Positions 1-64,000 of a DNA stretch of 64,000 nt are shown here, piece by piece. The DNA lies in the NCBI RefSeq assembly GCF_000027165.1, contig NC_013853.1, forward strand, positions 1,240,001 to 1,304,000. The letters run 5' to 3'. The first letter of the stretch is position 1; each line of letters starts with the position of its first letter. The notes under the pieces were generated by a model. The model worked only from the letters and a program-made list of their open reading frames with translations. It made no database searches and had not been told where the DNA came from. The DNA comes from Streptococcus mitis B6 (GTDB lineage Bacteria; Bacillota; Bacilli; Lactobacillales; Streptococcaceae). The position numbers and the translations under genes are program-made.

Positions 1-891
1 TTTTAAACGTTCAATCCGTTCTGAGATAGGTGGGTGGGTATAAAATAGTTTTTGGAACCCTCCCCCTTTCTTAGGATCATTGATATAGAGTGCACTGCTG
101 GCATCGTCGACAGGACGACTCATCGGTTTACTGTTATCCAACTTACGTAGAGCATTTATCATCCCTTGAGGATTACGAGTCAACTCGACACTGGAAGCAT
201 CAGCTAGGAATTCCCTCTGACGAGAAATAGCGAGTTGCACCAAGGTTGCAGCGAGAGGTGCCAGCACAATAGCTAGGAGGGAAACCACTAGCATAATGAT
301 TTCTAAGCCATTTCCATCTCTGTCATCGTCACTTCGTCTGCGCTCTGCGCCACCCCACCACATCATACGACCTGCCATACTAGAAAGCATGGTGATAGCA
401 CTAGCGAGGGCGACAGCAATAGTCGAAATACGGATATCGTAATTACGAATATGACTAACCTCATGTCCCATAACAGCTTCTAGCTCCTCGCGATTCATGA
501 TAGCTAGGAGACCTGACGTCGCAGCAACCGCCGCATTTTGAGGATTAGAACCTGTCGCAAAGGCATTTAAGGCTGGATCATCAATGATGAAAACACGGGG
601 CATAGGAATCTGAGCCACCATAGCCATATCTTCTACTACATGGTAGAGGTCTGGTGCCGTTTGCTCATCCACCTCACGCGCCCCGTTCATGGACATGACA
701 ATCTCTGTCGATTGAAAAATCATGGACAAGGCATAGATAAAGCCGATAATCAGTGCGATAACCAAACCACCAAGCCCAGACCGCATAAAGAGGTAACCAA
801 CCGCATAGCCAACAAGAGCTAAGAGTAGGAAAAATACCAGCAATAAAATCCACGTTTTTCGTTTATTGCTTGCAATTTGATCAAACAACAT
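1..891 (-). CDS. htpX: HtpX membrane zinc metalloprotease (C-terminal end cut by window edge)
   Basis: HtpX is an M48-family integral-membrane zinc protease that degrades misfolded membrane proteins. The protein opens [12 protein letters not shown], has two N-terminal membrane segments (about residues 15-55), the zinc motif HEVSH and further membrane segments behind it. The last visible residues ISERIERLK are typical of the family C-terminus, so only a few residues are missing. The ATG lies one base after the lemA stop, so the two genes form a tightly coupled lemA-htpX operon, a pairing common in streptococci. The reading frame is open throughout. Function is assigned from the family, not from any local experiment. 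Confidence 0.95.
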
Positions 892-892
892 C

Positions 893-1453
893 TTAGTCAC
901 CTAAACCGCTAAAATCAACCTTAGGAACTGCCTTTTCCTCTTCTGGTGTTTGAAGGAAATCTGCTGCTTTAAATCCAAACATTCCAGCGATAATATTGCT
1001 TGGGAAAGTTTCTAATTTTACATTGTAGTTGCTGACAACACTGTTGTAGAGTTGACGAGAGTAAGAAATTTTATTTTCTGTATTGGTCAACTCCTCTTGC
1101 AATTTAACAAAGTTGGCACTGGCTTTCAAATCTGGATAGCTTTCTGCAACTGCAAAAATACCTGAAACCTGACGAGTAAGGGCATCACTAGCTTTCATAG
1201 CTTCTGCTGGTGAAGTCGCTGCTGCCACTTGGTTACGTAGTTCTGCCACCTTTTCAAGGGTAGAACCTTCATACTTAGCATAACCTTTTACAGTCTCAAT
1301 CAAGTTTGGCAAGAGATCATTTCGACGTTTCAACTGAACATCAATCTGGCTCCAAGCCTCCTTGGTTTGCATACGATTTTTAACCAAACCGTTATAGCTA
1401 ACAATCACAAAAATAACAATAAGAGCGATAACTCCAAGAATAATCCAAGTCAT
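893..1453 (-). CDS. lemA: LemA family protein
   Basis: This 186-residue protein has one N-terminal membrane anchor (about residues 3-22, hydrophobic [17 protein letters not shown]) followed by the helical LemA domain, with the family signatures [23 protein letters not shown] and a C-terminal NIIAGMFGF segment. LemA proteins are membrane-anchored helical proteins of unclear biochemical role. They are repeatedly encoded next to htpX, as here, which suggests a shared role in membrane protein quality control. Length is normal and no damage is seen. The start is the ATG at 1453, preceded by a purine-rich AAAGGA-type site. Confidence 0.93.
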
Positions 1454-1546
1454 TATATAAGTCCTTTCTACTTTTAGATTAGTACCAGTATATCAAATTT
1501 TTTATGATTGTGGTAAAATAAGATGATACTAAAGAAGGAAATAACT

Positions 1547-2260
1547 ATGAAACCAGAAACATTTTACAACTTGCTTGCCGAGCAGAATCTTCCACTTTCG
1601 TTTTTTTTAAAAGAACAATTTGAACGTTATTTTGAGCTCTTGGTCGAGTGGAATGAAAAGATTAATTTAACAGCCATTACGGACAAGGATGAAGTTTATC
1701 TCAAACATTTTTACGATTCGATTGCACCCATTCTGCAAGGTTTAATTCCCAATGAAACTATCAAACTTCTTGATATTGGAGCTGGGGCAGGATTTCCTAG
1801 TCTACCGATGAAAATCCTCTATCCTCAGTTAGATGTGACCATCATTGATTCGCTCAATAAGCGCATCAACTTCCTCCAACTCTTAGCTCAAGAACTGAAT
1901 TTGGAAGGTGTTCACTTCTACCATGGACGTGCAGAAGACTTTGCCCAAGACAAGAACTTCCGTGCTCAATATGATTTTGTAACAGCTCGTGCGGTTGCCC
2001 GTATGCAGGTCTTGTCTGAATTGACCATTCCTTACCTTAAAGTTGGCGGAAAACTATTGGCACTCAAGGCCAGCAATGCTCCTGAGGAATTATTAGAAGC
2101 TAAGAATGCCCTCAACCTCCTTTTTAGTAAGGTCGAAGACAATCTCAGCTACGCTCTACCTAATGGAAATCCGCGCTACATCACAGTGGTAGAAAAGAAA
2201 AAAGAAACACCAAATAAATTTCCACGTAAGGCTGGCATGCCCAATAAACGCCCACTTTAA
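1547..2260 (+). CDS. rsmG: 16S rRNA (guanine(527)-N7)-methyltransferase RsmG
   Basis: RsmG (GidB) methylates G527 of 16S rRNA using S-adenosylmethionine. The 237-residue protein begins [10 protein letters not shown]. It has the Rossmann SAM-binding loop [12 protein letters not shown] at about residue 72, the family segment [11 protein letters not shown], and the conserved TARAVA motif. I chose the ATG at 1547, preceded by GAAGGAAAT, over the in-frame upstream ATG at 1523 because it has the ribosome binding site and matches the usual N-terminus. Loss of rsmG gives low-level streptomycin resistance in other bacteria; the gene here looks intact. Confidence 0.96.
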
Positions 2261-2280
2261 TCTTTTTAGTAAAAAAATAT

Positions 2281-2732
2281 TTACAAAGTCAGCCTCGCTC
2301 TTTTATTTTTAGGCTCGGGAAAAAATGATTTACAAAATCGGCCTCGCTCTTTTATTTCCAGGCTCGGGAAAAAATGATTTACAAAATCAGCCTCGCTCCT
2401 TTATTTCCAGGCTCGGGAAAAAATGATTTACAAAATCAGCCTCGCTCTTTTATTTTCAGGCTCGGGAAAAAATGATTTACAAAATCAGCCTCGCTCCTTT
2501 ATTTCTAGGCTCGGGAAAAAATGATTTACAAAACCAGCCTCGCTCTTTTATTTTCAGGCTCGGGAAAAAATGATTTACAAAACCAGCCTCGCTCTTTTAT
2601 TTTCAGGCTCGGGAAAAAATGATTTACAAAACCAGCCTCGCTCTTTTATTTTCAGGCTCGGGAAAAAATGATTTACAAAACCAGCCTCGCTCTTTTATTT
2701 TCAGGCTCGGGAAAAAATGATTTACAAAATCA
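2281..2732 (+). repeat. Nine-copy 49-bp tandem repeat (VNTR) between rsmG and uraA
   Basis: The core AGCCTCGCTC recurs at 2291, then every 49 bases (with GGCCTCGCTC at 2340) through 2683, giving nine copies with very few substitutions (T/C in the CTTTTATTT and AAAATCA/AAAACCA stretches). Each unit contains AAAAAATGATTTACAAAA, which is the left arm of the terminator hairpin that closes the array at 2712-2738. The array therefore looks like repeated duplication of a terminator-adjacent segment. The spacing is exact and no spacer diversity is present, so it is not a CRISPR. There is no coding sequence in this intergenic region. Confidence 0.95.
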
Positions 2733-2739
2733 TTTTTTT
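2712..2739 (+). terminator. Perfect 12-bp stem terminator after rsmG and the VNTR
   Basis: AAAAAATGATTT (2712-2723) pairs perfectly with AAATCATTTTTT (2727-2738) across a three-base loop and runs into a T tract. The stem is A/T-rich but symmetrical, so it could act in both directions. Confidence 0.7.
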
Positions 2740-2749
2740 CTGCTATACT
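2721..2749 (+). promoter_or_regulatory. Probable uraA promoter, -35 inside the terminator hairpin
   Basis: TTTACA at 2721-2726 and TATACT at 2744-2749 are separated by 17 bases, and the -10 is preceded by TGC (extended -10). The -35 box lies in the last repeat unit, overlapping the terminator loop. Transcription would start near 2756, upstream of the PyrR-type leader. Confidence 0.65.
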
Positions 2750-2770
2750 ATCACAAGCAAAGGTTTTTAA

Positions 2771-2884
2771 TGTCATCCCGTGAGGTGACGAAGACGTAGA
2801 AATATTTGAAACTCTTTAAAGTCTAGATTTTAAAGAAGTCTTACTCTGAGGGCCTATTGCTGTAAAATAATGGGCTCTTTTTTG
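2771..2884 (+). promoter_or_regulatory. PyrR-dependent attenuator leader of uraA
   Basis: The segment ATCCCGTGAGGTGA at 2775-2788 matches the PyrR RNA-binding loop consensus (UCCNGNGAGGY) and is closed by a GTCA/TGAC stem. Downstream, GAGGGCCTATT (2848-2858) pairs with AATGGGCTCTT (2869-2879), allowing G-U pairs, and is followed by a T run, forming an intrinsic terminator just before the gene. By analogy with known pyr leaders, UMP-bound PyrR would favour termination when uridine nucleotides are plentiful. The anti-terminator pairing was not worked out in full. Confidence 0.75.
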
Positions 2885-2905
2885 ATAAACAAAAGTGAGG
2901 TTTAT

Positions 2906-4189
2906 ATGAAACAAGAATCAACTGTTGATTTGTTACTAGACGTTGACCAACGTCCTTCGGCTGGAAAAGGAATTCTCCTTAGTTTCCAACACGTTTTCGC
3001 TATGTTTGGTGCGACCATCTTGGTACCCTTGATTTTGGGAATGCCTGTATCTGTTGCCCTTTTTGCTTCAGGTGTTGGAACACTCATCTACATGATCGCA
3101 ACTGGTTTTAGAGTTCCAGTTTATCTAGGATCATCATTCGCCTTTATCACAGCTATGTCCCTAGCTATGAAGGAACTAGGAGGGGATGTATCAGCTGCAC
3201 AAACAGGGGTTATCCTTACAGGTTTTATCTATGTCCTTGTCGCTGCTGGTGTTCGTTTTGCAGGTACAAAATGGATTGATAAACTCTTGCCACCAATCAT
3301 CATCGGACCTATGATTATCGTTATCGGTCTTGGACTTGCAGGTTCAGCAGTTACTAACGCTGGTCTTGTAGCGGACGGGAATTGGAAAAATGCTCTTGTA
3401 GCAGTTGTTACTTTCTTGATTGCTGCCTTTATCAATACAAAAGGAAAAGGCTTCCTACGAATCATTCCATTCCTCTTTGCCATTATCGGTGGTTACCTCT
3501 TCGCTCTAGCTCTTGGGCTAGTTGACTTTACACCAGTTCTTAAAGCTGACTGGTTTGAAATTCCTAGTTTCTACTTGCCATTTAGTACTGGTGGTGCCTT
3601 TAAAGAGTACAGTCTTTACTTTGGCCCAGAAACCATCGCTATCTTGCCAATCGCTATCGTAACAATTTCTGAACATATCGGAGACCATACTGTTTTGGGT
3701 CAAATCTGTGGTCGTCAATTCTTGAAAGAACCAGGTCTTCACCGTACTCTTCTTGGTGACGGTATCGCAACTTCTGTTTCTGCCTTCCTTGGTGGACCAG
3801 CCAATACAACTTATGGAGAAAATACAGGGGTTATCGGTATGACTCGTATCGCTTCTGTCTCAGTTATCCGTAACGCTGCCTTCATCGCGATTGCCCTTAG
3901 CTTCCTTGGTAAATTCACTGCCTTGATTTCAACTATTCCAAACGCTGTACTTGGTGGTATGTCAATCCTTCTCTATGGTGTTATCGCCAGCAACGGTTTG
4001 AAGGTATTGATCAAAGAACGTGTTGATTTCGGTCAAATGCGTAATCTCATCATCGCAAGTGCTATGTTGGTTCTTGGACTTGGAGGAGCTATCCTTAAAC
4101 TCGGTCCAGTTACCCTTTCAGGTACTGCCCTATCAGCGATGACAGGAATCATCTTGAACTTAATCTTGCCATACGAAAATAAAGACTAA
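2906..4189 (+). CDS. uraA: Uracil permease (NCS2 family)
   Basis: This 427-residue protein imports uracil by proton symport. The N-terminal motif LSFQHVFAMFGATILVP, repeated hydrophobic helices through the whole length, and the segment ETIAILPIAIVTISEHIGDH in the second half are characteristic of uracil/xanthine NCS2 permeases. The PyrR-type leader upstream argues for uracil rather than xanthine. The start at 2906 (MKQESTVDL) is preceded by GTGAGG; an in-frame ATG at 2870 falls inside the attenuator terminator and is rejected. Also called pyrP in some genomes. Confidence 0.92.
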   Translation: MKQESTVDLLLDVDQRPSAGKGILLSFQHVFAMFGATILVPLILGMPVSVALFASGVGTLIYMIATGFRVPVYLGSSFAFITAMSLAMKELGGDVSAAQTGVILTGFIYVLVAAGVRFAGTKWIDKLLPPIIIGPMIIVIGLGLAGSAVTNAGLVADGNWKNALVAVVTFLIAAFINTKGKGFLRIIPFLFAIIGGYLFALALGLVDFTPVLKADWFEIPSFYLPFSTGGAFKEYSLYFGPETIAILPIAIVTISEHIGDHTVLGQICGRQFLKEPGLHRTLLGDGIATSVSAFLGGPANTTYGENTGVIGMTRIASVSVIRNAAFIAIALSFLGKFTALISTIPNAVLGGMSILLYGVIASNGLKVLIKERVDFGQMRNLIIASAMLVLGLGGAILKLGPVTLSGTALSAMTGIILNLILPYENKD

Positions 4190-4200
4190 GAGTCTAAACA

Positions 4201-4247
4201 TATCAAAAAACGAGCATTTCCAATTGCGAAGTGCTCATTTTTTGATA
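4201..4247. terminator. Bidirectional terminator between uraA and the accessory operon
   Basis: TATCAAAAAACGAGCATTTC and GAAGTGCTCATTTTTTGATA form a 20-bp stem with two G-U pairs. A-rich and T-rich flanks make it usable by uraA from the left and by the minus-strand operon from the right. Confidence 0.8.
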
Positions 4248-4279
4248 CTTAGAAGTGAGTGAATCCCCTCTAACGCTGT

Positions 4280-4603
4280 TTAATATGTTTCCCCTACTCT
4301 CATAGTCTCCCACTCTTTAACGTCAACAGAGAAGATTTTAGGGGCTTTTGTGTCTTCATCATACACTACAACAAAGTGACCTTTACTGTTCCAGAACTTA
4401 CCTAAAATAGTACCATCATGTAAATCAGTACGCAACTTGCTTTCTTGACTTGTTGGGCTTTCTGTTTGTGCTATTTTAGTCTCTTGTTTGCTATCAATCC
4501 CAACAGTTACAAACCTTGACCCTATAATCATAAATAGACAAAACAATATTGCTCCAATCCCCACAAATTTAAACAAATTATAATCGCCATTATCTCTTTT
4601 CAT
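4280..4603 (-). CDS. Single-pass membrane protein, paralogue of the neighbouring gene
   Basis: I do not recognise a named family. The 107-residue protein has a short basic N-terminus, one membrane helix (about residues 13-32) and an extracytoplasmic-type tail with ILGKFWNSKGHFVVVYDEDTK, an APKIF block and an EWETMRVGETY ending. The same plan and endings occur in the protein at 4668-4976, so the two arose by tandem duplication. It is the last gene of the minus-strand accessory block downstream of the type III restriction genes and may be cargo of that block. Function is unknown. Confidence 0.7.
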   Translation of the reverse strand: MKRDNGDYNLFKFVGIGAILFCLFMIIGSRFVTVGIDSKQETKIAQTESPTSQESKLRTDLHDGTILGKFWNSKGHFVVVYDEDTKAPKIFSVDVKEWETMRVGETY

Positions 4604-4667
4604 GTTATCTTTTTATCTCTCTTTCTAACATCCCCCTAGAAGGCTCTCACAAGCCTCCTACAGCGTT

Positions 4668-4976
4668 TTAATACAGCTCACCCACACTCATAAGCTCCCA
4701 TTCAGAAAAATCAACTTGGAAGACTTCTGGGGCTTTTGTAGTACCATTGTACACTACTATAAAATAGCCTTTTTCATTGTAAAACTTACTCAAAATCTCA
4801 GCGTCTTTCATTTCTGCTTTCAATCCACTATCTTCTATCTTTTTATTTATCTGTTGCTCTGTTTCTACTTCATTATTTCCTTGAGTTCCTAAGATATAAC
4901 CACCAAAGCTTACCCAAAAGAAGATAAAAAGCATAAATACAATAGTTGCATATTTCAAAAAATTTAGTTCTTTCAT
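4668..4976 (-). CDS. Single-pass membrane protein, paralogue of the next gene
   Basis: This 102-residue protein has one N-terminal membrane helix (about residues 9-29), an acidic linker and a C-terminal domain ILSKFYNEKGYFIVVYNGTTK, then APEVF and SEWELMSVGELY. Roughly half of the C-terminal domain positions match the 107-residue paralogue at 4280-4603, while the linkers differ. It lies about 50 bases downstream of the broken ORF at 5026-5226 and in the same orientation as the defence genes. No catalytic motif is visible; a membrane-tethered sensor, effector or immunity function would be speculation. Confidence 0.7.
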   Translation of the reverse strand: MKELNFLKYATIVFMLFIFFWVSFGGYILGTQGNNEVETEQQINKKIEDSGLKAEMKDAEILSKFYNEKGYFIVVYNGTTKAPEVFQVDFSEWELMSVGELY

Positions 4977-5025
4977 TTCTTTATTATTCCTTTTTGTGTT
5001 AGTTGATACTATTTATATAGTTTTC

Positions 5026-5226
5026 TTAGTTCCTTAAATCCCAAGGGGTAAAAATAACCCCTTGCAGCCACACCATTTCATCAAGCCATCTAGAGAAATT
5101 GGCTTCTTTTGTCTCATCATCATACCACTCAAAATCTTCAATATAAGTTGAGTTTGCGATTAGCTTGAGACGCTTGTTTTGGTATTGGGAATCTAAATAG
5201 AATAGGGGGACCTCTTCACTATACAA
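5026..5226 (-). pseudogene. Probable gene fragment, 3' end of an unknown ORF
   Basis: Sixty-six codons can be read from a TTG at 5226, ending WDLRN. There is no Shine-Dalgarno site before that TTG, and the frame stays open upstream without ATG, GTG or TTG into the 3' end of the CFI-box gene (IKRLEYTKRVRLLAN before the TTG). This pattern suggests the 3' remainder of a gene whose beginning was lost, or a frameshifted extension of the upstream gene. The tail is rich in acidic and aromatic residues (EDFEWYDDET). I recognise no family. Confidence 0.45.
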
Positions 5227-5267
5227 GTTAGCGAGGAGCCGAACTCTTTTTGTATATTCTAATCGTT

Positions 5268-5720
5268 TTATTGAACCACTTTTTGAGATAGTTCTAGTGT
5301 ATATGTTTTATATAATTGATGGCAAGCTTGGTTCTCTCCTACTTTAATTAAGGAAACACAAGGTAAGACAAGTTCTGACCAGATAGACTCTAGTATTTCC
5401 TCTCGATTTGGATGTTCTTCTAACTTAGCAACAATCTGAGGAGCCATCTTATAGTAGGATTCAATTTCCTCCTGACCACCATCTTGCAAAGCTAGATAAG
5501 AATCCCTGAATTTTCGCAAAGTCATCAATTCATCACAATCATCTGCCAATCCCTTGTAAGTTACAGCTGCTTCTGTCAAATAACAACCTCTTTGTTCAAT
5601 CTGATAGTAAGCATCTGGTTCACCAAAAAATCCAGTTTTAGAGCGCACATATCTCTCTGCATCACTCCTACGTTGAAAAACAGCTACTTCTCTTCCCTTA
5701 CGATATACAACAAATTCCAT
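5268..5720 (-). CDS. CFI-box-type small protein downstream of Res
   Basis: The 150-residue protein contains CYLTEAAVTYKGLADDCDEL followed by LRKFRDSYL and ESYYKMAPQIV. These correspond to the C-terminal domain often labelled CFI-box-CTERM (CFITTA, then DDC.EL, FRD.WL and YY..AP.I). The first cysteine box is altered (CYLTEA). The N-terminal 45 residues are a separate basic segment. The ATG at 5720 has AGGGAGG upstream and lies 13 bases after the res stop, so it is co-transcribed with the restriction genes. Molecular role is unknown; the genomic company suggests a part in the defence operon. Confidence 0.7.
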   Translation of the reverse strand: MEFVVYRKGREVAVFQRRSDAERYVRSKTGFFGEPDAYYQIEQRGCYLTEAAVTYKGLADDCDELMTLRKFRDSYLALQDGGQEEIESYYKMAPQIVAKLEEHPNREEILESIWSELVLPCVSLIKVGENQACHQLYKTYTLELSQKVVQ

Positions 5721-5733
5721 TTCTTTTTCCTCC

Positions 5734-8700
5734 CTATCTTACAATATTTAATAATTCCTCATAGCTAGAAACCACATCATAGATGTGCTGATCATTAATC
5801 AATCCAGCTTGTGCCAAAGCTTTAAAGTGAGCACGCGCACAGGCAATTTTTGCTTGCTCAGCTTGCTTTAATTGAAGACTAGACATAGAGCCTTTCGTTT
5901 CTGCAACAAAATAGATATGCTTGACACTTCCTTCACGGAAGGCAATTGCCCAGTCAGGGTTATAGTTCCCAAGCGGAGTAGCAATACTGAACTTCCCTGG
6001 TAGCTTCACATAAACACGAACATCCTCGTATTGTTCCAAAGATTCTTTAAAGGTCTTCTCCGTATTTGAATCAACTTTTACAAAATTGTAAATTCCTTTT
6101 TTGGATTCAAGTAAGTAATCATCTGATCTGTTAGCAGTTTCAGGATTGTCATAAAACAAGTCCATATCATACTCTTCACTTAATACATTATACTGAATAT
6201 GCTTGATAATTTGACTTGCTTTTTGTTCATTAATTAGTTTTGAAACCTTAAGAATAAACTCTTCTGGATTTTGTTTAAACTTGTCAAATTGGTAGACATA
6301 GATTTTACTTAATATTTCCGCAACCAACTTACGAGTTAAACCAGTCTGATCAGCAATCTCCCCTAGCAAATCATATTTGGTCATAATCTGCGAATCCGTT
6401 AGATATTCTTGTTGGCGATCATTCTCAGCCACTGTCAGATGGAGACCTTCTTCCTTACTCATCTCAGTAGCGCTTGCTTGAGTTATATGAAAGCTTGGTT
6501 TGCTAACGACTAATTTCTCATTGATATAGTCAACCGAATGTTTTACCAATTCCGCATCATCAAACTCTACTTGGTAACTCGTCTTACGATTGATTTGCTT
6601 CCAGAGATTTAAAAATTCTTTTCGAGCAATATTTTCTTGATTGACCTCATTTGAGAATTGTATTACCGCATTATTGGCATTTTCAATTTCATACTGTCCA
6701 GCATGATAAACACTCTCCAATATCTCTACCAGCTTATCCTCATAACCTGCTAGCGTTTCAGACAGTTGTAACTGATGATTTTCTTTTGCAGTAAAATATT
6801 CTGTGGTCAATTGTCCTTCACGGTCTATATAGCCTTGTCGGATCAAATCAAAATGAATCGAATCTGCTTGTTCCTTGGTAATACGTATTGTTTGTCCTTC
6901 TTGATTGGTTAGAACTTTATTCGTAAAGAGAGTAACATCCACTTTTGCAGGACGATCTGCTAAAAGTTCTTTGATTTCTTCTTGTAGATTTCGAGCAAAT
7001 TGATCATAGCTTTCATTTGCAATTACTGTCAGTTTATTGATTTCATGAACATCATTTCCTAGGAGTTCAAAATCCTGACGAATTCCATTTTGATCAACTG
7101 CCAAACGCATACCACGACCGATTTCTTGACGCTTTCCAACCTCTGCTGAAGATTTTTTGAGAGTACAAATTTGAAAGACATTAGGATTATCCCATCCCTC
7201 TCTTAGAGCTGAGTGAGAAAAGAGGAAACGAACTGGCTCTTCAAAGCTCAACAAACGCTCCTTGTCCTTCATAATCAAGTCATAGGCATCGGTGTCATTT
7301 GAAAGATTACTTTTCTTTTCACTGGTAGATTTATAATCCACAAAAATGGTCTTATCTGACTTCTTCACTTTATCTACCGAAAAGTAACCAGCATGAACTG
7401 AATTTCCTTCAAGATTAGCCTCCAAATACCTACGATAAGGAGTTGGTTCCTGTGTTTGGATAAACTGGTTTACTTGATTTCGGTATTCCTCTTCAAAAAT
7501 CTGAGCATATTCACCATTATAGGCATCATTATGTTCATCATATTGTTTATACTTGGCCACTTCATCGATGAAAAATAAGGATAATACTTTAATTCTTCGA
7601 TTATAAAGTTTACTTTCCTTTTCGATATGACTTTTTATAGTCTCTCGGATTTGAATTCTTCTGATGCTAGACTCATCCACTTCCCCTATCACTTCACCGA
7701 CATGAAGTTCTTGCGTCACACCAACTTGAAGTTTGTTCTCTCTTGCATCAAAGTGACTAAGGGTCATTCCTTTATAAGCAGATAAATTCCCTGATTCAGC
7801 ATACAAATCAAAGGGTTCTTCCACCACTTTCAATTTCCTTTTGACACCTGACTGCATTTTTACTTCAAACTCAATTTTTGCTTTGGGTGCTCCTGTTTTT
7901 TGTGGAATGATTTCTTGTAGATAAAGATAGCCTTGTGTCCCAGTCGTACCAGTTTGTTCAATAGCCTTAACCGCAATCTTCTTCACTAATTTTTGATTGT
8001 AAGCATCCATGGCATCCAATCTATAAACCATATCATGTTTTTCTTTATGGGTAGCCGAATAACGTAGTGTAAACAATGGCTTGAAATCTTTTAGTCCCAT
8101 CTTGGTTTGTTTACCATTAGCAGACTGAGGTTCATCAATAATCATAATCGGATTCATAGCTGCCAGTACATCAATTGGACGGCGCCAACGGAAACTTTCC
8201 TGTTCAGAATGAATTCGTCGCGCATCTTTTCCTTTTGCATTAAAGGCTTGAATGTTAATGACCATGATTTGAAGGTCTGACGAATTGGCAAAACTATCCA
8301 AATCACCTAAACGTGAAGAATCGTAGACAAAATAGCGTGGTTGTTTGCCATACTCCACCTGAAAGTGACTTGACATGATCTGCAGAGACTTGAGAACTCC
8401 TTCACGAATGGCTACACTTGGAACGACAATAACAAACTTAAGCCATCCGTATCGTTTATTTAACTCCATAATGGTACGGATGTACGTGTAGGTCTTCCCT
8501 GTTCCCGTCTCCATCTCTATGGAAAAATTATAAGCTGGGTTGCCATTAACTCTATCAATAGAAAGACTTTCAGAAGGTCTTAATCCAAAACGAGTTTGTA
8601 CGGCATGAACATTTTCTCGTATACTTGCTTGACTCAATTGAATCGGTGCATTTCGATAAGCATCTAAAACCAAATCTACCTCATCTGACTTGAGACGACC

Positions 8701-8811
8701 TGGATCCGCCATATACTGAACTCCAGTATGTTTGGCTTGCCCTTGAAATAAATCTGCAATAGCACTCACCGCATCCAACTGGAATTGTTGTTTTTTAAAT
8801 TGTAATCTCAT
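5734..8811 (-). CDS. res: Type III restriction enzyme, Res (helicase-nuclease) subunit
   Basis: The Res subunit uses ATP to translocate on DNA and cleaves when bound with Mod. The 1025-residue protein has an SF2 helicase core: Walker A ETGTGKTY at about residue 101, Walker B/DEAD-like DEPQ at about 226, RYSATH at about 252 and motif VI QEIGRGMRL. Near the C-terminus, NPDWAIAF followed by AETKG fits a PD-(D/E)xK nuclease. The start is the ATG at 8811 with GGGAGG upstream; a longer frame to 8862 overlaps the preceding gene and is rejected. It overlaps the SLATT-like gene by 17 bases, which implies translational coupling. Confidence 0.93.
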   Translation of the reverse strand: MRLQFKKQQFQLDAVSAIADLFQGQAKHTGVQYMADPGRLKSDEVDLVLDAYRNAPIQLSQASIRENVHAVQTRFGLRPSESLSIDRVNGNPAYNFSIEMETGTGKTYTYIRTIMELNKRYGWLKFVIVVPSVAIREGVLKSLQIMSSHFQVEYGKQPRYFVYDSSRLGDLDSFANSSDLQIMVINIQAFNAKGKDARRIHSEQESFRWRRPIDVLAAMNPIMIIDEPQSANGKQTKMGLKDFKPLFTLRYSATHKEKHDMVYRLDAMDAYNQKLVKKIAVKAIEQTGTTGTQGYLYLQEIIPQKTGAPKAKIEFEVKMQSGVKRKLKVVEEPFDLYAESGNLSAYKGMTLSHFDARENKLQVGVTQELHVGEVIGEVDESSIRRIQIRETIKSHIEKESKLYNRRIKVLSLFFIDEVAKYKQYDEHNDAYNGEYAQIFEEEYRNQVNQFIQTQEPTPYRRYLEANLEGNSVHAGYFSVDKVKKSDKTIFVDYKSTSEKKSNLSNDTDAYDLIMKDKERLLSFEEPVRFLFSHSALREGWDNPNVFQICTLKKSSAEVGKRQEIGRGMRLAVDQNGIRQDFELLGNDVHEINKLTVIANESYDQFARNLQEEIKELLADRPAKVDVTLFTNKVLTNQEGQTIRITKEQADSIHFDLIRQGYIDREGQLTTEYFTAKENHQLQLSETLAGYEDKLVEILESVYHAGQYEIENANNAVIQFSNEVNQENIARKEFLNLWKQINRKTSYQVEFDDAELVKHSVDYINEKLVVSKPSFHITQASATEMSKEEGLHLTVAENDRQQEYLTDSQIMTKYDLLGEIADQTGLTRKLVAEILSKIYVYQFDKFKQNPEEFILKVSKLINEQKASQIIKHIQYNVLSEEYDMDLFYDNPETANRSDDYLLESKKGIYNFVKVDSNTEKTFKESLEQYEDVRVYVKLPGKFSIATPLGNYNPDWAIAFREGSVKHIYFVAETKGSMSSLQLKQAEQAKIACARAHFKALAQAGLINDQHIYDVVSSYEELLNIVR

Positions 8812-9418
8812 TGCAAATACCTCCCAAGAACAAGTAACTAAGAATAAATAAGATAATAACAATCGGTTGGATATTTACGAAAATATTATCCATACTAAAA
8901 TCTAACTGTCTAATTTCTTTACACTTTGCTCTATGAAAATCGTACTCACTATGATTTTCTTGTTGCTGAAGAATAAGATTATATTTTTCTACTATAACTT
9001 TAAATTTAGCATTCTTCTTTTTAAAATTATAACCTTGTAGAGATAACCATTGAAGTGATTCTTTAAGTTTATTAATTTCTATATGGTGATAATGGAATTT
9101 CAAAGCACGTTCTCTATAGTTTAATGTGGACACATAATATTGAATGATAACTGTATACATAGAAAAACATCCTGAAACTACTTTTTTTATCAAACCTTCA
9201 TTTGGAACTATCAATGAAATAACTAATAAGGCACTAGATAAAATAGCCATCCAAAGTAAATACATGTCCCACTTACTAGCATATCCCCCAAGTCGTTCAC
9301 TAGCCAAAATACGAGCTCGCCTAACAATTTTTAGTTTTCTAATTTCATCTTGAATCATTTCATCAAGCTTATCAAGATTACTATTTTTGCTATTTTTGAT
9401 ATTTTTATTAAAACTCAT
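8795..9418 (-). CDS. SLATT-like membrane effector between mod and res
   Basis: This 207-residue protein has a basic coiled N-terminus, two adjacent membrane helices (about residues 52-70 and 80-98), a cytoplasmic helical region and a third hydrophobic stretch near the C-terminus (about 183-200). The RRARILASERLGGYASKW stretch before the first helix and the YRERALKFHYHHIEINKLKESL block after the second are what I associate with SLATT domains, two-helix membrane effectors paired with nucleotide-signal or other defence modules. It sits 3 bases after mod and overlaps res by 17 bases. Being inserted inside a type III mod-res pair suggests an abortive-infection arm. The SLATT assignment is by pattern only. 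Confidence 0.65.
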   Translation of the reverse strand: MSFNKNIKNSKNSNLDKLDEMIQDEIRKLKIVRRARILASERLGGYASKWDMYLLWMAILSSALLVISLIVPNEGLIKKVVSGCFSMYTVIIQYYVSTLNYRERALKFHYHHIEINKLKESLQWLSLQGYNFKKKNAKFKVIVEKYNLILQQQENHSEYDFHRAKCKEIRQLDFSMDNIFVNIQPIVIILFILSYLFLGGICNEITI

Positions 9419-9421
9419 AGC

Positions 9422-11560
9422 CTACACCACCTTCACTTTTGTATGAGGTGACAATTCTTTGAAGATTTCACTTACGTTAATCTTATCTGCTGAATTGGCA
9501 AATGAGCTATCACGGAAAACGGCACGGAGTGGTTGCGCTTGAGCGATGTGACGGATGACTTCTTCTGATATTTCATCTTCAAAACAAGCCATGAGTGATC
9601 CTTGATCTACATCATAAACTTCTGCGCCTGCTACTTTCTCCAAGTCAATGGCTAGTGACAGTTCCATTCCCCATGTTAGCATAACTTGGAAAAGTAAATC
9701 AAGGCCAGTACGTCCTTCCTTGATATTGGATACACTATCAAAAAGTTCTCCTTGGATAAATTGATCTGGCCGAGCTAAAACATCTTTAAAATTAGAAGAA
9801 TCTAGTTTGTAAGCTTTGAATCCAAAATCTTGCTTGCCAACCAACTCTGGATGCTCCTCCTGAATCTTGATAGCAGCTCGACGAATTCGCTCCCGAGAAA
9901 TCTGGTCAATAGTTTCATAACCTGCTTCTTTAGCAGCAGACTTATCTGCTACTTCTTCATCCAAAGTACACAAGATAAACTTACGATTTCCACCATCTTC
10001 AGCATTTAATTGCATGACTGCATGAGCAGTTGTTCCAGAGCCTGCAAAAAAATCAAAAAATATTGCTTCGGAATCAAAAATACTCAATATCCTCGTCATA
10101 AAACTCATTTGCTTAGGATTATCAAATTCAATCCCCATATTTTTTAACAACGCATAATCAGGTCTTTGATCATCACTCATAATGGATTTTGGACGTTGCT
10201 TGGAGTTTTCATTCAAATATCTCTTTATCGTTGGCAAACTTCCATCTGTATGGAAATGAATTCTATTATCATTTACAAGTTCTTGTAATTTTTCATTTTT
10301 ATAGCGATATCCACCAGGAGGTACAGGGTCTTCTTGACATGTTAGAGGATTAAATAGAGGAGTCATATTCCCATTTTTTACGCCACCTAAATCACCTTTA
10401 CGATATAATCCACGTTCATCAAAGTACCAGTAATTGGTAAAATCTATGAATCGTGGATACTTCGTTAATTCTTTTAATTCATATGTAATTTCTTCATTAC
10501 TTAAACCAGCATTTTGTAATTGCTTTACCCTCTTTTTATACTCATTTATATTATTCTTATCTACAGACCATTTATTTTCACTATGTTTTTTTGCTAATTC
10601 TATTTCGTCTTTGGAATAAACTAGACAATATTCATGACTTACCGAAATATATAAACTTTGGTTCTTAGAACTATTTGTATTCCTAGTAATACTTGCTACA
10701 AAATTCTCCTCCCCAAATATCTCATCACAAATGGCTTTAAGATTAGCTTGTTCATTATCATCGATAGAGATAAAGATAACACCTGAATCCTTGAGGAGAT
10801 TACGTGCTAGACGGAGACGTGGATACATCATATTGAGCCAGTCTGAGTGGTAACGGGCCGATGTCTTTTCATTTTTTGTGAGCCCAACGACCTGGCGTCC
10901 TTCTTCATCCAAAAGTTCCATATCTTCTTTCAGCTCTTCATCTGTTTTTTGGAACTTATCAGAGTATACAAAGTCTTTCCCTGTATTATAGGGGGGATCG
11001 ATATAGATCATATCGATTTTTCCTAGATAGGATTCCTGTAAGATTTTCAAGACTTCTAAATTATCCCCAGTAATAAAGACATTTTCACTGTTTTCAAAGT
11101 CAACACTTTCATCAAGATCTGGTCTTAAGGTTTTGGTAGTTGGTCGCCCAGCTTCTGCGATAGCTTCACGCTTTCCAACCCAAGTAAACTCATAGGATTC
11201 TCGACCATCCACAATTTCCTCTGATAAAAACTGTTTAAGTTTCTCAAAGTCAATCGCAGGACCTAATCTGCCGTATTCATCCCTCTTTTCCGTCAGAACT
11301 TCAGGAAAAAGTTGACCAATTTTTGAAATATTATCTGTAAAAACATCTTTTGAAGTGAGATTTAATTTCTCAAGTCCAGAGTTTTCACCTGTTTGCTGTG
11401 CTGTGCTGTGCTGTGCTGTGCTGTGCTGTGCTGTGCTGTGCTGTGCTGTGCTGTGCTGTGCTGTGCTGTGCTGTGCTGTGCTGTGCTGTGCTGTGCTGTG
11501 CTGTGCTGTGCTGTGCTGTGCTGTGCTGTGCTGTGCTGTGCTGTGCTGTGCTGTGCTCAT
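9422..11560 (-). CDS. mod: Type III DNA adenine methyltransferase Mod, phase-variable
   Basis: Mod recognises DNA and methylates adenine N6 for itself and for the Res complex. The 712-residue protein has motif IV DPPYNTG near residue 190, then a target-recognition region, then the SAM-binding motif FFAGSGTT near residue 505. This order marks a beta-class N6 methylase, as in type III systems. The ATG at 11560 (AAAGGATACTACC upstream) is followed at once by a pentanucleotide tract encoding about ten STAQH repeats. In the present 32-unit state the frame continues into the enzyme (ON). The other two frames stop within 12 codons after the tract. The central recognition region looks more AT-rich than the flanks, which fits allele exchange. 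Confidence 0.95.
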   Translation of the reverse strand: MSTAQHSTAQHSTAQHSTAQHSTAQHSTAQHSTAQHSTAQHSTAQHSTAQHSTAQQTGENSGLEKLNLTSKDVFTDNISKIGQLFPEVLTEKRDEYGRLGPAIDFEKLKQFLSEEIVDGRESYEFTWVGKREAIAEAGRPTTKTLRPDLDESVDFENSENVFITGDNLEVLKILQESYLGKIDMIYIDPPYNTGKDFVYSDKFQKTDEELKEDMELLDEEGRQVVGLTKNEKTSARYHSDWLNMMYPRLRLARNLLKDSGVIFISIDDNEQANLKAICDEIFGEENFVASITRNTNSSKNQSLYISVSHEYCLVYSKDEIELAKKHSENKWSVDKNNINEYKKRVKQLQNAGLSNEEITYELKELTKYPRFIDFTNYWYFDERGLYRKGDLGGVKNGNMTPLFNPLTCQEDPVPPGGYRYKNEKLQELVNDNRIHFHTDGSLPTIKRYLNENSKQRPKSIMSDDQRPDYALLKNMGIEFDNPKQMSFMTRILSIFDSEAIFFDFFAGSGTTAHAVMQLNAEDGGNRKFILCTLDEEVADKSAAKEAGYETIDQISRERIRRAAIKIQEEHPELVGKQDFGFKAYKLDSSNFKDVLARPDQFIQGELFDSVSNIKEGRTGLDLLFQVMLTWGMELSLAIDLEKVAGAEVYDVDQGSLMACFEDEISEEVIRHIAQAQPLRAVFRDSSFANSADKINVSEIFKELSPHTKVKVV
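11396..11557 (-). repeat. Pentanucleotide simple repeat, 32 units, in the 5' end of mod
   Basis: Thirty-two uninterrupted CTGTG units (plus strand; AGCAC register on the coding strand) occupy 11396-11555, with a partial unit next to the mod ATG. Five is not a multiple of three, so each gain or loss of one unit shifts the mod frame. All three repeat frames are themselves open, so the switch acts at the junction. After the tract the two OFF frames meet TGA (AGG TGA) or TAA (AAT TAA) almost immediately. Confidence 0.98.
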
Positions 11561-11629
11561 GGTAGTATCCTTTCTTAGCTTTGTCAAGCTTTTGTAATTT
11601 TAATTTTATAAAAAATTAAGTTGGCTTAT

Positions 11630-11699
11630 CCTATTTTTGTAATGCTTCATTTTTAATACATTACAGCTGCATTTTATCAAAAATAGGGGTTGAAATCAA
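11630..11699 (-). promoter_or_regulatory. mod promoter embedded in nested inverted repeats
   Basis: On the minus strand TTGATT (11699-11694) and TAAAAT (11676-11671) are 17 bases apart, a good sigma-A-type promoter that would transcribe mod-SLATT-res. It is framed by CCTATTTTTG (11630-11639) and its exact complement CAAAAATAGG (11678-11687), and inside these by TGTAATG (11639-11645) and CATTACA (11659-11665). The outer arm lies in the promoter spacer. The arrangement could be an operator or a leader RNA fold. Confidence 0.6.
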
Positions 11700-11748
11700 A
11701 AGAGTTCTCCAATCTCAATTTCTGATTGTTCTTAATCAAAACTTACAA

Positions 11749-12432
11749 TCAATTTTGCTTCTTTAATGCTTCTATTTCTTTCAATGTAGCCTGATAATCT
11801 CTTTTTATTTCCATTTGTTTTCTCATTGATTTTTCAGAATACATCTTTTTCTTTAGCTGCTGTGCCTTTTTTTCTAATTTATCTAATTGGTCACTGAGTT
11901 CAATAGAGTTTCTAAGATTAGCTTTTTCTAAAACTTGTAATTCTTTCTTACCAGTTTCTTTTACAAGACTCTCATAAACATCATCTAAATCATTTCCCTC
12001 AAAGTCAATACTAACATCATCACACGTCTGAAAGCGACGGACAATCTTAAAGTGCTTGCCATCCTTTTCTTGACTTAAAGGTTCTTTATAATGAATAAGA
12101 AGTTCTTCTCTACCCTGTGGATATTTTAATACAAAGGCTGTGTAAATCCCTAATCTTATATCTAGCTGTTCTAATAAAGTTAAGGAAACATCCATTTGTT
12201 CGAGTTCTATTTCTAAAACCATGATTTGCTTCACTTTTTTTCCTGCAGGAATATTAGTGGTACTTGTATCAATCTGATGAGTAATTTGAATTGCTCTAAT
12301 CTGTTCTCTTAAATCTTTCTTTTCTTTTACAGATACATTAAGATTATCAAAAAAATCACTATTTCCCTTTTTATGAGGCCGATATAGAAGGTGAGCTTTT
12401 GATAAGGCTGTATAGGATGGAAATCTAATCAT
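11749..12432 (-). CDS. DUF4391-type partner of the helicase
   Basis: This 227-residue protein has a globular N-terminal part, including LEIELEQMDVSLTLLEQLDIRLGIYTAFVLKYP, and a C-terminal coiled coil rich in K, E and Q (about residues 165-225). I match it to the DUF4391 family, which is repeatedly encoded between a SNF2-like helicase and a type III/beta-class methylase. It overlaps the helicase stop by 8 bases, so the two proteins are probably made in step and work together. No catalytic motif is recognisable. A role as an adaptor for the helicase is inference from context. Confidence 0.65.
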   Translation of the reverse strand: MIRFPSYTALSKAHLLYRPHKKGNSDFFDNLNVSVKEKKDLREQIRAIQITHQIDTSTTNIPAGKKVKQIMVLEIELEQMDVSLTLLEQLDIRLGIYTAFVLKYPQGREELLIHYKEPLSQEKDGKHFKIVRRFQTCDDVSIDFEGNDLDDVYESLVKETGKKELQVLEKANLRNSIELSDQLDKLEKKAQQLKKKMYSEKSMRKQMEIKRDYQATLKEIEALKKQN

Positions 12433-15400
12433 CAGAATCCCCTTTCATCAATATAAAGAAACAAATTAACTCAAAATCATCCATTCCCTCCATGCTAGTA
12501 TTCATCAAGTCAACAGACCCAAAGTTAAATAGGGCATCCATCGTTGAAATCTGATCATGTTCCATTAGTTGATCGATTGCCTCTTGAAGCAATTCCGAAT
12601 AAACAACCATTTCTTTACCATCTTTTGTTTGACGATTGAACTTGTCTACCACATGACTCAACGGTTTACTTTGACCCCGACAAATGCTACTGAGGTGTTC
12701 CAATATTTTCTTGCTTTCGGACGGAGATAACAGTAGTTCTCCATTTCTATTGATGTAGAGGATATAATATGGGTGAAGTTGATTTTGATGATTTTTTCCT
12801 TTTAACTGTTCTTTGTTTTTTAGGACAAAAATGACACCTTCTGATTCTTTATTGGAGGCAGGTAAAATAGCTTGCAATCCTTTTGGAACTCTTTCTAACT
12901 CAGGATGTTCTTCCAAATACTTAAGAAGGTCCATACGATAATCTTCTAAGCCTAAATCCATAATGGAAATACCATCATTCATCTCCTCTAGATCGACTAC
13001 TTCATCTCTAAGACGTTCTAATTGTTTTCTTCGGTAATTATTATCCTCTATTTCTTCACTAGATAAAACATTATCATCTGCTGTTGAGGTCAAAACAGAA
13101 ATCTTCATCCTCGATTCAACCCTAGACTTAAGATCGATATACTCATCTAACTCAAGGTTTGGCCAAAAATTAACCAATTGAATGTATTTATTTTGACTAC
13201 CAATTCGATCCACACGACCAAATCGTTGAACAATACGGACAGGATTCCAGTGGATATCGTAATTAACCATCATATCTGCATCTTGTAAGTTTTGACCTTC
13301 AGAAATCACATCTGTTGCAATTAAAAGATCGATCTCACTCTCATCACCAGGAAACAGAACATCACGAGATTTTGATTTAGGAGAGAAATAAGTTAATAAA
13401 GAATTGAGGTCTTTATTTTTAGTTTCCAAAGTTGTTGCAAAACCTTTTGTACCTGAAATCTGAGCAGTGTAAAGACCATACTTATCTAAGACATACTGAC
13501 TAATATGTTTATAAAGGTAGTTTGTTGTTGTCGCAAATGCGGAGAAAATAATCAGCTTTTTATTACCAACATTGATTGGATTTGTTAGTTTCTCATCTAT
13601 CAATGAAAAAAGAGTCTGGAGTTTTTGGTCTTCTTGTGGCGTTATTTTACTGATTAGATCTTCTAGCTCTGTCAAAATTGCAAAGTCTTGTTCTAACTCT
13701 ACTTTCCAACTACGATAATCCATATCTTGTAAAGCAATACGATTTTTCTTACCAATAGAGAACTCGAAATTACTATCTTCCAAATCAAAATCATCTTCAT
13801 CAAGATGAGAATCAAGAGATAAATGATCCAAGCCTGTCAATTCATATTCCTCGATAGCCTTTAAGGTCTTTTCTACATAATCTTTAACAACATCTATTAA
13901 AGTATATCGAAAAGCTGCAACAGAACTTTCTAAACGTTTGAGCAGGTTAATCATCATCAGTTTTTTGATACCAGACTCACGACCAAACTGAGTTAAATTC
14001 CCCATTTTTCCTTCTTTACTTTTATCGTATTTAGCTCTCTTCGATGGGTAAATATGTATTGAAGGTTGATAGATAGTCAACTGCAGTTTATCAAGTAAGT
14101 GATATAATTTTTTATAGGTAATTCCAAGATTTGAAACCGTTAAATCAGGTTCAAAATTAAGTGGTTTTAAGCGCTGCGGAAATTCTCCAATAGCTTCTCT
14201 ATCATAAAATTCCCGAATATGCTTTCTACTTCTGGCTATCGTTACACTATCTAGTACTTTAAAGAAATCAAAATCTAATGTAGATAGCAGTTTATCTGTT
14301 GTTCTCTCTTCTGCAGGTAGGTCAGCCCACTTATTATAAGCAGATTGAGCGTTTCTGAAAATATCGTTTATAGATGATTTTGTTTCTAATTTACTATCAA
14401 TTTGATCCGTATCTCCTTCATAGGCTAAAGCAATTTGATTTTTCAAATCATTAAAGCGATTATTAACAGGTGTGGCTGATAGCATGAGTACCTTTGTAGG
14501 GACACCAGACTTTATGATGCGATTCATTAAACGGCTGTATCGATTTTCTCTTCCCTCGGATAAGTCATTTTCGCTAGATCCTCCGTTTCTAAAATTATGA
14601 GACTCATCAATAACAACCAGATCATAAGTATGCCAATTATTCAAGGACAAATCAATTCCATTAGAGTGTCCTTTATCTCTACTGAGGTCTGTATGATAAA
14701 GCACGTCATAAAGCAAATGTCTATCATAAATTGGATTATTTACATAATCATGACGATACATATTCCAGTTATTTTCTAACTTTTTAGGACAAAGTACTAA
14801 AATACGTTTTCCTCGATAAGCATAATAAGTCATGACCGCTAAAGCTGTATAAGTCTTACCAAGACCAACCGAATCAGCTAGAATACATCCATTAAATTTT
14901 TCTAATTTAGAAATGATCGATTTTACTGCATCCTTTTGGAAATCATATAACAGCCCCCAAATCTTACTTTCTTTATAACCAACCCCTTCATTTGGTAAAA
15001 AGTCTTCATTGATATCTTCTAAAAATTCACTAAATAAATTATATAGCATCACATAGTAAATGAACTCAGGTGAATGTTCTTTGTGAGCTAGGTTTAAATT
15101 CTCCAAAAACTCTTCTGTAACATCACGAAAATAATCATCTTCTTCCCAAAGATTATCAAATTCATCTAAATAATTTAAACTAAGTGGTGCATGATAGAGG
15201 TTTCTACTCGTTTTAAATAGAGAAGCTTCATATCCTAATTCTTTGCGATCAAAGTTTTTCAAACGATCTACTGCCACTACATCATCCGAATTTTCAATTC
15301 GAATACCATTTGGCATTTCATCTGTTTCAATATTAATAGACTTAAATTGCGCTTTTCTTCGGATCCAATCAGAACATTCACGAGCAATCGCTTTTTGGGT

Positions 15401-15682
15401 CAGCTCATTCATCAATTTCAGTTCATACTTGCCACCAAAGATCGATTGTTCTCGTTCTTTTTTGGGTATCGTATATTCACGGAAATCTGTTTTGGTTTCA
15501 TCTGTTATAAAAGTCGGATTTGTAAAAATAAATTTTAACTCCTCAATATTCTCCAATTCCTCTTTCAACTGCTGATAAGCAAACATAGAAAAGGTTGCTG
15601 CTGCAATTTTGACTCGGCTCTCTGATTTCAACTCTTTCTTTAACTCATCTCCAAGACGAATTGATCGATTATCAATTTCCAT
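12425..15682 (-). CDS. SNF2/DEAD-type helicase with PLD-like N-terminus (defence-associated)
   Basis: The 1085-residue protein begins with a region resembling phospholipase-D-like N-terminal domains of defence helicases (KIAAATFSMFAYQQLKEEL...LKFIFTNPTFI), but I see no intact HKD motif. It then has an SF2 helicase core: Walker A DSVGLGKT at about residue 270, DESH at about 359, LSATPVNN, and motif VI QRFGRVDRIGS at about 822. It is the first gene of the block, with AAGGAGG before its ATG and a TATAAT at 15711-15716 upstream. Such helicases act with DUF4391 and methylase genes in restriction-like islands; the exact activity here is not established. Confidence 0.85.
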   Translation of the reverse strand: MEIDNRSIRLGDELKKELKSESRVKIAAATFSMFAYQQLKEELENIEELKFIFTNPTFITDETKTDFREYTIPKKEREQSIFGGKYELKLMNELTQKAIARECSDWIRRKAQFKSINIETDEMPNGIRIENSDDVVAVDRLKNFDRKELGYEASLFKTSRNLYHAPLSLNYLDEFDNLWEEDDYFRDVTEEFLENLNLAHKEHSPEFIYYVMLYNLFSEFLEDINEDFLPNEGVGYKESKIWGLLYDFQKDAVKSIISKLEKFNGCILADSVGLGKTYTALAVMTYYAYRGKRILVLCPKKLENNWNMYRHDYVNNPIYDRHLLYDVLYHTDLSRDKGHSNGIDLSLNNWHTYDLVVIDESHNFRNGGSSENDLSEGRENRYSRLMNRIIKSGVPTKVLMLSATPVNNRFNDLKNQIALAYEGDTDQIDSKLETKSSINDIFRNAQSAYNKWADLPAEERTTDKLLSTLDFDFFKVLDSVTIARSRKHIREFYDREAIGEFPQRLKPLNFEPDLTVSNLGITYKKLYHLLDKLQLTIYQPSIHIYPSKRAKYDKSKEGKMGNLTQFGRESGIKKLMMINLLKRLESSVAAFRYTLIDVVKDYVEKTLKAIEEYELTGLDHLSLDSHLDEDDFDLEDSNFEFSIGKKNRIALQDMDYRSWKVELEQDFAILTELEDLISKITPQEDQKLQTLFSLIDEKLTNPINVGNKKLIIFSAFATTTNYLYKHISQYVLDKYGLYTAQISGTKGFATTLETKNKDLNSLLTYFSPKSKSRDVLFPGDESEIDLLIATDVISEGQNLQDADMMVNYDIHWNPVRIVQRFGRVDRIGSQNKYIQLVNFWPNLELDEYIDLKSRVESRMKISVLTSTADDNVLSSEEIEDNNYRRKQLERLRDEVVDLEEMNDGISIMDLGLEDYRMDLLKYLEEHPELERVPKGLQAILPASNKESEGVIFVLKNKEQLKGKNHQNQLHPYYILYINRNGELLLSPSESKKILEHLSSICRGQSKPLSHVVDKFNRQTKDGKEMVVYSELLQEAIDQLMEHDQISTMDALFNFGSVDLMNTSMEGMDDFELICFFILMKGDSDD

Positions 15683-15710
15683 AATTCCTCCTTGTTAGAC
15701 TATTTCTACT

Positions 15711-15716
15711 ATTATA
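15711..15716 (-). promoter_or_regulatory. Probable -10 box for the helicase-first operon
   Basis: A perfect TATAAT on the minus strand lies about 29 bases upstream of the helicase ATG. No strong -35 is present at the ideal distance (ATTTTG at 16 bases), so expression from here may be weak or activator-dependent. Confidence 0.4.
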
Positions 15717-15758
15717 TCATTCTTTGCAAATTCAAAATAGACCTTTTTTCTTCTTTCT

Positions 15759-15785
15759 AAAAAAGGAAAGCCCTGCGGCCTTCCC
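15759..15785 (-). terminator. ffh operon terminator
   Basis: On the minus strand GGAAGGCC and GGGCTTTCC form a GC-rich stem with a three-base loop and are followed by TTTTTT, a few bases after the ffh stop. It separates the core ffh transcript from the defence block. Confidence 0.8.
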
Positions 15786-15790
15786 TTGTC

Positions 15791-17362
15791 TTACTTGCGT
15801 TTCTTCTTCGCTTTTTTCATTTTGTTAGCCATACGCTTCATGGACTGTTTCATAGCAAATTCACCGATTTTACCCTTTAGTCCGCCACCAAACATCTGAC
15901 TCATATCTGGCATTCCTGCTCCTCCGAGAGCTGATAGGTCAGGCATGCCACCTTGTCCCATCATTCCTTCAAGGGCAGACATATCCATTCCTCCCATATT
16001 TGGCATATTTTTAGGAAGGTTGTTTGGATTGATTCCCATCTGCTTCATCATTTTGTTCATATCTCCAGACATAACACCCTGCATGAGTTGTTTAGCCTGG
16101 TTAAAGTCTTTAATGAATTTATTAACTTCGACAAAGGTATTTCCAGAACCTGCAGCGATACGACGTCGACGGCTTGGATTTAGCAAATCTGGATTTTCAC
16201 GCTCTTCAGGCGTCATAGAAGAAACAATGGCACGTTTACGCGCAATCTGACGCTCATCCACCTTCATGTTTTGAAGGGCTGGATTATTGGCCATACCCGG
16301 AATCATCTTGAGCAAATCTTCCATTGGTCCCATATTTTGCACCTGATCCAACTGATCGATGAAATCATTGAAATCAAAGGTGTTTTCGCGCATCTTCTCA
16401 GCCATTTCAAGGGCTTTTTGCTCATCGTATTCTTGAGAAGCTTTCTCAATCAAAGTGAGCATATCCCCCATGCCAAGGATACGACTAGACATACGGTCTG
16501 GGTGGAAGGTCTCAATGTCCGTAATCTTTTCACCTGTACCAGCGAACTTGATTGGTTTTCCAGTAATGTGACGAACAGATAGAGCCGCACCACCACGAGT
16601 ATCCCCATCAATCTTGGTAAGGATAACCCCAGTTACTTCTAACTGAGCATTAAACTCACGCGCAACATTGGCCGCTTCTTGACCAATCATGGCATCAACG
16701 ACGAGCAGAATTTCATTTGGTTGAGCTAGTGCTTTCACGTCACGAAGCTCATTCATCAAAAGCTCATCAATCTGCAAACGACCCGCCGTATCAATCAAGA
16801 CATAGTCATTATGATTAGTTTGGGCTTGTTCCAAACCTTGACGTACAATCTCAACAGCTGGTACTTCTGTTCCAAGTGCAAAGACAGGCACATCAATCTG
16901 TTGCCCCAAGGTCTTAAGCTGGTCAATGGCAGCTGGACGATAAATATCCGCCGCAATCATCAAAGGACGGGCATTTTCTTCTTTCTTGAGTTTATTGGCC
17001 AATTTACCGGCAAAAGTTGTTTTACCAGCCCCCTGTAAACCAACCATCATGATGATGGTTGGAATCTTAGGTGACTTGATAATCTCAGCCGTATCAGAAC
17101 CTAAAACAGTTGTCAGTTCCTCATCAACGATTTTAATAATTTGTTGCGCAGGATTAAGGGTATCAATGACCTCATGCCCGACTGCACGCTCACGAACTTT
17201 CTTGATAAAGTCCTTTACAACAGGCAAGGCAACGTCGGCCTCAAGCAAGGCCAAGCGAATTTCTTTGGTTGCCTCTTGGACATCAGATTCAGAGATTTTT
17301 CCTTTTTTACGTAGATTTTTAAAGACGTTCTGCAAACGTTCTGTTAAACTTTCAAATGCCAT
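15791..17362 (-). CDS. ffh: Signal recognition particle GTPase Ffh (SRP54)
   Basis: Ffh binds 4.5S RNA and signal sequences and delivers ribosomes to FtsY at the membrane. The 523-residue protein has an N-terminal helical domain, the GTPase G1 motif GLQGAGKTT at about residue 109, DTAGR at about 191 and TKIDGD at about 249. The C-terminal methionine-rich M domain carries the RNA-binding segment SRRRRIAAGSG and a glycine/methionine-rich tail. Length is normal for streptococci. It follows ylxM by 11 bases, the usual arrangement in which YlxM modulates the SRP. Confidence 0.98.
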   Translation of the reverse strand: MAFESLTERLQNVFKNLRKKGKISESDVQEATKEIRLALLEADVALPVVKDFIKKVRERAVGHEVIDTLNPAQQIIKIVDEELTTVLGSDTAEIIKSPKIPTIIMMVGLQGAGKTTFAGKLANKLKKEENARPLMIAADIYRPAAIDQLKTLGQQIDVPVFALGTEVPAVEIVRQGLEQAQTNHNDYVLIDTAGRLQIDELLMNELRDVKALAQPNEILLVVDAMIGQEAANVAREFNAQLEVTGVILTKIDGDTRGGAALSVRHITGKPIKFAGTGEKITDIETFHPDRMSSRILGMGDMLTLIEKASQEYDEQKALEMAEKMRENTFDFNDFIDQLDQVQNMGPMEDLLKMIPGMANNPALQNMKVDERQIARKRAIVSSMTPEERENPDLLNPSRRRRIAAGSGNTFVEVNKFIKDFNQAKQLMQGVMSGDMNKMMKQMGINPNNLPKNMPNMGGMDMSALEGMMGQGGMPDLSALGGAGMPDMSQMFGGGLKGKIGEFAMKQSMKRMANKMKKAKKKRK

Positions 17363-17373
17363 TTTTCTTCCTC

Positions 17374-17706
17374 TTATTCTCTATTATCAATGCTTGTTAA
17401 AATTTCTATCTGCTCCTGCAGAAAGTCATCCTTGGGATAGCGCTCCAAAATCTGGTCAAAAATCTGACTGCGGACAATGTAGTCAGAGTACATGTGCAAT
17501 TTCATCTCATAATCTTCCAGAATCTTTTCTGTCCGCTTGATATTATCATAGACAGCCTGACGACTGACACCAAACTCCTCGGCAATCTCAGCAAGGCTGT
17601 AATCATCAGCGTAGTAGAGCTCGATATAATTCATTTGCTTATCTGTCAAAAGCGCCGCATAAAATTCAAAGAGCGCATTCATACGATTGGTTTTTTCGAT
17701 TTCCAT
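17374..17706 (-). CDS. ylxM: YlxM family DNA-binding/SRP accessory protein
   Basis: This 110-residue protein has a helix-turn-helix of the sigma-factor region 4 type ([30 protein letters not shown], about residues 33-62) and an acidic C-terminal tail. YlxM proteins are encoded immediately before ffh, as here, and in streptococci have been reported to bind SRP components. The ATG at 17706 lies close to its promoter region, and the gene spacing (11 bases) indicates one operon with ffh. Confidence 0.92.
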
Positions 17707-17795
17707 AACTTTTATTATACCAAAAAATAGCCTAATCTACCACATTAGCAAGCTCATCCAAGAAGATAGCGAGCTAAATTTGAAAAAACAAGAGA

Positions 17796-18173
17796 CTAGC
17801 CCCAAGTAATTTCCAATTGATAGCTGGCAAAGGGATGTCCCTCTTGATTTTGTAGTTGATAATTTAGTTCAATCTTTTGCCCATCCACTTGATAACGATT
17901 CGTTTGGATGATAAACTCCTGCATGCCCATAGGTGTAGGAATATAGGCTAAACTATCGCTATCCTTTAGAAAGCGCATAATGGTCTTGGGATTAGAAAAT
18001 CGGCTCATCACCAGTTCTTGACTATGAAATTTAATCACTACTTTTTCCTTTTCCTCATTATAAAAAAGCAGGTAGCTATAATCTCCTTTTTCATGCACTT
18101 CTACATCATAGAGTTGGTCAATCACTTCCAACTGCTCATCAAACCGAATCGTATTTCGCATCCGAATCTTCAC
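17796..18173 (-). CDS. DUF1934 (YwiB-like) protein
   Basis: The 125-residue protein is a predicted small beta-barrel: alternating strands such as MKIRMRNTIRFDEQLEVIDQLYDVEV, then YSYLLFYNEEKEKVVIKF, and a closing SYQLEITWG. This matches the DUF1934 family of lipocalin-like fold proteins found in Firmicutes, whose ligand is unknown. It is divergent from the HD-domain gene at 18245 and separated from it by about 70 bases that must hold both promoters. Nothing looks damaged. Confidence 0.8.
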   Translation of the reverse strand: MKIRMRNTIRFDEQLEVIDQLYDVEVHEKGDYSYLLFYNEEKEKVVIKFHSQELVMSRFSNPKTIMRFLKDSDSLAYIPTPMGMQEFIIQTNRYQVDGQKIELNYQLQNQEGHPFASYQLEITWG

Positions 18174-18244
18174 ATCAGGTCCTCTTTCTTGTCTCTTGTC
18201 CTACTATTTTACCAAAAACTCTAGCTTTTTGCTATAATGGTCAT

Positions 18245-19549
18245 ATGAACGAAAAAGTATTCCGTGACCCAGTTCACAACTACATCCATGTCAATAATCA
18301 AATCATCTATGACTTGATTAATACAAAAGAATTTCAGCGTTTGCGCCGGATTAAGCAACTGGGAACTTCCAGTTATACCTTCCACGGTGGGGAGCACAGC
18401 CGCTTCTCTCACTGTCTAGGAGTCTATGAGATTGCTCGTCGTATCACGGAGATTTTTGAAGAAAAATACCCTGAGGAATGGAATCCTGCCGAGTCTCTCT
18501 TGACCATGACAGCTGCTCTCCTACATGACCTTGGGCATGGTGCCTATTCCCATACTTTTGAACATCTCTTTGATACAGACCATGAAGCGATTACTCAAGA
18601 GATTATCCAAAGCCCTGAAACGGAGATTCACCAAGTCCTGCTACAAGTGGCACCAGATTTTCCAGAAAAGGTAGCCAGTGTCATTGACCATACCTATCCT
18701 AACAAGCAGGTCGTGCAACTCATTTCTAGTCAAATTGATGCAGACCGCATGGACTATCTCTTGCGCGACTCCTATTTTACAGGAGCATCCTATGGGGAAT
18801 TTGACCTTACTCGCATACTCCGAGTCATTCGTCCTGTCGAAAATGGTATCGCCTTTCAGCGCAATGGCATGCACGCCATCGAAGACTATGTCCTCAGTCG
18901 CTACCAGATGTATATGCAGGTCTATTTCCACCCAGCAACACGGGCCATGGAGGTCCTCCTTCAAAACCTTCTCAAACGGGCTAAGGAACTCTATCCTGAA
19001 GACAAGGACTTCTTTTCACGAACTTCTCCACACCTCCTGCCTTTCTTTGAAAAAAATGTGACCTTGTCTGACTATCTAGCTCTGGATGATGGTGTGATGA
19101 ATACCTACTTCCAGCTCTGGATGACCAGTCCTGACAAGATTCTCGCAGACTTGTCGCAACGCTTTGTCAACCGCAAGGTCTTTAAATCCATCACCTTTTC
19201 ACAAGAGGACCAAGACCAACTCGCTAGACTGAGAAAATTGGTTGAGGACATTGGCTTTGATCCCGATTACTATACTGCCATTCATAAGAACTTTGACCTC
19301 CCTTATGATATCTATCGTCCCGAATCTGAAAATCCACGGACACAGATTGAGATTTTACAAAAAAATGGAGAACTGGCTGAACTCTCTAGCCTGTCTCCTA
19401 TCGTCCAATCCCTTGCTGGCAGTCGACACGGAGATAATCGCTTTTATTTTCCAAAGGAAATGTTGGACCAAAACAGTATCTTCGCAAGTATCACCCAGCA
19501 ATTTTTACACTTGATTGAGAACGATCATTTTACCCCAAATAAAAACTAG
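18245..19549 (+). CDS. HD-domain phosphohydrolase (dGTPase-like)
   Basis: The 434-residue protein has the metal-binding HD-superfamily residues in HGGEHSRFSHCLGVYEIA (about residue 45) and LLHDLGHGAYSHTFEH (about residue 95), and a third acidic motif QIDADRMDYLLRDS (about residue 163). This is the layout of the YdhJ/SamHD1-like group of dNTP triphosphohydrolases and related nucleotidases. Substrate cannot be told from sequence. The ATG at 18245 follows a TATAAT at 18233-18238 at an unusually short distance, so the mRNA may have almost no leader. The Cof-type phosphatase gene starts 12 bases downstream. Confidence 0.88.
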   Translation: MNEKVFRDPVHNYIHVNNQIIYDLINTKEFQRLRRIKQLGTSSYTFHGGEHSRFSHCLGVYEIARRITEIFEEKYPEEWNPAESLLTMTAALLHDLGHGAYSHTFEHLFDTDHEAITQEIIQSPETEIHQVLLQVAPDFPEKVASVIDHTYPNKQVVQLISSQIDADRMDYLLRDSYFTGASYGEFDLTRILRVIRPVENGIAFQRNGMHAIEDYVLSRYQMYMQVYFHPATRAMEVLLQNLLKRAKELYPEDKDFFSRTSPHLLPFFEKNVTLSDYLALDDGVMNTYFQLWMTSPDKILADLSQRFVNRKVFKSITFSQEDQDQLARLRKLVEDIGFDPDYYTAIHKNFDLPYDIYRPESENPRTQIEILQKNGELAELSSLSPIVQSLAGSRHGDNRFYFPKEMLDQNSIFASITQQFLHLIENDHFTPNKN

Positions 19550-19561
19550 AAGAGGAAATTT

Positions 19562-20368
19562 ATGAGTATTAAACTAATTGCCGTTGATATTGACGGAACC
19601 CTAGTCAACAGCCAAAAAGAGATTACTTCTGAGGTCTTTTCTGCCATCCAAGACGCCAAAGAAGCTGGTGTCAAAGTCGTGATTGCAACTGGACGCCCTA
19701 TCGCAGGTGTTGCCAAACTTCTAGACGACTTGCAGTTGAGAGACGAGGGTGACTATGTCGTAACCTTCAACGGTGCCCTTGTCCAAGAAACTGCTACAGG
19801 ACATGAGATTATCAGCGAATCCTTGACTTATGAGGATTATCTGGATATGGAATTTCTCAGTCGTAAGCTCGGTGTCCACATGCACGCTATTACCAAGGAC
19901 GGCATCTACACAGCCAATCGCAATATCGGAAAATACACTGTGCACGAATCAACCCTCGTCAGCATGCCCATCTTCTACCGTACACCTGAAGAAATGGCTG
20001 GCAAGGAAATCGTCAAATGTATGTTCATCGATGAACCAGAAATTCTCGATGCTGCCATTGAAAAGATACCAGCCGAATTTTATGAGAGCTACTCCATCAA
20101 CAAATCTGCTCCTTTCTACCTTGAACTCCTTAAAAAGAATGTGGATAAAGGTTCAGCCATCACTCACCTAGCTGAAAAACTCGGATTGACCAAAGATGAA
20201 ACCATGGCTATCGGTGACGAAGAAAACGACCGTGCCATGCTAGAAGTCGTTGGTAACCCCGTTGTCATGGAAAACGGAAATCCAGAAATCAAAAAAATCG
20301 CCAAATACATCACTAAAACAAATGACGAATCCGGCGTTGCCCATGCCATCCGTACATGGGTACTGTAA
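19562..20368 (+). CDS. Cof-type HAD-IIB sugar-phosphatase
   Basis: The 268-residue protein has the HAD nucleophile motif DIDGTLVNS at residue 9, the threonine motif IATGRP at about 41, the lysine at about 197 and the acidic motif GDEENDRAML at about 217. A type IIB cap lies between. These enzymes dephosphorylate sugar phosphates or flavin precursors; YidA-like sugar-phosphatase is the closest match. It is probably co-transcribed with the HD gene. It is the last core gene before the accessory island that extends to tRNA-Arg. Confidence 0.9.
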   Translation: MSIKLIAVDIDGTLVNSQKEITSEVFSAIQDAKEAGVKVVIATGRPIAGVAKLLDDLQLRDEGDYVVTFNGALVQETATGHEIISESLTYEDYLDMEFLSRKLGVHMHAITKDGIYTANRNIGKYTVHESTLVSMPIFYRTPEEMAGKEIVKCMFIDEPEILDAAIEKIPAEFYESYSINKSAPFYLELLKKNVDKGSAITHLAEKLGLTKDETMAIGDEENDRAMLEVVGNPVVMENGNPEIKKIAKYITKTNDESGVAHAIRTWVL

Positions 20369-20410
20369 AATAATTTGAATATAAAAAAAGCACTCCAGAA
20401 GTTAGAGATA

Positions 20411-20460
20411 ATGTACTGACCCCAAAAGTTAGACAGAAAAAATCTTACTTTTGGGGTGCA
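20411..20460. mobile_element. Terminal remnant of an IS3-like element
   Basis: ACCCCAAAAGT (20419-20429) and ACTTTTGGGGT (20447-20457) are perfect inverted repeats. The TACTGACCCCAAAAGTTAGAC string is, from memory, typical of streptococcal IS3-family ends. No transposase remains nearby; a transposase scrap lies at 24293-24391. Confidence 0.5.
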
Positions 20461-20604
20461 GTTTAAGATTCAGTATTTTTGGTTTCTAGTTCTATCCCCT
20501 TAATAATTATTAAATCTGAAAAAGGTAGTACATTATGTAAAACCTTTTTCAATTTTTTATTTTACTACAAATTAATATTATTTTTTCTAATGATAATTGA
20601 TTCA

Positions 20605-21819
20605 CTAATCTTCCTTTATAAATATTGCAGTGCTTTTCTTAATTAGCTTTTTTTCATAACTCTTTATAAGAATAACCAATAAACTACTTAGTAATCCCAA
20701 AATAACTAGACTTAATCTCGGGTTTAAAAGCCAATTAAAATAAGCAGCCAGTATCCCTCCAAAAGGAGCAAAAATGGTAGCTATTACAAAAGAACTAGAA
20801 AGTATTTTACCAATATTATACTCAGTACTTTCTTGTTGCTGTATTGTTGTAATTGATACAGAAGCTATTGTAATTAGTCCACTCAAAATTGAGTAACAAA
20901 TTCCAAAAAAAATCCAATTTTCTACTATTCCGCTTACCATAATGACAAGTGGGATAGTTGCCATTGATATATTCATTAAGATAAAGGTATCCTTCTTATT
21001 CAAAAAAGTAGAAAGAAAGGTTACTGCTATCAAACTTCCAAATCCAGCAATTGAGTAAACAATCCCAACAAGACTATTTGATAATTTTAATTGATCCTGT
21101 AAATAATAAATAATCGTTGCATTGAAGCCTAGCATAGCAATATTCACAACAATAGTAAAGAGTAAAGAAATCCTCAACTTAATATTTGTAAAGTTCTCTT
21201 TAAAACCTACAAAAATTTCTTTTATATCATCATTACCATTCTCCTTGTGTTCTTGATCTGGAATATATGAAATTAGTATTGAAAGAAATAACAATAAGAA
21301 AGAAGCACTATTTATAAAAAAAATACTATTAATATTAAACTTTAACATTAATACCCCTGCTATAGCTGGAGAAATTAATTTTGAAATAGTTCGTACACCT
21401 TGAAATTGAGAATTATATTTTTGTAATTCTTCCTTCTCAAATAAAGCAGGAGTAATGACTGAGAATCCCGTTTGAAAAAGTGTCGAAAATAAAGGTATCA
21501 AAAATGCAATAACGTAGTAAAAAAATATAGAAACTGAATATTTAGATAATATCGGTATTACACTACATAATAATGCAGGTATTAATGTAGACCATAATAG
21601 TATTTTTTTCTTATTAAAATTATCTAATAAGTAACCCATAACGAATCCCAACAAGAATTGAGGTAACAATTCAATAATCACCATTCCTCCCATTGCAAAA
21701 GACGAATGAAATTTTTGGTAAATTAAGATTGGAAAAGCAATTTTCTGAAATCTATCTCCAACATTTGATATAAACTCACCAAAAGTAATTGTATAAAACG
21801 TTTTCTTGTTAATATCCAA
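20605..21819 (-). CDS. MFS efflux transporter
   Basis: The 404-residue protein has about twelve membrane helices and the major-facilitator hallmarks GEFISNVGDRFQKIAFPIL in helix 1 and MGYLLDNFNKKKIL, a form of the motif A loop, after helix 2. It belongs to the MefA/multidrug-type branch, exporting hydrophobic or peptide-like compounds; the substrate is unknown. It overlaps the ATP-grasp remnant at 21809. The region is strikingly AT-rich compared with the core genes. A 110-bp internal piece of this gene (20983-21092) is repeated at 22181-22290. It probably belonged to a peptide-responsive cluster with the regulator at 23076. Confidence 0.85.
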   Translation of the reverse strand: MDINKKTFYTITFGEFISNVGDRFQKIAFPILIYQKFHSSFAMGGMVIIELLPQFLLGFVMGYLLDNFNKKKILLWSTLIPALLCSVIPILSKYSVSIFFYYVIAFLIPLFSTLFQTGFSVITPALFEKEELQKYNSQFQGVRTISKLISPAIAGVLMLKFNINSIFFINSASFLLLFLSILISYIPDQEHKENGNDDIKEIFVGFKENFTNIKLRISLLFTIVVNIAMLGFNATIIYYLQDQLKLSNSLVGIVYSIAGFGSLIAVTFLSTFLNKKDTFILMNISMATIPLVIMVSGIVENWIFFGICYSILSGLITIASVSITTIQQQESTEYNIGKILSSSFVIATIFAPFGGILAAYFNWLLNPRLSLVILGLLSSLLVILIKSYEKKLIKKSTAIFIKED

Positions 21820-22021
21820 AATGTCCCTTCTTTCTAGTTAAACCACGATGAATATCACTTTTTATTAAATCGGTAAGACTTATTCCAAACCTCTTTGCAA
21901 GAGTTGGTACCGCACTATTTTCACTTAAACCATACATAGTTACTAACTCAATGAAATATACATCCTCGCCAGATACTCTAAAATCAAGATAACAAGTACC
22001 ATCTATTTCATAATAATCCAA
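21809..22021 (-). pseudogene. C-terminal remnant of an ATP-grasp (D-Ala ligase-like) enzyme
   Basis: Seventy codons remain. The order CYLDFRVSGEDVYFIELVTMYGLSENSAVPTLAKRFGISLTDLI follows the C-terminal part of ATP-grasp ligases (R.DFRV, then E.N..PGL, then A...GIS...LI). The metal-binding EVN is altered to ELV, with Y in place of the usual P. A stop codon lies directly before the TTG at 22021, where the IS200-like segment begins, so the N-terminal domain was lost there. It overlaps the MFS gene, suggesting that both once formed one biosynthesis and export unit. Confidence 0.55.
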
Positions 22022-22180
22022 TCATGACCACCCGTCAAACGGGTGGTTTGTCCCAGGACTATAAGCCCAAACTACCAGCCAGCGCCTAAAGACGCTGGCT
22101 TTCACGTTGTTCAAGCCTTATTGCTCTTGACTCGTCACTTGCCTCTCAAAGAGGCTTTAGTATCACTTACCACTATCCCT
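22022..22180 (-). mobile_element. Structured IS200/IS605-like end, no transposase
   Basis: Three perfect hairpins lie in about 130 bases: ACCACCCGT/ACGGGTGGT (22027-22047, three-base loop), AGCCAGCG/CGCTGGCT (22077-22100) and GCCTCT/AGAGGC (22141-22155). Subterminal hairpins without terminal inverted repeats are the mark of IS200/IS605 ends. No TnpA or TnpB frame is present, so this is a remnant or a non-autonomous copy. Its GC content is well above that of its neighbours. Confidence 0.5.
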
Positions 22181-22290
22181 AAAGGCATCCTTCTTATTCA
22201 AAAAAGTAGAAAGAAAGGTTACTGCTATTAAACTTCCAAATCCAGCAGTTGAGTAAACAATCCCAACAAGACTATTTGATAATTTCAATT
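22181..22290 (-). pseudogene. Duplicated 110-bp internal fragment of the MFS transporter gene
   Basis: This segment matches 20983-21092 over its full 110 bases with four mismatches and in the same orientation. It has no start or coding continuity. It abuts the hairpin-rich mobile remnant on one side and the end of the CYTH gene on the other, and it supplies the CYTH stop codon. Confidence 0.9.
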
Positions 22291-22842
22291 ACGTCCATTT
22301 TTTTCTCTCATTAATTGGACATAGCCCTTTGTTTCTATTTTTGAATTTAAAAACGAGAACTCTCTGCACATTTTCTCATAAAAATTATTATAATCTTCTT
22401 TTGAAAAATCTCCTAAAATCTCTATTTCAAGATAAAATCCAAGACCATCAATCTTATCTAGATTAATCGTTTTATTTTCTAATGCGTCATGATAAGTCTT
22501 TCTATATTTACTTATTGTGAAAATATTTGAAAAACCATCTTGCAAGATATTCCTTACAAATTCTAATTTTTCAGATTCCAACTCTATTTCACTTTCACTC
22601 CACATTCCTTGTTTTATCGTATCTTTTCTTGTGAAAACACTTGCTCTATTATCATCTTCTTGGCGAATTCTGTAGATAAAGCTACCTACCTCATCATTTT
22701 CAAATTCTCTTCCTTTTGTTTTAAAATATTCATCAACTTGCTTATTTTCACTCTTGAATTTATAAGATTTTTCTAAATATGAAATAGCATTATTATAATC
22801 TCTCTCATCGTTGAGTTCAAATCTAACTTCTAATTCATTCAT
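22285..22842 (-). CDS. CYTH-domain protein (class IV adenylate cyclase-like)
   Basis: The 185-residue protein begins MNELEVRFEL, a variant of the ExExK signature, and continues with YRIRQ (Arg pair), SVFTRKD, ESEIELESEKLEFV and LDKIDGLGFYLEIEI. This arrangement is typical of CYTH/CyaB triphosphate-binding tunnels. The family includes adenylate cyclases and thiamine or inorganic triphosphatases; which applies is not clear. GAGAGG precedes the ATG and a strong promoter lies about 110 bases upstream. The C-terminus ends at the junction with the MFS fragment, so its last few codons may be altered. Confidence 0.75.
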   Translation of the reverse strand: MNELEVRFELNDERDYNNAISYLEKSYKFKSENKQVDEYFKTKGREFENDEVGSFIYRIRQEDDNRASVFTRKDTIKQGMWSESEIELESEKLEFVRNILQDGFSNIFTISKYRKTYHDALENKTINLDKIDGLGFYLEIEILGDFSKEDYNNFYEKMCREFSFLNSKIETKGYVQLMREKNGRN

Positions 22843-22953
22843 TAATTTTACCTCTCAATTCTTTAAAGGCTGAAGTCTCTTTACATTCACTCAGTCTATA
22901 GTAAGTTTTTGGTGATGTTTTATAGACACAAAGCCTAATATTTTCTTGCACTC

Positions 22954-22982
22954 ATTTTAGCACTTCAATATAATACTGTCAA
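22954..22982 (-). promoter_or_regulatory. Strong promoter for the CYTH/MFS transcript
   Basis: On the minus strand TTGACA (22982-22977) and TAAAAT (22959-22954) are exactly 17 bases apart. The leader before the CYTH ATG would be about 100 bases. The shared motif at 23018-23039 lies just upstream. Confidence 0.75.
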
Positions 22983-23017
22983 CATTTTTGATAATATTTT
23001 TTATTTATTTTTATTAA

Positions 23018-23039
23018 ATACATATTTGTATCTTTTTGG
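23018..23039. promoter_or_regulatory. Candidate operator, copy 1, before the CYTH/MFS promoter
   Basis: ATTTGTATCTTTTTGG at 23024-23039 is nearly the complement of CCAAAAGATACAAAT found upstream of the regulator at 24017-24031. It overlaps an ATACA/TGTAT dyad (23018-23031). It sits about 40 bases upstream of the -35 box, a good position for an activator. Confidence 0.5.
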
Positions 23040-23075
23040 ATTAAAAAAGCGATGCTTAATTGAACATCGTCTTTA

Positions 23076-23942
23076 CTATTCTGTTATATCTGCAATGTAA
23101 TGCTCGATTTTAAGAGCCATTGACATATTTCCCTCAAGCTTATATAGAAAATAAGCCGTTTCAAAGTACTCTTTTACTGCAACTTTAGAAGAAAAATTCT
23201 TACTGACATTTCCCATCAATACATACAAATCAGCCAAAAGATACGTTGTTCTATACGTCTTACATTGCTTTATCGTATCTGTGATTTTAGTAATAGCCTC
23301 TTCAGTATTATTCTGCAACCATAGATAGCGACAAACATTATAATTAAATTTAATAGAAAGGTTTAATTCTTCGATTGTGTTTAACTTGAGTTGATTTACT
23401 TGATACTCTAACTTTTCTCTAATTTCATTAAAACTCTCTAAATCTTCAATATCATAATAAAAATTGAATAGAGTATTTGCAACTTGAAGGTAGGTCAAGT
23501 CAGTTACACTTAACTGAGACAGTACCTTCTCCAATCTTGCCACAGCCTCCTCTTTTTGCCCATAGAAATAAAAATCTATAAGAGATTTTGTCCACTCCAT
23601 ATAAAATTTATTTACTAGAGACAAGCGATGCACCTTTACACTCTCTAATTCATATATATATTTCAAAGACTCATAATTTCGATTTGTGATAAATGTCTGG
23701 GCTAACTTTTTAAACTCTGATAACTCATCAATCTCTTCTACAATCTGCTCATTAAAAAAATAATCTATACTAACTTTTAACTTCTTAGACAGAGCATATA
23801 AAAAGTCTGCTCCTGGAGTAAATTCTCCATTCTCTAATCGACTAATCTGTCCCTGTTTACATATCCCCTCAGCCAATTCTCGCTGAGACATTTTTAATTC
23901 TTTTCGTCTATTTTTTAATCTTGTTGCTAATAGTGTACCCAC
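23076..23942 (-). CDS. RNPP/PlcR-like peptide-responsive transcription regulator
   Basis: The 288-residue protein has an N-terminal helix-turn-helix of the XRE type (MSQRELAEGICKQGQISRLENGEFTPGADFLYALSKKL, about residues 18-55) followed by about 220 residues of helical TPR-like repeats. That is the plan of PlcR/PrgX/TprA regulators that bind exported and re-imported peptide pheromones. It starts with GTG at 23942, with AAAAGGA upstream. The downstream CYTH/MFS unit has its own strong promoter and shares a motif with the regulator promoter, so these are likely targets. I did not find a convincing pheromone gene in the flanks. Confidence 0.8.
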   Translation of the reverse strand: MGTLLATRLKNRRKELKMSQRELAEGICKQGQISRLENGEFTPGADFLYALSKKLKVSIDYFFNEQIVEEIDELSEFKKLAQTFITNRNYESLKYIYELESVKVHRLSLVNKFYMEWTKSLIDFYFYGQKEEAVARLEKVLSQLSVTDLTYLQVANTLFNFYYDIEDLESFNEIREKLEYQVNQLKLNTIEELNLSIKFNYNVCRYLWLQNNTEEAITKITDTIKQCKTYRTTYLLADLYVLMGNVSKNFSSKVAVKEYFETAYFLYKLEGNMSMALKIEHYIADITE

Positions 23943-23978
23943 GTTTGCATTTTCCTTTTCTATTCGATTTCAATTTCA

Positions 23979-24032
23979 ATTGTAACATGATTAAATTTTA
24001 AATACAAATTAATAAACCAAAAGATACAAATT
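23979..24032 (-). promoter_or_regulatory. Regulator promoter with repeated operator-like motif
   Basis: An extended -10 TGTTACAAT is read on the minus strand (23987-23979); at 17 bases upstream lies only a weak TTGTAT -35. The direct repeat ATACAAATT occurs at 24002-24010 and 24024-24032. The second copy extends to CCAAAAGATACAAATT, matching the motif at 23024-23039, so autoregulation is likely. Confidence 0.5.
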
Positions 24033-24292
24033 ATATATAAACAATGACCAGATAGGTTATTTTTGAAAACCGATCCCTTCTTCTTTTGAGATTTTCTTAC
24101 TCAAACGATTGATAAACGTATTCACTTTAAATGGATTAAATATTAGACTATCATGTTTAAATTTTGTTATTGATATATTTAACAGACCAGAAATAATTTT
24201 TTACAACATATCAAATTCAGGGGAATAATAACGATTTTCCCTATTTTATACGCTCTCTATTTCATAACAATCAATTCATCTTGTCACATCCC
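24033..24292. other. AT-rich intergenic stretch, nothing recognised
   Basis: I see no gene, RNA or repeat that I can support here. The sequence is AT-rich and probably decayed. Confidence 0.5.
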
Positions 24293-24391
24293 TTAGCCCA
24301 AAAAATCCACACCAAATCTTTTTGAAAGCTGCTTAAAGCTTTGTACTTGCTTTCTGAGTTCATAGATCTGAAACTTAACCTCATTTGTCCA
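24293..24391 (-). pseudogene. Fragment of an IS3-family transposase OrfA
   Basis: About 32 codons read WTNEVKFQIYELRKQVQSFK then QLSKRFGVDF and a stop. This resembles the N-terminal helix-turn-helix of streptococcal IS861/IS3-type OrfA proteins. No start codon or remaining element is present. Together with the terminal remnant near 20411 it suggests that an IS3 element once lay around this cluster. Confidence 0.45.
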
Positions 24392-24405
24392 ATTCCATAA
24401 TAAAA

Positions 24406-24436
24406 ATAAGGACATTCTAACAAAAGAAGTCCTTAT
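24406..24436. terminator. Hairpin with ATAAGGAC/GTCCTTAT arms
   Basis: Perfect 8-bp arms at 24406-24413 and 24429-24436 with A- and T-rich flanks; a plausible terminator for the integrase remnant transcript on the minus strand. Confidence 0.45.
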
Positions 24437-24510
24437 CTTTCCTATTTAATTGGTCAAAATTATTTTATCCTTTTACTAACATTCATTCTCTTACAAAATC
24501 ATACTCTTTA

Positions 24511-24900
24511 TCAATAACCCTCTTTTAAAGTATGTCCGTAAGTTTGAATAATTTGTTGTATATCTTTATGCCTTAGTAATCTTGAAACAGCCCATATATC
24601 AACACCTTTTGCTAATAAATATGAACCGTAAATATGCCTTCCTGATGTTGCTATCATGGTTTGACCACCTATCCCAAGTTCGGATAAAAATACTTTCAAG
24701 CATTTATTCAATCCATAATTTGTAGAAAGTTTATACCTTCTATCACAAAAGACCAAATCATATTTCTTTAATTCTTCACGATTATAAAGAATCTTATCTT
24801 GTTCCTCTTTCAATGCATCCAATACAGATATTAAATCTTCATCAATAAAAATTTCTCTTATGGAAGTATTCGTTTTTTGAGAAACAAAATTTGTCGATTT
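24511..24900 (-). pseudogene. Tyrosine recombinase (integrase), catalytic-domain remnant
   Basis: An open stretch ends at an in-frame stop at 24901-24903 and encodes SQKTNTSIREIFIDEDLISV, then LDALKEEQ, and finally SGRHIYGSYLLAKGVDIWAV, SRLLRHKDIQQIIQ and TYGHTL. These match the C-terminal catalytic half of phage/ICE integrases: HxxR box, R..LRHKDI, and the Tyr nucleophile in TYGHTL. The N-terminal DNA-binding domains and first catalytic Arg region are missing. The usual LRHTHAS is SGRHIYGS. It lies 1.2 kb from tRNA-Arg, as expected of an element once inserted there. Confidence 0.8.
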
Positions 24901-24959
24901 CTAGCAAATCTTCCATACATTTTTATAATTTGTCTTTCTGAAAAATAATATTTTCTATT

Positions 24960-25334
24960 TTATAATTCACCTTCTAATTCTCTTATAATCGAGTATAAAG
25001 ATTCTTTCGTTTTGGGAACAGATTCCTTCAATATACCTTCTACAATTTTAAAATTTAAGTTGGAATAATTATGATAAATAAAATTTCTAAAACCTTTTAT
25101 CTGAACCCAATTTATCCTATCAGAATACTTCTGTTTTACTTCCTCTGATAATTTTCCTAAGGATAACTGTTCTCCTACTTGTCCTAAATTCATAGCGATA
25201 GAATCAACTACCATATCATCATCTAAAGGTAAATTATATCTTCTTGCTTTATCCAAAACAGCAACAGCCTTATCAAGATATAAAACCATATCCTTCAAAT
25301 ATGCTATATCAGTTTCAAGAGATTGACTTCTCAT
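24960..25334 (-). CDS. hepT: HepT-type HEPN toxin
   Basis: The 124-residue helical protein carries RNFIYHNY near residue 88, the RX4HXY motif of HEPN ribonuclease toxins of the HepT group. Upstream of it is DSIAMNLGQVGEQLSLGKLS, typical of DUF86/HepT. HepT cleaves or inactivates RNA and is neutralised when MntA adds AMP groups next to its active site. I chose the ATG at 25334, which has AGAGAGG upstream, over the one at 25352. The gene overlaps mntA by 20 bases, the standard MntA-HepT arrangement. Confidence 0.9.
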   Translation of the reverse strand: MRSQSLETDIAYLKDMVLYLDKAVAVLDKARRYNLPLDDDMVVDSIAMNLGQVGEQLSLGKLSEEVKQKYSDRINWVQIKGFRNFIYHNYSNLNFKIVEGILKESVPKTKESLYSIIRELEGEL

Positions 25335-25629
25335 AAATAACCTCTCTATCATTCAAAAAATTTTTCTTGACTAACTTCCCAATATTTGTTTTTGGAGAAA
25401 GTAAATCACTAACCAATAGAATATCTATATTACCATCAAAAATAGTCAAAAGTCTACCATATACATCAAAATATATAGAATCATCCTCTAACTCCAAAGC
25501 AATATCAACATCACTTTTTCCATCAGCTTCGCCCCTAGCATAAGAGCCAAATAGATAAATTTTAGACAAATCATATTGTTTAGCAACAGGAACAATTTTT
25601 TCCTTTATCTGATCTATTGTATAAACCAT
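25315..25629 (-). CDS. mntA: MntA-type nucleotidyltransferase antitoxin
   Basis: This 104-residue protein has the minimal nucleotidyltransferase motif GSYARGEADGKSDVDIALE (GSX10DXD, from about residue 28) plus a third acidic position in NIDILLVSD. In studied pairs MntA AMPylates the tyrosine of the HepT RX4HXY motif, switching the toxin off. The ATG at 25629 is about 46 bases after the orphan RelB-like gene. Length is normal. The pair sits in the tRNA-Arg island beside the integrase remnant. Confidence 0.9.
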   Translation of the reverse strand: MVYTIDQIKEKIVPVAKQYDLSKIYLFGSYARGEADGKSDVDIALELEDDSIYFDVYGRLLTIFDGNIDILLVSDLLSPKTNIGKLVKKNFLNDREVIYEKSIS

Positions 25630-25675
25630 AACTGAACCCCTTTTATATCATATATAGCCATACTTTTATTTCAGC

Positions 25676-25837
25676 TTACTCAGAATCAAGTTTAACATCA
25701 AAAGGAATGCCTCTTGTCAACACACTTTGCTTCAAAAACAACTTCACAGCAGTTGACATATCCAACCCCAACTCATTAAAAATCGCAGTCGCTTCTTTTT
25801 TCAATTCATCATCTACTCTTACAGCAATTTGTGACAT
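25676..25837 (-). CDS. RelB/DinJ-like antitoxin without its toxin
   Basis: Fifty-three residues beginning MSQIAVRVDDELKKEATAIF and ending GIPFDVKLDSE form a ribbon-helix-helix antitoxin of the RelB/DinJ family. GGAGAATTGCT precedes the ATG at 25837, which I prefer to a longer frame to 25936. The protein is shorter than usual DinJ (about 85-90 residues), lacking the toxin-binding C-terminus. The next gene downstream is mntA, not a RelE/YafQ toxin. It is either an orphan or a truncated antitoxin. Confidence 0.75.
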   Translation of the reverse strand: MSQIAVRVDDELKKEATAIFNELGLDMSTAVKLFLKQSVLTRGIPFDVKLDSE

Positions 25838-25980
25838 AGCAATTCTCCTTGATTTATTCTGTATATCTATTGTATCACCTTGAGTAAGACAATTCAACTT
25901 TTTATATATCAGTAAATACAAAATAAAATAGACCAACTTCCTGATCTACTTTATTCTATATTCATTGAGTTAAAATTATT

Positions 25981-26010
25981 TTTGGTCAAATTTTGGTCAC
26001 ACTTTGGTCA
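25981..26010 (+). repeat. Three TTTGGTCA direct repeats at 11-bp spacing
   Basis: TTTGGTCA begins at 25981, 25992 and 26003, one DNA helical turn apart. They lie 100 bases from tRNA-Arg and near the integrase remnant, so integrase arm-type binding sites of the former element are a reasonable reading. Confidence 0.5.
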
Positions 26011-26110
26011 AAGATTCCAAAAATACTAACCTATTTTAAAAATAAAATTGTGGAAATAGCCATTAAATAAACACTTTAAATTTTCTTTGTTTTCTTTACA
26101 TTTCTAAAAA

Positions 26111-26182
26111 TGCCCCCTGCAGGAATCGAACCTGCAACTACTCCTTAGGAGGGAGTTGTTATATCCATTGAACTAAGGGAGC
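26111..26182 (-). tRNA. tRNA-Arg (anticodon CCU)
   Basis: On the minus strand the 72-base sequence begins GCTCCCT and ends AGGGGGC plus A, giving a 7-bp acceptor stem. The anticodon arm is ACTCC-CTCCTAA-GGAGT with anticodon CCT, and GGTTCGATTCC is the T-arm. CCA is not encoded. It reads AGG codons. The 3' end faces the accessory island, the usual polarity for integrase attachment. Confidence 0.95.
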
Positions 26183-26185
26183 TAG

Positions 26186-26219
26186 ATAAAAACTCTGCTG
26201 AAAAAAGCAGAGTTTTTTA
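26186..26219 (-). terminator. rplS terminator
   Basis: AAAACTCTGCT pairs with AGCAGAGTTTT; on the minus strand it ends in a T run between rplS and tRNA-Arg. It may also permit read-through into the tRNA. Confidence 0.8.
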
Positions 26220-26225
26220 GTCGAA

Positions 26226-26573
26226 TTAACGACGGATTTCTTTGATACGAGCTGCTTTACCTTGAAGAGCACGCAAGTAGTACAATTTAGCACGACGTAC
26301 TTTACCGTAACGTACAACTTCGATTTTTTCAACACGTGGAGTGTGGATTGGGAAGATACGCTCAACACCTACACCGTTAGAGATTTTACGAACTGTGTAG
26401 TTTTCTGAGATGCCAGCACCTTTACGTGCGATAACAACACCTTCAAAAATCTGGATACGTTCACGGTTACCTTCGACAACTTTCGCGTGTACACGAACAG
26501 TGTCACCAGGACGGAATGATGGGATATCTGTACGAAGTTGACCTTCAGTCAAGCTTTGGATTAATGGATTCAT
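26226..26573 (-). CDS. rplS: Ribosomal protein L19 (bL19)
   Basis: The 115-residue protein opens [20 protein letters not shown] and has the conserved [40 protein letters not shown] and [13 protein letters not shown] blocks of bL19, which lies at the 30S-50S interface. GATAGGAG precedes the ATG. Two hairpins in the leader (26590-26664) may regulate it. Core gene, normal length. Confidence 0.98.
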
Positions 26574-26589
26574 TTTATTCTCCTATCTT

Positions 26590-26664
26590 TGTCAATCTTG
26601 AGGCACCCTCCTCAGCGGATAAACTGTATTTTTGTGCGTCCATTACACACAAGATACAGTTTAC
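26590..26664 (-). promoter_or_regulatory. Structured rplS leader (possible L19 leader)
   Basis: On the minus strand AAACTGTAT and ATACAGTTT form a 9-bp stem that is extended inside by TTGTGTG/CGCACAA. It is followed by a TGAGG/CCTCA hairpin close to the ribosome binding site. An L19 autoregulatory leader is known in Firmicutes; I cannot confirm that this is the same fold. Confidence 0.5.
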
Positions 26665-26691
26665 CAAATTTCCACAAAAAAGTAAAGAAAT

Positions 26692-27021
26692 TTATAGCAG
26701 AATTCCTAAAAAAATCGCTACTAAACCACCTAGGTAGGTCAAAGCTAAATAAGAATAGAATACCTTCTTATCACTTAGCAGTCTTTGGAGTTCGTCATTC
26801 AAGGTGGAAAAAGTTGTCAAACCTCCACAAAATCCAGTTGCTAGAATAGCATAGACTTCCTTAGACTCCACATGATTGTAGAATAATCCAATTAAAAAAC
26901 AACCCAAAAGATTGGCTATGAGCGTTCCGAGTGGCAATTTAGAAGCTTGATTATAGCGAGAAAAGAAATAACGTACTAGAGCTCCGAAACCACAAGCAAT
27001 TGCAAGATAGACCATTACCAT
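26692..27021 (-). CDS. fluC: Fluoride exporter FluC/CrcB subunit 1
   Basis: This 109-residue protein has four membrane helices and the Fluc signatures GALVRYFFSRY, PLGTLIANLLGCFLIG and ATGFCGGLTTFSTLNDE. Fluc channels export fluoride as antiparallel dimers. Gram-positive bacteria often have two different subunits, and here the second gene overlaps by 7 bases, so a heterodimer is expected. No fluoride riboswitch was recognised upstream. Confidence 0.93.
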   Translation of the reverse strand: MVMVYLAIACGFGALVRYFFSRYNQASKLPLGTLIANLLGCFLIGLFYNHVESKEVYAILATGFCGGLTTFSTLNDELQRLLSDKKVFYSYLALTYLGGLVAIFLGILL

Positions 27022-27389
27022 TTCTTCCTCCCTAAATAGTAAGCTAAAAGCAGTCCTCCACCGATGCTCAAAAGCAAATACAGGACTAAACTAAGATAAC
27101 GCCCTGTATCAAGCAGTTTTACAGCATCAAGCATGAGGCTAGAAAAGGTTGTTAGCCCCCCACAAAAGCCCGTCCCCAGTGCTAAAACAACGCCTTTACT
27201 GGTTCCCTTATAGACTAAATAGCCCTTAACAAGATACACCAAGCAGAAAATGCCTAGATAGTTAACAAGAAGGGTGCCCAAGGGGAAATCAGGGCTGGCT
27301 GGTAACCAAGTGGAAACTAGATAGCGGACAAGTCCACCCACCATGGCAGCTAGAAAAATTCCTAGCGGATAAAATGGTTCTTTTTTCAT
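27015..27389 (-). CDS. fluC: Fluoride exporter FluC/CrcB subunit 2
   Basis: The 124-residue protein carries GGLVRYLVSTWLP, PLGTLLVNYLGIFCL and GTGFCGGLTTFSSLMLD, matching Fluc/CrcB. It is the partner of the overlapping gene downstream and overlaps the chorismate mutase gene by 4 bases. It is slightly longer than its partner because of a C-terminal basic tail (YLGRKKW). Confidence 0.93.
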   Translation of the reverse strand: MKKEPFYPLGIFLAAMVGGLVRYLVSTWLPASPDFPLGTLLVNYLGIFCLVYLVKGYLVYKGTSKGVVLALGTGFCGGLTTFSSLMLDAVKLLDTGRYLSLVLYLLLSIGGGLLLAYYLGRKKW

Positions 27390-27652
27390 TTGATGTTTTG
27401 ATCCTGATAATCACGCGAACGTTTGAGTATGTCCGAAAAAGTCGCGACAATAGTCTCCTGATAGCGCTTGTCTCCTACACGACTTCTAACCTTTTCAAAA
27501 ATAACCGCTTCTCTCTTAGTATCTAAAATCGGTTTACCTGAAGCTTTCTTATAGGCAACTACACCCTCAACTAAGTGCATTCTTTCTTCTAACAGTTTGA
27601 CGATTTGGTCGTCGATTTGATCAATTTCTTGACGAATACTATCTAAATCCAT
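27386..27652 (-). CDS. Chorismate mutase (AroQ type)
   Basis: The 88-residue helical protein begins MDLDSIRQEIDQIDDQIVKLLEER, contains VAYKKASGKPILDTKREAVI and has the AroQ active-site arginine and lysine pattern. AroQ converts chorismate to prephenate for phenylalanine and tyrosine synthesis. GGAGGAGAC is the ribosome binding site. It starts the operon leading into the fluoride exporters, an arrangement also remembered from pneumococci. Confidence 0.9.
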   Translation of the reverse strand: MDLDSIRQEIDQIDDQIVKLLEERMHLVEGVVAYKKASGKPILDTKREAVIFEKVRSRVGDKRYQETIVATFSDILKRSRDYQDQNIK

Positions 27653-27766
27653 ACAGTCTCCTCCTTTATTTGAATTATTGTATCAAAAAGCCATCAATTA
27701 GGCTAGTAAAATCCCAACTCTCGATAAGAAAATGCACTGATTGATTACATCAGCGCACGTTTATGC

Positions 27767-28210
27767 TTATCCTACTTTAGCAGCCAATTCTTCTGCGAAT
27801 TGTTCCAAGCGTTCAATGTCTTCTTCCTCAGCAGAAAGATCAACTTTGACACACTCAGAACCTTTTTCTGCCCCTGTTGAAACAAAGACACGGTCAAAGT
27901 CATCGACAGCCTTACAGAATTCATCGTAGAAGGTATCTCCTGAGCCAACCACTCCGTAGATTTTGCCATTCAAGTTGAGATCTGCTAGGTCTTCGTAGAA
28001 GTCCATCATCTCATCTGGCAATTCTCCGTCGCCATAAGTATAGGTCGCAACGATAGCGATGTCTGCTTCCAAGAAGTCTGAAGCGTCAACAGTTGTACAT
28101 TCATCAACATCGACATCCAAGCCCAAGTCACGTAATTTGTCTGCTACAATATCTGCAATTTCTTCGGTATTACCGGTCATACTGGCAAATACAATTTTTG
28201 CTAATGCCAT
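27767..28210 (-). CDS. Flavodoxin
   Basis: This 147-residue protein has the FMN phosphate-binding loop ASMTGNTEEIA at residue 10, TYTYGDGELPDEM at about 57 and GSGDTFYDEFC at about 91, the features of short-chain flavodoxins. It is a cytoplasmic electron carrier. It is divergently transcribed from the DHH gene at 28314. An AGCC/GGCT hairpin with a T run at about 27694 may end its transcript. Confidence 0.95.
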   Translation of the reverse strand: MALAKIVFASMTGNTEEIADIVADKLRDLGLDVDVDECTTVDASDFLEADIAIVATYTYGDGELPDEMMDFYEDLADLNLNGKIYGVVGSGDTFYDEFCKAVDDFDRVFVSTGAEKGSECVKVDLSAEEEDIERLEQFAEELAAKVG

Positions 28211-28313
28211 ATCGTCCTCCTCAATTTATCTTTCTCCATTATATCACATCTTTTTCATTTTAAAAATAAAAATTCTTGTGCTACAATGAAATGAGAAAGA
28301 ATTGAGGTTATTT

Positions 28314-29249
28314 ATGGACATTTGCCATCAAATTTTAGAAAAAATCAAAGAATACGACACGATTATCATTCATCGTCATATGAAACCAGATCCTGATGCT
28401 TTGGGAAGTCAAGTGGGATTGAAAGCTCTTCTCAAACATCATTTCCCAGAAAAAACTATCAAAGCAGTTGGTTTTGATGAACCAACTCTTACTTGGATGG
28501 CTGAAATGGATCTTGTTGAAGATAGTACCTACCAAGGTGCCCTTGTCATCGTCTGTGATACAGCTAATACTGCTCGTATCGATGATAAACGCTATCGTCA
28601 AGGTGATTTTCTCATTAAGATTGACCACCATCCAAATGATGATGTATATGGTGACCTATCATGGGTGGATACTAGTTCAAGCAGTGCTAGCGAGATGATT
28701 ACCCTATTTGCCCAAACAACCCAACTGGCCTTGTCAGATTGCGCTGCTGAGTTGCTCTTTGCAGGAATTGTTGGTGATACAGGTCGCTTCCTCTACCCTT
28801 CTACCACTGCACGGACCCTCCGCCTTGCTGCCTATCTGAGAGAACAGAACTTTGACTTTGCGACTCTCACTCGCAAAATGGACACTTTGAGCTACAAAAT
28901 TGCTAAACTGCAAGGCTACATCTATGACCATCTGGAAGTGGATGAAAATGGTGCAGCGCGAGTTATCCTGAGTCAAGAAGTCTTGAAACAATTCAACGTC
29001 ACCGATGCTGAAACTGCAGCCATTGTCGGTGCTCCTGGACGTATTGACAGTGTGAGTCTCTGGGGAATTTTTGTGGAACAGGCTGACGGCCACTACCGTG
29101 TCCGCTTACGTAGTAAAATCCATCCTATCAATGAAATCGCCAAGGAACATGATGGTGGAGGTCACCCTCTAGCAAGTGGTGCTAATTCCTATAGCCTAGA
29201 GGAAAACGAAATCATCTACCAAAAGTTAAAAAACTTGCTTAAAAACTGA
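28314..29249 (+). CDS. pde2: DHH/DHHA1 phosphodiesterase, Pde2/NrnA-like
   Basis: The 311-residue protein has the DHH metal motifs HRHMKPDPDALGSQ (about residue 21), VCDTANTARID (about 80), KIDHHPND (about 103) and GDTGRF (about 155), and the DHHA1 motif HDGGGHPLASGA near 280. In pneumococci the orthologue hydrolyses pApA, the product of c-di-AMP breakdown, and may also process short oligonucleotides. Start at 28314 has TTGAGG upstream; the frame's earlier start at 28302 is rejected. A TGCTACAAT extended -10 precedes it. Confidence 0.9.
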   Translation: MDICHQILEKIKEYDTIIIHRHMKPDPDALGSQVGLKALLKHHFPEKTIKAVGFDEPTLTWMAEMDLVEDSTYQGALVIVCDTANTARIDDKRYRQGDFLIKIDHHPNDDVYGDLSWVDTSSSSASEMITLFAQTTQLALSDCAAELLFAGIVGDTGRFLYPSTTARTLRLAAYLREQNFDFATLTRKMDTLSYKIAKLQGYIYDHLEVDENGAARVILSQEVLKQFNVTDAETAAIVGAPGRIDSVSLWGIFVEQADGHYRVRLRSKIHPINEIAKEHDGGGHPLASGANSYSLEENEIIYQKLKNLLKN

Positions 29250-29344
29250 TAAAATACTTGCCAAACTTTTCAGAATCTGATAGACTAGTATGGTAACAAT
29301 CTATGGCTCGCAAAGAGACCATGGCAGAAAGGAACTATTGCAAA

Positions 29345-29587
29345 ATGAAAAAAGATATCCATCCAGAATATCGCCCAGTTGTCTTCATGGACACAACTAC
29401 TGGTTACCAATTCCTTAGCGGTTCAACAAAACGCTCTAACGAAACAGTTGAGTTCGAAGGCGAAACTTACCCATTGATCCGTGTGGAAATTTCATCAGAC
29501 TCACACCCATTCTACACTGGACGTCAAAAGTTCACTCAAGCAGATGGACGCGTGGATCGTTTCAACAAAAAATACGGTCTCAAATAA
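29345..29587 (+). CDS. rpmE2: Ribosomal protein L31 type B
   Basis: The 80-residue protein starts [20 protein letters not shown] and ends FNKKYGLK, matching the non-zinc C-minus form of bL31: no CXXC motif is present. In other bacteria such paralogues replace zinc-containing L31 when zinc is scarce. AAAGGA lies upstream. The in-frame extension to 29303 is not needed. Confidence 0.95.
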
Positions 29588-29654
29588 TGATAAGAGAACA
29601 GTTTCGGCTGTTCTTTTTTCTTTCTTGAAATCAACTGCTGTTTTCATGTTCCAG

Positions 29655-29713
29655 ACTCAAAAAAACTTTGCACTCTAGCTAGTCACACGATGGTTTCTAG
29701 ATTACAAAGTTTT
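29655..29713 (+). repeat. Direct repeat copy 1 flanking the TA module (hairpin)
   Basis: From ACTCAAAAAAACTTTGCAC to TACAAAGTTTT, about 59 bases, nearly identical to 30462-30522. Each copy folds with AACTTTG/CAAAGTT arms and ends in a T run, so each is a terminator-like element; the pair brackets the toxin-antitoxin genes. Confidence 0.85.
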
Positions 29714-29735
29714 CTCTTGCCTAAAAAATATAAAA

Positions 29736-29756
29736 GATATATACTAGATATATATC
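29736..29756. promoter_or_regulatory. Palindromic operator of the TA operon
   Basis: GATATATA (29736-29743) and TATATATC (29749-29756) form a perfect dyad with a five-base centre, 20 bases upstream of the antitoxin ATG. This is the expected binding site for the antitoxin or its complex. Confidence 0.6.
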
Positions 29757-29776
29757 GTATAGATTGGAGATATACC

Positions 29777-30061
29777 ATGACGACATCACTTACTAAACAA
29801 TACAATTTTAAAATCAATGAGTCATCAATGGAACAAGCTAGAGCTATCATCAAAGAAAAAGGAATGACTATGACGGATGCTATTAGTCTTTTTATCGAGC
29901 AGATTGTACTTGAACAGGATTTGCCAATAAAAACTGCAGAAGATTTACATCGTGAGCGATTGATTCAGGAACTACAAGCCCAATCTGAACGAGCCTTAAG
30001 AGAATACGAATCCGGAAAAGGAACTTCCCTAGACAATATGAGGCTACGATATGACTTATAA
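29777..30061 (+). CDS. RelB/DinJ-family antitoxin
   Basis: The 94-residue protein has the ribbon-helix-helix N-terminus (TKQYNFKINESSMEQARAII then KEKGMTMTDAISLFIEQIV) and an acidic, helical C-terminus (LQAQSERALREYESGKG) for toxin binding. TTGGAGATATACC precedes the ATG at 29777; the earlier in-frame start at 29690 lies inside the flanking repeat. It overlaps the toxin gene by 11 bases, so the two are translationally coupled and should be self-repressed through the palindrome upstream. Confidence 0.88.
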   Translation: MTTSLTKQYNFKINESSMEQARAIIKEKGMTMTDAISLFIEQIVLEQDLPIKTAEDLHRERLIQELQAQSERALREYESGKGTSLDNMRLRYDL

Positions 30062-30410
30062 AGTGATTCTTTCTACTGAAGTGAGTCAGGCAATTGACAG
30101 TATTCATGGCTACATTACTACTGTTCTTTTATCACCTCAGTCTGCTAAGAATACTGTAGCCAGAATTTTAGACGGCTTAAAAAGTTTAGAAACTTTTCCT
30201 GAAGCTGGCTTTGATGCAGATGAAAAAATAGGACTAAAAATCAACAGTAAGTACCCCACGCGAGGGAAAATTATCGGGCAATATATCTTGCTTTACTTTA
30301 TCGATCAAGCTCAAAAAACTGTTTTTCTTTCCCACTTATTCCACACAAAAAGCGACTATGTTACCTTGCTACAAAGCAAAAATAATAAAAACTCAAAATC
30401 ATCATTTTAA
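30051..30410 (+). CDS. RelE/ParE-family toxin
   Basis: The 119-residue protein starts MTYKVILSTEVSQAIDSIHGYI, with LDGLKSLETFPEAGF, RGKIIGQYILLYFIDQAQKTVFLSHLFH in the second half. This fits the RelE/ParE fold: N-terminal helices, then a beta-sheet with a basic/aromatic strand. Whether it cleaves ribosome-bound mRNA or targets gyrase cannot be decided by eye. The C-terminal tail is lysine and asparagine rich. It forms a complete type II module with the antitoxin. Confidence 0.85.
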   Translation: MTYKVILSTEVSQAIDSIHGYITTVLLSPQSAKNTVARILDGLKSLETFPEAGFDADEKIGLKINSKYPTRGKIIGQYILLYFIDQAQKTVFLSHLFHTKSDYVTLLQSKNNKNSKSSF

Positions 30411-30461
30411 TGCCCACTGCTCTCTTAATAACCTTGTACTTAGTCTTCGTTTTAACTAAAA

Positions 30462-30522
30462 ACTCAAAAAACTTTGCACTCTAGCTAGCCACGCGATGGT
30501 TTCTAGAGTACAAAGTTTTTTT
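30462..30522 (+). repeat. Direct repeat copy 2 flanking the TA module (hairpin)
   Basis: Matches 29655-29713 with a handful of differences (for example CTAGTCACACG against CTAGCCACGCG, and an A-tract length change). It ends in a longer T run. It also faces the tatA 3' end and may terminate the efe-tat operon. Confidence 0.85.
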
Positions 30523-30534
30523 ATTTGACAAGGT

Positions 30535-30705
30535 TTAGTCTTCCTTATCTTGATTTTCAGTTCCTTTAACTGCTTTTTTAAATTCAGATAGCATTTTACC
30601 GATTGACTCACCTAGTTCAGGCAATCGTTTTGGTCCAAAAATCAAGAGAGCTCCTAAAACGATGATAATCAATCCTGGTGCTCCGATATCACGTAAGATT
30701 CCCAT
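30535..30705 (-). CDS. tatA: Twin-arginine translocase subunit TatA
   Basis: The 56-residue protein opens MGILRDIGAPGLIIIVLGAL. It has one membrane helix, the FGPKRLPELG hinge and an amphipathic helix GESIGKMLSEFKKAVK, followed by an acidic tail. TatA forms the variable pore for folded proteins carrying a twin-arginine signal. The ATG at 30705 has AGAAAGGAGA upstream and overlaps the tatC 3' end by 17 bases. It is the last gene of the efe-tat operon; EfeB is the only Tat-signal protein seen in this window. Confidence 0.96.
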   Translation of the reverse strand: MGILRDIGAPGLIIIVLGALLIFGPKRLPELGESIGKMLSEFKKAVKGTENQDKED

Positions 30706-31420
30706 TTTTCTCTCCTTTCTGCTTGCGTTTCATAATGTATTTGCTGATAGCAACACTCAATTCATAGAGTAAAATCAAGGGCGCAGTCATTGCCAAATCA
30801 CTAACAAAGTCAGCTGGTGTCAAGATGACTGCAAGTACCAATAAGATAAAATATGCATATTGGCGATAAGCTACCAATAATTCTGGTCCAATGAGTCCAA
30901 TCGACGTCAAAAAGGCAATGATAACTGGCAATTCAAAAATCAGGGCCAAGGGCAAGGTCGTTTGAAAAACAAAAGACAGATAATTTTGGGCGGTTAACTG
31001 CGTTTCAAATAATCCCTCTCCCAACCCTAACAAAACCTGAAGTAAGGCTGGTGTTACAAAGTAAAAACCAAAAGCCAGTCCAACTAGAAAACAAAGGAAA
31101 CTAGCTGGAATATAGGCAAAGACAGCTCTAGCTTCTTCTTTCTTCAGACCAGGTTTAATGAAAGACCAAATATGATAAACTGTGTAAGGTAGGGTGATGG
31201 TAAAGGCCATCAGACTAGCCAAACGTATGTATATCCATAAAATATCATTAGGGCCTAAAACAATCAACTTTTGCTGAAAAGATTGGGTCACATACTGGTA
31301 AATCTGGTCTGCAAAAAGCAGAGAAACACAGAATACCAAAAAGAAACAAATGACTACAGCCAATAATCTCTTTCTAAATTCTACCAGATGTTCCACGATT
31401 GTCAATTCTTTTCTATCCAT
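30689..31420 (-). CDS. tatC: Twin-arginine translocase subunit TatC
   Basis: This 243-residue protein begins MDRKELTIVEHLVEFRKRLL, the conserved cytoplasmic N-terminus of TatC (HLxELRxR). It has six membrane helices and the KPGLKKEEA loop and F.FG.FE-like segments (VGLAFGFYFVTPALL). TatC recognises the RR signal peptide. It follows efeU directly and overlaps tatA. No TatB is present, which is normal for Gram-positive minimal Tat systems. Confidence 0.95.
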   Translation of the reverse strand: MDRKELTIVEHLVEFRKRLLAVVICFFLVFCVSLLFADQIYQYVTQSFQQKLIVLGPNDILWIYIRLASLMAFTITLPYTVYHIWSFIKPGLKKEEARAVFAYIPASFLCFLVGLAFGFYFVTPALLQVLLGLGEGLFETQLTAQNYLSFVFQTTLPLALIFELPVIIAFLTSIGLIGPELLVAYRQYAYFILLVLAVILTPADFVSDLAMTAPLILLYELSVAISKYIMKRKQKGEKNGNLT

Positions 31421-33109
31421 TTATTTTTCACCCTGTCTAAAAGTGACAATCAAGACAATAACAACAAAGATTAGCTGGCTGGTCAAGCCTTCCCAACTTG
31501 GATAAATTCCAAGTAAGTCGATTGTAGGAAAGCCTGTCAGCAAGTGATTTGGCGCCATATTGGTCAACTGAAGCGCATGGACACTAACCCCCAGCATCTT
31601 GAAAGCCAGAGCATAAATCATCCAAGTTAGGATAAAGAAGACCTTATGTGGCAAGAAGAATTGACTGGCCTTGTTCATCAGAACGGCAATAATTACTAAA
31701 ACTAGCAAGGCAAGTGAAATTCCAAAGACAAATTCAAAGCTGGAAATTCTTGGTAAAATCCCAACATAAAAGAGAATGGTTTCTGCTCCCTCACGGAAAA
31801 CAGCTAGAAAACTGAGGGCAAACATGGAAATAAAGGAGCCTGTTTTGGTCACTGTTTCCATTTGGGACTCCATAAAGGCATTCCATTTTTTGATCGAGGA
31901 TTTGCTGTGAAGCCAGATTCCAATCAAAATCATCATAGCTACCGCAAAAATCCCCACTGCTCCTTCGATGATTTCACGATTGGAGCCTGATGTTACTGCT
32001 GGAAAGGCAATTTGCAGGATGAAAGCAATAACCAGACTTGCCATGATCCCTGTGATAGCACCACCATAAACCCACTTGAGTCCCTTTCGCATCTTGGCTG
32101 CTTTCAAGGTCGTTACCAAGGCCATAACGATTAAGAGAGCCTCCACACCTTCTCTTAGGAGAATCAGCATGGCATCAAAGGCATTGTAACGTGCGCTAGT
32201 ATCAATTTGTGATAAATCTGCAATCAGTTTTTCTAATTTTTCTTGGTATTCCTTCTCACTTCCCTTGACCATAATCACAGGGCTTTCGCTTTCCACTCGA
32301 GTATAGAGGGAAGGATTGGTCGTGCTAACAGAACCTTCAATCGTTGACCAGATAGTGATGAATTCCTTCATACTGGCTGCTCCTGATGCTTGGTCACCAG
32401 CTTGGAATTGTTCCAAAGCCTTCTTCAAAAGGGCAATACCGTCTTTGAGAGTCAAATCCGAAGATGTTTCTACTACTTCTTTTCCAGTTACAAAATCATC
32501 AATGGCCTTTTTTAAATCCTCAAAGGAAGTCTGGATGGAGTTAAAATCTGTAGGTTCAGTTTCCATGCTACTACGCAGGAAGGAAATGGCTGTTTCAACA
32601 CGGCCATAATGAGCTGTACTATTGTCACGAACCACACTTTCATTGATGGTCCAAGTGGAATTCATTTTCTTAAAGGCTTCTCGGACCTTTTCCAAATCTT
32701 TGGAGGCAATGGCTTGTTCCAAGGCTTCAAAACGAGGACTTAGACGATTGACCAATTTTTCCTTTTCCGCATCTAAGTCAACAGGATTTTGTTCTTTTTC
32801 AAAGGTCAATAAGGCTGCAGAAATTTCGGTAAGTTTGTCTTCAGTAATCTCGCCTGATTGAGCTAACTTTTCCTTAACGACTTTACCAGCCTCAGAATTG
32901 CTGTCTTTTACTCTCTCGAAATCTGATGCCATCTCTTTAACGAGGTTCTGGGCCTCAGACTGATTGCCATTTTTGACCGCTTTAGAAGCATCTGTGATTT
33001 TTACAAAGTAAGAACTCAAGCTTTCTTGGGCACCTACTGGGGAAAGAATTAAAAGTGACAAAGCTAAAACTAGTAACCAGCTTTTAGCCTTCCAATAATT
33101 TCTGACCAA
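31421..33109 (-). CDS. efeU: Ferrous/ferric iron permease EfeU (FTR1 family) with extracytoplasmic domain
   Basis: The 562-residue protein has a signal-like N-terminus (KAKSWLLVLALSLLILSPVGAQE), a long helical extracytoplasmic region (about residues 25-300), and a seven-helix FTR1 permease with two REXXE iron motifs (LREGVEALL and FREGAETIL). I place the start at a TTG at 33109 because AGGAGG lies exactly five bases before it. No ATG is available there, and the longer frame to 33178 has no such site. It overlaps the efeB stop by 26 bases. Confidence 0.88.
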   Translation of the reverse strand: MVRNYWKAKSWLLVLALSLLILSPVGAQESLSSYFVKITDASKAVKNGNQSEAQNLVKEMASDFERVKDSNSEAGKVVKEKLAQSGEITEDKLTEISAALLTFEKEQNPVDLDAEKEKLVNRLSPRFEALEQAIASKDLEKVREAFKKMNSTWTINESVVRDNSTAHYGRVETAISFLRSSMETEPTDFNSIQTSFEDLKKAIDDFVTGKEVVETSSDLTLKDGIALLKKALEQFQAGDQASGAASMKEFITIWSTIEGSVSTTNPSLYTRVESESPVIMVKGSEKEYQEKLEKLIADLSQIDTSARYNAFDAMLILLREGVEALLIVMALVTTLKAAKMRKGLKWVYGGAITGIMASLVIAFILQIAFPAVTSGSNREIIEGAVGIFAVAMMILIGIWLHSKSSIKKWNAFMESQMETVTKTGSFISMFALSFLAVFREGAETILFYVGILPRISSFEFVFGISLALLVLVIIAVLMNKASQFFLPHKVFFILTWMIYALAFKMLGVSVHALQLTNMAPNHLLTGFPTIDLLGIYPSWEGLTSQLIFVVIVLIVTFRQGEK

Positions 33110-34298
33110 TGTAGCCTCCTTTCTCCACACCACCAAAGCAAGCAAAAAGTCCACTACCAATGTGAGTGATGTATTCATTCATCTTATCAGTAGCACCTAG
33201 GTTAGTTTGAACCTTGACAAAATTATCTGGATCCTTCTGGAAAGAAATGAAGAGCAAACCTGTATCAAACTGACCAGTTTTTTCATCAATGCCATCTGAG
33301 TAAGAATAAGAACGACGCAAAAGGGGCTTGTCTACTTCCTTAGCCAAACGAACATGCGAATCATCAGGTAAGAGACTCAAATCCACTTCATCAAACTCAT
33401 TTTTCTTACCAAAAGGGGCACCACTTTCCTTATAACGGCCAAAGGTATTTTCTTGTTCTTCAAGACTAGTGCGATCCCAGGTCTCTAAAAACATCTGAAT
33501 TCGACGAACTGCCATATAAGAACCATTTTCCATCCAGTCCTTACTATCAGCCCAGATAACGCGGTCAAAGTCTTTCTCCTTGGTTGGGTTTGCTGTTCCA
33601 TCTTTAAAACCAAAGAGGTTACGCGGAGTCTCCATTCGATCACCGATAGCTGCAAAACCAGACTGACTCCAACGAAGGGTCACTGCATTTCTCCCCTTAC
33701 GGATGAGGTTACGAATCGCATGAAAGGCAACTTGCTCATCATCGGCACAGGCCTGGATCACAATATCCCCACCAGTATATTTTTCACGCAATTGCTCTTT
33801 AGGAAAAGGCGGTAAACCCCTGAACACTTGAGGACGCTTGTTTTCCAAGTTCATCTTTTTCAAGAAACTTGCAGACACACCAAAAGTCAGCGTCAAACGA
33901 TGAGGGTTAAGCCCGACTGTTTCACCAGTATCACTCGGAGGCAAGAGAGCATTCTGTCCATCTTTTTTGACCAACTCTCCCTCAACTAACTTGGCACTAT
34001 AATTCGTCCAATCCTTGAATAATTGGATAATCTTATCTCTATCCGTCGTATGCAAATCCAAGACAACAAAATAGATATTCTTTTGCATGGGCGTACTAAT
34101 CCCAGCTTGATGCTTGCCATAAAAAGCAATTTTTTCATTTCCGTACGAGATTTTTTCCTGACTTCCTAGCTTAGGTGCGAAAAAAGCAGAAGCACCAGAG
34201 AGTCCTAGTGCTAAACCAGCCCCTCCAATCCCTGCTTTTTTTAGAAATTCTCGACGGTTCATTTTCTTCTCAAAAAACTTTTCGTCTTTTTCAGTCAT
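33084..34298 (-). CDS. efeB: Deferrochelatase/DyP-type haem peroxidase EfeB
   Basis: The 404-residue protein carries a twin-arginine signal (MNRREFLKKAGIGGAGLALGL at about residues 13-33) and the DyP peroxidase features GFKDGTANP (catalytic GXXDG, about residue 228) and a conserved His/Arg region near DRTSLEEQENTFGR. EfeB oxidises ferrous iron or removes iron from haem outside the cell. Export folded, with haem bound, requires Tat, and tatC-tatA lie downstream in the same operon. The ATG is 5 bases after efeO. Confidence 0.93.
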   Translation of the reverse strand: MTEKDEKFFEKKMNRREFLKKAGIGGAGLALGLSGASAFFAPKLGSQEKISYGNEKIAFYGKHQAGISTPMQKNIYFVVLDLHTTDRDKIIQLFKDWTNYSAKLVEGELVKKDGQNALLPPSDTGETVGLNPHRLTLTFGVSASFLKKMNLENKRPQVFRGLPPFPKEQLREKYTGGDIVIQACADDEQVAFHAIRNLIRKGRNAVTLRWSQSGFAAIGDRMETPRNLFGFKDGTANPTKEKDFDRVIWADSKDWMENGSYMAVRRIQMFLETWDRTSLEEQENTFGRYKESGAPFGKKNEFDEVDLSLLPDDSHVRLAKEVDKPLLRRSYSYSDGIDEKTGQFDTGLLFISFQKDPDNFVKVQTNLGATDKMNEYITHIGSGLFACFGGVEKGGYIGQKLLEG

Positions 34299-34303
34299 GA
34301 CTC

Positions 34304-35176
34304 TTATTCTCCACTAAGAAATTTACCCATTTGTGATAGAGGTTCACCAAGTTTTGTCACAGCTTCTGATAATTCTTTGGTATCTTCTTTTGTCAAATCA
34401 GTATAGAGCTTGTAGTGTTCCTTGTCGGTCATGTGTTTGTCCAACAAACTATTAACTGACTTGAAATCTGCTTCCAATTCTTTAACTAGGTTAGCGTCTG
34501 ATTTTTCAAGCAAAGGTTTAAAGAGTTGGAAAATCTTCTCTGCTCCCTCAATATTGGCTCGGAAGTCATACAAGTCTGTATGAGAATAAATTTCCTCTTC
34601 ACCTGTAATCTTACTTGTTGCAACTTCGTTAAGCAAGTCAACTGCCCCAGTCAACATGACCTTGTAGTCCACATCTACAGTTGCAATCTTAGCTTTCAAT
34701 TCCTTGATATCATTTACCAACTGATCACCATAGCTTTCAGTTCCTTTAGTGGTATTTTCTTCCCAAAGGATACGCTCGATACGGTGGAAACCTGACCAAC
34801 CTTCTTCTGTCTTGTTTTCGTCCATATAGTCTGCCAAACGGAAGTCAATCTTGACATCTGACTCACCAAAACTTTCAGCAATTGGTTCTGAACGCTCATA
34901 AGACATACGAATCAATGGATAAACCTTTTTGGCTTCTTCTAGCTTACCTTCTTTCAACAGTTTGACAAAGCCTTCCGTATCTGTCAAGAGTTTATCGATT
35001 TGCTCTTGAACAAAAGTCTTATAGTCAGCAGTGGCCTTATCAAGCATTTTCTGCTTGTCTTCAGACAAGGCTGTCACTTTAGATGAATCACTTGTATTGC
35101 TTGGCTTAGATTGGTTAGTAGCACAAGCTGTCAATAGCAAGGCTGAAGATAAAAGGACAAAACCTAGTTTTTTCAT
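34304..35176 (-). CDS. efeO: Iron-uptake lipoprotein EfeO (imelysin/M75)
   Basis: This 290-residue lipoprotein has a signal peptide ending in the lipobox LLTAC (Cys at about residue 18), then the imelysin-like domain with FGESDVKIDFRLADYMDE and GWSGFHRIERILW (the HxxE iron-site region) and REDFRANIEGAEKIF-like segment YDFRANIEGAEK. EfeO delivers iron to EfeU. It is the first gene of the operon and has a good promoter 47 bases upstream. The cupredoxin domain of enterobacterial EfeO is absent, as in other Gram-positive (EfeM-like) forms. Confidence 0.92.
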   Translation of the reverse strand: MKKLGFVLLSSALLLTACATNQSKPSNTSDSSKVTALSEDKQKMLDKATADYKTFVQEQIDKLLTDTEGFVKLLKEGKLEEAKKVYPLIRMSYERSEPIAESFGESDVKIDFRLADYMDENKTEEGWSGFHRIERILWEENTTKGTESYGDQLVNDIKELKAKIATVDVDYKVMLTGAVDLLNEVATSKITGEEEIYSHTDLYDFRANIEGAEKIFQLFKPLLEKSDANLVKELEADFKSVNSLLDKHMTDKEHYKLYTDLTKEDTKELSEAVTKLGEPLSQMGKFLSGE

Positions 35177-35222
35177 TGTTTACTCCTATTGGTTCAGAAA
35201 ACCTGAATTAATTTTACGTTTC

Positions 35223-35251
35223 ATTATAGCATATTTTCACTCATTTTTCAA
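35223..35251 (-). promoter_or_regulatory. Promoter of the efe-tat operon
   Basis: TTGAAA (35251-35246) and an extended TGCTATAAT -10 (ending 35223) are 17 bases apart on the minus strand. A TTCAG/CTGAA dyad lies between the start of transcription and the efeO ribosome binding site. No clear Fur box was recognised. Confidence 0.75.
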
Positions 35252-35453
35252 TAAATTGTCAGAAAATTTAATGTATTTAGACTGATATTTAGCTTACAAT
35301 TTGTATGAATTAGCCCCTTATTCATGAAGTTTTTATAATCAATTCTCTGTACCTATTAATATTTTTAATATTTCTTTTTTGAGGCTTAAACTAAAAGATA
35401 ATTGATAAAAATTGAGTACATAGCTCTTTTATAAAGTCTAACCTTCTTTTATA

Positions 35454-35472
35454 TTTTACAATAAGTGTAAAA
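35454..35472. promoter_or_regulatory. Dyad before the serine recombinase
   Basis: TTTTACA and TGTAAAA flank a five-base centre directly upstream of the AAGGAGAG ribosome binding site. It may be an autoregulatory binding site of the recombinase. Confidence 0.4.
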
Positions 35473-35484
35473 AGGAGAGTTATT

Positions 35485-36072
35485 ATGCGCTATGGCTATG
35501 TTCGAGTATCTACAAGAGAACAAAATATCGATAGACAATTTTCAGCCTTGGTAGAAAACAAATTAGCAAAAGAAAATATTTTTATTGATTATGTTTCAGG
35601 AAAGGATTTTGACAGAATCGAATATCAAAAATTATTAACTACCTTGAAGGAGAATGATGAATTAGTTATTAAGTCAATTGATAGATTGGGAAGAAACTAT
35701 GATGAAATTTTAGAACAATGGCAATCAATTACTAAGAAAAAGAAAGTAAATATAACTGTTTTAGATTTCCCCTTATTAAACACAAAGAATAGCGATGACA
35801 ATATCACAGGAAAACTAATATCTGACATCGTTTTGCAAGTTCTATCTTATGTGGCACAGTTTGAAAGAGAACAAATCAAACAAAGACAAATGGAAGGAAT
35901 ACGAGAAGCAAAGAAAAAAGGGGAAAAATTCGGTAGACCAAAATTGCTTGTTCCGAATAATCTCCCTGATGTGATAGCTCAATATACGAAAAAAGAAATA
36001 ACCTTACGAGAAGGTGCAGACATCTTAGGAGTATCAAAAAGCACCTTTCATAATTGGATAAAAAATTCATAG
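35485..36072 (+). CDS. Small serine recombinase (resolvase/invertase family)
   Basis: The 195-residue protein has the catalytic serine in YVRVSTREQNIDRQ (Ser9/10 region), the conserved IKSIDRLGRNYDEI segment, the long E-helix FEREQIKQRQMEGIREAKKKG, and a C-terminal helix-turn-helix (LREGADILGVSKSTFHNWIK). These are the features of Tn3-type resolvases and DNA invertases. No transposase accompanies it. Two 36-bp palindromes lie directly downstream and are candidate substrates. The genes beyond them encode surface proteins. Confidence 0.92.
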   Translation: MRYGYVRVSTREQNIDRQFSALVENKLAKENIFIDYVSGKDFDRIEYQKLLTTLKENDELVIKSIDRLGRNYDEILEQWQSITKKKKVNITVLDFPLLNTKNSDDNITGKLISDIVLQVLSYVAQFEREQIKQRQMEGIREAKKKGEKFGRPKLLVPNNLPDVIAQYTKKEITLREGADILGVSKSTFHNWIKNS

Positions 36073-36108
36073 TTCCTGTCAAAAAACCTAGGATTTTTTG
36101 TACAGGAA
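36073..36108. repeat. 36-bp palindrome 1 downstream of the recombinase
   Basis: Outer arms TTCCTGT/ACAGGAA, inner arms AAAAAA/TTTTTT around CCTAGG. It begins right at the recombinase stop. It can serve as a terminator, and it shares length and centre with palindrome 2. Confidence 0.7.
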
Positions 36109-36197
36109 ATACACTTTATTTTAGAATCATTTTCGTTAGAAAAAAGGTTCTAAAATCCAGCATCTTGACCGATTATTATTACACTACCATTCTATCA

Positions 36198-36233
36198 AGT
36201 TTGTCCAAAAAAGTCTAGGTTTTTGGACAAACT
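36198..36233. repeat. 36-bp palindrome 2 before the choline-binding protein gene
   Basis: Outer arms AGTTTGTCC/GGACAAACT, inner arms AAAAAA/TTTTT around a GTCTAGG centre. Same length and architecture as the copy at 36073-36108 but different outer arms. Between them lies a third dyad, TTTTAGAA/TTCTAAAA, at about 36119-36156. Confidence 0.7.
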
Positions 36234-36273
36234 GATTACTTTACAACAAATAAAAATAGGGAGTATTAAATGA

Positions 36274-37188
36274 ATGCACAAACAAACTAAAAAATTTACA
36301 CTTGCAACTATCTCAGCTCTATCACTTCTTGGCACTGGAGTTATCACAGCTAATCAAATATCAGCTAGCGAGAATACGAGTACTGAAAAACAAATAGAAG
36401 CAACAATTACAAAGGTTGAAATTGATTATTTTGGACTTAGCTTCGAAGGAAAACTTTCAGAGCCACTACCACATGGAGGTGATAATGCTGCTAAGGGAAA
36501 TGTTACTCTAATTGAGAAAGCTAGTGGAAAAATTGTTTACCAACATTATAATGATGTCATTTTTAGTGGTCTAACTAAAGATGTCAGTGATCAATTTTTA
36601 CAACCTTTATTTTATAGCAATCAATTTAAAGGTGATATTTTTGTTTCAGAACAATTTCCAGATGGAACATATATTTTGGAGATGTCTGGAGAAGCTGGTT
36701 CGCCTTACGGTGACTTAACTGATACAAGAAAACGTGTCTTTAAAGTTAGAAAAGAGGTGACTATCGGAAATCCTTCTACAAATTCAAATACGAACACAAC
36801 AACTCAATCAGGTTCGAATTCTAATATCTCAGATAGTTGGCTACAATCTGGTTCTCGTTGGTGGTATAAACACGCCGACGGTTCCTATACAACTAATGGC
36901 TGGGAAAAAATCAATGGTGTTTGGTATCGTTTTGACTACTCTGGTTGGATGCAAACTGGTTGGGTAAAAGACGGCAGTTGGTACTACCTCGACGGCTCAG
37001 GCGCTATGAAGACAGGTTGGGTCAAAGATAACGGTAGCTGGTACTATCTTCAAGACTCAGGCGCTATGAAAACTGGCTGGATGAAGGTATCTGGTAAATG
37101 GTACTATGCTTATAGCTCTGGTGCACTAGCAATCAATACAACGACCCCTGATGGCTATCGTGTTAATTACAACGGTGAGTGGGTTTAA
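36274..37188 (+). CDS. Choline-binding surface protein
   Basis: The 304-residue protein has a signal peptide (about residues 1-32, basic then FTLATISALSLLGTGVITA), an unknown N-terminal domain of about 130 residues (KVEIDYFGLSFEGKLSEPL...), a Ser/Thr/Asn linker, and about five C-terminal choline-binding repeats (for example TGWVKDGSWYYLDGSGAMK). The repeats bind phosphocholine on teichoic acids, which is specific to pneumococcus and relatives. Start ATG at 36274 follows GGGAG. The function of the N-terminal domain is unknown. Confidence 0.9.
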   Translation: MHKQTKKFTLATISALSLLGTGVITANQISASENTSTEKQIEATITKVEIDYFGLSFEGKLSEPLPHGGDNAAKGNVTLIEKASGKIVYQHYNDVIFSGLTKDVSDQFLQPLFYSNQFKGDIFVSEQFPDGTYILEMSGEAGSPYGDLTDTRKRVFKVRKEVTIGNPSTNSNTNTTTQSGSNSNISDSWLQSGSRWWYKHADGSYTTNGWEKINGVWYRFDYSGWMQTGWVKDGSWYYLDGSGAMKTGWVKDNGSWYYLQDSGAMKTGWMKVSGKWYYAYSSGALAINTTTPDGYRVNYNGEWV

Positions 37189-37221
37189 CATACAATAGAA
37201 ATAGATTAAGGAGACAATTAA

Positions 37222-37686
37222 ATGAACAAAGTTATAAAAATTGAAGATGAAACAGTTTATGTTGGAAAAGGTGATAATGGCCAATTTACTGCAATTTCAA
37301 GAAAAAGTTTTGGTTTTGAACCACAAGTAGGTGATTACGTAGAATTTTATCAAAACGGTGATGAGTATATTGTTTCAAAAATAGATAATACATCTCCAAC
37401 TAGCTCTAGCCAACATTCAAATGGAGTGAGTGATAAATCTAAACTGGCCGCAGCTTTATTTGCCCTATTTTTAGGAGCACTTGGTGGATACGATTTTTAC
37501 ATCGGAAATTCTAAACAAGGATACAAGCGTATTGGCATAACTCTGCTAGCTATCATTCCTATTTTAACGCCATTTGTTTTACTAGCAAATGCTATTTGGA
37601 ATATTATAATTACTATTCAAGTTTTAACGTCCAAAACTGGTAGCAAATGGCACCAAGATGCCCAAGGCTTAGAATTGCAAGATTAA
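37222..37686 (+). CDS. TM2-domain membrane protein
   Basis: The 154-residue protein has an N-terminal soluble domain with a small beta fold (VIKIEDETVYVGKGDNGQFT), a Ser-rich linker and a C-terminal TM2 domain: two helices (ALFALFLGALGGYDFYIGN and GITLLAIIPILTPFVLLANAIWN) around the G..G.D.FY.G motif. TM2 proteins are membrane proteins of poorly known function. AAGGAG precedes the ATG; it lies between the choline-binding protein and a lipoprotein in the same direction. Confidence 0.85.
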   Translation: MNKVIKIEDETVYVGKGDNGQFTAISRKSFGFEPQVGDYVEFYQNGDEYIVSKIDNTSPTSSSQHSNGVSDKSKLAAALFALFLGALGGYDFYIGNSKQGYKRIGITLLAIIPILTPFVLLANAIWNIIITIQVLTSKTGSKWHQDAQGLELQD

Positions 37687-37690
37687 ATAC

Positions 37691-38737
37691 ATGAAAAAAT
37701 TATTTCTATTCAGTATCAGTGTTTTAGCTATCTCCATTTTAACAGCTTGCCAACCTCAGAGTAAAAACACTTCCTCAGAAAGTTCTGAAACAACTACTTC
37801 TAGTAGCAGTTCGCCTACTTCCACATCGGAAGAGAAGAAAAATGATTACACCCTATATAATCCTGTCCTTAAAGAATATGCCAAAGTATTAGATGGTTCA
37901 TCAGCTTCACCTAAAGAGCTCAATTCAAAAGCAAACTTAAAAAATACTTATCCTAAAGAATACTCTGGACTACAATACAGCTTGTATGATTTAGACCAAA
38001 ATGGTACGGACGAACTTTTGATTGCCCTAAAAATGGATTCTAACTATTACGATTTATTAGATATTCGAACTCTTAAAAATGGTGAAGTTATTCGACTGAC
38101 CAATGCAGAAAACAATCTGGACTTTATTGGAGAGCGAGTACATTTTAATCCTTTAGAAAATGGTTATTTTCAATTATCTACCCGAGTATCTACTAATCAA
38201 ATCCAACTTAAACTATACAAATTAAATCAGGATGGAACACAGTTAGAGTTAATTAGTGAATCAGATACAGAAGAGGGACTGGGGACAAAACCACCTTCCC
38301 TTGACATAAGATCTTTCTCTTGGAAATCTGTCACAAATCTCATAAGTGAAGAATCTTCCCTTCCAGCAGAAAGTAAAGGGATGGATATTTCTGCAATTCA
38401 AAATAGGGATTTTTCTAGTGTCTCAGGAACTTGGAGGAATCGTTCAGGTATCGAATTCACTTTTGACAAAAATGGGTTAGTAAGTGATCAGTCCAAAATT
38501 TCAATTGAACACGCTAAAGAAATTGACCACTATCTAAAGGCAAATTCTATTTCTAAAGATGGAGGTGCTGGTGCAGCTATTGCCTTTTTACCAGCTGGAG
38601 TTTCATTAACCATGTCTGTCACCTCTTCTCCAGATAATGGCTATACTGACCCATCTGATACAACACAAGATCGTTTATGGTTTGGACAACAACTTATCAA
38701 TGGCAGTATTGAGGGATTTTTCTACAAGGTAGAATAG
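37691..38737 (+). CDS. DUF6287-containing lipoprotein
   Basis: This 348-residue protein has a lipoprotein signal (ISILTACQPQ, Cys about residue 19), a Ser/Thr-rich spacer, a middle domain with LYDLDQNGTDELLIAL (an EF-hand-like DxDxNG segment), and a C-terminal domain starting MDISAIQNRDFSSVSGTWRN, as in DUF6287 lipoproteins of streptococci. It is a surface lipoprotein of unknown role. The gene begins four bases after the TM2 gene, so the two are probably one transcript, with a hairpin terminator at 38793-38842. Confidence 0.8.
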   Translation: MKKLFLFSISVLAISILTACQPQSKNTSSESSETTTSSSSSPTSTSEEKKNDYTLYNPVLKEYAKVLDGSSASPKELNSKANLKNTYPKEYSGLQYSLYDLDQNGTDELLIALKMDSNYYDLLDIRTLKNGEVIRLTNAENNLDFIGERVHFNPLENGYFQLSTRVSTNQIQLKLYKLNQDGTQLELISESDTEEGLGTKPPSLDIRSFSWKSVTNLISEESSLPAESKGMDISAIQNRDFSSVSGTWRNRSGIEFTFDKNGLVSDQSKISIEHAKEIDHYLKANSISKDGGAGAAIAFLPAGVSLTMSVTSSPDNGYTDPSDTTQDRLWFGQQLINGSIEGFFYKVE

Positions 38738-38792
38738 TGTTAGTAAACTCTTAAACTAGCTCAAAAAATATCTGGTAACATTTCATAAATAC

Positions 38793-38842
38793 ATATAGGA
38801 TAAATATTCTTATGCTCTTAGAATATCTATCCTATATTTTTA
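38793..38842 (+). terminator. Terminator after the lipoprotein gene
   Basis: ATATAGGATA pairs with TATCCTATAT, extended inside by AATATTCT/AGAATAT, and is followed by a T run. Confidence 0.75.
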
Positions 38843-38960
38843 TTCCCTTTGCATCCCTATTGATACTAAATGAATTCACTCAGAAAAAGATTAGACTTTT
38901 AACATCAAAATTGATAAAATAAAAAGGAAAATAATTGTAAAAAGGAAACTGTAAATCACC

Positions 38961-39260
38961 ATGATGAACATGCAAAACATGATGCGCCAAGCACAAAAAC
39001 TTCAAAAACAAATGGAACAAAGTCAAGCAGAACTTGCTGCTATGCAATTTGTTGGCAAATCTGCTCAAGACCTTGTTCAAGCGACCTTAACTGGAGATAA
39101 GAAAGTTGTCAGCATTGACTTCAATCCAGCTGTCGTTGACCCTGAAGACCTTGAAACTCTTTCTGATATGACTGTTCAAGCCATCAACTCAGCTCTTGAA
39201 CAAATCGATGAGACTACCAAGAAAAAACTGGGTGCTTTCGCTGGAAAATTGCCATTTTAA
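38961..39260 (+). CDS. YbaB/EbfC nucleoid-associated protein
   Basis: This 99-residue protein is the YbaB family: N-terminal helix [20 protein letters not shown], then a central beta segment [25 protein letters not shown], then a C-terminal helix with [14 protein letters not shown]. Members bind DNA as dimers. Length is typical. It is a monocistronic gene between the recombinase cassette and the convergent phosphodiesterase. Confidence 0.93.
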
Positions 39261-39372
39261 GTATAAGAAAAACAAGCATTCAAAAGAATACTTGTTTATC
39301 GTGGGAGGAACAATTGTTCCTCTTTTTGCTTACTAAAAATTAAAGAATTCCATGGCTTGTTTGAAAAGCAAT

Positions 39373-41103
39373 TCAGTATACTCTGGGTCTTCTTGGGCAA
39401 TGGTTACCTGGTCTTGAATCACTTTCCAAGACATGTGTGATCATGCCATCTGCTCCCAAATGAACAGATTTATCAAAGGACTCTGAACTATTGATGGTCC
39501 AAACGTACAATTTCTGATCGGTATTCCAAAGCTTGTTGACAAAATTTTCATCCAAAGTTGAATACTCCATGGTATAACCTGTAGCTTTCGTTCTTGGGAA
39601 AATACTATTGTAAGGTAGGATGAAATAAACTGGAATTTGCGAATCGTAGGCTAAAACCTGGTCAATCACATGGTAGTCCAAGGATTGCATTTGGTGACCA
39701 TTCTGCTTAAGAACCGTTCCATATTTTTCCATAAATCGTTTCATCATATCTGGGCTATCTTTTCGACTGGTCTTAATCTCAATAAGAAGTTTCTGATGCA
39801 ATTCATTGGCTTTGTTAAGGTAGTCATCAAAACTGGACACCTTGGTATGATAGCCATTTTCTGAAATATCAAGTTTGGTTAATTCTTTCAAAGTTAAATC
39901 CTGAGGATTGGCATTAACTCCTGTAAGATTCTTGATATTGGCATCATGCATCATGACAAACTGGCCATCTTTTGTTTCCTGAACATCCGTCTCAACAAAG
40001 TCTGGCTCTAGCTGAGCTGTCCTCTCTAGTGATTGGACGGTATTTTGCACACCATTCTTTTTAGATACTCCCCTGTGAGAGATAATTAAAGGTTTATGTG
40101 CTACTGGAGCTTCCAAATAAACATAACCCTCGAGAGCGAAAAAGATACAAGCACAGCCCATCACTCCCCATCTCATCCAGTGGTCTTTCTTTCTCCTTGG
40201 TGTGATTTCTAGTTCTTCTCCTGTTAAGAAGGAAACAAATTTAATGAGAAAGTAAGTCAAGGCTGTATAGTGGAAATTTTTAATCAAGACAAAGTTGATA
40301 ATCCCCAGTACAAGAGATTCCTTATGAGTCAGACCATCCATCAAGGCCTGACTTGCTAATATTGGAATCAATAAAAGAATGAAAAATAGGTAGGTTTTGA
40401 CGACAATCCAAAGCAAGTTCCAGATATAAAACCAGGATTGCTTTCTGGTTTTCTCTAGACTGTATCTGACTGCTTCTTTGACGGTCTTTTTCTCAAACAA
40501 AAGTTGAGGTAGGGCAAACATGAAACGCACTGAAATGTAAAATAGAAGTAAAGCCAAAATAGTAACCACTATACCTACTAGCCAATACTTGTCTTCCACA
40601 TAATCAACGATGAAGTCAGGAATGACAATTTTATTGAGGTAATAAATCTTTAAAATCTTTCGAATCAATGGAAAAAGCATCATGATATAAAAGAAAATAA
40701 AGGCCATTTTGGAAATCGTCACTTGTCTCATAAACAAGAAACTTTGACGAAAAACCTTGCGACTGTACTCCAGTAGGGTTCTCTTTTCATGATAGAGGAG
40801 GTGGCGAGCTCCGATAAAGAGAAGTCCTATCTGGTAATAGGCGACCAGTAAATTAACGATTACCAAAATAAATAAAGCAAGACTAACAAAGGGAGAACCC
40901 TTTATAATAGCAAAAATATTGTTGTAGGAAAGAAAGAGATAACCTGTCTGACGGAGCAAAAGTCCAGCAATCCAAGAATTAAATGGTAACCAGACAAACT
41001 CAATCATCATGAATATCAAGAAAAAAAGAAAGAGAATTTTATCTAGATTAAAGTAGATTTTCCTAAAACCTAGATTTTTAGGTTTTTCAGGTTTCATAGG
41101 CAC
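39373..41103 (-). CDS. Membrane glycerophosphodiester phosphodiesterase, C-terminal frameshift
   Basis: The 576-residue protein has about seven N-terminal membrane helices (the GPDPase membrane domain), then a GDPD catalytic domain with ISHRGVSKKNGVQNTV, PDFVETDVQETKDGQFVMMHD and HQKLLIEIKT. Near 39420 the frame shifts after GMITHVLES, giving the tail DSRPGNHCPRRPRVY. The adjacent frame continues as VIQDQVTIAQEDPEYTELLF, then KQAMEFFNF, to a stop at 39333-39335, the expected ending. A two-base loss in a GT-rich spot would explain this. The catalytic residues are before the shift, so partial activity is possible. Confidence 0.85.
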   Translation of the reverse strand: MPMKPEKPKNLGFRKIYFNLDKILFLFFLIFMMIEFVWLPFNSWIAGLLLRQTGYLFLSYNNIFAIIKGSPFVSLALFILVIVNLLVAYYQIGLLFIGARHLLYHEKRTLLEYSRKVFRQSFLFMRQVTISKMAFIFFYIMMLFPLIRKILKIYYLNKIVIPDFIVDYVEDKYWLVGIVVTILALLLFYISVRFMFALPQLLFEKKTVKEAVRYSLEKTRKQSWFYIWNLLWIVVKTYLFFILLLIPILASQALMDGLTHKESLVLGIINFVLIKNFHYTALTYFLIKFVSFLTGEELEITPRRKKDHWMRWGVMGCACIFFALEGYVYLEAPVAHKPLIISHRGVSKKNGVQNTVQSLERTAQLEPDFVETDVQETKDGQFVMMHDANIKNLTGVNANPQDLTLKELTKLDISENGYHTKVSSFDDYLNKANELHQKLLIEIKTSRKDSPDMMKRFMEKYGTVLKQNGHQMQSLDYHVIDQVLAYDSQIPVYFILPYNSIFPRTKATGYTMEYSTLDENFVNKLWNTDQKLYVWTINSSESFDKSVHLGADGMITHVLESDSRPGNHCPRRPRVY

Positions 41104-41105
41104 TC

Positions 41106-41696
41106 CTAGTCAAATAATTGAGACAAGTCCAAGCCTCCAAAAGGATTGTTTGATAGGCTACTTTCTGTCTCTAATAATTCTCTAGCTTGATCTGACTCTA
41201 AGAAGGACTCGTAAACACGCGCCGTCATCCGAGCATCCTCTAGACTATTATGAGACTGACCTTGAAATCCAAGAAATGAGGCAACAGTTTGCAACTTGAG
41301 ATTGGCAATACCATGTAAATCTGAACTCCGACGTTCAAAAGCTTCATCATACAAATCCACCTTATACTGCGTGCTGTAGTCTAAACCATGCTCTGCTAGA
41401 ATAGGCAAATCACTTTTAGCAGCATTGTATCCAACCATCGGCAAAGAACCCACAAACTCTTGGAAATCTTTTATAACTTTCTCCACTGGAGGGGCATCTT
41501 TTAAGGTCTCAGCTGTAATCCCCGTCAATCCATTGATAAAACTCTTTAGAGGCACACTAGTATGGACATAGGAATCATAGGCATCGATTTCCTGACCATC
41601 TCTAAAACGCACTGCCGATACTTGAATCAAGTGTGTTTGCCCTTCGTGCTGATTAAATTCTAAATCAAAAGCAATGTAATCTTCTAATCGTTCCAT
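41106..41696 (-). CDS. 3'-5' exonuclease (DnaQ-like, DEDDh)
   Basis: The 196-residue protein has Exo I FDLEFN (residue 10), GYNAAKSDLPIL (Exo II) and HNSLEDARMTARVYE (Exo III with His), the DEDDh pattern of DnaQ/PolC-epsilon-type exonucleases. The stand-alone form acts on DNA or RNA ends. The C-terminal tail ends NPFGGLDLSQLFD. It is co-directional with and 2 bases upstream of the phosphodiesterase gene. Confidence 0.9.
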   Translation of the reverse strand: MERLEDYIAFDLEFNQHEGQTHLIQVSAVRFRDGQEIDAYDSYVHTSVPLKSFINGLTGITAETLKDAPPVEKVIKDFQEFVGSLPMVGYNAAKSDLPILAEHGLDYSTQYKVDLYDEAFERRSSDLHGIANLKLQTVASFLGFQGQSHNSLEDARMTARVYESFLESDQARELLETESSLSNNPFGGLDLSQLFD

Positions 41697-41723
41697 TTTC
41701 TACCTCTCCTCTACTGTTGTTTT

Positions 41724-41919
41724 ATACTCTTCGAAAATCTCTTCAAACCACGTCAGCGTCACCTTGCCGTAGATATAGTTACTGACTTCGTCAGTTTCAT
41801 CCGCAACCTCAAAAACATGTTTTGAGCTGACTTCGTCAGTCTTATCTACAACCTCAAAGCAGTGCTTTGAGCAGCCTGCGGCTCGCTTCCTAGTTTGCTC
41901 TTTGATTTTCATTGAGTAT
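41724..41919. repeat. RUP-like dispersed repeat, long form
   Basis: The ends ATACTCTTCGAAAATCTCTT and the reverse-complement form ending GATTTTCATTGAGTAT match those of 48512-48611. The middle holds two 45-bp tandem units around TGACTTCGTCAGT and CCTCAAA. Such sequences are common in S. mitis and S. pneumoniae intergenic regions and probably mobilised in trans by an IS630-type transposase; the RUP label is from memory. A 70-codon frame inside is not considered a gene. Confidence 0.7.
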
Positions 41920-41981
41920 TACTTAAATTTTAGAAACAAAAGAAGCCATCAGGTTAGCATGTAACCTAAACAGCTCCTTGA

Positions 41982-42473
41982 TTATCCTCCAAATAAACGA
42001 GCAAAAAAGCCTTTCTTAGTGGATTGGACTTCTTCTTTTGCTTGGTCCAGCTCTAGCTTAAGATTTTCTTGATCCTTCATGGCTTGAAGGGTCAATTGTT
42101 GCTGCTGATCGAGTTGTTTGTCTTTCTCAGCAATCTGACGGTCTTTGATACGCATCTGCTCGTCTTTTTCTGATAACTGACGATCCTTGGCTTTTAATTG
42201 TTCATAAAGACGAAGAATTTCTGCATTCTTCTCATCAACCAGAATCTCCATCAGTTCACGTTGCTTGACATCTTCACTGACAGGCTCATCTTCAAAAATC
42301 GTTTTTTTATAGATTTCTTCTAGCTTAATCAAGCCACTTCTGGTAACGACTGTTACCCCTTTGTCATTTTTATCTGTGTCTTCTTCTGGTAATTCTTTGA
42401 CACGGTTATTGATTGCTTGGCGAGATAATCCTAAGACCTCTGCAATCTCACTGACGGTCATTTCAATACTCAT
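41982..42473 (-). CDS. rocS: Chromosome segregation regulator RocS
   Basis: The 163-residue protein has an N-terminal helix-turn-helix (TVSEIAEVLGLSRQAINNRV), a central coiled coil with heptads of K, E, D and Q (about residues 75-150), and a C-terminal amphipathic membrane-binding helix (TKKGFFARLFGG). This is the pneumococcal RocS architecture, a membrane-bound DNA-binding protein that links chromosome segregation and capsule/division signalling. The next genes mtnN and macP match pneumococcal order. The ATG at 42473 is normal. Confidence 0.88.
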   Translation of the reverse strand: MSIEMTVSEIAEVLGLSRQAINNRVKELPEEDTDKNDKGVTVVTRSGLIKLEEIYKKTIFEDEPVSEDVKQRELMEILVDEKNAEILRLYEQLKAKDRQLSEKDEQMRIKDRQIAEKDKQLDQQQQLTLQAMKDQENLKLELDQAKEEVQSTKKGFFARLFGG

Positions 42474-42549
42474 AATATCCTCTGAAACGTTTTCTAGCTT
42501 TTCTTTACTTAAATCTTATCATAAGCTAGAAAAACTGTCAAATTTTCGC

Positions 42550-43242
42550 TTAATCTAAAGCCTTCAAAAAGGCTAATAAGACTTGGGCAGAGCGACGTCC
42601 AGCTTCGATAATAAACTCATCAAAAGAAATGTTTGCTTCATGGTTGGCATTGTCACTCATAGCTCGGATGACTAAGACTGGAAGATTAAGGGCATGCGCT
42701 GCCTGAGCAATAGCTGCCCCTTCCATCTCAACAGCCAAAACTTCTGGAAAATGGGACTTAATCGCTTCTATCTTGTCATTTCCTGCAACAAAACTATCTC
42801 CTGTAGCAATCAAACCAAGATGCCAGTTTTGCTCTAACTGAGATAAACTCTCTTGGAGTTTGGCAACAAAGGTTTTATCTGATTCGAAATAAAGCGGTTG
42901 TTGCGCCATTTGTCCATAAGCATATCCAAAAGCTGTGACATCCACGTCATGATAGGCTAATTTATCAGCAATCACAACATCCCCAACAGCAATACCCTCT
43001 GCTACTGCCCCAGCTGATCCCGTGTTAATCAAAGCATTCACTTGAAAATGATCAGCCAAAATCGCCACACTCATAGCAGACATGACCTTACCAATTCCAC
43101 TTTCTACAAGAACGACTTCATGAGAGGCAATGGTGCCTGTATGATAGGTATTCCCCAAAACAACTTGCTCTTGGGCATTGTCTAAATGCTGGACCAAATA
43201 AGCCAGTTCTTCTGGCATAGCCGCAATAATTCCTATTTTCAT
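42550..43242 (-). CDS. mtnN: 5'-Methylthioadenosine/S-adenosylhomocysteine nucleosidase
   Basis: This 230-residue protein begins MKIGIIAAMPEELAYLV and has GIGKVMSAM, NTGSAGAVAEGI, VAVEMEGAAIAQ and RAMSDNANHEA, the MTA/SAH nucleosidase (Pfs) signatures with the catalytic Glu (EMEGAA) and Asp (SDNA). It hydrolyses MTA and SAH, recycling them and giving the precursor of the AI-2 signal. Length is normal. Confidence 0.97.
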   Translation of the reverse strand: MKIGIIAAMPEELAYLVQHLDNAQEQVVLGNTYHTGTIASHEVVLVESGIGKVMSAMSVAILADHFQVNALINTGSAGAVAEGIAVGDVVIADKLAYHDVDVTAFGYAYGQMAQQPLYFESDKTFVAKLQESLSQLEQNWHLGLIATGDSFVAGNDKIEAIKSHFPEVLAVEMEGAAIAQAAHALNLPVLVIRAMSDNANHEANISFDEFIIEAGRRSAQVLLAFLKALD

Positions 43243-43258
43243 TTCAATTCCTTTTCGA

Positions 43259-43570
43259 TTACAAAAGTTTCATTGCTAAGACAAGCAAAATCAAGAGAAA
43301 GATGACTGCGAATAAGATTTTATTTAACTTAGAATTGAAGACATTTCTCTTGGTATTTTCAATGCGACGACTTTTATGAATAGACGGTTCGACCTGAATC
43401 TTCAAGGTTTCCTGGCTAAAGCCATGTCCCTTAGGATTGGCATAACCAAAACGGGAAGAAGAGGTTGGTAAAATCTTTGTCTCCTCATCATCTAGCAAAG
43501 GAGGAGCTGAAATTTTTTCGCCTCTATTAGCTCTTTCGATTATTTCATCCGTTAATAAAGGTTTACCCAT
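43259..43570 (-). CDS. macP: MacP, membrane cofactor of class A PBP2a
   Basis: The 103-residue protein starts [20 protein letters not shown], has a cytoplasmic disordered part with a [13 protein letters not shown] stretch and one C-terminal membrane helix ([19 protein letters not shown]). Gene order and sequence match pneumococcal MacP, which activates PBP2a and is phosphorylated by StkP. Thr31 in DEETK may correspond to the reported Thr32. I chose the ATG at 43570; an earlier in-frame start at 43603 overlaps the Nudix gene. Confidence 0.85.
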
Positions 43571-43581
43571 ACTGACCTCCT

Positions 43582-44127
43582 CTATTTTTTGTGCAATTCC
43601 CAATACTGAACAGCCATAATTGTCTTGGCATCGCAGATATGACCTGATTGAATCAATTCCTTGGCTTCTTCTAAGCTCACTTCAAGGACTTCCAAGGTCT
43701 CATCTTCATCCTGCGGACGCGGGTTTTCAACTTTTGTCAAATCACTTGCTAGGTATAGTTTTAACCTTTCATTACAAAAGCCAATGGCTGAGTAAAAATC
43801 GTACAAGAGTTCTAACTTCCCTGTATAGGCTGTTTCTTCCTCTAATTCACGCAGAGCTGCTGCAACAGGGTCTGTATTTTCTCCTACTTCCAACTTTCCG
43901 GCTGGAATTTCGTAAGAGACAGCCTCAATAGCTTTGCGATACTGCTTGACCAAGATGAGTTTTTGTTCATCCGTTACTGCTAAAACACAGACAGCTCCAT
44001 TGTGGAAAATCAAATCCCGTTGGGCCGTTCCCTTGCCTTCTGGTAATTCAACCTGATCTTGGACCAGTTTAAATATTGGTCCTTGATAGATTTCTTTTCG
44101 GCTAAGCGTTTGTTCTTCAAATTCCAT
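43582..44127 (-). CDS. nudF: Nudix hydrolase, ADP-ribose pyrophosphatase type
   Basis: The 181-residue protein has the Nudix box [20 protein letters not shown] then EETAY (about residues 78-104), preceded by [17 protein letters not shown] as in ADP-ribose pyrophosphatases. It hydrolyses ADP-ribose to AMP and ribose 5-phosphate. It starts ten bases after glmU and is the next gene in its transcript. The substrate is inferred from this sequence class. Confidence 0.9.
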
Positions 44128-44136
44128 GATAGGCTC

Positions 44137-45531
<1,395 letters not shown>

Positions 45532-45660
45532 CTAGAAATTCCCTTTTATTATACCATATTTCAAATCATTCCGCGCTCTTGAATGAAAAAATGCTCCAAA
45601 GTCCTTTCCTTAACCCATTTTTTTTGATTTTTTTTCATTTTTAGGGTAAAATTATGAGAT

Positions 45661-46461
45661 ATGAGAAAACAAATTCATCCACTTATTTTATTTAGTTTTT
45701 TTGGGATTATAATTTTCATTTTAATCATCAATCGCCCACTTAATGACAACCAATCCTTTAAAACAAAATCCAATATAGCACAGATTGAAGCACAGGCTTT
45801 GAAACACTTAGACAAACCGATTATTGACCTCTCTGGCTGGCAGCGTCCTGAGGAAATCAACTACGATGCCCTCTCACAAAATATTTCAGGCGCTATTGTT
45901 CGTGTTCACAGTGGTGCTCAAACGTCCAAAGAGAACGATGCTTCCTTTGTTAATGGTGTTGATAAGGCCTTTAAAACCCATATCACTGAGTTTCGAAAAC
46001 GAAATGTCCCAATCGGTGTCTATGCCTATGTAGCTGGAAAAAATGTCCAAGAAATGGAAAAGGCTGCCGAGGTATTTTATAACGCCTCTTCGCCATACAG
46101 TCCAAGTTACTATTGGCTAGATGTGGAAGAAAAAACCATGTCCAATATGAACGAAGGTGTTGAAGCCTTTCGAGCAAAACTAGAATCACTAGGTGCTAAA
46201 AATATCGGCATCTACGTCGGAGTCTACTTCATGGAAGAACACAGTATTGATACAGACAAGTTTACGTCTGTTTGGATTCCTTCCTATGGTTCTGACTCAG
46301 GATTTTACGAAGCTACTCCTAAGACTGATTTAGATTACGACATTCACCAGTACACGTCTAAAGGAAAAATTGCTGGCTTTGACCACGATTTGGACATCAA
46401 CGTCATTTCTTCCTTAAAAAACAAAGAAGAAACCTTTAGAAAACTCTTTTTAAAACCTTAA
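45661..46461 (+). CDS. GH25-family muramidase (lysozyme), membrane anchored
   Basis: The 266-residue protein has an uncleaved-looking N-terminal membrane helix (about residues 8-25) and a glycoside hydrolase 25 domain. IDLSGWQ (catalytic Asp region), YYWLDVEE (Asp-x-Glu) and DIHQYTSKGKI close to the end are the family signatures. GH25 enzymes cleave between N-acetylmuramic acid and GlcNAc in peptidoglycan. It is co-directional with popT; both concern the cell envelope. A TATA-type promoter region lies in the 140 bases before it. Confidence 0.88.
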   Translation: MRKQIHPLILFSFFGIIIFILIINRPLNDNQSFKTKSNIAQIEAQALKHLDKPIIDLSGWQRPEEINYDALSQNISGAIVRVHSGAQTSKENDASFVNGVDKAFKTHITEFRKRNVPIGVYAYVAGKNVQEMEKAAEVFYNASSPYSPSYYWLDVEEKTMSNMNEGVEAFRAKLESLGAKNIGIYVGVYFMEEHSIDTDKFTSVWIPSYGSDSGFYEATPKTDLDYDIHQYTSKGKIAGFDHDLDINVISSLKNKEETFRKLFLKP

Positions 46462-46555
46462 AAGCATTTGTTTATCATTTGCTTTTTCTTTTTGTGTTTG
46501 ATTGTGATACAATATAGTAAGGATTTTTTGAAATAGAAATAGTTGGAGGAAAAAT

Positions 46556-47398
46556 ATGCTTTCATGGTTAGCACGTGTTATTAAAGGGATTGTCATTGCT
46601 CTTGGATTTATTCTACCGGGAATTTCCGGAGGGGTTCTAGCAGCAATCTTAGGAATCTATGAACGAATGATTGGTTTTCTGGCTCATCCCTTTAAAGACT
46701 TTAAAGAAAATGTTTTGTATTTTATACCAGTTGCCATTGGTATGCTTCTGGGAATCGGCTTATTTTCTTACCCGATTGAATACCTACTTGAAAATTATCA
46801 GGTCTTTGTCTTATGGAGCTTTGCGGGTGCCATCATTGGTACAGTTCCTAGCCTCCTCAAAGAATCAACTCGAGAATCTGACCGAGACAAGATTGATTTG
46901 GCTTGGTTCTGGACAACTTTTATCATTTCTGGATTAGGACTCTATGCCTTAAATTTTATCGTTGGAACCTTAAACGCCAACTTTCTTAATTTCGTCCTAG
47001 CTGGTGCACTGCTGGCTCTTGGCGTATTGGTTCCTGGCCTCAGTCCATCAAATCTACTTTTGATTTTAGGTCTCTATGCTCCTATGTTGGCTGGTTTTAA
47101 AACCTTTGACCTCTTGGGAACCTTCTTCCCGATTGGAATCGGGGCAGGTGCAACTCTCATCATTTTTTCAAAATTGATGGATTATGCCTTAAACAACTAT
47201 CACTCACGCGTCTATCATTTCATCATCGGAATCGTCTTATCAAGTACCCTTTTAATCTTGATTCCAAATGCAGGAAACGCTGAAAGTATCCAATACACTG
47301 GCCTTTCTCTTGTTGGATATGTCATCATCGCCTTCTTCTTTGCGTTGGGAATCTGGCTTGGTATTTGGATGAGCCAATTGGAGGATAAGTATAAATAA
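46556..47398 (+). CDS. popT: DUF368 undecaprenyl-phosphate translocase (PopT)
   Basis: This 280-residue integral membrane protein has about eight helices with two related re-entrant motifs: GFILPGISGGVLAAILGIYE (about residue 18) and GVLVPGLSPSNLLLILGLYAP (about residue 158). These define DUF368. Recent work in other bacteria shows that such proteins recycle undecaprenyl phosphate across the membrane for wall synthesis. GTTGGAGGAAAAAT precedes the ATG. The next gene ybaK begins at the stop codon. Confidence 0.85.
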   Translation: MLSWLARVIKGIVIALGFILPGISGGVLAAILGIYERMIGFLAHPFKDFKENVLYFIPVAIGMLLGIGLFSYPIEYLLENYQVFVLWSFAGAIIGTVPSLLKESTRESDRDKIDLAWFWTTFIISGLGLYALNFIVGTLNANFLNFVLAGALLALGVLVPGLSPSNLLLILGLYAPMLAGFKTFDLLGTFFPIGIGAGATLIIFSKLMDYALNNYHSRVYHFIIGIVLSSTLLILIPNAGNAESIQYTGLSLVGYVIIAFFFALGIWLGIWMSQLEDKYK

Positions 47399-47883
47399 TG
47401 GCAAAAAAAGTTAAAGTCAAAAAAACATTGGTAGAACAAATCCTGTCTAAAGCAGGTATCCCACATCAGGGGATTCAAATCAATGCCCTTGAAGGAGAAC
47501 TTCCTCAAGGTTATGAACGAGATCAGATTTTCAAAACCTTGGCTCTTTTGGGAGACAAGACAGGACCGATTATCGGAATTGTCCCTATCACTCAACACTT
47601 GTCGGAAAAGAAACTAGCCAAAATTTCTGGCAATAAAAAAGTGAGCATGATTCCACAAAAGGACTTGGAAAAAACAACTGGTTACATTCATGGAGCCAAT
47701 AATCCTGTCGGAATTCGTCAGAAACACAATTACCCCATTTTTATCGATAAGCTTGCTCTAGAATTGGATCAAATGATTGTCTCTGCTGGGGAGGTTGGTC
47801 ACAGCATTATCGTCGCTCCACAAGACTTGGCTAACTTTGTAAAAGCTGACTTTGCAGATATCTTGGAGGGCAGCCAAGAATGA
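47398..47883 (+). CDS. ybaK: YbaK/EbsC aminoacyl-tRNA deacylase
   Basis: The 161-residue protein has the YbaK fold with KVKKTLVEQILSKAG, FKTLALLGDKTG, GNKKVSMIPQKDLEKTTGY and AGEVGHSIIVAPQDL, the usual Cys-tRNA(Pro)/Ala-tRNA editing domain. It hydrolyses mischarged tRNA. It overlaps popT by one base and the phosphatase by four, so these three genes are one transcript. Confidence 0.9.
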   Translation: MAKKVKVKKTLVEQILSKAGIPHQGIQINALEGELPQGYERDQIFKTLALLGDKTGPIIGIVPITQHLSEKKLAKISGNKKVSMIPQKDLEKTTGYIHGANNPVGIRQKHNYPIFIDKLALELDQMIVSAGEVGHSIIVAPQDLANFVKADFADILEGSQE

Positions 47884-48497
47884 AACTCTACTTTGTCCGC
47901 CACGGTCGTACAGTCTGGAACCAAGAAGGACGCTTTCAAGGTGCTAGTGGAGATTCTCCCCTTCTTCCTGAATCCATTGAAACCCTAAAACGACTAGGCC
48001 AGTATCTCAAGGATGTTCCTTTTAATCAGATTTATTCAAGTGATTTACCTCGAGCGGTCAAATCTGCTGAAATTATCCAAAGTCAACTCCAGACCCCCTG
48101 TCCTTTAGAAAGTGTTCCTAATCTCCGTGAATGGCAGCTGGGGAAGTTGGAAGGTTTGAAAATCGCAACCTTGGAAGCTATTTACCCACAACAAATCAAA
48201 GCTTTCCGATCTAATCTTGCCAAGTTTGACACTCAAATGTTCGGAGCCGAATCCCTCTATAGCACCACGCAACGGACCATCCAATTTATCAAATCATTAA
48301 AAGATAGTCCGGCTGAGCGTATTCTAATTGTCGGCCACGGTGCTAATCTTACTGCCAGTCTTCGTACTCTTCTAGGATATAAAGAACCACTTCTTCGTAA
48401 AGATGGCGGTCTAGCAAATGCCAGCCTAACCATTCTAGAAACCCATGATTTTGAAACATTCACTCTCGATACTTGGAATGATACTTCCTATCAATAA
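47880..48497 (+). CDS. Histidine phosphatase superfamily protein (PGM-like)
   Basis: This 205-residue protein begins MKLYFVRHGRTVWNQEGRFQG (the RHG phosphohistidine motif at residue 7), with SSDLPRAVKSAEII, LREWQLGKLEGL and IVGHGANL (second catalytic His). These belong to the small phosphoglycerate mutase-like phosphatase family. The substrate cannot be fixed by sequence. It overlaps ybaK by 4 bases. Confidence 0.88.
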   Translation: MKLYFVRHGRTVWNQEGRFQGASGDSPLLPESIETLKRLGQYLKDVPFNQIYSSDLPRAVKSAEIIQSQLQTPCPLESVPNLREWQLGKLEGLKIATLEAIYPQQIKAFRSNLAKFDTQMFGAESLYSTTQRTIQFIKSLKDSPAERILIVGHGANLTASLRTLLGYKEPLLRKDGGLANASLTILETHDFETFTLDTWNDTSYQ

Positions 48498-48511
48498 CAG
48501 AACTTGATTTT

Positions 48512-48611
48512 ATACTCAATGAAAATCAAATAGCAAACTAGGTAGCTGCAGGCTGTACTTGAGTACGGCAAGGCGACGTTGACGTGGTTTGAAGAGATTT
48601 TCGAAGAGTAT
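48512..48611. repeat. RUP-like dispersed repeat, short form (100 bp)
   Basis: Begins ATACTCAATGAAAATCAAA and ends GAAGAGATTTTCGAAGAGTAT, the same ends as the 41724-41919 element in opposite orientation, with a shorter interior. Imperfect inverted ends ATACTC/GAGTAT are flanked by T/T. The length is near the 107 bp I recall for RUP. Confidence 0.7.
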
Positions 48612-48726
48612 TCACGTCAAGTTCTTTTTAGTTTTGAAAGATTATCCGTGAATTTCTTGCTTATTTATGATAGAATGGGAGTGTCGCAAAAAATGACTCA
48701 TCGTATTCAATTTTGAGTAAAACTAG

Positions 48727-50226
<1,500 letters not shown>

Positions 50227-50232
50227 GCTCTT

Positions 50233-50262
50233 ATCCTCTGGTACTTGCCAGGGGATTTTTCG
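50233..50262 (+). terminator. lysS terminator
   Basis: ATCC-T-CTGG pairs with CCAGGGGAT around a five-base loop, followed by TTTTT. Confidence 0.75.
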
Positions 50263-50287
50263 ATACAAAAAGAGACTGAGGAAAAAC

Positions 50288-51127
50288 TCAATCTCTACTT
50301 TTCACTTCTTTTGTTGCCACATCTTCTCCAAACCATTTTTGGCTGATTTCTTGGAACTTTCCTTCTTGGTGTAGTGCAATAAAGGCTTGGTTTAATGCTT
50401 GTAGTAGTCTTTTGTCTGCTGGTCTAACTCCGACTGCAAAAGATTCACTTTCAAATCCAGCCGAAAAGACATTGTAGTCATTTAATATTCCTTCAGACTG
50501 GAGATAATAATTAGCATATACTCGGTCAATCAACAAGGCATCGATTCGATCATTTTTCAAATCAATCAAGGCCTCATTGAAACTCTGGTATTGATTGGCC
50601 TTCTGGTCTTTGACATGATTTTTCAGTAAGTCTGGCTGGGCTTCAAAATCTAAGTAACCAGAAGAACCGGCTTGGGCTCCCAAGGTCTTATCCTTCATAT
50701 CCTCTACTGAATGAATCCACTGGCTTTTTTTCGTCACCAGAACTTGCTGATTTTCCATATATGGAATGCTAAAGGCAACTTTCTCTCGGCGTTCATCAGT
50801 GGCAGAATAGCCATTCCAGATGGCATCTATGGTTCCATTTTGCAGTTCTGTCTCCTTCATATCCCAGTCGATTGGTTGAAATTGAACCTTAAAACCTAAT
50901 TTTTCAGAGACAGCTTGTGCTAAGTCAATATCAAATCCTGTATACTGTCCATTCTTTTCTTCAAAACCCATGGGTACGAAGGTATTATCAAAACCAATAG
51001 TAATGGTCCCCTGCTCTTGATATTTATCCCAGTTATCCTGCTTTGGATCACTAGCCTTCTGAGTACAAGCTGTTAAAAAGAGAGTCAGGAGAGAAACCAA
51101 TACTAAAGCAATTTTCTTATTAGTCAT
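50288..51127 (-). CDS. Polar amino acid ABC transporter substrate-binding lipoprotein
   Basis: The 279-residue lipoprotein has a signal ending LTACTQ (Cys at about residue 21) and the family 3 solute-binding pattern (GFDNTFVPMGFEEKNGQYTG, FDIDLAQAVSEKLGF and VAFSIPYMENQQVLVTK). Such proteins capture amino acids such as cystine, arginine or glutamine. It is preceded by its ATPase and permease genes. The ATG at 51127 has AGTAGGAGG; an upstream GTG at 51133 overlaps that site and is rejected. Confidence 0.9.
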   Translation of the reverse strand: MTNKKIALVLVSLLTLFLTACTQKASDPKQDNWDKYQEQGTITIGFDNTFVPMGFEEKNGQYTGFDIDLAQAVSEKLGFKVQFQPIDWDMKETELQNGTIDAIWNGYSATDERREKVAFSIPYMENQQVLVTKKSQWIHSVEDMKDKTLGAQAGSSGYLDFEAQPDLLKNHVKDQKANQYQSFNEALIDLKNDRIDALLIDRVYANYYLQSEGILNDYNVFSAGFESESFAVGVRPADKRLLQALNQAFIALHQEGKFQEISQKWFGEDVATKEVKSRD

Positions 51128-51136
51128 CGGCACCTC

Positions 51137-51766
51137 CTACTTGGGCTCAACCTTGAGAATCTGATCTGCGATATTTTCAGCGAATTGTAAATCGTGGGTA
51201 ACCACAATCTGCGTCATCCCAAGTTCCCTATTTTGCAGGATCAGTTTTTCCACTTCTAAGCGCAATTCTGGATCAAGTGCAGAAGTTGGTTCATCGTAGC
51301 CAATGATTTCTGGGTCAATCATCATAGCACGCGCCAAGGCCACCCGTTGCTTTTGCCCACCAGATAGTGAGAAAGGATAGGCATCTGCGTGCCCTGCCAG
51401 TCCCAACTGTTCCAAAAGCCCTCGCGCCTTCTTCTCAGCCTCTTCCTGCTTCATTCCCATTGTTTTCACAGGAGATAAGGTCAAATTATCTAGAACTGAT
51501 AAATGAGGAAAAAGTTGAAAATCTTGGAAGACAAATCCCAGTAAATTCCGCTTCTCCAGTTCATCCAGTTCCAAAGATTCTCCATTATAAAAGATTTGTC
51601 CTGAATCAATGGTTTCAAGACCCGCAAGCATACGTAAGAGGGTTGTCTTACCTCCACCAGAAGGTCCTACAATAGCCAGGATTTGCTTTTCAGGAATTTT
51701 TAGACTGAAATTGGACAAAATTTGCTTTTCACCAAAGCCTTTATTGATATTTCGTAATTCTAACAT
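51137..51766 (-). CDS. Amino acid ABC transporter ATPase
   Basis: The 209-residue ATPase has Walker A VGPSGGGKTT (about residue 33), Q-loop FVFQDFQLFP, signature LSGGQKQRVALARAM (about 133) and Walker B PEIIGYDEPTSALD (about 155). It powers the polar amino acid transporter with the permease upstream and the binding protein downstream. It is a little shorter than typical (about 240) at the C-terminus. Confidence 0.92.
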   Translation of the reverse strand: MLELRNINKGFGEKQILSNFSLKIPEKQILAIVGPSGGGKTTLLRMLAGLETIDSGQIFYNGESLELDELEKRNLLGFVFQDFQLFPHLSVLDNLTLSPVKTMGMKQEEAEKKARGLLEQLGLAGHADAYPFSLSGGQKQRVALARAMMIDPEIIGYDEPTSALDPELRLEVEKLILQNRELGMTQIVVTHDLQFAENIADQILKVEPK

Positions 51767-51775
51767 GGCAGCCTC

Positions 51776-52417
51776 CTATCTATAGTAACTGTACTTCTTC
51801 TCAACTTTTTTGGCAAGAATGGTCACAATACCAATCAAAATCAAGTAAATGGCTCCTACCAAGAACATTGGGACCAGACTAGCATCACGGTTGGCAGCTG
51901 TTCGACTAGCCAAGATAAGATCTGAAATTCCTAGAGCATAGACCAAAGAAGTATCCTTGACCAAACTCATGACTTCATTAAAGACACTAGGAAGAACAAT
52001 TTTGGTCACCTGAGGCAAGATAATATAGCGCACTGTGTCAAAAGAATTAAACTTCAAGACCTTAGCAGCCTCATATTGACCTTTAGGAATGGTATCAATC
52101 CCACCACGGAAAATTTCAGCAAAGTAAGCCGCATAATTGAGAACAAAGGCAATAATGGCCGCAGGAAGGCGATCCAAACGAATCCCAATACTTGGGAGCA
52201 CATAATAGATAAAGATCAATTGCAAGAGCAAGGGTGTGCCTCGCATGATCCAGATATAAATGTTAATCAGATGATGGAGGGGCTTCCAATGGACTTGCAA
52301 GGCAAAGGCAATCAAAACGCCCAAGGGAATAGAAAAAATCAAGACCAGTGCAAAAACCTGTAAAGTCATGCTTGCACCGCTCAATAAACTCGGTAATATC
52401 TCAAACAAATAAGACAT
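51776..52417 (-). CDS. Amino acid ABC transporter permease
   Basis: The 213-residue protein has five membrane helices and the HisM/GlnP-type EAA loop (GGIDTIPKGQYEAAKVLKFN). The start at 52417 follows TTAGGAGGTGCAGT; a longer frame to 52474 begins in a hydrophobic extension without such a site. It is the first gene of the permease-ATPase-binding protein operon. Substrate is not determinable by eye. Confidence 0.9.
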   Translation of the reverse strand: MSYLFEILPSLLSGASMTLQVFALVLIFSIPLGVLIAFALQVHWKPLHHLINIYIWIMRGTPLLLQLIFIYYVLPSIGIRLDRLPAAIIAFVLNYAAYFAEIFRGGIDTIPKGQYEAAKVLKFNSFDTVRYIILPQVTKIVLPSVFNEVMSLVKDTSLVYALGISDLILASRTAANRDASLVPMFLVGAIYLILIGIVTILAKKVEKKYSYYR

Positions 52418-52556
52418 ACTGCACCTCCTAAAAATAATTGTTCCTATTATAGCATAAATAAACAAAATAACCAAGAATTTTTGTAAAAAAATTCTCTTTC
52501 AAAAAGAAAAACTATATCTATCAAAAATGATAAGATACAGTTTTAAAAATATATTC

Positions 52557-53786
52557 TTACAATCTCTCATACAATTCTTGCATTTGTACATCATCTGGAA
52601 CCAGTTTTAAGTAAGCTTGCGCATTGACTTTTGCTTCTTCAAAATAGCCCAATTCACGCAAGAGGTAGATATAGTGTTCCAGAAACTCTGGATTATCCTT
52701 CAAATCTCCTGTTAACTCTTGGTAATGCTCATAAGCAGTATCCAAATCATCCATTTCTTGATAAGAACGAGCAATCATCCACTTGGTCAAGAGATTTTCT
52801 GGCTCCTCACTTTGTAAGTCTAGAATGTCCTCATAACGCTCTTGTTCTAGATAAATAGTAGCTAGACGGAGTAAGATTTCTTCCGTATCCTCAGCATCTT
52901 CTTTAGCAGTAAGGAGGTAATTTTCTGCACCACTGGCATCATGCAATTCATAAGAAAATTGTGAAGCAGCTAGCAAGAGGCGAGTTTCAAAGGGATTTTT
53001 CTCTAAGCCTTGCTTAGCGATACGCAGGGCTTCTTGAACTTGATGTTCCTTATGCAAGGCCTGACTATAACCATACTCATAGCCTTCAAAGTCAGGAGAA
53101 ATGGTATCGATCTGCTTAAAGTAGAGGACAGCTTTTTGGTATTCTTCTTGATCAAAGTAAAGACTGGCTAACTCAAAAGCTGTTAGGTCATCGTATTCTA
53201 ACTCCAGGGCTTTTTCTAAAAACTCTGTGGCCGTTTCAAATTTCCCTAACTGGGCATAGGCAAAGCCAATTCGTTGATAGGTAGAAATGCCTGTTTGCTC
53301 ATAAATAGTACGATTATCTAACTGGGCATAGCCTTGAATAGCCTCTTGGTAATTTTCCAACTCACTATCCAACTCTGCTAATCCCAATATCAAGAGAGGA
53401 TCTTCTGAGTATGTCAAGGCTTCCAATAATTTCTCACGCGCCACATCTGTCAAACCTTCCAACTGGTAAAGGTCTGCCTTCAGAGCCAAAGCCGAAACGT
53501 ACCAGTCACTGTCAGCTTGGATTTCCTCAAGATACGCAAATGCTTCCTCGATTTGACCATCCTCGCTAGCAATAGCTGCCAGATTGAGGTTAACCTCTGG
53601 GAAATCCTCTACAATTTTCAGGTAAATTTCCTTGGCCTGAGGATAAAAACCAATCCCTTCAAGATAAGTAGCTAACTCATACAGAAGAACACTTGGATCA
53701 TTTTCTAAAGCTTTGACGAAACAATGTTCTGCCTTGGCTAAATCTTGCTCTTCCAAAGCCTGTAACATCTGTTGACTATTGTTCAC
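52557..53786 (-). CDS. Tetratricopeptide-repeat protein
   Basis: The 409-residue protein consists of about ten degenerate TPR units (for example GFAYAQLGKFETATEFLEKA, FELASLYFDQEEYQKAVLYF and SYQEMDDLDTAYEHYQEL). It is a cytoplasmic scaffold-like protein with no catalytic domain. A GTG at 53786 with GAGG upstream is the likely start and overlaps the upstream AI-2E gene's stop by 11 bases; the frame runs a little further upstream to 53801. The overlap implies one operon. Confidence 0.85.
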   Translation of the reverse strand: MNNSQQMLQALEEQDLAKAEHCFVKALENDPSVLLYELATYLEGIGFYPQAKEIYLKIVEDFPEVNLNLAAIASEDGQIEEAFAYLEEIQADSDWYVSALALKADLYQLEGLTDVAREKLLEALTYSEDPLLILGLAELDSELENYQEAIQGYAQLDNRTIYEQTGISTYQRIGFAYAQLGKFETATEFLEKALELEYDDLTAFELASLYFDQEEYQKAVLYFKQIDTISPDFEGYEYGYSQALHKEHQVQEALRIAKQGLEKNPFETRLLLAASQFSYELHDASGAENYLLTAKEDAEDTEEILLRLATIYLEQERYEDILDLQSEEPENLLTKWMIARSYQEMDDLDTAYEHYQELTGDLKDNPEFLEHYIYLLRELGYFEEAKVNAQAYLKLVPDDVQMQELYERL

Positions 53787-54942
53787 TCTTAACTTCCTCA
53801 CCCTCTAGTTCATATAGGCCACTAACTACTTTATACCATTCAAAAATGGCTGAAATGACAACCTTAGCAGAAGCATAAACTGGAATACCGAGCAAGACTC
53901 CCCAGATACCAAACATGGATCCTGAAGTTAACAAAACAAAGAGAACATTAATGGGATGGATGTTTAATTGACTTCCCAAAATCAATGGAGAGACAAAACG
54001 GCCTTCAATAGTTTGTTCTACGATAAAGACGATCACTACTTTTAAGAGCATGACTGGCCCAGCAATCAAGCCCAATACTAGGGCAGGAAGCATGGCTAAG
54101 AAGCTACCCAAATAAGGAACCAGATTTAAAATACCAGCAGTAACTCCCAATGTAACTGCATAGCGTAGACCAATAATCTTAAAGAAAATCATAAACATTA
54201 CTGCTACAATAATAGCTACTGTTACTTGCCCTCGAACATAGTTGGACAACTGCTGATTCACATCTGATAAAACCTGTCCTACAGGCTCCTTCAATTTCGT
54301 TGGCATGAATTGGGTCAAATAGTGACGTAGGCCTTTCCCATCACGTAAGAGATAAAAGAGCATGAACGGAACGATAATCAAGGCAACAATCACTTGAGAA
54401 GCCCCGCTAATAAAGGCGCTCACCCAATTGACTGCTTGTGAAGAAACTTTACTTGCCCAAACTGTAGCCTGGCTAGAAAAATTGGTCAAAACTTGTTCTA
54501 ATTGAGGTCTGAAATCATCTGGCAAACGCTTGGTCACCAAATCATTAATAACTCTGTCTGCATCTTCAAGGTAGATTGGTACATTTCTTGCAAATGTTAA
54601 AACTTGACGTTGCAGATTTGGAATAGCCACTGCCAAGCCCCAAATGATAAAGAGAGCGATGATGACAAAGACAATACTAATCGCTATAACACGATTGATT
54701 TTGTGTTTCTCCATCCAATCAACAATGGGATTCAGTAAATAGTATAGTAAACCAGATAGAATAACTGGCAACATCACGACTGCCAAAAAGTCTAAAACCG
54801 GTGAAAATAGAAAACTAATCTTACTTAAAATAAAAAGATTCAGTCCCAATAATAAGGTCACCAAAAATACCGTAATTGCCTTGTTATCCAAAAACCACTT
54901 GAAAAACCAAGATAGGCTAAAATGTTTCTCTTTTTGTTCCAT
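53776..54942 (-). CDS. AI-2E family transporter (PF01594)
   Basis: This 388-residue integral membrane protein has about eight helices. Its pattern (FLAVVMLPVILSGLLYYLLN near the N-terminus and LNLVPYLGSFLAMLPALVLGL plus GSQLNIHPINVLFVLL in the second half) matches PF01594. The family exports quorum signals or small molecules; the name does not prove AI-2 transport. The start ATG at 54942 follows GGAAG. Normal length. Confidence 0.9.
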   Translation of the reverse strand: MEQKEKHFSLSWFFKWFLDNKAITVFLVTLLLGLNLFILSKISFLFSPVLDFLAVVMLPVILSGLLYYLLNPIVDWMEKHKINRVIAISIVFVIIALFIIWGLAVAIPNLQRQVLTFARNVPIYLEDADRVINDLVTKRLPDDFRPQLEQVLTNFSSQATVWASKVSSQAVNWVSAFISGASQVIVALIIVPFMLFYLLRDGKGLRHYLTQFMPTKLKEPVGQVLSDVNQQLSNYVRGQVTVAIIVAVMFMIFFKIIGLRYAVTLGVTAGILNLVPYLGSFLAMLPALVLGLIAGPVMLLKVVIVFIVEQTIEGRFVSPLILGSQLNIHPINVLFVLLTSGSMFGIWGVLLGIPVYASAKVVISAIFEWYKVVSGLYELEGEEVKSEQ

Positions 54943-55029
54943 AAATACTTCCTTTCTATTATTCTCTCATTATACCATTTTTAAAGCAAAATAACTCTTT
55001 TTTAAAGTGCTTACATGGAAACCGCGACA

Positions 55030-55056
55030 TAAAAAATCTCCTCAAAAGAGGAGATT
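55030..55056 (-). terminator. Terminator after the peptide-binding lipoprotein
   Basis: AATCTCCTC and GAGGAGATT form a perfect 9-bp stem with a four-base loop; on the minus strand it is followed by a T run. Confidence 0.85.
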
Positions 55057-55059
55057 CGA

Positions 55060-57042
55060 TTAGTCTTGAATATGACGGTCTAAGTTTTTCTGATAATCAG
55101 CATTGGATTTGGCTTTTTCATCAGCAAATTTCTTGCGGAACTCATCCATTTCTTTAGTAGTGACTATCTTATCTTGAATTTTCAGATACTTGTAGCTATT
55201 TTCACTGGTCTTATCACCTACCCAGCCACCGGCACCAGTACCTAGAACTTTCTTCGTTACTAGCATTTGGGCACCATCTGAGTGTACAGGAATAACCAAG
55301 GCACTGTCTGTTAACCAAGCTTGAGCTTTTGCATATTTAGCATATCGTTTTTCAAGATTTGTTTTCTCACTATTAGCATCAGTAATTAACTCTTTAAACT
55401 TATCTAACCCAACCGCTTTGATTGCTGAACTGTCTTTACCTGGTACTACGCCTAAGGAGCCAAGAAGATTTGGTCCAGATGTTGGATCAAATATATCTAG
55501 ATAAGTTGACGGATCTGCATAATCAGGTCCCCATCCACTATTTGCATTAATATCCCAGTCAGTATTAGTATTAGAAGTAGCTAGAACTGTCATACTTGCC
55601 AATTCATCGTCAGAAACTTGTTGAATATCAACTACAACATTATCTGCTCCAATAGCTTCCTCGACGGATTGTTTATAAGATTGAGCTTGACGCACAAATT
55701 CTGGACGAGTAGAAGATACTGGAATATCTAAATGAATAGGGAACTGTACTCCATCAGCTTGAAGAGTTTTCTTGGCAGCTTCAAATTTAGTCTTAGCCTT
55801 ATCTACATTATGAAGTGAATCCTGGGCATCATCAAGACTGACATCTTTCCATACACCATCTAATTTATCCAATTCTGCCTTAGCTACTTGCCCAAATGAC
55901 TGCTCTCCTACCTGTACAAATGTTGGAGGGGTTAAACTTGTACGTAATTTACGCGGTGCTACTTCGTCCCCAAATACTTGAGAGATTCCTGCTTTACGAT
56001 CTGTAGCAAAAGCCAAGGATTGACGGAAATCTTTGTTCAACAAAGCCTTCTTAGTAGATGATTTTTCTACATCACTTGTTTTAGCGGTGTGATTGTAGGC
56101 AACACGGTCAATATTCGTCGAAATATAGAAAGTAGTTCCTTGTTGTTGACTATAAATAATGTTATCTTTATATTTTTCTTTTAGCCGTTCATAGTTAGCA
56201 GAGTTTTTAAATAGAGGTGCTGCAGGATAATTTCCTTCATCAAAACCACGTCCTAGAGAGTCTGCATCCTGACCATCAAAGTAAGACAGCTTAATATCAT
56301 CAATAAAGACATTTTGTTTATCCCAATAGTTTTGGTTTTTAGTCATTTCAATAGAAGATTTAGATGTAAGACCTTTTAAAAGATAAGCCCCATTATATAG
56401 AATGCTTGTTACATCAGTCGCCTTACCAAAGTCATCTCCTTTAGAAGCTAAAAAGTCTTCGCTAACAGGAGCAAGAATTCCCATTGTTGTCTTCGAATTC
56501 CAGAAAGATTCTGGATGGTTTAAAGTATAGACTACAGTATAATCGTCTGTTGCTTTTACACCAACAGTAGAAAAATCGGTTGTTTTCCCATTTACATAGT
56601 CATCTAATCCTTTAATAGAATCCTGTACAAGATAAAGTGCTTCTGATTTCTTGTCAGCAGCGTGTTTTAGACCAGTCACAAAATCCTGAGCCTTAACTTC
56701 TCCATATTCTTCGCCTTCATTGGTATACCACTTAATACCCTTACGAATTTTATATGTATAAGTCAAGCCATCTTTTGAAACAGTCCAATCTTCTGCAACT
56801 GATGGGACCAGATTACCATATTGATCATTTTCCAGTAGTCCATCAATGACATTACCAGTAATCTGTTTTGTAGACTTTTGCCCAGAAACTGTATAATCCA
56901 GAGTCGCAGGATCTGATGAAAATACATAGGTATAAGTAACTGGTTTAGTTGCTTCCTTATTCCCATTACCAGATGAACAAGCTGCTAGAACAGCTACCGA
57001 GAGTACAGCAACTCCTGCTGCTAAGAAAACACGTTTTTTCAT
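55060..57042 (-). CDS. AliA/AmiA-like oligopeptide-binding lipoprotein
   Basis: The 660-residue lipoprotein has a signal ending VLAACSSG (Cys at about residue 22) and the family 5 peptide-binding pattern: LDYTVSGQKSTKQITGNVID, SVAEDWTVSKDGLTYTYKIR and GVQFPIHLDIPVSSTRPEFV. It delivers peptides to the Ami permease and senses peptides from neighbouring bacteria in pneumococcal relatives. No permease genes adjoin it, as for AliA/AliB. The stop is followed by a strong terminator. Close relation to AliA rather than AmiA is my judgement. Confidence 0.88.
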   Translation of the reverse strand: MKKRVFLAAGVAVLSVAVLAACSSGNGNKEATKPVTYTYVFSSDPATLDYTVSGQKSTKQITGNVIDGLLENDQYGNLVPSVAEDWTVSKDGLTYTYKIRKGIKWYTNEGEEYGEVKAQDFVTGLKHAADKKSEALYLVQDSIKGLDDYVNGKTTDFSTVGVKATDDYTVVYTLNHPESFWNSKTTMGILAPVSEDFLASKGDDFGKATDVTSILYNGAYLLKGLTSKSSIEMTKNQNYWDKQNVFIDDIKLSYFDGQDADSLGRGFDEGNYPAAPLFKNSANYERLKEKYKDNIIYSQQQGTTFYISTNIDRVAYNHTAKTSDVEKSSTKKALLNKDFRQSLAFATDRKAGISQVFGDEVAPRKLRTSLTPPTFVQVGEQSFGQVAKAELDKLDGVWKDVSLDDAQDSLHNVDKAKTKFEAAKKTLQADGVQFPIHLDIPVSSTRPEFVRQAQSYKQSVEEAIGADNVVVDIQQVSDDELASMTVLATSNTNTDWDINANSGWGPDYADPSTYLDIFDPTSGPNLLGSLGVVPGKDSSAIKAVGLDKFKELITDANSEKTNLEKRYAKYAKAQAWLTDSALVIPVHSDGAQMLVTKKVLGTGAGGWVGDKTSENSYKYLKIQDKIVTTKEMDEFRKKFADEKAKSNADYQKNLDRHIQD

Positions 57043-57381
57043 AAAAAACTCCTTTGCAATTTGTATAGGATTATTATAGCACTTTTATTAAGTAAATCAA
57101 TGGGTAACTTCTAAAACTAACTTCCAGTTTTGGGAGAGAGATGGAAGTTACTTTGAGAAGTTACGAGTAAAAGAAAAGGTAACTTCTAAAACTAACTTCC
57201 AGTTTCCCACAACCTAGCTTTTAGTATGAGAAAAATGCGTGAAATCAGTGGAAATCCGTCTTAGACTAACTTCCACTGGTTTTCTTTTTCTTGATATATA
57301 AGGGTTCAAAAGCGAAAAGACTCAGAAAAAAGTGCACGACAAATAGCCCTAAAACAGAGTCGTCTTAGAGTAAATTCCAGT
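57043..57381. other. Repeat-rich intergenic DNA between the lipoprotein gene and IS30
   Basis: No coding sequence is recognised in this 339-base stretch. It contains the 57105-57164 palindrome, a half copy of it starting at about 57179 (GTAACTTCTAAAACTAACTT), and GCGAAAAGACTCAG near 57311 resembling the inner part of the IS30 ends. It is probably a graveyard of earlier insertions. Confidence 0.6.
57105..57164. repeat. 60-bp interrupted palindrome, left copy of a 50-bp direct repeat
   Basis: GTAACTTCT pairs with AGAAGTTAC at the outer ends and AACTTCC with GGAAGTT inside. Bases 57116-57165 are repeated without a change at 58671-58720, on the other side of the IS30 element. Confidence 0.85.
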
Positions 57382-58654
57382 TGCTAGCGTTTAGTGTGAG
57401 ACTTTTCGATGGTGATAAGATGTGTAGTTAGAGGGGAAAATTCCCTTTATTTCAATAAATCAGGTGATAAGTGTGTGTCTTCTGGTTTGACAAATTGGCA
57501 ACCCAGAAGAGCAGCGATGTCCTCGCCAAAGGTGAAGGTGAAGACGTCGTAAGCAGATTTTCCTTGAAACTCTTCTCGTTTCAAGGAATTGACATGGGAA
57601 ATGACTAGATTGACGTCTTTCTGAGTCAGTTGGTCAAAGGAAGTGCCCTTGGGAAGAATGGCTCGCAAAACCGTATGGTTCTTCTCAATCCGCCCCTTCT
57701 GGTCAGGACGGCTAGGGTCGCAGAAGTAGAGGTGAGACTTCCCATCAATGTCTCGCTCAAGCTCCTCCACATAGGCGAACTCAGATCCGTTGTCTGTGAG
57801 AATGACAGGGAACAGCTGATGGAACGCATACCCTCCGTCCATGACTCTTTCTTTCAAAGCTGCGAATTTAGTGGCGACTTCCAGAGCAGTCTTGTTGTCC
57901 AAAAGCAAGGCGAAGAGGAAATTACAGAAGGAAACGTTGAAGGTGAGCAGTAGCTTTCCACCAGGTCTGCCGATGACCGTGTCCATTTCCAACCATTTGA
58001 AGAAATCATCAGTTTCTCGTAACTCTTGGAAATCTTGATAGGTCCGCCCAATTTTCAGCTCTTTGGGAATAGCTACTTTTCTGGATTTTCTGCGTTCCTT
58101 GAACGTGACCATCCGAGGGAAATCAATGGGCTTGGCTGTCAGATAGCCCAGCTTGGCATGCCGATACACCGTAGCTTTCGACACAGGTAGGTTATGTGTC
58201 TGAATGATATGGTAGATGCTTTGTTTCTTCTGGATGCCTAGGGTTAAGACCTTGTCCATCTGATAAAAACTTTCCTTGTTTAGGGGAATGCCCTGTCTGG
58301 ATTCCCTCAACATAGTCTCGTACTGCTCCTGTGCCTTTTTCGCGTAGTAAAGATAGCGGTTAAACCCACAATCCGTCCTCTTTTTTGGACAGTTGTTACA
58401 GACATAAGGAGCTTTTTTGAGAAGAGGGCAATCCGTGCAATCAGATTTGACGGATGTTGGATGCATGATGCGATTGCGCTTGATTTCCTTTGAAATCGTT
58501 GACGGGTCTTTCCCCATCTTCTCAGCGATGGAACGGAAAGTCTCCTGTTGGCTGATTCCAGTTTGGATGTCAATACGGTCTTCTAGAGTGAGATGTTTTT
58601 GTTTTTTCGTCATGAGGTACCTCCTCACGAAAAGTCTCAGACTTAATTCTAGCA
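57382..58654 (-). mobile_element. IS30-family insertion sequence
   Basis: The element carries one transposase gene. Its inner ends are imperfect inverted repeats of about 27 bases: TGCTAG..TT.AGT.TGAGACTTTTCG at 57382-57408 and its complement at 58628-58654, with four mismatches. Exact outer borders are not certain. Fifty-base direct repeats lie outside both ends. Confidence 0.8.
57447..58613 (-). CDS. IS30 family transposase
   Basis: The 388-residue protein has an N-terminal HTH typical of IS30 (KHLTLEDRIDIQTGISQQET then FRSIAEKMGKDPSTISKEI), a Cys-rich zinc-like segment (CTDCPLLKKAPYVCNNCPKK) and a DDE catalytic core with LEMDTVIGRPGG (Asp), ILTDNGSEFA (Asp) and PDQKGRIEKNHTVLRAI (Glu). 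All three catalytic residues are present. ATG at 58613 has GAGGAGGTACCTC upstream. The gene appears intact and the element may still be mobile. Confidence 0.93.
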   Translation of the reverse strand: MTKKQKHLTLEDRIDIQTGISQQETFRSIAEKMGKDPSTISKEIKRNRIMHPTSVKSDCTDCPLLKKAPYVCNNCPKKRTDCGFNRYLYYAKKAQEQYETMLRESRQGIPLNKESFYQMDKVLTLGIQKKQSIYHIIQTHNLPVSKATVYRHAKLGYLTAKPIDFPRMVTFKERRKSRKVAIPKELKIGRTYQDFQELRETDDFFKWLEMDTVIGRPGGKLLLTFNVSFCNFLFALLLDNKTALEVATKFAALKERVMDGGYAFHQLFPVILTDNGSEFAYVEELERDIDGKSHLYFCDPSRPDQKGRIEKNHTVLRAILPKGTSFDQLTQKDVNLVISHVNSLKREEFQGKSAYDVFTFTFGEDIAALLGCQFVKPEDTHLSPDLLK

Positions 58655-58670
58655 TAATTCATCGTCTGAG

Positions 58671-58720
58671 ACTAACTTCCAGTTTTGGGAGAGAGATGGA
58701 AGTTACTTTGAGAAGTTACG
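58671..58720. repeat. 50-bp direct repeat, right copy
   Basis: Identical base for base to 57116-57165. It contains AACTTCC/GGAAGTT arms but only part of the outer GTAACTTCT arm. It lies 16 bases beyond the right IS30 end. Confidence 0.9.
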
Positions 58721-58814
58721 TCAAAAGAATTAGGTAAAGCTCTTGCTAATCTTGATTTCTTCATAGTAGCATTTTTGTGATATAATAGTCTTATCTTTAT
58801 ATAGAGGTAAAGTT

Positions 58815-59828
58815 ATGAAAGAAACTGTTTATTTTGGAACTTATACACGTCGTACTTCCCAAGGGATTTACAAGGCAGACTTCGATACAGAAACTGGTCA
58901 GCTTTCAAATCTAGAACTTTTTGCTACTGAGCCAAGTCCAACCTACCTTGCCTTTGACCAGCACCAACATTTATACACTGTTGGTAGTCAAGACGATAAG
59001 GGGGGAATTGCAGCCTATCAAACTAATGGTAACTTATTAAATCACGTCGTTGAAGAGGGAGCCCCCCACTGTTATGTTGCCGTTGATGAAAAGCGTGATT
59101 TGGTTTACGCGGCAAATTACCACAAGGGACAGGTCCTTGTTTATAAACGTCAGGAAGATGGTCGTCTTCTACTTAGTGATGTTGATCAACACAGTGGCCA
59201 AGGTCCACATGAAAATCAAGCTTCTCCACATGTTCACTATACAGATTTAACACCTGACCACTATCTAGTGACCTGCGACTTGGGTACTGACCAAGTAATT
59301 ACTTATGATCTTGATTCAGAAGGAAAATTATCTAAGCTCTATACCTATCATAGCCAGCCAGGAGCAGGCTCACGCCATATTATTTTTCATAACCATTATA
59401 AAATCGCTTATCTCATTTGTGAACTCAATAGCACTATCGAGGTTCTAATCTACGATGGTGTTGGTGAATTTGAACGCATGCAAGTCATTTCAACTCTACC
59501 AGACGGTTACGAAGGATTTAATGGTACTGCTGCCATTCGTCTCTCTAAAGATGGTAAATACCTCTACGCCTCTAACCGTGGTCATGATTCTATCGTAGTA
59601 TATACAATCCTTGCGGACGGTAGCTTAGAGTTGTTAGAAATCGTTCCGACACATGGTCAGACTCCACGTGATTTTGATTTGACACCAGACCAAGAATTTG
59701 TCATTGCTGTCCATCAAGACTCTGACAATGCAACCGTCTTTAAACGCAATTCTGAAACTGGACGTCTAGCAGAACTTTCTAATGACTTTCATGTCCCAGA
59801 AGCAGTCTGCATCAGTTTTGCCCCTTAA
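58815..59828 (+). CDS. Lactonase-family beta-propeller protein (6-phosphogluconolactonase-like)
   Basis: The 337-residue protein has repeated propeller blades and the lactonase-family segments VYFGTYTRRTSQGIYKADFD, YAANYHKGQVLVYKRQEDGR, GPHENQASPHVHYTDLTPD and GHDSIVVYTILADGSLELLE. These are typical of PF10282 proteins, including YbhE-type 6-phosphogluconolactonases of the pentose phosphate path. GAGGTAAAGTT precedes the ATG, and a TATAAT lies at 58781. Activity on 6-phosphogluconolactone is a family inference. Confidence 0.88.
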   Translation: MKETVYFGTYTRRTSQGIYKADFDTETGQLSNLELFATEPSPTYLAFDQHQHLYTVGSQDDKGGIAAYQTNGNLLNHVVEEGAPHCYVAVDEKRDLVYAANYHKGQVLVYKRQEDGRLLLSDVDQHSGQGPHENQASPHVHYTDLTPDHYLVTCDLGTDQVITYDLDSEGKLSKLYTYHSQPGAGSRHIIFHNHYKIAYLICELNSTIEVLIYDGVGEFERMQVISTLPDGYEGFNGTAAIRLSKDGKYLYASNRGHDSIVVYTILADGSLELLEIVPTHGQTPRDFDLTPDQEFVIAVHQDSDNATVFKRNSETGRLAELSNDFHVPEAVCISFAP

Positions 59829-59845
59829 GAAAACATAAAAAAACG

Positions 59846-60566
59846 GGCTCTATAATATTTGTAGTGGGTAAATCCCCTATGGATATTATGGAGCCTATTT
59901 TGTTGTAGAAAAGAAGTCCCATATCATCTATAATGAAAAGCGACCAAACTATCATTAGAAAGAATCATATGGAACAATTACATTTTATCACAAAACTGCT
60001 AGATATCAAAGACCTCAATATCCAAATTATGAATCAATTTCATCGAAAGTCTCATGAATACAAGGCTATCAAGCGCTACTGGAAACTCATCCAACAAGAT
60101 AGTCGGAAAATAAGCGATAAACGTTTTTATCATCCTACTTTTCGTATGCACTTGACGAATAAAGAGATTTTAGACAAGCTTTTGGGCTATTCAAAAGACT
60201 TGAAACACCACTACCATCTCTATCAACTCTTGCTGTTTCACTTTCAGGACAAGAAGCCTGACAAATTTTTCGGACTCATTGAGGACAATCTGCAGCAGGT
60301 TCATCCTCTTTTTCAGACTGTCTTTAAAACCTTCCTCAAAGATAAAGAGAAGATTGTCAATGCCCTTCAACTACCCTATTCAAACGCCAAATTAGAAGCA
60401 ACGAATAATCTCATTAAACTCATCAAACGCAATGCCTTTGGATTTCGGAACTTTGAAAACTTCAAAAAACGGATTTTTATTGCTCTGAACATCAAAAAAG
60501 AAAGGACGAATTTTGTCCTTTCTCGAGCTTAGCTTTTCTTCAACCCACTACAGTTGACAAAGAGCC
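59846..60566 (+). mobile_element. IS1167-like (ISL3 family) element with internal deletion
   Basis: Ends are inverted repeats: GGCTCTATAATATTTGTAGT at 59846 and the complement of GGCTCTTTGTCAACTGTAGT at 60566. The left end also forms a long hairpin (GGCTC.ATAATAT arms). At 721 bp it is about half the length of a complete ISL3 element. Confidence 0.8.
59969..60532 (+). pseudogene. ISL3 transposase with internal in-frame deletion
   Basis: The 187-codon frame joins the N-terminal segment MEQLHFITKLLDIKDLNIQI directly to a C-terminal segment (MNQFHRKSHEYKAIKRYWKL onward, including SNAKLEATNNLIKLIKRNAF). The zinc-finger region and most of the catalytic domain between them are missing, so it cannot transpose. 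The deletion kept the frame open and the element's ends complete, so it could be moved by a full-length relative. Confidence 0.85.
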
Positions 60567-60571
60567 AAAAA

Positions 60572-60595
60572 AAGAAGATGACGAATCATCTTCTT
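60572..60595 (-). terminator. Surface protein terminator with TTCG loop
   Basis: AAGAAGATGA pairs perfectly with TCATCTTCTT across a TTCG loop on the minus strand and is followed by a T run. It directly follows the LPXTG gene. Confidence 0.9.
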
Positions 60596-60610
60596 AAAAA
60601 CTATGAGTTT

Positions 60611-63600
60611 TTAGTCTTCTTTTTTCTTGCGAGAAAGAAGTCCAAATCCACCTAGGGCTCCAAGAAGTCCAAGCGCTGCGAGGCTAGCGTTAGCTTCTGT
60701 ACCTGTGTTAGGCAATTCTTTAGCCACTGTATTCACGTTAGCTGTTTCTTGGTTAGCGTTTGTGGCTTGAGTAGCTTGGTCATTAGCTAGAATTGCATGA
60801 TTAGTTGCTGGAGAAACTTTCAACATGAAGTCTTCTATACGTTTAACCATTGCATCCACTTCTGCTTGAGTTGCGTTTGCATTGGCAAATACTTCTTTAG
60901 CGGCTGCTAATAATGCGTTCGCTTCTTTCACAGTTTCTGCATCAAGCTTAGCTGATTCTTGGATGATTAGCTTATCCAATTGACGAATAGCACCTTCTAA
61001 CTTCGATTTATCGACTATCGTTTCAGCGTTATTAATTCTATTATTTCCTCGATTATATGATGGAACATAAGGAATTTCTTTAAAGATATCTTTAGCTAAA
61101 ACTGTATATGCTTTACCATTATTCAAAATAACCGTTGCATTTCCTTTATCATCGAAGATTACTTCTGCTACATCTGGGTTAGCTGCCATAATTTTGGCTT
61201 TAGCTCCCGCTTTATCCGCGTCTGTTAAGTTGTCCAAATCAGCTACAAGTTGTTTTTCAAAATCAAGATTAAGATTTTCACCATTGTTTTTAGTTGCTAC
61301 ATCTGCTTCATCTTTAACTAATTGTTCAGCTGAAATTGTTGCTGTTTTTCCATCTACTGTGGTTACTGTCGCGTTACCCTTTTCATCTACAACAACTGTT
61401 GAGCCTGGATTTACAGCTTCCACAGCAACCTTAATCTTAGCAATTTCTTCAGGAGTTAAGTTATTCTTATCTGCTACCAAGGTGCGTGTAGCTGGAATAT
61501 TCACACCATTTTGCTCAGATAGGTCTGCAAGTTTTTCTGTTGGAATAACTAGTTGAGAAGCAGGAATTACGGCTGTCTTACCATCTTTCGTAGTAACTGT
61601 CGCATTTCCTTTGTCATCTACTACTACCTTAGCACCTGGATTAACTGCTTCTACTGCTGTCTTAACTGCTTCTTTTTCTGAATCAGTTAAAGCATCTTTC
61701 TTAGCAACTGCTGTTTTAACCGCCGGTGTGTTGATATCATTGCCTGCATTTGGTTTAGCGACTGCTTCTGCTGTCTTCGTCAAATCAGCTGCTGGAATAA
61801 CCGCTGTCTTACCTGAAGGTGTTGTAACAGTTGCGTTACCTTTGTCATCTACTACCACCGTAGCTCCTGGGTTAACGGCTTTAACCTTATCCTCAATAGC
61901 TTTCTTCTCTTCTGGAGTAAGGGCTTCTGGATTGGCTACTACTGTCTTAGACGCTGGCTTAACTACATCGTCGCCTGCATTTGGTTTAGTCGCTGCTTCT
62001 GCTGTCTTCGTCAAATCAGCTGCTGGAATAACCGCGGTCTTACCTGAAGGTGTTGTAACAGTTGCGTTACCTTTGTCATCTACTACAACCGTAGCTCCTG
62101 GGTTAACGGCTTTAACCTTATCCTCAATAGCTTTCTTCTCTTCTGGAGTAAGGGCTTCTGGATTAGCTACTACTGTCTTAGACGCTGGGGTAATCACATC
62201 GTCGCCTGCATTTGGTTTAGACGCTGCTTCTGCTGTCTTCGTCAAATCAGCTGCTGGAATAACCGCTGTCTTACCTGAAGGTGTTGTAACAGTTGCGTTA
62301 CCTTTGTCATCTACTACCACCGTAGCTCCTGGGTTAACGGCTTTAACCTTATCCTCAATAGCTTTCTTCTCTTCTGGAGTAAGGGCTTCTGGATTGGCTA
62401 CTACTGTCTTAGACGCTGGCTTAACTACATCGTCGCCTGCATTTGGTTTAGTCGCTGCTTCTGCTGTCTTCGTCAAATCAGCTGCTGGAATAACCGCTGT
62501 CTTACCTGAAGGTGTTGTAACAGTTGCGTTACCTTTGTCATCTACTACAACCGTAGCACCTGGGTTAACGGCTTTAACCTTATCCTCAATAGCTTTCTTC
62601 TCTTCTGGAGTAAGGGCTTCTGGATTGGCTACTACTGTCTTAGACGCTGGCTTAACTACATCGTCGCCTGCATTTGGTTTAGCCGCCGCTTCTGCTGTCT
62701 TCGTCAAATCAGCTGCTGGAATAACCGCTGTCTTACCTGAAGGTGTTGTAACAGTTGCGTTACCTTTGTCATCTACTACTACTGTAGCTCCTGGGTTAAC
62801 GGCTTTAACCTTATCCTCAATAGCTTTCTTCTCTTCTGGAGTAAGGGCTTCTGGATTTGCTACGACTGTTTTATCTGATGGTGTATTGATGTCGTTTCCT
62901 GCATTTGGTTTCTTAGTATCTTCAGCAGTACGTACTAATTCATCTACAGGAATCACTTGTGTTTGTCCATCTGGAGTTGATACTTTAGCATTTCCTTTTT
63001 CATCTACTGTTACTACAGAATTTGGATTTACTGCTTCTACAGCTGCTTTAATTTTTTCTTTTTCAGCATCTGTTAATTTAGCTGGATCTGCTACAACCAC
63101 TTTATTCGCTGGTTTAACTACATCATTTCCTGCTTTTGGTTCATTTGCTGTATCAGACGTTTTCACAACTTGTTCAGGAGTGATGGTTTCCTGATGACCA
63201 TCTGGAGTTGTAACAGTAATATTTCCATCTGCATCTTGAGTAATTTCTTTAGCATCTGGATTTACTTTCTTAACAGCTTCTAAGACCTTAGCTTTTTCAT
63301 CGTCTGTTAAAGTACTTGGGTCATTTACAAGAACTTTATCAGCCGGAATATTCACTTCACCTACAGCTTTAATAGCCGCTTTATCTGACTCTTCAATTCC
63401 ATCAACAGCTTCTGCTGTTTTAGCGGCATCTACAGATTTTTTAGCTTGTTCTGCAATCTTATCTACTTGAGCTTTAAGATCTTCTTTTGCTTTAGGAGTT
63501 AAATCTGTACGTGAATCAATTGCTGCTTTTTTAGCTGTTGCTTCTTCGTCAATTGCTTTACGAGCATTTGGTTTATCTTCAACTAATGGTAAAGATTTTT

Positions 63601-64000
63601 CGATTTCAGCTTTTGCTTCGTCTTCTAAAGCTTTAACATCTGCATCTGTTCCTGCTTTGTCGATTTCTGCCTTAGCTTTAGCTGCTAGAGCTTTAGCTGC
63701 GTCTGCTGCAACTTTCTTCTCATCATCTGTAGCATCTGGAGTACTTTCGATAGTTTTTAGTTGTTCAGCTAATTTAGCATCAATTGCTTTTTTAGCTTCT
63801 GGTTTAGTTACTGCTGTTGGATTTACTGCAGTTACTTCGTCAACACCTGTTTTCTTAGCTGCATCTACTGCTGTTTGCGCTGTTTGTGCAGCTTCTGGTG
63901 TATCTGCTACATCTGGTTGTTTAGCGATTTCTGCTAATTGTGCATCAGCTTTATCTTTCGCTTCTTTCTTAGCTGTAGCTTTTTCTTCTTCTGTTAAGTC
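60611..64000 (-). CDS. Large LPXTG-anchored repeat surface protein (5' end outside window)
   Basis: The frame is open from 64000 to the stop at 60611, giving 1129 visible residues. The first part has DUF1542-like helical repeats (IDKAGTDADVKALEDEAKAE). Next come about nine copies of a 77-residue domain with LTPEEK, KAVNPGATVVVDDKGNATV and KTAVIPAADL, five of them nearly identical. A helical segment follows, then the sortase signal LPNTG, a hydrophobic stretch and SRKKKED. It would be attached to peptidoglycan by sortase A and project as a stalk; adhesion is the usual role. An apparent start near 63355 is only an internal GTG. Confidence 0.93.
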   Translation of the reverse strand, partial: DLTEEEKATAKKEAKDKADAQLAEIAKQPDVADTPEAAQTAQTAVDAAKKTGVDEVTAVNPTAVTKPEAKKAIDAKLAEQLKTIESTPDATDDEKKVAADAAKALAAKAKAEIDKAGTDADVKALEDEAKAEIEKSLPLVEDKPNARKAIDEEATAKKAAIDSRTDLTPKAKEDLKAQVDKIAEQAKKSVDAAKTAEAVDGIEESDKAAIKAVGEVNIPADKVLVNDPSTLTDDEKAKVLEAVKKVNPDAKEITQDADGNITVTTPDGHQETITPEQVVKTSDTANEPKAGNDVVKPANKVVVADPAKLTDAEKEKIKAAVEAVNPNSVVTVDEKGNAKVSTPDGQTQVIPVDELVRTAEDTKKPNAGNDINTPSDKTVVANPEALTPEEKKAIEDKVKAVNPGATVVVDDKGNATVTTPSGKTAVIPAADLTKTAEAAAKPNAGDDVVKPASKTVVANPEALTPEEKKAIEDKVKAVNPGATVVVDDKGNATVTTPSGKTAVIPAADLTKTAEAATKPNAGDDVVKPASKTVVANPEALTPEEKKAIEDKVKAVNPGATVVVDDKGNATVTTPSGKTAVIPAADLTKTAEAASKPNAGDDVITPASKTVVANPEALTPEEKKAIEDKVKAVNPGATVVVDDKGNATVTTPSGKTAVIPAADLTKTAEAATKPNAGDDVVKPASKTVVANPEALTPEEKKAIEDKVKAVNPGATVVVDDKGNATVTTPSGKTAVIPAADLTKTAEAVAKPNAGNDINTPAVKTAVAKKDALTDSEKEAVKTAVEAVNPGAKVVVDDKGNATVTTKDGKTAVIPASQLVIPTEKLADLSEQNGVNIPATRTLVADKNNLTPEEIAKIKVAVEAVNPGSTVVVDEKGNATVTTVDGKTATISAEQLVKDEADVATKNNGENLNLDFEKQLVADLDNLTDADKAGAKAKIMAANPDVAEVIFDDKGNATVILNNGKAYTVLAKDIFKEIPYVPSYNRGNNRINNAETIVDKSKLEGAIRQLDKLIIQESAKLDAETVKEANALLAAAKEVFANANATQAEVDAMVKRIEDFMLKVSPATNHAILANDQATQATNANQETANVNTVAKELPNTGTEANASLAALGLLGALGGFGLLSRKKKED
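61712..62866 (-). repeat. Five tandem 231-bp coding repeats
   Basis: The unit from VVANPEALTPEEKK to the following SKT is 77 codons. The landmark CCTCAATAGC appears at 61891, 62122 and 62353, exactly 231 bases apart, and continues likewise. Differences between units are a few bases only. More divergent copies lie on both sides. Confidence 0.95.

Follow-up and report, generated by a model that had tools for sequence, protein, structure and literature searches.

The type III modification gene (mod) of a restriction-modification (R-M) locus in Streptococcus mitis B6 opens with a long run of AGCAC units. We read this tract, at a probability of about 0.9 and on the anatomy of the DNA, as the slipped-strand ON/OFF switch of a ModS-type type III methyltransferase, and the position between mod and the restriction gene res as a slot holding an exchangeable defence-type gene. 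The switch is convincing by anatomy, yet it is of a kind already known, since ModS has been published; the parts worth following are the slot, a leader form of the same switch and the position of a promoter-like site. Coordinates (Table 1) refer to the window, the whole stretch of 64,000 nucleotides that was analysed.

Table 1. Features of the mod locus in window coordinates.
Feature	Position	Strand	Basis
AGCAC pentanucleotide tract: 32 full units and a partial AGCA	11394..11557	-	repeat search, in-silico translation
mod: type III DNA adenine methyltransferase, 712 aa, ON with 32 units	9422..11560	-	model matches, translation
mod central specificity region	about 10130-10600	-	without blastn match in 8/8 compared loci
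SLATT_5 protein, occupant of the mod-res slot; ATG 3 nt past mod stop	8795..9418	-	family models, gene layout
res: type III restriction subunit, 1025 aa from ATG 8811; 17-nt overlap with SLATT end	5734..8811	-	models, layout
DUF4391 protein	11749..12432	-	family match
SNF2-type helicase, near full-length match to PADLOC HKD+Snf2 model	12425..15682	-	profile matches
150-aa protein adjoining res in mitis-group loci, no family	5268..5720	-	family scans, locus comparison
TTGACA-17-TACCAT promoter-like site; -10 overlaps mod ATG; purine-rich ribosome site in spacer	11558..11587	-	motif match
TTGATT-17-TAAAAT candidate promoter upstream of mod	11671..11699	-	consensus match only

The PADLOC type III methyltransferase model matched Mod over residues 64-712 (E 5e-218), and a type III model matched Res over 18-1040 of the listed ORF (E 3e-295). 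In Mod, DPPY stands before FAGSGT, and Res has both GTGKT and PD...ETK; the locus has the N6_N4-type Mod, with motif IV ahead of motif I, and the ResIII helicase-nuclease of a type III R-M system. The helicase matched the HKD+Snf2 model over residues 3-1075 of 1085. A gap of 188 bp separates mod from the upstream DUF4391 and helicase genes, and an E. coli plasmid and an Acinetobacter plasmid each have annotated helicase, DUF4391, mod and res genes but no middle gene. The common site in the mitis group is ylxM-ffh-[helicase-DUF4391-mod-X-res]-uraA; blastn matched ffh and ylxM in all six of the loci L143-L148 and uraA in five. The window helicase, DUF4391 and res genes are 94-97% identical in DNA to those of the six loci, and the flanking DNA about 93-95%. 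The specificity region of Mod had no blastn match in any of the six, and the matched parts of the Mod ends were 90-97% identical, covering 87-91% of each end in all six, so that the alleles combine conserved ends with a divergent central specificity region. Downstream of the locus, two small related proteins at 4280-4976 show about 71-83% DNA identity in the mitis group, where most neighbours show about 94-97%. Elsewhere in the window, a 49-bp unit is repeated 9.4 times upstream of a uraA-like permease gene (2272-2732), and a 231-bp unit 4.9 times at 96%, likely within a surface protein gene (61742-62873).

The mod ATG lies at 11560-11558 on the minus strand and the 32 AGCAC units occupy 11557-11398; with the partial AGCA the perfect repeat runs to 164 bp (11394-11557). 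The sequence-only reading had placed 32 uninterrupted units directly after the mod ATG, which holds with the small correction that the tract ends at 11557, not 11560. On in-silico translation, 32 units keep the 712-aa Mod in frame (ON). That a one-unit change brings TGA or TAA within 12 codons, as had been claimed, was likewise borne out: 31 units give TGA at codon 57, at most 4 codons past the tract end, and 33 units give TAA at codon 68, at most 12 codons past it. The AGCAC unit is free of stops in all frames, so every frame reads through the tract, and full-length Mod was translated only when the unit number n was 2 mod 3. Copy number of an SSR near the mod start thus sets the reading frame. 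Gain or loss of a unit would shift that frame, and OFF cells would lose Mod methylation; since type III Res acts only with Mod, they would also lose restriction.

The 2.15-Mb genome has four successive AGCAC units at one site only and the reversed pattern at none; among 284 Streptococcus species genomes the figures are 22 and 0. The tract is not a chance occurrence. Mod relatives at E 1e-30 were found in 35 of the 284 genomes, a set with one genome per species, so that tract lengths are compared between species. In the 31 loci laid out (the window and 30 others), 20 had a tract with a readable start, of 4 to 36 units, the longer of which may be misstated in short-read assemblies. Four were ON (the window, L155, L160 and L161), 15 were OFF and one, in L135, was broken; every OFF locus regains the frame with one or two more units. 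Four ON among 19 unbroken tracts may be compared, informally, with 6.3 expected for random frames. In L151 the contig end falls inside the tract, no start could be read for the AAGAG tract of L139, and nine loci have no tract. AGCAC was the commonest unit, the others being GAACA/AGAAC (L131, L137), AACG (L142), AAGA (L136) and GAGCA (L135). One genome (G196) has four R-M loci, each with a tract at or near the start: AACG in L142, AGCAC in L165 and L166, and AAGAG in L139.

It is very improbable that the tract is a relic or an assembly artefact that does not switch. Several relatives do have short OFF tracts of about 8 units, and L158, one of the nine loci without a tract, keeps only an in-frame remnant of two units, as would suit a relic; the window repeat, however, is perfect over 164 bp in a genome assembled as one contig, and tract lengths differ between species. 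Switching should be slow in the seven of the 20 tracts that have about 8 units.

Slipped-strand ON/OFF control of a type III mod, as proposed in the sequence-only reading, is supported by the variation of repeat number and frame among relatives in the genus and by the switching published for ModS. For S. suis, the available portions of two papers describe switching of a ModS-kind gene by western blot, SMRT methylome and SWATH proteomics (PMC8125046, PMC6265453). ModS1-3 resemble the window gene in having the tract right after the ATG, conserved ends and a variable central specificity region, and belong to the same Mod family; the window Mod as query found the S. suis loci L042, L087 and L088 at 58-78% best-segment identity, and these three also have AGCAC tracts. 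In the part of the source consulted, the S. suis modS unit is printed mostly as GAGCA, with some GCACA and GACAC (PMC8125046); the window unit, AGCAC/GCACA, differs from GAGCA by one base. Unlike ModS1-3, with which the comparison is by description, the window locus has SLATT between mod and res and a mitis-group host. By analogy, we infer that the strain may have a phasevarion. The Gram-negative modA, modB, modM and modH share the SSR frame switch of a type III mod; their repeats and Mod lineages differ from those of the window mod.

The position between mod and res, here taken by SLATT, is an exchangeable slot that the first reading had missed. In 24 of 29 streptococcal loci, a count that leaves out the distant loci L138 and L139 and includes L149, with a broken mod and the same junction, a gene starts 1-4 nt past the mod stop and ahead of res. 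Two such genes are present in four of the 24 (L144, L149, L154 and L130), and the occupant need not reach the res start, since in L134 it ends well before res. The five loci without a gene at the exact slot comprise L132, L135 and L152, with about 4 nt from mod to res, and L136 and L142, with an ORF further on. Among L143-L148, only L143 and L147 have a slot gene that matches that of the window (97%).

Occupants fall into about six kinds. SLATT, recognized by matches to the window protein, is present in 8 of the 24 loci, a 130-aa protein together with a ThsB-like TIR protein in two, an FRG protein (PDC-S15) in two, PDC-S32 in one, and, in three, a protein of 276-281 aa whose one match, to Abi_alpha, stayed below the threshold. 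The other eight loci have shorter proteins of 119-219 aa that seem to contain a membrane helix; five of these were scanned and gave no confident family, with weak matches in L153 and L161. Family scans covered 10 proteins from nine of the 24 loci, plus the window; the rest were placed by SLATT matches or by reading the sequences. The window protein belongs with the SLATT_5 effectors (Pfam PF18160, 86.6 bits against a cut-off of 29.5, E 2e-24) and matches the PADLOC RTasSLATT model (E 5e-43); unlike those effectors, it has neither a reverse transcriptase nor a nucleotidyltransferase beside it, as judged from scans of eight neighbouring window proteins. In 69 loci with mod and res from sources not named Streptococcus, 11 of them viral contigs, the gap between the two genes was 0-48 nt in 41, larger in 27 and unreadable in one. 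Twenty between-gene proteins from 19 of these loci were scanned, with matches to RhuM, Schlafen, AbiJ, SIR2, Fic, YhcG nuclease, pentapeptide, PycTM with an AGS_C protein, Abi_C and DUF3800; PLD fell just under the cut-off, and six had no family match.

Effectors embedded in R-M loci are known from the accessible parts of earlier reports, among them PrrC in EcoprrI, and HEPN, RhuM and Fic/Doc in R-M neighbourhoods; PrrC, within the EcoprrI type I locus, resembles the slot as a defence effector inside an R-M operon and is read as its guard (PMC12707154, PMC3710099). The likeness is one of gene position alone, the window system being of type III and its slot having many unrelated occupants. Judged by title and the start of the abstract, no paper among the literature matches listed dealt with a mod-res slot or a leader switch, nor did any of those listed describe a phase-variable system with a gene slot placed exactly at the mod stop. 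A search for DUF4391 with 'type III restriction' gave no paper, and the portions available of PMC12479173, PMC11514479, PMC4263131, PMC6755750 and PMC9187656 contained nothing on the slot or the leader switch.

These occupants bear on the purpose of the switch. We consider it an even chance that it serves mainly in defence against phage and foreign DNA, with ON cells restricting, OFF cells taking up DNA and the regulon a side effect. The res frame is uninterrupted in 30 of the 31 streptococcal loci, the window included, and broken in L142 (in L132 a contig end cuts it short, and the Res proteins of L138 and L139 are distant), and the slot carries defence-type genes such as ThsB-TIR, FRG (PDC-S15), PDC-S32 and SLATT. 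ModS switching in S. suis alters protein expression, however, according to the part of the report available (PMC8125046), so regulation is real there; both can hold.

It had also been suggested that OFF alleles reduce the translation of SLATT and res. Translational coupling at the mod stop, by which mod OFF would lower SLATT and Res as well, is in our judgement rather doubtful. The tight geometry fits: the mod stop lies 3 nt ahead of the SLATT ATG in the window, and in the 24 of 29 loci with a slot gene 1-4 nt past the stop a purine-rich site of the AAGGTGGTG kind is found inside the last mod codons. The slot-gene ribosome site, however, is not specially paired: its median unpaired probability was 0.38 at the 24 junctions folded, compared with 0.42 (sd 0.09) in background windows across the window mod gene, so that a ribosome site buried at the junction is unsupported as a coupling device. 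Polarity through Rho at the mod locus is unlikely because no match to Rho over the cut-off was found in the genome (a Rho did pass it in 8 of the 14 named genomes used as a control), and three weaker matches look, in our reading, like other ATPases.

Sixteen of the 22 genomes with (AGCAC)x4 carry the tract in the mod gene described, a count that leaves out C255, a second contig end in G031. In the remaining six, the tract lies at seven loci (L162-L167 and L168/L169, the last two probably parts of a locus that a contig break divides) in a short leader ORF before another R-M gene: HsdM in two, other N6 methyltransferases in three, a HindIII-like restriction gene followed by its methyltransferase in one and a type III mod in one. 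The same leader form was found with a GAGCA tract in L211, where the gene is a Mod relative from the genus search, and, as read from the sequence, with CAAGA or GCAA tracts before type I-like or type III genes in L259-L262. In these 12 leader loci at least one frame stops 1-13 nt past the tract and at least one continues to the vicinity of the following gene's start codon, at offsets from -32 to +5. A strict rule, with closed frames at most +12 and open frames from -16 to +6, was passed by nine of the 12, namely all six of the first set, then L211, L261 and L262; the failures were narrow in L168 (1 nt) and L259 (2 nt), and L260 had one frame ending at -32. At each locus, 8-83 of 2000 dinucleotide-shuffled spacers passed. 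Some of the 12 loci are related and should not be counted as independent events, and the rule was itself shaped on six of them, though the genes downstream are different. Compared with their shuffles, the spacers form stronger folds (z -1.3 to -7.6), and the unpaired probability of the ribosome site was at most 0.02 in nine of 12, 0.20 in L261 and 0.65 at the site picked in L260; the L166 value is uninformative, its site having been picked too far upstream.

From these sequences, the frame of the leader seems to decide whether ribosomes cross the hairpin before the next gene. Repeat number would set whether the ribosome stops right past the tract or passes through the hairpin, and a ribosome passing to the next methyltransferase or restriction start would free the ribosome site of that gene. 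A general link between AGCAC and R-M genes was not seen outside streptococci, and none of 23 viral stretches with (AGCAC)x5 had the leader form by eye (tract-flanking bases for all 23, genes for three). GAGCA tracts, present in seven of 284 Streptococcus genomes, are not confined to R-M genes, as they also occur, by eye, within genes that resemble those for sugar or acyl transfer (L205, L206, L210) and ahead of an operon of pilus-like appearance (L209, L212). In L209 and L212 a GAGCA leader and a long hairpin precede, again by eye, an apparent signal peptidase and a large pilus-like surface protein.

Promoter-like matches in 8700-15900 are no commoner than in shuffles (24 against 27.8), so a single match is meaningless and only a fixed position beside tracts counts. 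A TTGACA-16/18-TA(CC or TA)AT(G) site overlaps the ATG in all 20 tract-bearing mod loci (as TTGTCA in L137); it is absent from eight tract-less loci and L139, present in the remnant L158, and would fall off the contig in L151. At 33 of 35 tracts the -10 box of a sigma-A-like site with at least 9 of 12 matches ends 0-5 nt ahead of the repeat; such a site precedes 1.5% of 20,000 random positions and 4.1% of 269 gene starts, tract loci included. The misses were L205 and L210, with L139, outside the set, a third. The site also accompanies the tracts inside reading frames in L207 and L208, and all four of the tracts found later, whose leader sequence is partly common with the earlier ones. The L115 tract is without a score-9 site, and in viral stretches a score of 9 is reached, counting either strand, by three of 34 repeat rows, two of them in L185 and the third in L189. 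L185, a viral contig fragment, has two different tracts (TGAC and GCTGT), each beside a promoter-like site. The motif alone is not tied to repeats, since TTGACA-16/18-TANNATG occurs at 12 places in the window genome, against three for the reversed pattern.

The predicted RNA start falls inside the tract; the site is unlikely to serve Mod expression because an RNA started there would lack the mod start codon. We infer instead a role in slippage, in which repeated opening of the DNA at the adjoining sigma-A site may itself drive the process. Tentatively, and at somewhat less than even odds, both forms of the switch, with the tract in mod or in a leader with a hairpin, would be versions of one portable streptococcal module placed at the start point of a sigma-A promoter, with DNA opening driving slippage.

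ModS-type phase variation is thus extended from S. suis to the mitis group, including the pneumococcus and its commensal kin. At this locus a random switch would be combined with a specificity region and an accessory gene that both vary, and, if the slot is as we read it, each strain would have a different second line of phage defence alongside its one random switch. For the instability of the repeats, the promoter position suggests a cause that can be tested. The leader form, if true, would make any downstream gene phase-variable while leaving its protein untouched, and such switches would escape searches for repeats inside long reading frames.
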